NCBI GenBank assembly: GCA_023379555.1
Contig: JAMCQR010000058.1
Location: forward strand, 5,080-21,400
Reading direction: 5' to 3'
DNA length: 16,321 nucleotides
DNA from: Thermoplasmatota archaeon
GTDB lineage: Archaea > Thermoplasmatota > Thermoplasmata > Thermoplasmatales > GCA-001856825
Part shown: piece by piece, positions 1-16,321 of the stretch
Layout: each line of letters starts with the position of its first letter
How positions within the stretch are numbered: position 1 is the stretch's first letter
Program-made: the position numbers and the translations under genes
The notes under the pieces: generated by a model
Database searches by the model: none
What the model was told of the DNA's origin: nothing
The model's input: only the letters and a program-made list of their open reading frames with translations

Positions 1-572
1 ACTCTGTGCTTAGGATAGTTGTTCTCGATCAGACTCTGACGGAATTTTTCTATCAACCTATCGTTTTCTCTTCTGCTGATTGTTTCTGTCTTCTTTTTCT
101 TGCCTCTACCAAACATTTCGTAGAACAGGATTGCAGCCGCACTCGAGACGTTCAATATAGGATATTCATCATCTGCAGGAATATGAACGAAGAAATCGCA
201 CATTCCAAGTTCCTCATTAACCAAGCCGATATCTTCACGTCCAAGTACAATTCCTATTTTACCCTTTATTTCAGAAGTCAATCTAACAAACTCCTTTGGT
301 TCAAGATAATTGCGTAGTACCTCCTTCGGAGAATCACTCTTTACACCGGAAGTCCCTACAACATAATCCAATCCCTTGATTGCATCCTGGAGCGAACTCA
401 CCATCTTGCATTTGGAAAGGATCTCGTTTCCCTTCATTGAACGAAACAAATCCTCACTAGGAATTCTGTTAATGTTTACCACAGTCAGATCCTCGAGTCC
501 GAAGTTCTTCATGAGTCTTGCAATCGCTCCTAGGTTTCCTGGGTTCTTTGGTTCAACAATTATTATTCTCAC
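1..572 (-). CDS. trmJ: SPOUT tRNA (cytidine-2'-O-)methyltransferase, TrmJ type, 3' end beyond window
   Basis: The minus strand reads open from a GTG at 572 to the left edge, giving about 190 residues of a protein that is usually 230-250 long. Three SPOUT (SpoU) motifs are visible. Motif 1 is EPKNPGNLGAIAR (residues 7-19) with the conserved Asn and Arg. Motif 2 is IVLGREDIGL (108-117). Motif 3 is IPADDEYPILNVSSAAA (131-147), which forms the SAM-binding knot. Archaeal TrmJ is known to 2'-O-methylate position 32 of tRNA using S-adenosylmethionine, in the cytoplasm. A second in-frame GTG at 581 is possible. A TATA-like box at 599-606 fits a leaderless or near-leaderless start at 572. The gene is transcribed away from the inserted TnpB element. 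Family membership is clear; exact tRNA specificity is inferred. Confidence 0.9.
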   Translation of the reverse strand, partial: MRIIIVEPKNPGNLGAIARLMKNFGLEDLTVVNINRIPSEDLFRSMKGNEILSKCKMVSSLQDAIKGLDYVVGTSGVKSDSPKEVLRNYLEPKEFVRLTSEIKGKIGIVLGREDIGLVNEELGMCDFFVHIPADDEYPILNVSSAAAILFYEMFGRGKKKKTETISRRENDRLIEKFRQSLIENNYPKHR

Positions 573-598
573 TGATTGCACAATCTTAATTTTGAACG

Positions 599-606
599 CA
601 AATAAA
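599..606 (-). promoter_or_regulatory. TATA-like box of trmJ
   Basis: The minus strand reads TTTATTTG here, 27-34 nt before the GTG at 572. That spacing suits an archaeal promoter driving a leaderless or very short-leader mRNA. It lies outside the inferred left end of the inserted element, so this promoter appears intact. Confidence 0.4.
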
Positions 607-633
607 CATTTTTACAACCCTTTGAGCAGAAAC

Positions 634-654
634 CCCCACGCCTTCAGGCAGGGG
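634..654 (+). repeat. Left-end hairpin of the TnpB element
   Basis: CCCC at 634-637 pairs with GGGG at 651-654. Inside, GCC (640-642) pairs with GGC (647-649) around a TTCA loop. In IS200/IS605 elements such subterminal hairpins are recognised as single strands by TnpA. Confidence 0.65.
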
Positions 655-697
655 ATGAATGCGAACGTTTATCAATAACGAGCGGATTGTATAAACT

Positions 698-1867
698 GTG
701 ATTAAGTGCTTCAAAGTGCGATTGTATCTTAATGAAGAACAGACGATTCTCCTTGAAAAGCACTTTGGATCATGCCGTTTTGTGTGGAATCATTTCCTTG
801 AGGTCAGGAATAAATATTATGCAGAACATAGAGACGATAAGAAGAAGGGACTGACCGTCTTTGACACCATGAAGATGCTCACGGTATTGAAGAAGGAATA
901 CACATGGCTGAACGAGATCAATTCCCAGAGCCTTCAGCAATCCCTTGTGAAACTTGACAAGGCATTCAAATCATTCTTCAAACATTATACCGATTATCCA
1001 AATTTCCGTTCAAAGAAAGGCAACCAGTATTTTGTCGTACCCTCTGGATTCAAGACCGTTGGAAACAGGCTGATCATGCCGAAATTCCTCGATGGAATAG
1101 AATACAGGGATAAGTCCCCCATTCCACAGGATATCAAGCAGATTGTTGTGACAAGGGACGTGGATCGGTACTATGCATCAATCCAATATGAAGCCGATGA
1201 GGTACTCCAGAAGGGAGCCGGTACCGTCGGAATAGACGTGGGAATAAAGGCATTCGCAACCATGTCGGACGGGTTGCAAGTTGAACCATTGAATTCTTTG
1301 AAGAGAAATGAAAAGAGGCTAAAGAGACAGCAGAAGAAGCTGTCAAGAAAGAAGAAAGGTTCAGAAAACAGGAAGAAGCAAATTGTGAGAGTGCAGAAAA
1401 TACATCAGCAGATCAGGGATGCGAGAACGGACTTCAGCCACAAGGTATCTACTGCGATAGCCAAGCATTATGGTACCGTTGTGATTGAAGACCTGAACGT
1501 AGCAGGAATGGCAATGAATCACCATCTTGCTAAGAGCATAACGGACCAGGCATGGTACCAGTTCGAGACCATGCTCGCATATAAGATGCAGTGGAGAAAG
1601 GCAGAACTCATAGAGATCGGAAGGTTCGATCCGTCATCGAAGCTCTGTTCAAAGTGCGGCAGCATGAAGCATGGTCTGAAACTGTCGGACAGGACATACC
1701 ACTGCGATGTCTGTGGTCTCACCATGGACCGCGATGTGAATGCATCGATAAACATCCGCAACATCGGTCTCATACAAGTAGGGAAGGGCATTCCCGAATT
1801 AACGCCTGTGAAAAGTGCTACAGCGGCGGAACTCCAGTCTGGAGGTCTACGCGTTGCCACTCTATGA
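698..1867 (+). CDS. tnpB: TnpB RNA-guided endonuclease (IS200/IS605 accessory protein)
   Basis: The protein has 389 residues and is full length for TnpB. The N-terminal part (about 1-45) matches the TnpB helix-turn-helix/REC-side region. A lysine/arginine-rich bridge-helix-like stretch lies around 202-235. The RuvC-like site is intact: Asp180 in GIDVGIK, Glu264 in VVIEDLNV and Asp346 in MDRDVNAS. A four-cysteine zinc knuckle (C317, C320, C336, C339) lies between the second and third acidic residues, as expected. TnpB proteins are known RNA-guided DNA nucleases that use an omega RNA read from the element's right end, and they help retain the element after excision. The start is GTG. With every key residue present, the nuclease is probably active. 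It is the only protein gene of this element. Confidence 0.93.
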   Translation: MIKCFKVRLYLNEEQTILLEKHFGSCRFVWNHFLEVRNKYYAEHRDDKKKGLTVFDTMKMLTVLKKEYTWLNEINSQSLQQSLVKLDKAFKSFFKHYTDYPNFRSKKGNQYFVVPSGFKTVGNRLIMPKFLDGIEYRDKSPIPQDIKQIVVTRDVDRYYASIQYEADEVLQKGAGTVGIDVGIKAFATMSDGLQVEPLNSLKRNEKRLKRQQKKLSRKKKGSENRKKQIVRVQKIHQQIRDARTDFSHKVSTAIAKHYGTVVIEDLNVAGMAMNHHLAKSITDQAWYQFETMLAYKMQWRKAELIEIGRFDPSSKLCSKCGSMKHGLKLSDRTYHCDVCGLTMDRDVNASINIRNIGLIQVGKGIPELTPVKSATAAELQSGGLRVATL

Positions 1868-1929
1868 ATCAGGAACCTGTGTTCCGAAAGGAACCCCACA
1901 CCATTTATGGGTGGGAGGATGTCAGTCAA
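1800..1929 (+). ncRNA. Predicted omega RNA (reRNA) scaffold of TnpB
   Basis: The end of tnpB and the element's right end can form three successive hairpins: CTCC/GGAG at 1832-1844, GGAAC-CTGT-GTTCC at 1872-1885 and the terminal CCCAC...GTGGG stem at 1895-1915. In characterised TnpB systems the guide RNA scaffold is exactly this 3' part of the gene plus the right end, and the guide is the next 16-20 nt of flanking DNA. Here the guide would start near 1926-1930 and run to about 1949, reaching the folC start. The position is inferred from family architecture; the 5' boundary is a guess. Confidence 0.45.
1895..1915 (+). repeat. Right-end hairpin of the TnpB element
   Basis: Five base pairs (1895-1899 with 1911-1915), one bulged A at 1900, then three pairs (1901-1903 with 1908-1910) around a TTTA loop. 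It resembles the left-end hairpin in its CCCC foot and in the purine-rich GGATG-like sequence that follows. Confidence 0.65.
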
Positions 1930-1946
1930 GGAAGTGTTCAAGCCCG

Positions 1947-3296
1947 ATGGACGGGGAGAAATTCCTGTTTACGCTTTCAAGATTCGGGATAAAGTTGGGA
2001 CTTGGACCCACAATAGCTCTTGCTGAATCCCTCGGTAATCCACAGGATAGCTTCAAGAGTGTTCACGTTGCGGGCTCTAACGGGAAGGGGTCTACAACAA
2101 CTCTAATCTACAGAATTCTAAAGAGAAAATATGCGACGGGTATTTACACATCTCCGCATATTAGAAGATTCAATGAAAGAATAATCGTAATGGATAAGGA
2201 GATACCGTCGACATTCATTGATGAGTTCGTCTCCAATCACACTTCCAAAATAGAATATAACGGGGAAGAGACTCAGCTTACTTTCTTCGAATATACCACA
2301 AACATGGCCTTCGATTATTTCAGGAAGAGTAATGTACAGATAGCCGCAGTTGAAGTGGGACTTGGAGGAAGACTTGACTCTACGAACATAGTGTCACCGG
2401 AGGTGTCTGTGATTACGAGCATCTCACTGGAACACGCTGATAAACTTGGTGGAAGCATCGAATACATTGCACGAGAAAAAGGTGGGATAATCAAAAAAGG
2501 AAAGCCCGTCGTTTTGGGCAAAATGCCTGATAGCGCTAATTCCATCTTGCGCTCGATTGCAAAGCAGAATGATGCTGAAGTTAAGGACATTGTAAATCTA
2601 GAAGTTAGAAACCTGAATTTCTCATTTTCCGGTACCAGATTTGTGGTAGACACCCAGATGGACACCTACGAAGTGGAGCTGAAAGCACTCGGGGAGCACC
2701 AGGTCAGTAACTCAATTGCAGCTATCCTTGCTTGTGAATCTATCAACGAACAGCCGAGCAAGAGTGAGATTACGCAAGGATTGAAGGAGGACCAGATTCC
2801 AGGTAGATTCGAGGTCAGAAGATCTGACCCCTTATTGATCCTTGATGGCGCTCATAACTCCGAAGCTTCAAGGATCCTTAGTTCAAACATCAGAAGATAT
2901 TCTGTGAGGGATCCACTTATCGTGCTTGGGGTTCTACGGGACAAGAATAGCTACAACATACTCCAGAACTTATCTGAGGTTTCTGATAGTATACTGATAA
3001 CGGAACCTAATGAACCAGAAAGGAAAAAAGATGGTGAAGAGTTGAAAAAAGAGGCAAAACTTTTCTTCAAAGAAGTCTATGTCAAAAAGATACCTTCTGA
3101 AGCACTGGAGGAAGCATTAAAGGCAAATAGAAATACCATAATTACTGGGTCCCTCTATCTGGTTGGGGAGATGGAACTGTTGCTTGACGAGAAAGATAAA
3201 TCAAAAACGGTTCCAGTGGAAATGGAGGAGGCTGGAAACGCTACTGGCCCAGTCAAAAAGAAACCAGATGATAATCAGTTTCCAATGGAAATATAG
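1947..3296 (+). CDS. folC: Folylpolyglutamate synthase / dihydrofolate synthase
   Basis: This Mur-ligase-family enzyme adds glutamate to folates (and possibly to dihydropteroate) with ATP, in the cytoplasm. Visible motifs are RFGIK near the N-terminus, the P-loop HVAGSNGKGSTT (residues 40-51, Lys47), TSPHIRRFNERI, VEVGLGGRLDSTN and the C-terminal domain motif LDGAHNSEA with Asp300, His303 and Asn304. Length from the ATG at 1947 is 449 residues, normal for FolC. The reading frame stays open upstream to 1815, but that part lies inside the TnpB element, so I chose 1947. Only about eight residues precede the conserved RFGIK block, slightly short for the family. The last 30 residues are a polar tail (from KTVPVEMEE to QFPMEI) unlike the family, and two origin-box-like repeats are encoded there. 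Confidence 0.9.
   Translation: MDGEKFLFTLSRFGIKLGLGPTIALAESLGNPQDSFKSVHVAGSNGKGSTTTLIYRILKRKYATGIYTSPHIRRFNERIIVMDKEIPSTFIDEFVSNHTSKIEYNGEETQLTFFEYTTNMAFDYFRKSNVQIAAVEVGLGGRLDSTNIVSPEVSVITSISLEHADKLGGSIEYIAREKGGIIKKGKPVVLGKMPDSANSILRSIAKQNDAEVKDIVNLEVRNLNFSFSGTRFVVDTQMDTYEVELKALGEHQVSNSIAAILACESINEQPSKSEITQGLKEDQIPGRFEVRRSDPLLILDGAHNSEASRILSSNIRRYSVRDPLIVLGVLRDKNSYNILQNLSEVSDSILITEPNEPERKKDGEELKKEAKLFFKEVYVKKIPSEALEEALKANRNTIITGSLYLVGEMELLLDEKDKSKTVPVEMEEAGNATGPVKKKPDDNQFPMEI
3211..3230 (+). repeat. Origin-recognition-box-like repeat 1
   Basis: TTCCAGTGGAAA followed by a G/A-rich tract (TGGAGGAG). The dyad core TTCCANTGGAAA matches the archaeal ORB/mini-ORB consensus as I recall it, in which a G-string follows on one side. 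It lies inside the folC 3' end, 158 bp before the orc1/cdc6 start. Confidence 0.55.
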
Positions 3297-3299
3297 GGG
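3280..3299 (+). repeat. Origin-recognition-box-like repeat 2
   Basis: TTCCAATGGAAA, then TATA, then GGGG. This matches the ORB layout of a TTCCANTGGAAA core plus a downstream G-string. It has the same orientation as repeat 1, 69 bp further on, and overlaps the folC stop codon. Both G-strings point toward orc1/cdc6, 89-108 bp away. Confidence 0.6.
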
Positions 3300-3355
3300 T
3301 AGCAAGACAGCCCCAGATATTTAGTCGTTTTGGTACAAGACATGATAAGAAACGG

Positions 3356-3363
3356 TTTTAATA
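3356..3363 (+). promoter_or_regulatory. TATA-like box of orc1/cdc6
   Basis: TTTTAATA lies 25-32 nt before the ATG at 3388, the distance expected for a leaderless or very short-leader mRNA. Confidence 0.55.
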
Positions 3364-3387
3364 CGGTTACTTTTCTCTTACCATATC

Positions 3388-4644
3388 ATGGGAAGTTCAT
3401 CCAAAAATTTATTTGAAAAATTCTCGAATGACTCCTTAATCGTTAAGGGGCAGAGGCAGGCATTAGAGCCTGGCTTCATACCTGAAAGACTTCCCCACAG
3501 AGAAAAGGAAGCGGAACTCTTGGCCGAGATTCTATCACCATCACTCAAGAATTACAAACCATCGAATGTGATAATTTTTGGAAAACCAGGGGTCGGAAAA
3601 ACCAGCGTTGTCAAATTCGTCGAGAGTGAAATTTCTAAAGCTATGCAGTCAAGACTTGATTCGAAAATAAAACTCATCGACATCAACTGTGGCGTAGTTG
3701 ACAACCCATATGGTGTTCTCCTCGCTGTAGGGGATGGCCTGCTTGAATCTTGGGAAGAAAAGCTTCCATTTACCGGCTGGCCACTCGATAAACTCTATAA
3801 CACCGTTCTAGAAAAAGTCAAAAATTTCGCAGGCATCACAATCGTCGTACTGGACGAAATAGACAAGCTTGTAAAGAAGAGTGGGGACTCGGTACTCTAT
3901 CAATTATTGAGGATTAACGAAGTTACAAGCGAGGGCAGAGTATGCCTCTTAGGAATCAGCAACGACTTGCGCTTCACAGAGTATCTTGACCCTAGGGTAA
4001 AGAGCCGGCTCATAGAGGAGACAATGGTCTACAACCCATACAACGCTTCCCAGATCTATGACATATTGAGAGACAGATCGCTCTATGCAGGTATAGCGGA
4101 CTCGATAGACGAGTCTGCAATGAAGACCTGTGCCGCGCTTGCAGCTCAGGAGCACGGTGACGCAAGAAGAGCAATCGACATGCTCAGAATCGCGGTTGAA
4201 CTGACGGAGAAAGGCAACAGCAAACGAATAGAAGACAATACGATATATGAGGCAAAGAACAAGCTGGAAAGGGATGTTGTAGTTGAAACGGTTTCGACTC
4301 TACCGCTACACAGCAAACTAGTTCTCTTCTCAATCTCGCTCATAAACGAAATTAAAAATGGTGGGAGTTCAAACATGGGTGAATTTTACGACTTATACGA
4401 GCGCATCGCAGATAGGATGGGAATCAGTAGCCTCACACAGAGAAGAGTTGCGGACATAATAGGTGAACTTACCAATCTCGGACTTATAGACTCGAAGGTA
4501 CAGAGTTTTGGCAGATATGGGCGGACGACCACAGCGACCCTAAATTACAGTTCCTCAAGGATGAAGGACATAGTCCTGAGCGATGAGGTTCTAGGGCAGC
4601 TAAAGGACGTCAAACCATTGCAGAAGTCGCTTCCTGTTTCGTAA
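3388..4644 (+). CDS. cdc6: Orc1/Cdc6 replication initiator
   Basis: This AAA+ ATPase binds origin DNA and is thought to load the MCM helicase in archaea. The 418-residue protein has Walker A GKPGVGKT (residues 65-72), Walker B VVLDEID (Asp156, Glu157), sensor 1 Asn192 in GISND and sensor 2 in GDARRAIDML (Arg260/261). The usual C-terminal winged-helix region follows from about residue 300 to 410. The N-terminal segment with FIPERLPHREKE is typical. Archaeal orc1 genes often sit next to the origin they serve, and two origin-box-like repeats lie just upstream. The ATG at 3388 is supported by the TATA-like box before it. Many archaea have two or more paralogues; whether this is the Orc1 or Orc2 class cannot be told here. 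Confidence 0.95.
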   Translation: MGSSSKNLFEKFSNDSLIVKGQRQALEPGFIPERLPHREKEAELLAEILSPSLKNYKPSNVIIFGKPGVGKTSVVKFVESEISKAMQSRLDSKIKLIDINCGVVDNPYGVLLAVGDGLLESWEEKLPFTGWPLDKLYNTVLEKVKNFAGITIVVLDEIDKLVKKSGDSVLYQLLRINEVTSEGRVCLLGISNDLRFTEYLDPRVKSRLIEETMVYNPYNASQIYDILRDRSLYAGIADSIDESAMKTCAALAAQEHGDARRAIDMLRIAVELTEKGNSKRIEDNTIYEAKNKLERDVVVETVSTLPLHSKLVLFSISLINEIKNGGSSNMGEFYDLYERIADRMGISSLTQRRVADIIGELTNLGLIDSKVQSFGRYGRTTTATLNYSSSRMKDIVLSDEVLGQLKDVKPLQKSLPVS

Positions 4645-4647
4645 ATG

Positions 4648-4654
4648 TATATAT
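4648..4654 (+). promoter_or_regulatory. TATA-like box of the UPF0200 gene
   Basis: TATATAT lies 21-27 nt before the GTG at 4675, just after the orc1 stop codon. Spacing fits a leaderless transcript. Confidence 0.5.
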
Positions 4655-4674
4655 CTTTGACCTAATCGGGTATC

Positions 4675-5220
4675 GTGAAGGCGAAGGCAATTCTTATCAT
4701 CGGTATGCCAGGTTCAGGCAAAGATGAATTCGCCATGGTCGCACGTGATATGGGTATTGAGGTGATCAACATGGGCGACATTGTGAGGGAGTATACCTCA
4801 AGCACTGGGGTCAGCATTTCGATGAGCGGAGAAATAGCATCGAGAGAGAGGAAGGCTAACGGAATGGACATCTGGGCGAAGAGGACGATAGAGCGAGTCC
4901 AGAGTAATTTCGTTGTTGTCGAAGGAGTAAGGAACATCGAAGAAATTCAAAGGTTCAGAAAGGACATGGTAATTGGCCTGGTTGTAAGCATTTCATCCGG
5001 ACGGGATACAAGATATGCCCGCCTGTTAAAGAGGGGGAGGGAAGACGACCCTAGGAATATAGAAGAATTCACGGTGAGAGAAAAGAGGGAACTCTCTTGG
5101 GGTATAGGAGAGGTCTTAGCTACAGCGGACCGTTACATCTGCAACGACTCTTCCATCGATGCTTTCAGGGAAGGTGTCAAGGAATTTCTCAGGCAACACA
5201 TAATTCAAGAAAGTTCTTGA
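4675..5220 (+). CDS. UPF0200 family P-loop kinase-like protein
   Basis: The 181-residue protein opens with a P-loop, IIGMPGSGKDEF (Lys16), followed by MGIEVINMGDIVREY, the pattern of the archaeal UPF0200 family related to dephospho-CoA, adenylate and cytidylate kinases. VVVEGVRNIEEI is the expected middle block and RGREDDPRN a lid-like block. The substrate is not established. It was once a candidate archaeal dephospho-CoA kinase, but that activity is now assigned to the DUF359 family, a member of which occurs at 15478-15987. The GTG start is supported by TATATAT about 24 nt upstream. Its last 32 bp overlap the convergent guaAA gene. Confidence 0.85.
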   Translation: MKAKAILIIGMPGSGKDEFAMVARDMGIEVINMGDIVREYTSSTGVSISMSGEIASRERKANGMDIWAKRTIERVQSNFVVVEGVRNIEEIQRFRKDMVIGLVVSISSGRDTRYARLLKRGREDDPRNIEEFTVREKRELSWGIGEVLATADRYICNDSSIDAFREGVKEFLRQHIIQESS

Positions 5221-5755
5221 ATATATTCTGTCCAAACTGAGTGTGCTCTACTTCAGGATGAAACTGAAGTGCGTACCTTTTCAACCCGCTGTTCGCCATT
5301 GCTTGCACCTTGCACGTTTCCGATGATGCAAGAAGATCAAATCCCGGAGGGACATCCTTCACTTCATCGTTATGGCTTTCCCACGCTGCAAACTTATCTG
5401 GAACTCCTTTCAAAATTGAATCTTTTTTTGACACCGTAATTTCTACCTTTCCAAATTCTGGATGTACTGCTGGGGAAACTTTTGAACCATAGTACAAACC
5501 CATGAATTGAGCACCTGCACATATTCCAAGTATAGGGACTTTCATTTTTTCAAGGAACTCAGAAGTATTTCCTAATCTGAAACTTTCATAAGCGATAGAA
5601 GGAGCGCCTCCGGAGAGAACCAAACCATCTGCATCGTTGATATCCTCAATCTCGGATTCGTTGTTCCTTATTTCACATTCAACGTCGAGGTCTCTCAGCA
5701 CTCTCCATTCTCTGTGTGTCCACTGACCTCCGTTGTCCATCACATATATCTTCAA
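5189..5755 (-). CDS. guaAA: GMP synthase, glutamine amidotransferase subunit A
   Basis: This class I glutamine amidotransferase releases ammonia from glutamine for the separate ATP-pyrophosphatase subunit, which aminates XMP to GMP. The 188 residues are the normal size for the archaeal stand-alone subunit. The triad is visible: Cys79 in GICAGAQ, and His165 and Glu167 in FHPEVEHTQFG. The N-terminus KIYVMDNGGQWTHREWR is typical of GuaA subunits. The start is a TTG at 5755, because an in-frame stop lies just upstream and no ATG or GTG fits the conserved N-terminus. A GAGG motif precedes it. It follows the trmB-type regulator by 13 nt, so the two are probably co-transcribed. The partner subunit is not in the window. 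Confidence 0.92.
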   Translation of the reverse strand: MKIYVMDNGGQWTHREWRVLRDLDVECEIRNNESEIEDINDADGLVLSGGAPSIAYESFRLGNTSEFLEKMKVPILGICAGAQFMGLYYGSKVSPAVHPEFGKVEITVSKKDSILKGVPDKFAAWESHNDEVKDVPPGFDLLASSETCKVQAMANSGLKRYALQFHPEVEHTQFGQNIFKNFLELCVA

Positions 5756-5768
5756 ACCGTTTCACGCC

Positions 5769-6476
5769 TCATATTTTTCTGCTGGACAACATCTCTATGT
5801 AGCTATTTATGTGCTCGGCTAGAAGAGGATTATCGCTGAAACCGCAGGCAGAAAGATCAGGGGCGGCTATCAATGCTCTCGAACCATCAGAAACCATGTC
5901 AGTCGCTATAAGGGAATTGTTCCTGAAGACTCTTGTGCCCTGAGGAACGCGCTGATTGTCCGGTGCGACAATCGAGACTGTGACATTTCTTGTTATGGCA
6001 GACTCAATCTCTTTCCCTAGTTCCTGCCTTAGTTCTCTCAATTTCGGGGTAGAGATTGATGCAAATCTCTCTGCGGAGTTCAGTACCTCCTTCATCTTCT
6101 CTAGAACCCGATCCCTTCCATAGATTGTGTAGATCAACTGAGGAAGGCCTTGCTGGGTCAGGAGCTCGCTCATATCGGTTAGTTTTTCAAATAGAATATC
6201 GAGGTTTTTTGAAAAATTCTTTCTGATTTCGTAGATGTTCTTGGCCTTGAAAACCTTAGGTCTACCCTCCAGGGAAGTTATGAAACCCCTCTCTTCGAGC
6301 TTTTCCAGGACTTTATAGGTCGAAGTTCTTGGGATTTTAGCAGTCATTGCTATTGTATCTGGCGTACTTGCACCCAACAGAATGAGTGCTAAGAACCCCC
6401 TCAGCTCATAATCTGTCATTGCGAAACTCTCGAAGTATTTTGATACTTCGGCGAGTTCTTTTTCAAAATCTTCCAT
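5769..6476 (-). CDS. TrmB-family transcriptional regulator
   Basis: The 235-residue protein begins with a winged-helix DNA-binding domain (about 15-75). Its helix-turn-helix includes IAMTAKIPRTSTYKVLEKLEERGF, with a wing around EGRPKVFKA. A helical, coiled-coil-like linker follows (about 80-115). The C-terminal part resembles the phospholipase-D-like or sugar-binding half found in TrmB proteins. TrmB proteins usually sense sugars or other metabolites and regulate neighbouring genes; the ligand here is unknown. The gene is followed after 13 nt by guaAA, so it may link purine synthesis to a metabolic signal. It diverges from the thiolase gene with 47 bp between the start codons and one TATA-like box in the middle. 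Confidence 0.85.
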   Translation of the reverse strand: MEDFEKELAEVSKYFESFAMTDYELRGFLALILLGASTPDTIAMTAKIPRTSTYKVLEKLEERGFITSLEGRPKVFKAKNIYEIRKNFSKNLDILFEKLTDMSELLTQQGLPQLIYTIYGRDRVLEKMKEVLNSAERFASISTPKLRELRQELGKEIESAITRNVTVSIVAPDNQRVPQGTRVFRNNSLIATDMVSDGSRALIAAPDLSACGFSDNPLLAEHINSYIEMLSSRKI

Positions 6477-6495
6477 GGGTAATAATAAAAAAGGC

Positions 6496-6503
6496 TTTTA
6501 TAA
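6496..6503. promoter_or_regulatory. Single TATA-like box between divergent genes
   Basis: TTTTATAA on the plus strand reads TTATAAAA on the minus strand. It lies 21-28 nt before the ATG at 6524 (plus) and 20-27 nt before the ATG at 6476 (minus). Both distances suit a leaderless start, and no second TATA-like box is visible in the 47 bp. Confidence 0.6.
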
Positions 6504-6523
6504 TTTTTTTCACTACAAGGGCA

Positions 6524-7435
6524 ATGAAATGTTCCCAGTGCAAAAACGAGGCCGTTGCCTTCCTGAAGTACAATGGGAGTCACCTGTGCGACAAACACTT
6601 TATCAAATTCTTCCAAAAGAGGGTGAATCTTGAGTTCAGGGCTGAGCTAAGAATCACAAGGCCGGTGAGAATCGGGGTTGCACTTTCAGGCGGGAAAGAC
6701 AGTTCTGTCGCCCTACACGAAACAAAGCGGATTTTTGGTATGAGGAAAGACGTGAGCATCGTCGCAGTAACGATAGACGAGGGAATCAAATCGTATCGTC
6801 CAGAAACGATGAAGACTGCTGAATCTCTCACGGCAAAACTGGGTATCGAACATCGGATTCTGAGAATCGAGGACGCATTCGGCGTTACGATGGACGACGT
6901 CTCCCAGGGTGGTCGACTTACCCCTTGCAGCTATTGCGGGGTATTCCGAAGGAAACTCATCAACGGCGTTGGTATCGAAGAGGGGCTTGACTATATGGTT
7001 ACCGGCCTCAACTTGGATGATACTGCTCAGTCCATGATGATGAATCTGGTCAGGGGGGACATCGCAAGAATCGGAAGAATGGGACCGCACAGCATCTCGA
7101 AAGATGGTCTGGTTCCTAGGCTCCAGCCGCTAAGGAAGATTCCCGAGAAGGAGGTAATGTTGTATGCTATACTGCAAGGAATAGACTTTTCTCACTCGAC
7201 CTGTCCATATGCGGACAGAGCGATCAGGAATGAATTCCGGGAGTCTATTGACAGATGGGAGGAAAGATCGCCTGGAACAAAGCATTCCATAGTAAATTCG
7301 GTAGATAAGATTAAAGCATTAATCCCACTTGAGAGTGATATCAGGATGGGGAAATGTAAGATTTGTGGGTCTCCTTCTCCAGGAGACATCTGCCAGAGTT
7401 GCGCATTTGAAAAGGAGCTTGGGACATGGACCTGA
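6524..7435 (+). CDS. tRNA 2-thiolation enzyme, TtuA/NcsA (CTU1) family
   Basis: These adenylating PP-loop enzymes put sulfur on tRNA uridines: s2U34 for NcsA/CTU1, s2T54 for TtuA. The 303-residue protein has an N-terminal zinc finger (C3, C6, C22, H25) and the PP-loop SGGKDSS (55-61). Three cysteines known to hold the Fe-S cluster follow, C135 and C138 in PCSYCG and C227 in STCPYA, then NLVRGDIARI and a C-terminal CxxC...CxxC finger. The frame is open further upstream to 6386, but the ATG at 6524 begins exactly at the zinc finger and lies about 24 nt after the TATA-like box. Which of the two tRNA positions is modified cannot be decided here. Its end overlaps the next gene by 10 bp. Confidence 0.9.
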   Translation: MKCSQCKNEAVAFLKYNGSHLCDKHFIKFFQKRVNLEFRAELRITRPVRIGVALSGGKDSSVALHETKRIFGMRKDVSIVAVTIDEGIKSYRPETMKTAESLTAKLGIEHRILRIEDAFGVTMDDVSQGGRLTPCSYCGVFRRKLINGVGIEEGLDYMVTGLNLDDTAQSMMMNLVRGDIARIGRMGPHSISKDGLVPRLQPLRKIPEKEVMLYAILQGIDFSHSTCPYADRAIRNEFRESIDRWEERSPGTKHSIVNSVDKIKALIPLESDIRMGKCKICGSPSPGDICQSCAFEKELGTWT

Positions 7436-7932
7436 GCACAGCACAATTAGTTCCCGGAATCATCGCGCTTATAGTAGGCATTATAGTTGCAATCTACGCA
7501 AGGGGCTTCATATTGCGGTCCAGGTTGAAGGGGTCGATTGTAGTTTACAACAATTTGAAACTGGTGACAGCTCATGGTTCGTATCAAGGAGCTATGTATT
7601 ACCTGATCTCGATCGTGACCGCTGTTTTAGGGCCACTCTCATACAAATTAATTTCACTGACGGTCACAACCTACATCTTTATGAACATAATCGCAGCATT
7701 GTTCTTTGTTGCATTCTACCCATACTATGCACCCATGACCAGCTATGCTTCCATTGACGTGATAGAGAAAGAAGGGACGAAATTCTGTATTGTCGGCAAA
7801 GTTATGATCAGGAAGTTCAAAGTGATTACGATTTCTGAAAACCCAAATTTTGAGATAATCGTAGCATCTGGCCGCAAACGATTGAAGTTCGAAGTCGCTA
7901 GTAAGTCTAGTTCACAGATGTCAGCTTTGTGA
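7426..7932 (+). CDS. Small membrane protein of unknown function
   Basis: I do not recognise a family. The 168-residue protein has a hydrophobic helix at about residues 8-27, followed by basic residues (RGFILRSRLKG). Two further hydrophobic stretches lie at about 56-78 and 80-103. A soluble, positively charged C-terminal part of about 65 residues (VIEKEGTKFCIVGKVMIRKFK...) is rich in beta-like alternation. Topology by the positive-inside rule would put the tail inside the cell (inference). The start codon lies within the last codons of the thiolase gene (10 bp overlap), so it is probably translationally coupled to it. Its end overlaps the convergent ACT-like gene by 26 bp. Confidence 0.75.
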   Translation: MDLSTAQLVPGIIALIVGIIVAIYARGFILRSRLKGSIVVYNNLKLVTAHGSYQGAMYYLISIVTAVLGPLSYKLISLTVTTYIFMNIIAALFFVAFYPYYAPMTSYASIDVIEKEGTKFCIVGKVMIRKFKVITISENPNFEIIVASGRKRLKFEVASKSSSQMSAL

Positions 7933-8545
7933 TGACGTTCACTGCGGAACTCATGTACTTCTCATCCATTATGTAAGTTACATCGTTGTAAAATGCGGCG
8001 ATCTGGTATACGTTGACTCCGTTTATTGCCAGAATGGTGGAGATGTAAGCAACGTATCCCCTTAACTTCTCTATGATAAGAGGTGATATTACCACGAGTT
8101 CGCCCAAATTCTCCCTGAATGAAAGCACCTCTTCTGGGGGAAACTGTTTCTTGACATTGGGAGTATTTTTCTTATCTATGACAACAATGATTCCTTGACT
8201 TCCCTGCACGACTCTGATCTTTCCCCCTGTGCCGAAAATCTCGCCATATATCTTGGATACCTTAACAAAGTTTGCAGCCGAATTTCTGAGAGTCAGGTTG
8301 GTCATCGAGTAGAAAGCCTCAATTCTGGACTCGTTCAGTGCTGACTTGTAAGCCGATTCGAGCGATGGGTTTCTTTCTGGGTACCTCTTGATAGCTGCCA
8401 ATACTGCACTGAAATTCTGTGTTTTGAGCTGCTTCATAAGATACCTCGCAAGTGAAGAATAGTTCACGATACCAGACTTCAAAGACTCCATCGCGCAAGG
8501 GTTTGAAGACAGATACTCTGAAACCCTTTTACTAATCCGCTCCAT
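7907..8545 (-). CDS. ACT-domain-like regulatory protein with N-terminal helical region
   Basis: From the ATG at 8545 the protein has 212 residues. The frame is open to 8614, but 8545 is preferred because a TATA-like box lies 20-28 nt before it and the upstream residues look unstructured. The N-terminal part (about 1-65) is helical, with the phrase LKSGIVNYSSLARYLMKQL. It resembles the N-terminus of archaeal proteins annotated as ACT-domain proteins of unknown function. The C-terminal half contains beta-rich blocks (KIRVVQGSQGIIVVID, GELVVISPLIIEKLRGYVAYI, INGVNVYQIAAFYND) consistent with ACT folds, which bind amino acids or other small effectors. The effector and target are unknown. It is divergent from the MFS transporter. 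Confidence 0.7.
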   Translation of the reverse strand: MERISKRVSEYLSSNPCAMESLKSGIVNYSSLARYLMKQLKTQNFSAVLAAIKRYPERNPSLESAYKSALNESRIEAFYSMTNLTLRNSAANFVKVSKIYGEIFGTGGKIRVVQGSQGIIVVIDKKNTPNVKKQFPPEEVLSFRENLGELVVISPLIIEKLRGYVAYISTILAINGVNVYQIAAFYNDVTYIMDEKYMSSAVNVITKLTSVN

Positions 8546-8564
8546 GTTCGAACATATTTTCTTT

Positions 8565-8573
8565 CTTAAAAAG
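8565..8573 (-). promoter_or_regulatory. TATA-like box of the ACT-like gene
   Basis: The minus strand reads CTTTTTAAG, 20-28 nt before the ATG at 8545. It is the reason for choosing that start over the longer frame. Confidence 0.5.
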
Positions 8574-8652
8574 TTCGCTCTCCAGCATCCTTCCACTCCC
8601 CTAACGGAAGTCATTTGCTAAACAATCCTCATATTCAAAGCGGAATTATCGA

Positions 8653-8667
8653 TTGTGGAACCCACAA
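8653..8667. repeat. Perfect 6-bp inverted repeat between divergent genes
   Basis: TTGTGG-AAC-CCACAA lies between the ACT-like gene and the MFS transporter gene, outside both presumed core promoters. It could be an operator half-site pair or chance; the arms are short. Confidence 0.3.
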
Positions 8668-8754
8668 CTATTTGGAAGTCCAGAGTGTGCCTCGAGTGCT
8701 TGTATTCCTACACATCCAGGATTAGTTTCATAAAAAACCCATAGGATCGCGGGG

Positions 8755-8762
8755 AGGGAGAT
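8755..8762 (+). promoter_or_regulatory. Shine-Dalgarno-like site of the MFS gene
   Basis: The purine-rich run GGAGGGAG ends a few bases before the TTG at 8766. It supports that unusual start codon and a leadered transcript, with an AT-rich TATA-like region around 8728-8737. Confidence 0.5.
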
Positions 8763-8765
8763 AGT

Positions 8766-9935
8766 TTGGGTTACAGGCTAAAGGCAACCTCGGTACACGT
8801 TGCAAGGGCTCTTTATGCTCTGAATTGGTTTGACGTAGCCCCGGGTCTGACTGCCATATCCAAAGACCTTGGCCTGCAACTGGTTCAGTTGGGAATTGCC
8901 ACCACATTCTTCTACATTGGTCTCTCAGCGCTTCAGCTGGTGGGAGGGGCATTGGCGTCCAAGATCGGCTCTAGGAAAATAGCATTCATCGGTCTCGTCG
9001 TACTTGGTGCAGGTGCCATATTTTCTGGGCTCTCTACGAATCTTTTGGAGCTCGTTGTGGGAAGATTCATTGCCGGTAGCGGATCTGCCCTCTTCTTTTC
9101 ACCCGGACTTACCCTTCTTAGAGACATTTCTCCCCCCGAATCTTATGGCCTCCAAGTTGGAATCTACAATGGAGCCTTCAATCTCGGCGGAGCAGTAGGT
9201 GCTTTTGGATGGGTGTTCGTCGATAAAGCGCTGGGCTGGCAAACGGGCCTAATTCTGGGTGGAATTTTGGTCATAGCAGCAAGTATAGAAAATCTCATTG
9301 TGCTCAGGGGACAAGATGAAGTGAAGGCAGAATCTACTGGATTTTACGAGAAGATTTTCACAATCTTGAAAAACAAATACCTGTGGCTTCTTCCGATTGG
9401 CACCGTTATAGCAATGTTCGTTGAAACGGTCGGTGCACAGTTTCTAGTATACTTTGGCGAAAATTTTCTATATTTGGCATCTTCAGAAGCCGGATTGATT
9501 GATTTTGTGTTCTTGTTAATTGGATTCCCCGCAGGCATAGTTGCTGGCCACTACATTTCCAACCCAAAGACCAGAAGACCGTACACCTACGTCACTATGA
9601 TTATAGGAGGCCTTGCATTCATGCTGGTTCCATTCGGCAGGACTTTCGCACTGACCACTGCCATCGTTGCCCTGGCGGGATTTACAGTCGTTTCTGGGTT
9701 TTCTGCTCTATACGTTTTGGCAGTGCAGCACGTTCGTGAAAAGTCAATGATACCCTTTGCCATATCGTTTGTGAATTTTGTGGGAATAGCAATTGGTTCG
9801 GTCTCTCCTTTCCTATTTACACTATTCACTCATGGGATAGGTCCGGATTATGGTTGGATAATATTGGGAGCAATCGGCCTCGCACTCCTACCGTTGTTCT
9901 TCATCTCTAAATCTAAGGAAGTTCCAGGCTCGTAG
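8766..9935 (+). CDS. Major facilitator superfamily transporter
   Basis: The 389 residues form about 12 hydrophobic helices with a central polar loop near residues 180-200, the normal MFS layout. A motif-A-like loop between helices 2 and 3 reads GGALASKIGSRK. Helix 4 carries the conserved Arg in VVGRFIAGSGSALFFSPG, and a helix-5 motif-C-like glycine-rich stretch reads YNGAFNLGGAVGAFGWV. Transport is expected to be secondary, driven by an ion gradient across the cytoplasmic membrane. The substrate cannot be read from the sequence. The start is TTG, supported by a strong purine-rich ribosome-binding site. It stands alone, divergent from the ACT-like protein, which may or may not regulate it. Confidence 0.88.
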   Translation: MGYRLKATSVHVARALYALNWFDVAPGLTAISKDLGLQLVQLGIATTFFYIGLSALQLVGGALASKIGSRKIAFIGLVVLGAGAIFSGLSTNLLELVVGRFIAGSGSALFFSPGLTLLRDISPPESYGLQVGIYNGAFNLGGAVGAFGWVFVDKALGWQTGLILGGILVIAASIENLIVLRGQDEVKAESTGFYEKIFTILKNKYLWLLPIGTVIAMFVETVGAQFLVYFGENFLYLASSEAGLIDFVFLLIGFPAGIVAGHYISNPKTRRPYTYVTMIIGGLAFMLVPFGRTFALTTAIVALAGFTVVSGFSALYVLAVQHVREKSMIPFAISFVNFVGIAIGSVSPFLFTLFTHGIGPDYGWIILGAIGLALLPLFFISKSKEVPGS

Positions 9936-9991
9936 GTTCAGATTTTCGTCAGAATAATTGAACTCTGCGCATTTGGCACCCAATCGAATGG

Positions 9992-9997
9992 TTATAT
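9992..9997 (+). promoter_or_regulatory. TATA-like box of the frameshifted HIT gene
   Basis: TTATAT lies 22-27 nt before the ATG at 10019. The promoter of the broken gene still looks normal. Confidence 0.45.
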
Positions 9998-10018
9998 CGC
10001 ACAGATAATTCAGGGTTA

Positions 10019-10443
10019 ATGGAAGATTGCCAATTCTGTAAGATTGCTAGTCATTCGGTGAAGACAGAAATACTGTATGAGAATGACTCGACAATCAGCT
10101 TCCTCGATCATCGTCCATTGTCAAAAGGACACGCAGTTGTTATTCCGAAAACGCATTTCGTAAATATATACGACATCGACTGTAGCACTCTCAACGAAGT
10201 AACACGAGTCGCAAAGCTACTGGCAATAAAATTAAATGAAAATATGTCCCGTTGGGCATCAATCTTTTGCAAAATAATGGCGAGTACCCAGGTCAGACTG
10301 TCTTCCATTTTCATTTACAGATAATCCCCCGGTATGATGACAAGTATGTCAAGATGCTTGGGGAAATCGCGTTGAGCAGAAAGGTTGCAGATGCGAAAGT
10401 GTCAGAGCCCATAGCAAAAGAAATCAGAAAAACACTTGACTGA
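10019..10443 (+). pseudogene. HIT-family nucleotide hydrolase, interrupted by a one-base frameshift
   Basis: The first frame (10019 to about 10249) encodes a typical HIT N-terminus: CQFCKIAS, FLDHRPLSKGHAVVIPKTH and so on to KLNENMS. The rest of the family pattern, LGINLLQNNGEYPGQTVFHFHLQIIPR, continues in another frame from 10252 to 10443. Restoring one C in the CCC run at 10248-10250 rejoins the two into about 141 residues with SPLGIN at the join. The HIT motif itself is intact (HFHLQ, with Gln in place of the last His). HIT proteins hydrolyse or transfer nucleotides, such as dinucleoside polyphosphates or AMP-lysine-type adducts. The break could be a recent mutation or a sequencing error. 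I see no slippery heptamer for programmed frameshifting. A complete paralogue lies at 12688-13146. Confidence 0.8.
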
Positions 10444-10572
10444 CGGGGCTTTTAGATACGACTCCAAAATGAACAGAATCGGTTGTAATGAAATCTGAAA
10501 TTGCAAATTTCGGATCGACTGAAATATAGTCTACGACGCAATTTATTGAAAATCAACGGTACGTTCACAAGG

Positions 10573-10580
10573 TTTTATTA
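10573..10580 (+). promoter_or_regulatory. TATA-like box of the TIM-barrel gene
   Basis: TTTTATTA lies 13-20 nt before the ATG at 10593 and 25-32 nt before a second in-frame ATG at 10605. This spacing favours 10605 or the GTG at 10599 as the true start if the mRNA is leaderless. Confidence 0.4.
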
Positions 10581-10592
10581 CTTCCAAATTAT

Positions 10593-11618
10593 ATGGTTGT
10601 GCGAATGTATAGGTTCGGAATTGCAGGTATTCCACTTGGTTCTAAGGGGAGAACGGTTAAAGATGCTGTGGAAAATACTTTTCAGCTTGGTTTGAATTAT
10701 CTAGAAATTCAGCTATTCAGGATAAGTACCCAAGAAAGAGAAATGAGAGACTTCGTGGGTATGAAACCTAAGGACATGGATGACATGCTCTTGGTAGACT
10801 TATTGAGAAGCGACGACGAGGGCAAGTACAAGTCTATAGGGTTGAACAAGGTAATAGAAGAGGATGACATCGGAACCGAGCTCTTCTGGAGCATGGCAAG
10901 AGATTACAAGGAGCTCAGTTTAGCGAAAGATGTTGCTAAAGAGTTGGACATTAAAATATCACTCCACACCCCATATTATGTTGATTTTTCCATCGAAGAA
11001 CGGATGATAGTCGACTCAATTCAGCACACAATCTGGGGGGGCGTTATTGCGGATGCACTAGATTCTCAATATCTGATCACCCATCTGGGCTTACTTCCTG
11101 GCCAGAGGAAGGCCGGTCTGACCAGAACTGCTTCATCTCTCAAGCAGATATCAGACAAAATGACGGCTCTCAAGATCAAGCCCAAATTATGCATTGAGAA
11201 CTCTGGGAAGAGCGAAGTGGTAGGAAGCGAGGAAGAAATAGATTTCCTACTAAGTAAGGCAAAGAATGTGACTTCTATAACCAACGTTTCTCACATCTAT
11301 TCTTCAAAGAAGAACAGCCCAACAGAGCAGGACGAATTTGCCGAGATAATAGAAGAAACCAAGAAAAAGAAGAGACCACTCTATTTTGAATTTTCTGGAG
11401 TAGAATTCCTAGATCAAAACGAGTACAGGATAACTCCCATCAAGAAGGGTAATTTGAAGTTCGAACCCTTTGCAGATGCCCTGGCTGATTTTGACGACGA
11501 AATAACGCTCATATCATTTTCTCCATTGCTTGAGCACGACGCACTGTATATGAAGGTAATTTTTGAAAGGTCTATCCTGAAGAAGATTGGGAAGACGGTA
11601 AAACCCTTGGCTCAGTAA
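10593..11618 (+). CDS. TIM-barrel protein related to endonuclease IV (AP endonuclease family 2)
   Basis: The longest form has 341 residues; 337 if the ATG at 10605 is used, which the TATA spacing favours. The N-terminus YRFGIAGIPLGSKGRTVKDAVE and LGLNYLEIQLFR match archaeal proteins of the xylose-isomerase-like TIM-barrel superfamily annotated as endonuclease-IV-like. Candidate metal or active-site residues sit at barrel-strand ends: LHTPYYVDF, THLGLLPG, CIENSGKSEV, NVSHIYS and YFEFSG. Endonuclease IV cuts DNA at abasic sites using zinc. Here several canonical ligands are not obvious, so DNA repair is only one possibility. The gene is preceded by the frameshifted HIT gene and converges with msrA, 31 bp away. 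Confidence 0.75.
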   Translation: MVVRMYRFGIAGIPLGSKGRTVKDAVENTFQLGLNYLEIQLFRISTQEREMRDFVGMKPKDMDDMLLVDLLRSDDEGKYKSIGLNKVIEEDDIGTELFWSMARDYKELSLAKDVAKELDIKISLHTPYYVDFSIEERMIVDSIQHTIWGGVIADALDSQYLITHLGLLPGQRKAGLTRTASSLKQISDKMTALKIKPKLCIENSGKSEVVGSEEEIDFLLSKAKNVTSITNVSHIYSSKKNSPTEQDEFAEIIEETKKKKRPLYFEFSGVEFLDQNEYRITPIKKGNLKFEPFADALADFDDEITLISFSPLLEHDALYMKVIFERSILKKIGKTVKPLAQ

Positions 11619-11649
11619 ATGGTGAGGTCTATCTCCTGCTCCCTTTGCA

Positions 11650-12180
11650 TCAACGTTTAACAATTATCGCACCGTAGGTGTGCTTTATCTTCTCGACCTT
11701 CGGCCCTATCACAGCTCTACAATAGCCGGCATTAGGATTCTTTCTGAAGTAATTCTTGTGGTACTCCTCCGCTGGGTAGAAGTTCTTCAGTGGTTCTATT
11801 GCAGTAATAATCGGTTTGGAATAGCTACTCTGAACCTCTGCCACCGCTCTCCTTATCATTGCTGCGTCCTCTTCACTTTCATAGAATATTACCGATCTGT
11901 ACTGCTCCCCAATGTCTCCTCCCTGGCGATTTAGCGAGGTGGGATCGTGCATTGAGAAAAAAACGTCTAGTAATTCGGGCAGTGAGATTACATCTGGATC
12001 ATATTCCACCTTTGCCACCTCAGCATGACCAGTGTTTCCTTCACAAACCATCTCATATGAAGGATTCTGGATAGATCCGCCAGAATAACCCGGTTGACTC
12101 GACTTCACTCCATCCAACTCGGAAAATACGGCTTCGGTGCACCAAAAGCATCCGCCACCCAAAACGATTGACTTTGTCAT
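11650..12180 (-). CDS. msrA: Peptide methionine-(S)-S-oxide reductase
   Basis: MsrA reduces the S form of methionine sulfoxide in proteins and free methionine, repairing oxidative damage in the cytoplasm. The 176-residue protein has the signature GGGCFWCTEAVF, with catalytic Cys11, then GYSGG, GHAEV, HDPTSLNRQGGDIGEQYRS and the NFYPAEEYHKNYF block. A Cys near the C-terminus in NAGYCRA may resolve the disulfide. The ATG at 12180 is 4 nt after the msrB stop. The run GGGAGTGA just before it serves as ribosome-binding site and also contains the msrB stop codon, so the two genes form one operon and are probably translationally coupled. Confidence 0.95.
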   Translation of the reverse strand: MTKSIVLGGGCFWCTEAVFSELDGVKSSQPGYSGGSIQNPSYEMVCEGNTGHAEVAKVEYDPDVISLPELLDVFFSMHDPTSLNRQGGDIGEQYRSVIFYESEEDAAMIRRAVAEVQSSYSKPIITAIEPLKNFYPAEEYHKNYFRKNPNAGYCRAVIGPKVEKIKHTYGAIIVKR

Positions 12181-12184
12181 TATA

Positions 12185-12562
12185 TCACTCCCTCTCAGGA
12201 ACGAATTTCATACAAATGGAATTGACACAGTGCCTGGTGTTTTTCTTTGTAAATCTTTCTCCGTAAAAGACGTGCCCAAGATGTGCATCACAGTTAGCGC
12301 ACTTTATTTCTGTTCTGTCTCCATCCCTATCGGTGACCTTCTTCACGGCGCCTTTGATTTCGTCATCAAAACTCGGCCATCCGCAATCCGATTCGAACTT
12401 GTCGGTCGACCGGTATAGCGGCGAGTTACACCTCTTGCACACATAAGTTCCTTTCAGGAATAGGTTGTAATATTCTCCAGTGAATGGAGGTTCTGTACCT
12501 CCGCGAAGCAAGACCCTCTCCTCCTCCCTCGTAAGCTTGTTGTAAGCTTCCTGTTTGTCCAT
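12185..12562 (-). CDS. msrB: Peptide methionine-(R)-S-oxide reductase
   Basis: MsrB reduces the R form of methionine sulfoxide and complements MsrA. From the ATG at 12562 it has 125 residues. A TTG at 12568 is also in frame, but the ATG lies about 26 nt from the TATA-like box and is preferred. The zinc site is complete (C42, C45, C88, C91). The catalytic cysteine is C112 in RHCVNS, and C60 in DCGWPSF is a possible resolving residue. After the catalytic cysteine the usual small residues are replaced by SICMKF, adding an extra cysteine at 117. It is the first gene of the msrB-msrA operon and diverges from the HIT gene. Confidence 0.95.
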   Translation of the reverse strand: MDKQEAYNKLTREEERVLLRGGTEPPFTGEYYNLFLKGTYVCKRCNSPLYRSTDKFESDCGWPSFDDEIKGAVKKVTDRDGDRTEIKCANCDAHLGHVFYGERFTKKNTRHCVNSICMKFVPERE

Positions 12563-12583
12563 TGGCAAAACATTTGAAGTTGA

Positions 12584-12591
12584 GATAAAAA
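12584..12591 (-). promoter_or_regulatory. TATA-like box of the msrB-msrA operon
   Basis: The minus strand reads TTTTTATC, 22-29 nt before the ATG at 12562, so a leaderless msrB mRNA is likely. Confidence 0.5.
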
Positions 12592-12677
12592 CATGTTGTC
12601 ACCAAATCAAATACTCTTCTCGAATTTTTAAGCGTCGCACGGGAAAACATTAGGCAAGCAATTCCCAGGCAAAAGGC

Positions 12678-12683
12678 TTTAAA
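12678..12683 (+). promoter_or_regulatory. TATA-like box of the intact HIT gene
   Basis: TTTAAA lies only 5-10 nt before the GTG at 12688 but about 20-28 nt before the in-frame TTG codons at 12703 and 12706. If this is the promoter, one of the TTG codons is the real start. Confidence 0.4.
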
Positions 12684-12687
12684 TGTT

Positions 12688-13146
12688 GTGAACCTAAGCG
12701 ATTTGTTGACCACTTCAACGAGACACTCTGAAGACTGCATCTTTTGCCGGATCCTAAGTGGAAAAGAGGAAGGAACATTCCTGTATCGGAACAGCAAGGT
12801 GTCAGCTTTTCTGGATATACACCCACTTTTTGAGGGACACACCCTAATTGTTCCAAACGATCATTATGTAGATATCACTGATGTTCCAAAGGACTCGCTT
12901 TCCGAAGTCATGAGCGTAGCCCAGATGATAGGAAAGGTCATGATCAAGAACTTGAATGCGGATGGAATAAACATCATGCATTCCACAGGTAGTCCTGCTG
13001 GACAGACGATATGGCATTTCCACGTCCACGTTCTTCCAAGGAGAGCAGGGGATGACTCAGGATTCCAAAAGTGGTGGTTCTCAAGGACCCATAAGGCGAC
13101 GAGAGAGGAATTAGAGAACCTTGCCATTAAGTTAACTGACAAGTGA
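12688..13146 (+). CDS. HIT-family nucleotide hydrolase
   Basis: The 152-residue protein has the full histidine triad HFHVHVLPR, the N-terminal CIFCRI motif that with other residues can bind zinc, FLDIHPLFEGHTLIVP and NIMHSTGSPAGQTIWHFH. HIT hydrolases split dinucleoside polyphosphates or nucleoside phosphoramidates through a His-AMP intermediate, in the cytoplasm. The C-terminal segment after the triad (FQKWWFSRTHKATREEL) is longer than in the frameshifted paralogue at 10019-10443. The start is uncertain. The GTG at 12688 gives the longest form, but promoter spacing favours a TTG at 12703 or 12706, which still leaves the CIFC motif intact. It is divergent from msrB. Confidence 0.9.
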   Translation: MNLSDLLTTSTRHSEDCIFCRILSGKEEGTFLYRNSKVSAFLDIHPLFEGHTLIVPNDHYVDITDVPKDSLSEVMSVAQMIGKVMIKNLNADGINIMHSTGSPAGQTIWHFHVHVLPRRAGDDSGFQKWWFSRTHKATREELENLAIKLTDK

Positions 13147-13224
13147 ACTAATTTTCACCATCGTTCATTCACGACCTTGCTCTGCAAGATTAGATGTTGA
13201 GGAATCTGTTAATAAAAGCACCTG

Positions 13225-13232
13225 TTATATAT
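13225..13232 (+). promoter_or_regulatory. TATA-like box of the class II lyase gene
   Basis: TTATATAT lies 20-27 nt before the ATG at 13252. Spacing fits a leaderless mRNA. Confidence 0.55.
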
Positions 13233-13251
13233 TCATAAACCATAAGGAATC

Positions 13252-14628
13252 ATGGTCAGGAGAGAGAGGGATTCACTGGGTGAGGTTGAGATTCCTGATG
13301 GACGATTGTATGGGCCAGAAACAGTTCGTGCACTCTCTAATTTCCCCTATCATAGATTTATGGATAGGAGGATTATAGATACTCTAATTGTAATCAAGAG
13401 GTCGTACGTCAGGGCATTTGCAAGTAAGGGAAAAATATCAAAGGAAATTGAGGACGCTATCACGAAGGCAGCAGATGACCTCATTAAGAACAAGAACGAT
13501 CTGGATTTTCCATTGAAGTACATCCAGGCCGGAGCCGGCACATCCACCAACATGAACGTCAACGAAGTAATCGCAAACAGGGCGCTGGAGATGTTGGGTA
13601 AACCACTGGGGAGCCACGAGGTGATCAGCCCGCACAACCAGGTCAACATAGGGCAGTCGACAAATGACACCATACCTGCAGCGATAAGAATTACGGCATA
13701 CTTTGCCCTAAAGTCTTTGTCAGAGTGCGTGGAGAAAGCGGTAGACCAACTCGAACTGATGTCTAAAGAGAATTCGAAGATGATAAAGACAGGAAGAACA
13801 CACATACAGGATGCATCTGCTGTGACTTTTGGAGGCGAGTTTAAGTCCTATGCCGACCAATTGAGATCCTTCCTTGCCGAGAAGGATTACGTCCTAACGA
13901 GGCTGAGAAGGTTGAACCTAGGTGGAACAGCGGTGGGGACAGGAGCAAATCTTCCACCAGAGGTCAGGGAATTGGTGTACAAGAACCTGAATGAGTATTA
14001 CAACGAAGGCTTCGTTCCGGCAGAGAATCTCATGATGGTCATGCAATTCACCTCTGACTTCAACCTGCTTGCTTCTTGGATGAGTAATATTTCGGCCGCG
14101 CTGATCAAGATTTCAAGGGACCTCAGAATGATGAATTCGGGACCGGTAGCAGGGTTCAATGAAATTGTGCTGCCTGCTGTGCAGCCAGGATCCTCAATAA
14201 TGCCAGGCAAGGTGAATCCAAGTATTCTAGAAGCAGTAACTATGAGCGCTCTATTCACGAGGGGACTTGCGCAGACGGTCAATGACGCATCCTCGCAAGG
14301 GGAGATGGAAATCAACGTGTTCACTCCAGTGATCTACACAGTTCTGATGGAAGCTTTTGACATCCTGACAGTCACCTTCACAATTCTTGTGGAAAAGACC
14401 CTCAAGGGCATCAAGATTAATTCAGAACATGCTTACAATATGCTTCTGAGCTCCCCCGGAACCGCCCTGTTGCTTAACCCGGTGATCGGATACGAAAAGA
14501 CGGCCGAAATCGTGAAAGAGGCAAAGGAGAAAAATGTTCCATTTCTCAAGCTTCTGCGGGAAAAGAGGATTCTATCTGAGGAGCAGATAAATAAAATATT
14601 TAGCCCGGAGAATATGCTAAATAAGTGA
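13252..14628 (+). CDS. fumC: Class II fumarase / aspartase family lyase (probable fumarate hydratase)
   Basis: The 458-residue protein is full length for the family. The flexible-loop signature GSSIMPGKVNP (Ser314/315, Lys320, Asn322) is intact, as are GQSTNDT (134-140) and GRTHIQDA (His184). A His after GRT is usual in fumarase, while aspartases tend to have Gln; RALSNFP near the N-terminus and QSTND are more aspartase-like. The reaction is therefore either fumarate to malate (citric acid cycle) or aspartate to fumarate plus ammonia; I favour fumarase because Thermoplasmata commonly carry a class II enzyme. The block that is normally HPNDHVN is SPHNQVN here (126-132), a notable change. It is a single gene with its own TATA-like box. 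Confidence 0.75.
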   Translation: MVRRERDSLGEVEIPDGRLYGPETVRALSNFPYHRFMDRRIIDTLIVIKRSYVRAFASKGKISKEIEDAITKAADDLIKNKNDLDFPLKYIQAGAGTSTNMNVNEVIANRALEMLGKPLGSHEVISPHNQVNIGQSTNDTIPAAIRITAYFALKSLSECVEKAVDQLELMSKENSKMIKTGRTHIQDASAVTFGGEFKSYADQLRSFLAEKDYVLTRLRRLNLGGTAVGTGANLPPEVRELVYKNLNEYYNEGFVPAENLMMVMQFTSDFNLLASWMSNISAALIKISRDLRMMNSGPVAGFNEIVLPAVQPGSSIMPGKVNPSILEAVTMSALFTRGLAQTVNDASSQGEMEINVFTPVIYTVLMEAFDILTVTFTILVEKTLKGIKINSEHAYNMLLSSPGTALLLNPVIGYEKTAEIVKEAKEKNVPFLKLLREKRILSEEQINKIFSPENMLNK

Positions 14629-14663
14629 ACAAAAAGGGACAAGAACGTGCACATTGTTCTAGC

Positions 14664-14688
14664 CGTTTTATTATAGCAATTTCTTTTG
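14664..14688 (+). terminator. Possible T-rich terminator after the lyase gene
   Basis: Two T-rich tracts (GTTTTATTA and TTTCTTTTG) lie 36-60 nt after the stop codon and before the rpoE1 promoter region. Archaeal termination commonly uses such tracts without a hairpin. Evidence is base composition only. Confidence 0.3.
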
Positions 14689-14727
14689 AAAAAAATAAAT
14701 ACTCAGGACAAATCCGGTAATATATAA

Positions 14728-14731
14728 GAGG
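14728..14731 (+). promoter_or_regulatory. Shine-Dalgarno-like site of rpoE1
   Basis: GAGG lies 5 nt before the ATG at 14737. TATATAAG at 14721-14728 is too close to the ATG to be a leaderless promoter. An upstream AT-rich box (AAATAAATA at 14693-14701) would give a short leader that uses this site. Confidence 0.4.
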
Positions 14732-14736
14732 ATTGC

Positions 14737-15315
14737 ATGTATTTCATAATTGAGACCAACGAAACTGTCAGGGTCCCGCCGGAACATCTTGGCGAGGAAT
14801 ACGAGACCACAGCTAAGACAATTGCAGTCAGGAACGTAGAAGGTAAAATAGGAGTTCTGGACCGTGAATTGGTCAGGGATTCCAATGATAGAAAGTACAT
14901 AAACCTCCTAGTTCTGGAATCCGATTTAGATGGCGAGGGAAGGATCGTTCACGGAGACGGTGGAGTTTACCAGGAAGTCAAACTTAAGATTCTTGCTTTC
15001 CAACCGATGATGCAAGAAGTCATAGAGGGGGACATAGCTGATGTCAAGAAATTCGGGGCCTTTGTGAGCCTGGGACCTCTTGAAGGCCTCCTCCACGTTA
15101 GTCAAGTCATGGACGATAGGATTGAAGTCGACGAGGAAAACAAGAGGATGAGTGGAAAGGACACCAAGAGGGATCTCAAAATGGGAGACCTTGTCAGGGC
15201 AAGGATTGTCGCCTTATCACTTTCTGATTCCAGACTGGAAGAAAGCAAGATAGGCCTCACTATGAGACAAAATTTCCTCGGAAAGTCTACCTGGCTAAAG
15301 GGCGAGGCGAAATGA
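14737..15315 (+). CDS. rpoE1: DNA-directed RNA polymerase subunit E' (Rpo7)
   Basis: Rpo7 pairs with Rpo4 to form the stalk of archaeal RNA polymerase and binds emerging RNA. The 192 residues are the expected size. An N-terminal RNP-like domain (MYFIIETNETVRVPPEHLG and following) is succeeded from about residue 85 by an S1/OB domain (GDIADVKKFGAFVSLGPLEGLLHVSQV), and the protein ends near GLTMRQNFLGKSTWL, as in other archaeal Rpo7. It opens a tight operon: spt4 starts inside its stop codon (ATGA overlap, 4 nt). The ATG at 14737 has a GAGG site in front. Confidence 0.96.
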   Translation: MYFIIETNETVRVPPEHLGEEYETTAKTIAVRNVEGKIGVLDRELVRDSNDRKYINLLVLESDLDGEGRIVHGDGGVYQEVKLKILAFQPMMQEVIEGDIADVKKFGAFVSLGPLEGLLHVSQVMDDRIEVDEENKRMSGKDTKRDLKMGDLVRARIVALSLSDSRLEESKIGLTMRQNFLGKSTWLKGEAK

Positions 15316-15497
15316 TAAAACTTAGGGCCTGCAGAAACTGCAAGAACGTTACAGAAGAGCTCAAGTGCGAAAAGTGCGGTGGCGACACTGTTCTCGAATG
15401 GAAAGGCTATATATTCATTCTGGACCCTAACAAGTCCCTCATAGCGAAGAGAACCGCGATCACGGTTCCTGGCGAGTATGCAATTAAAGTTAGATAA
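15312..15497 (+). CDS. spt4: Transcription elongation factor Spt4 (RNA polymerase subunit E'')
   Basis: The 61-residue zinc protein has two CxxC pairs (CRNC at residues 7-10 and CEKC at 19-22) and the Spt4 core LEWKGYIFILDPNKSLIAKR. With Spt5 it clamps RNA polymerase during elongation. It overlaps rpoE1 by 4 nt and the next gene by 20 nt, which argues for coupled translation. The length and order of this gene pair are typical of archaea. Confidence 0.95.
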   Translation: MIKLRACRNCKNVTEELKCEKCGGDTVLEWKGYIFILDPNKSLIAKRTAITVPGEYAIKVR

Positions 15498-15987
15498 GGA
15501 CGTAGTGATATCAGATGAATATCGGGAAATATTCTCCAGGGCTCCCGACGTCCTAATAACCAAGGAATCTCAGATCGAATTTTTTGCGTCTAAGATCCTG
15601 ATCACAGTAGGGGATGTGGTCACCGCAACTGCAATCAGATACAAGATCCTTCCCAAGCTTTCCATCGTCGATTTCAAAACAAAGAGAAACGAACAAATCC
15701 CAAACCTCCCCGGCAGGTGGGACAGGAAGGTTAGTGTGAAGAATGCTCCCGGAGTAATTTCTGTTGAACTGTGGACCGCGATAGAAGGTGCCTATAAGTC
15801 AAAGGGAAATACCCTGATCGAGGTGGAGGGAGAAGAGGACCTTGCTTCTATCCCTGCCATCCTGATGGCCCCGGACGGTGCGATAGTTATTTATGGCGTT
15901 CCCGATAAGGGGATAGCAGTCTACGAGGTCGGAGAGACCCTAAGACAGCTAGTAAACAAGAACATGGAAAAGCTAAGGGGAATGTGA
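15478..15987 (+). CDS. GTP-dependent dephospho-CoA kinase (DUF359 family)
   Basis: This family performs the last step of archaeal coenzyme A synthesis, phosphorylating dephospho-CoA with GTP. The 169-residue protein shows the family blocks: KILITVGDVVTATAIRYKI, LSIVDFKTKR, the acidic motif VEGEEDLASIPAILMAPDG and VIYGVPDKGIAVYEV. It has no P-loop, as expected for DUF359, unlike the UPF0200 protein at 4675-5220. The ATG at 15478 lies 20 nt inside spt4 and the stop abuts rps24e directly. Its place between RNA polymerase and ribosomal genes is a conserved archaeal arrangement. Confidence 0.92.
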   Translation: MQLKLDKDVVISDEYREIFSRAPDVLITKESQIEFFASKILITVGDVVTATAIRYKILPKLSIVDFKTKRNEQIPNLPGRWDRKVSVKNAPGVISVELWTAIEGAYKSKGNTLIEVEGEEDLASIPAILMAPDGAIVIYGVPDKGIAVYEVGETLRQLVNKNMEKLRGM

Positions 15988-16299
15988 ATGAAGATAGAGA
16001 TAGAAAGTAGAGAAGAAAACAAGCTACTCAATAGGATTGAGGTCAAGTATAGGGCCCTACACGCCAAGGAAAAGACACCAAGCAGGGAGGAAGCCAGAAC
16101 CCAGATCGCCGCGAACCTCCAGGTGCCAAAGGAACTCGTCATTATAGATAATCAAGAGTCAAAATTTGGGAAGAGTTACACTGAGGGTTATGCAAAGATC
16201 TACAAGTCAAAGGAAGACGCGATGGCCTTAGAACCCGATTTCTTGCTTATTAGAAACGGTCTGAAATCAAAGGAAGGAGAACAGAATGCAAAAGCGTGA
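15988..16299 (+). CDS. rps24e: Ribosomal protein eS24
   Basis: The 103 residues begin MKIEIESREENKLLNRIEV and contain TPSREEARTQIAANL, a region with Lys/Gly near KFGKSYTEGYAKIY, and LLIRNGLKSK. This is the standard archaeal eS24 pattern of the small ribosomal subunit. The ATG directly follows the stop of the dephospho-CoA kinase gene. The last 14 nt overlap the start of rps27ae. Confidence 0.95.
   Translation: MKIEIESREENKLLNRIEVKYRALHAKEKTPSREEARTQIAANLQVPKELVIIDNQESKFGKSYTEGYAKIYKSKEDAMALEPDFLLIRNGLKSKEGEQNAKA
16271..16279 (+). promoter_or_regulatory. Shine-Dalgarno-like site of rps27ae
   Basis: A purine run containing GGAAGGAGA sits inside the end of rps24e, a few nt before the ATG at 16286. 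It supports translation of rps27ae from within the upstream gene. Confidence 0.5.
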
Positions 16300-16321
16300 G
16301 ATGTACAAAGTGGAAGATGGA
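16286..16321 (+). CDS. rps27ae: Ribosomal protein eS31 (S27ae), first 12 codons only
   Basis: The 12 visible residues, MQKREMYKVEDG, match the archaeal S27ae start (usually a short basic N-terminus followed by YELYKV and a Gly). The gene follows rps24e in many archaea. It overlaps that gene by 14 nt and has a strong ribosome-binding site. The zinc-finger part lies beyond the right edge, so the call rests on the N-terminus and context. Confidence 0.8.
   Translation, partial: MQKREMYKVEDG

Follow-up and report, generated by a model that had tools for sequence, protein, structure and literature searches.

The cores of archaeal origin recognition boxes (ORBs) are read by the winged helix of the initiator. 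The G-string that accompanies the core is recognised by the AAA+ domain, according to the accessible text of PMC3936714, and the archaeal consensus as quoted in the available part of PMC4153887 places six bases between GGAA and the G-string. Among described systems, the ORBs of Methanomassiliicoccales (accessible Table 2 of PMC4153887) resemble the pair analyzed here in their dyad core, five-base G-string spacing, mostly paired arrangement and location near orc1. Many of those pairs are inverted, on either the upstream or the downstream side of orc1/cdc6.1, whereas the present pair is direct, overlaps folC and has a second locus at gcvT. ORBs with G-strings also stand beside orc1/cdc6 at oriC1 of Haloarcula hispanica, but there two inverted boxes surround an AT-rich region and activity is proven (available sections of PMC3936714), while our boxes are direct and known from sequence only. 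In Thermococcales, ORB and mini-ORB repeats are embedded in a coding gene, which is the polymerase subunit gene DP1 and not folC as here (accessible part of PMC2643942). Precedents for initiator boxes in control, in the same available sections of PMC3936714, are an ORB-rich region downstream of oriC2-cdc6E and the DnaA boxes of the dnaA promoter. The latter likewise lie just upstream of an initiator gene, although DnaA is unrelated to Orc1 and regulation of orc1 is something we infer. Our literature search, conducted mostly without subscription papers, retrieved no mapped origin in Thermoplasmatales proper or at gcvT; it also drew on the accessible parts of PMC4010727, PMC4164010, PMC3984812, and PMC7565180.

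The window, that is the whole stretch of DNA analyzed (16,321 nucleotides), comes from a genus that includes I-plasma. The nearest compared genome (G001) shares 35% of sampled 31-mers with it, and the Orc1 of "Thermoplasmatales archaeon I-plasma" (L069) is 87% identical. Related genomes were grouped into families f1 to f6, which are labels of the tool itself; f1 is the family of the window, and we take f6 to include T. acidophilum (G036), T. volcanium (G034), and Ferroplasma or Cuniculiplasma types.

The ORB pair upstream of orc1

The features considered below are as follows.

1947..3296, + strand: folC (TIGR01499, 336 bits), overlapping ORB1 at its 3' end and reaching into ORB2
3210..3231, + strand: ORB1, GTTCCAGTGGAA-ATGGA-GGAGG, within the folC frame (codons P-V-E)
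3279..3300, + strand: ORB2, TTTCCAATGGAA-ATATA-GGGGT, with the folC stop TAG (3294–3296) inside
3318..3349, + strand: near-invariant block TATTTA...TTTTGGTAMAAGACNTGATAAG of the genus alignment, between ORB2 and the promoter
3349..3363, + strand: predicted orc1 promoter element, BRE/TATA-like GAAACGGTTTTAATA, 24 bp upstream of the ATG and kept across the genus alignment
3388..4644, + strand: orc1/cdc6 initiator gene, 418 aa (TIGR02928, Cdc6_C winged helix)

A first-pass annotation had proposed a candidate replication origin directly before orc1/cdc6, and its gene assignment is correct (TIGR02928, 359 bits; cutoff 181). The product is a close relative of solved Orc1/Cdc6 chains, the best being 2qby_A and 2v1u_A, presumably both DNA complexes. 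The two direct copies of a 12-mer that the annotation described are indeed present on the + strand upstream of the gene, TTCCAGTGGAAA at 3211–3222 and TTCCAATGGAAA at 3280–3291, with starts 69 bp apart and no further zero-mismatch site in the whole window. The single one-mismatch match in the window is the reverse strand of the first site (3211), whereas the second (3280), a palindrome, matches on either strand. Each copy is followed by the expected G-rich run, imperfect in the first (GGAGG, 3227–3231) and GGGG at 3296–3299 in the second.

To score the boxes we used an ORB matrix of 22 positions, built only from ten ORBs of a sister order (PMC4153887, accessible Table 2). ORB1 reached 26.5 bits and ORB2 25.4 bits, while the third-best place in the window scored only 7.8 bits. 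None of 500 dinucleotide shuffles of the window reached the score of either box (shuffle maximum 24.75 bits). Both show the dyad core TTCCANTGGAA followed by a G-string, and the gap between GGAA and the G-string is five bases, the Methanomassiliicoccales spacing. Both lie on the + strand, and the window offers no inverted partner (the next score is 7.8 bits) and no AT-rich element between inverted ORBs. The end of ORB2 is 87 bp from the ATG of orc1. The AT-rich DNA said to extend to 3387 proved modest, 3211–3387 having 59% A+T against 55% in the window; the AT-rich part is 3318–3387 (69% A+T), and 333 of the 16251 70-bp windows are at least as AT-rich.

The first-pass annotation said nothing of the overlap of ORB1 with the folC frame, of the folC stop in ORB2 or of the lack of an inverted partner. 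The FolC family match stops at residue 453, upstream of the boxes. Across 11 aligned genus sequences (the window and L061–L070), 203 of the 423 full folC codon columns have an invariant residue, but the third base is invariant in only 10 of these 203, three of which are the P-V-E codons of ORB1. For the invariant V, P, T, A or G residues (n = 65), it is invariant in two, both in ORB1. For three given columns to lie together among 10 of 203, we calculate a probability of about 9e-5, which is a guide only, the sequences being related and four of them nearly identical. On the evidence of this alignment, the ORB1 codons within folC are frozen at the DNA level. The ORB1 core TTCCAGTGGAA is invariant in 11/11 sequences, ORB2 reads TCCA[AG]T[GC]GAAA and then GGGG in all 11, and the distance between the boxes is 67–69 bp. 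ORB2 is intergenic in seven of the 11 and conserved nonetheless; the window and L061–L063 have lost the upstream folC stop, and their frames terminate within ORB2. Matrix scores, conservation and codon constraint bear out the claimed match to the archaeal ORB core and G-string, the imperfect G-run of ORB1 apart. That both repeats are ORBs is strongly supported by sequence and constraint, and Orc1 is predicted to bind them.

Between ORB2 and orc1, the stretch 3318–3363 is near-invariant and ends in the TATA-like GAAACGGTTTTAATA, whose position suggests a promoter role. The block at 3318–3349 is possibly a melting element or a regulator site. Ten of 11 genus genomes carry its 22-mer (3328–3349) once with zero mismatch, upstream of orc1; the other, G009, lacks an orc1 match, and G002 has an extra match with two mismatches. 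As a general origin element the 22-mer was discarded, having no match in the 28 gcvT loci scanned. The TATA-like element lies 48 bp from the end of ORB2, which does not cover it; given this gap, Orc1 at ORB2 would be expected to bend, recruit or titrate rather than to cover the element.

To follow the boxes beyond the genus, the 250 bp before orc1 were scanned with cutoffs of 18 (strict) and 11 bits in 68 of the 98 genomes with an orc1 match. A box was found in 13 of 14 f1 loci at 18 bits or more and in all 14 at 11 bits or more, in 7 and 9 of 15 f4 loci, respectively, and in the one f5 locus at both cutoffs. With this matrix, none was detected at 11 bits or more in f2 (0/1), f3 (0/5) or f6 (0/32). 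The box before orc1 is therefore kept in three families and undetected in three. Two boxes of at least 14 bits occurred together only in f1, in 10 of its 14 loci, and none of 204 control pieces inside orc1 reached 18 bits.

A core common across the genome, which the first-pass annotation would have held against its proposal, was not found: G001 has 6 exact matches at 5 sites. Core-plus-GGG matches numbered 28, in 10 of 11 genus genomes, and every one with more than 12 bits sits at orc1 or beside gcvT. Sampling of 1.37 Mb from the genus gave 15 matches of 16 bits or more: five are orc1 boxes of three genomes, seven belong to gcvT or its surroundings up to about 16 kb away, and three are elsewhere. 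The exact cores elsewhere in G001 (two sites on C6, one on C37) were set aside, as they come without a good G-string and score at best 12.9 bits. Those on C6 (L001 and L002, G001:C6:6561 and 8142) match TTCCACTGGAAA exactly, are separated by 1.58 kb and show no clear G-string.

A second ORB locus at gcvT-pdxT-aspS

The second locus comprises gcvT, pdxT, and aspS, all of which pass family cutoffs in a whole-protein scan. A minus-strand box precedes the gcvT start by 36 bp in 9/9 full-length genus loci and by 35 bp in G012; two further f1 genomes have it at −148 and −164. A gcvT box is thus present in 12/12 full-length f1 loci (14.5–27.3 bits), a count that omits L230, where gcvT is cut by the contig end; L246, a second, partial match of G016, was left out of scanning. 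A tRNA-Phe gene adjoins the box in all 11 f1 loci scanned. Within the genus, an exact pattern found an inverted partner just 3' of aspS, 3.0 kb away, in 4 of 11 genomes (G003, G006, G007, and G011). In the five loci of f3, f4, and f5, boxes stand on one side of gcvT (two loci) or on both (three), inverted, with G-strings outward. The ORB matrix gave no gcvT box in the one f2 locus.

In f6, the gcvT boxes carry a C-string where other families have the G-string, for example GGAAATACACCCC (L231–L244), and the ORB matrix misses them for this reason. The C-string was first seen by eye and the pattern search was performed afterwards. It returned 25 matches, 13 at gcvT and 12 elsewhere, against 2 for the reversed control. 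Such boxes bracket gcvT in 6 of 9 f6 genomes and lie on one side of it in a seventh (exact pattern); in the remaining two, degenerate copies were seen at gcvT by eye.

orc1 and gcvT are on different contigs in 9/9 genus genomes where both were found, and 459 kb and 497 kb apart in G018 and G022. Box scores in the genus are mostly 19–30 bits at orc1 against 14.8–22.9 bits at gcvT. Two genomes share a third, weaker box at an equal distance of about 16 kb from gcvT (L277, G007:C2 near 146,351, 16.4 bits; L312, G006:C23 near 59,871, 19.5 bits).

GC skew in related genomes

Raw GC skew was uninformative, as it tracks gene strand (correlations 0.57, 0.57, and 0.85). We therefore used strand-corrected third-base GC skew of mechanical ORFs on sampled stretches of five relatives, with significance taken against 5000 permutations. 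The turn is the skew to the right minus the skew to the left of a site, and a change from minus to plus is expected at an origin. Within 120 kb of gcvT, the turn was +0.058 in G007 (0/5000), +0.081 in G006 (29/5000), +0.148 in G018 (0/5000), and +0.127 in G022 (12/5000; 556/5000 within 60 kb). In G011 it was +0.031 and not significant (947/5000), with only 20 kb on one side; the gcvT box of this genome falls in a gap between sampled stretches. One stretch of the sampling was short. The minus-to-plus turn at gcvT is significant in four of the five genomes, and a small sample of a T. acidophilum-sized f6 genome gave the same sign there (213/5000).

At orc1, none of the five relatives showed a significant turn within 120 kb. 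Values were +0.006 in G007 (2049/5000), +0.012 in G011 (1055/5000), −0.010 in G006 (3152/5000), −0.101 in G018 (4840/5000), and −0.017 in G022 (3162/5000), the two f4 genomes having the opposite sign. A weak local turn appeared in G011 within 60 kb (+0.036, 158/5000), where the cumulative minimum of the orc1 contig, at 118,627, is at orc1. In the two complete f4 genomes, gcvT falls within the best-fitting range for a single origin (460–530 kb in G018 and 500–510 kb in G022), with scores of 0.055 and 0.052 against 0.017 and 0.015 for an origin at orc1; permutations gave any-origin fits equally good in 31/2000 and 1/2000, respectively. The cumulative skew check suggested for the orc1 site thus went against it in these relatives, the turn being at gcvT and, apart from the weak G011 signal, not convincingly at orc1. 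Skew alone does not prove an origin.

Roles of the two loci

The proposed origin is only partly supported. ORBs lie beside orc1; the pair is direct and not inverted, and the skew turn of relatives is at gcvT. The architecture of the inverted pair and the skew of relatives suggest that the main origin is probably at gcvT, on another contig. Since base composition in relatives points to gcvT, the pair in the window more likely controls the initiator or constitutes a minor origin. Direct, adjacent to a promoter and strongly constrained, it is best explained as a putative Orc1-binding control element. Taken together, we favor, with a probability of about 0.58, a principal origin at gcvT and an Orc1-binding control site of orc1 in the window, which may also be a minor or backup origin. 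Orc1 would bind both direct boxes, with its winged helix on the dyad core and its AAA+ domain on the G-string. By analogy with the DnaA boxes before dnaA, binding upstream of its own promoter would link both the expression of orc1 and the amount of free initiator to replication. The main replication start would take place at the inverted ORB pair flanking gcvT-pdxT-aspS, and the orc1 pair might additionally fire as a minor or backup origin.

Several observations count against a principal origin at gcvT with a control site at orc1: orc1 boxes outscore gcvT boxes in the genus, the skew of G011 is weak at orc1 and not significant at gcvT, the outgroup has ORBs around orc1, and ORB2 is off the TATA-like element. 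Part of this evidence would suit an active origin at the orc1 pair, alone or with gcvT, where Orc1 binds, melts 3318–3387 and loads MCM. Two strong ORBs beside orc1 with a conserved AT-rich stretch, the local G011 signal, the ORB pairs around orc1/cdc6.1 in the outgroup Methanomassiliicoccales (available part of PMC4153887) and the frequent use of several origins by archaea, as reported in the accessible literature, are consistent with it. However, it is opposed by the lack of a significant orc1 turn within 120 kb in 5/5 genomes, the opposite sign in two complete f4 genomes, the direct orientation of the boxes and the failure to detect a box before orc1 in f6 (0/32) and f3 (0/5), and we consider such an origin unlikely, if still a serious contender.

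The outgroup arrangement and the loss of the box in f3 and f6 could also be read as traces of an ancestral orc1-linked origin with little present function, but the strong current constraint on the third bases of ORB1 and on ORB2 makes a mere relic improbable. That the repeats arose by chance or as an artefact of folC codon use, as might be argued from ORB1 being coding and ORB2 being coding too in the clade of the window, is very hard to maintain: shuffles (0/500), control pieces (0/204) and the conservation of ORB2 where it is intergenic (7/11) led us to reject this source.

The preferred reading, a main origin at gcvT, may extend to Thermoplasmatales as a whole, with the origin parted from the initiator gene, replication starting at inverted gcvT ORBs, a C-string variant in f6 and the folC-overlapping pair at orc1 acting as an initiator-sensing switch; this we advance tentatively, at slightly under even odds. 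If true, inferring an origin from an ORB beside orc1 would point to the wrong place for the main one in Thermoplasmatales, and the orc1 pair would offer a clean test case for archaeal initiator autoregulation. As precise loci, orc1 and gcvT can be distinguished by read coverage.

The two ends of folC

The mechanical folC ORF spans 1815–3296, while similarity to relatives begins at about 1926–1947. A 1310-bp insertion carrying a tnpB gene (698–1867) occupies 616–1925: in L062 and L063 the flanking sequence on either side is continuous with that of the window, and the site itself is empty. Insert DNA also makes up the beginning of the mechanical ORF (from 1815). At the other end (3246–3296), stop-codon loss has lengthened FolC in the clade of the window (the window and L061–L063), and its new C-terminus is spelled by ORB2 DNA.
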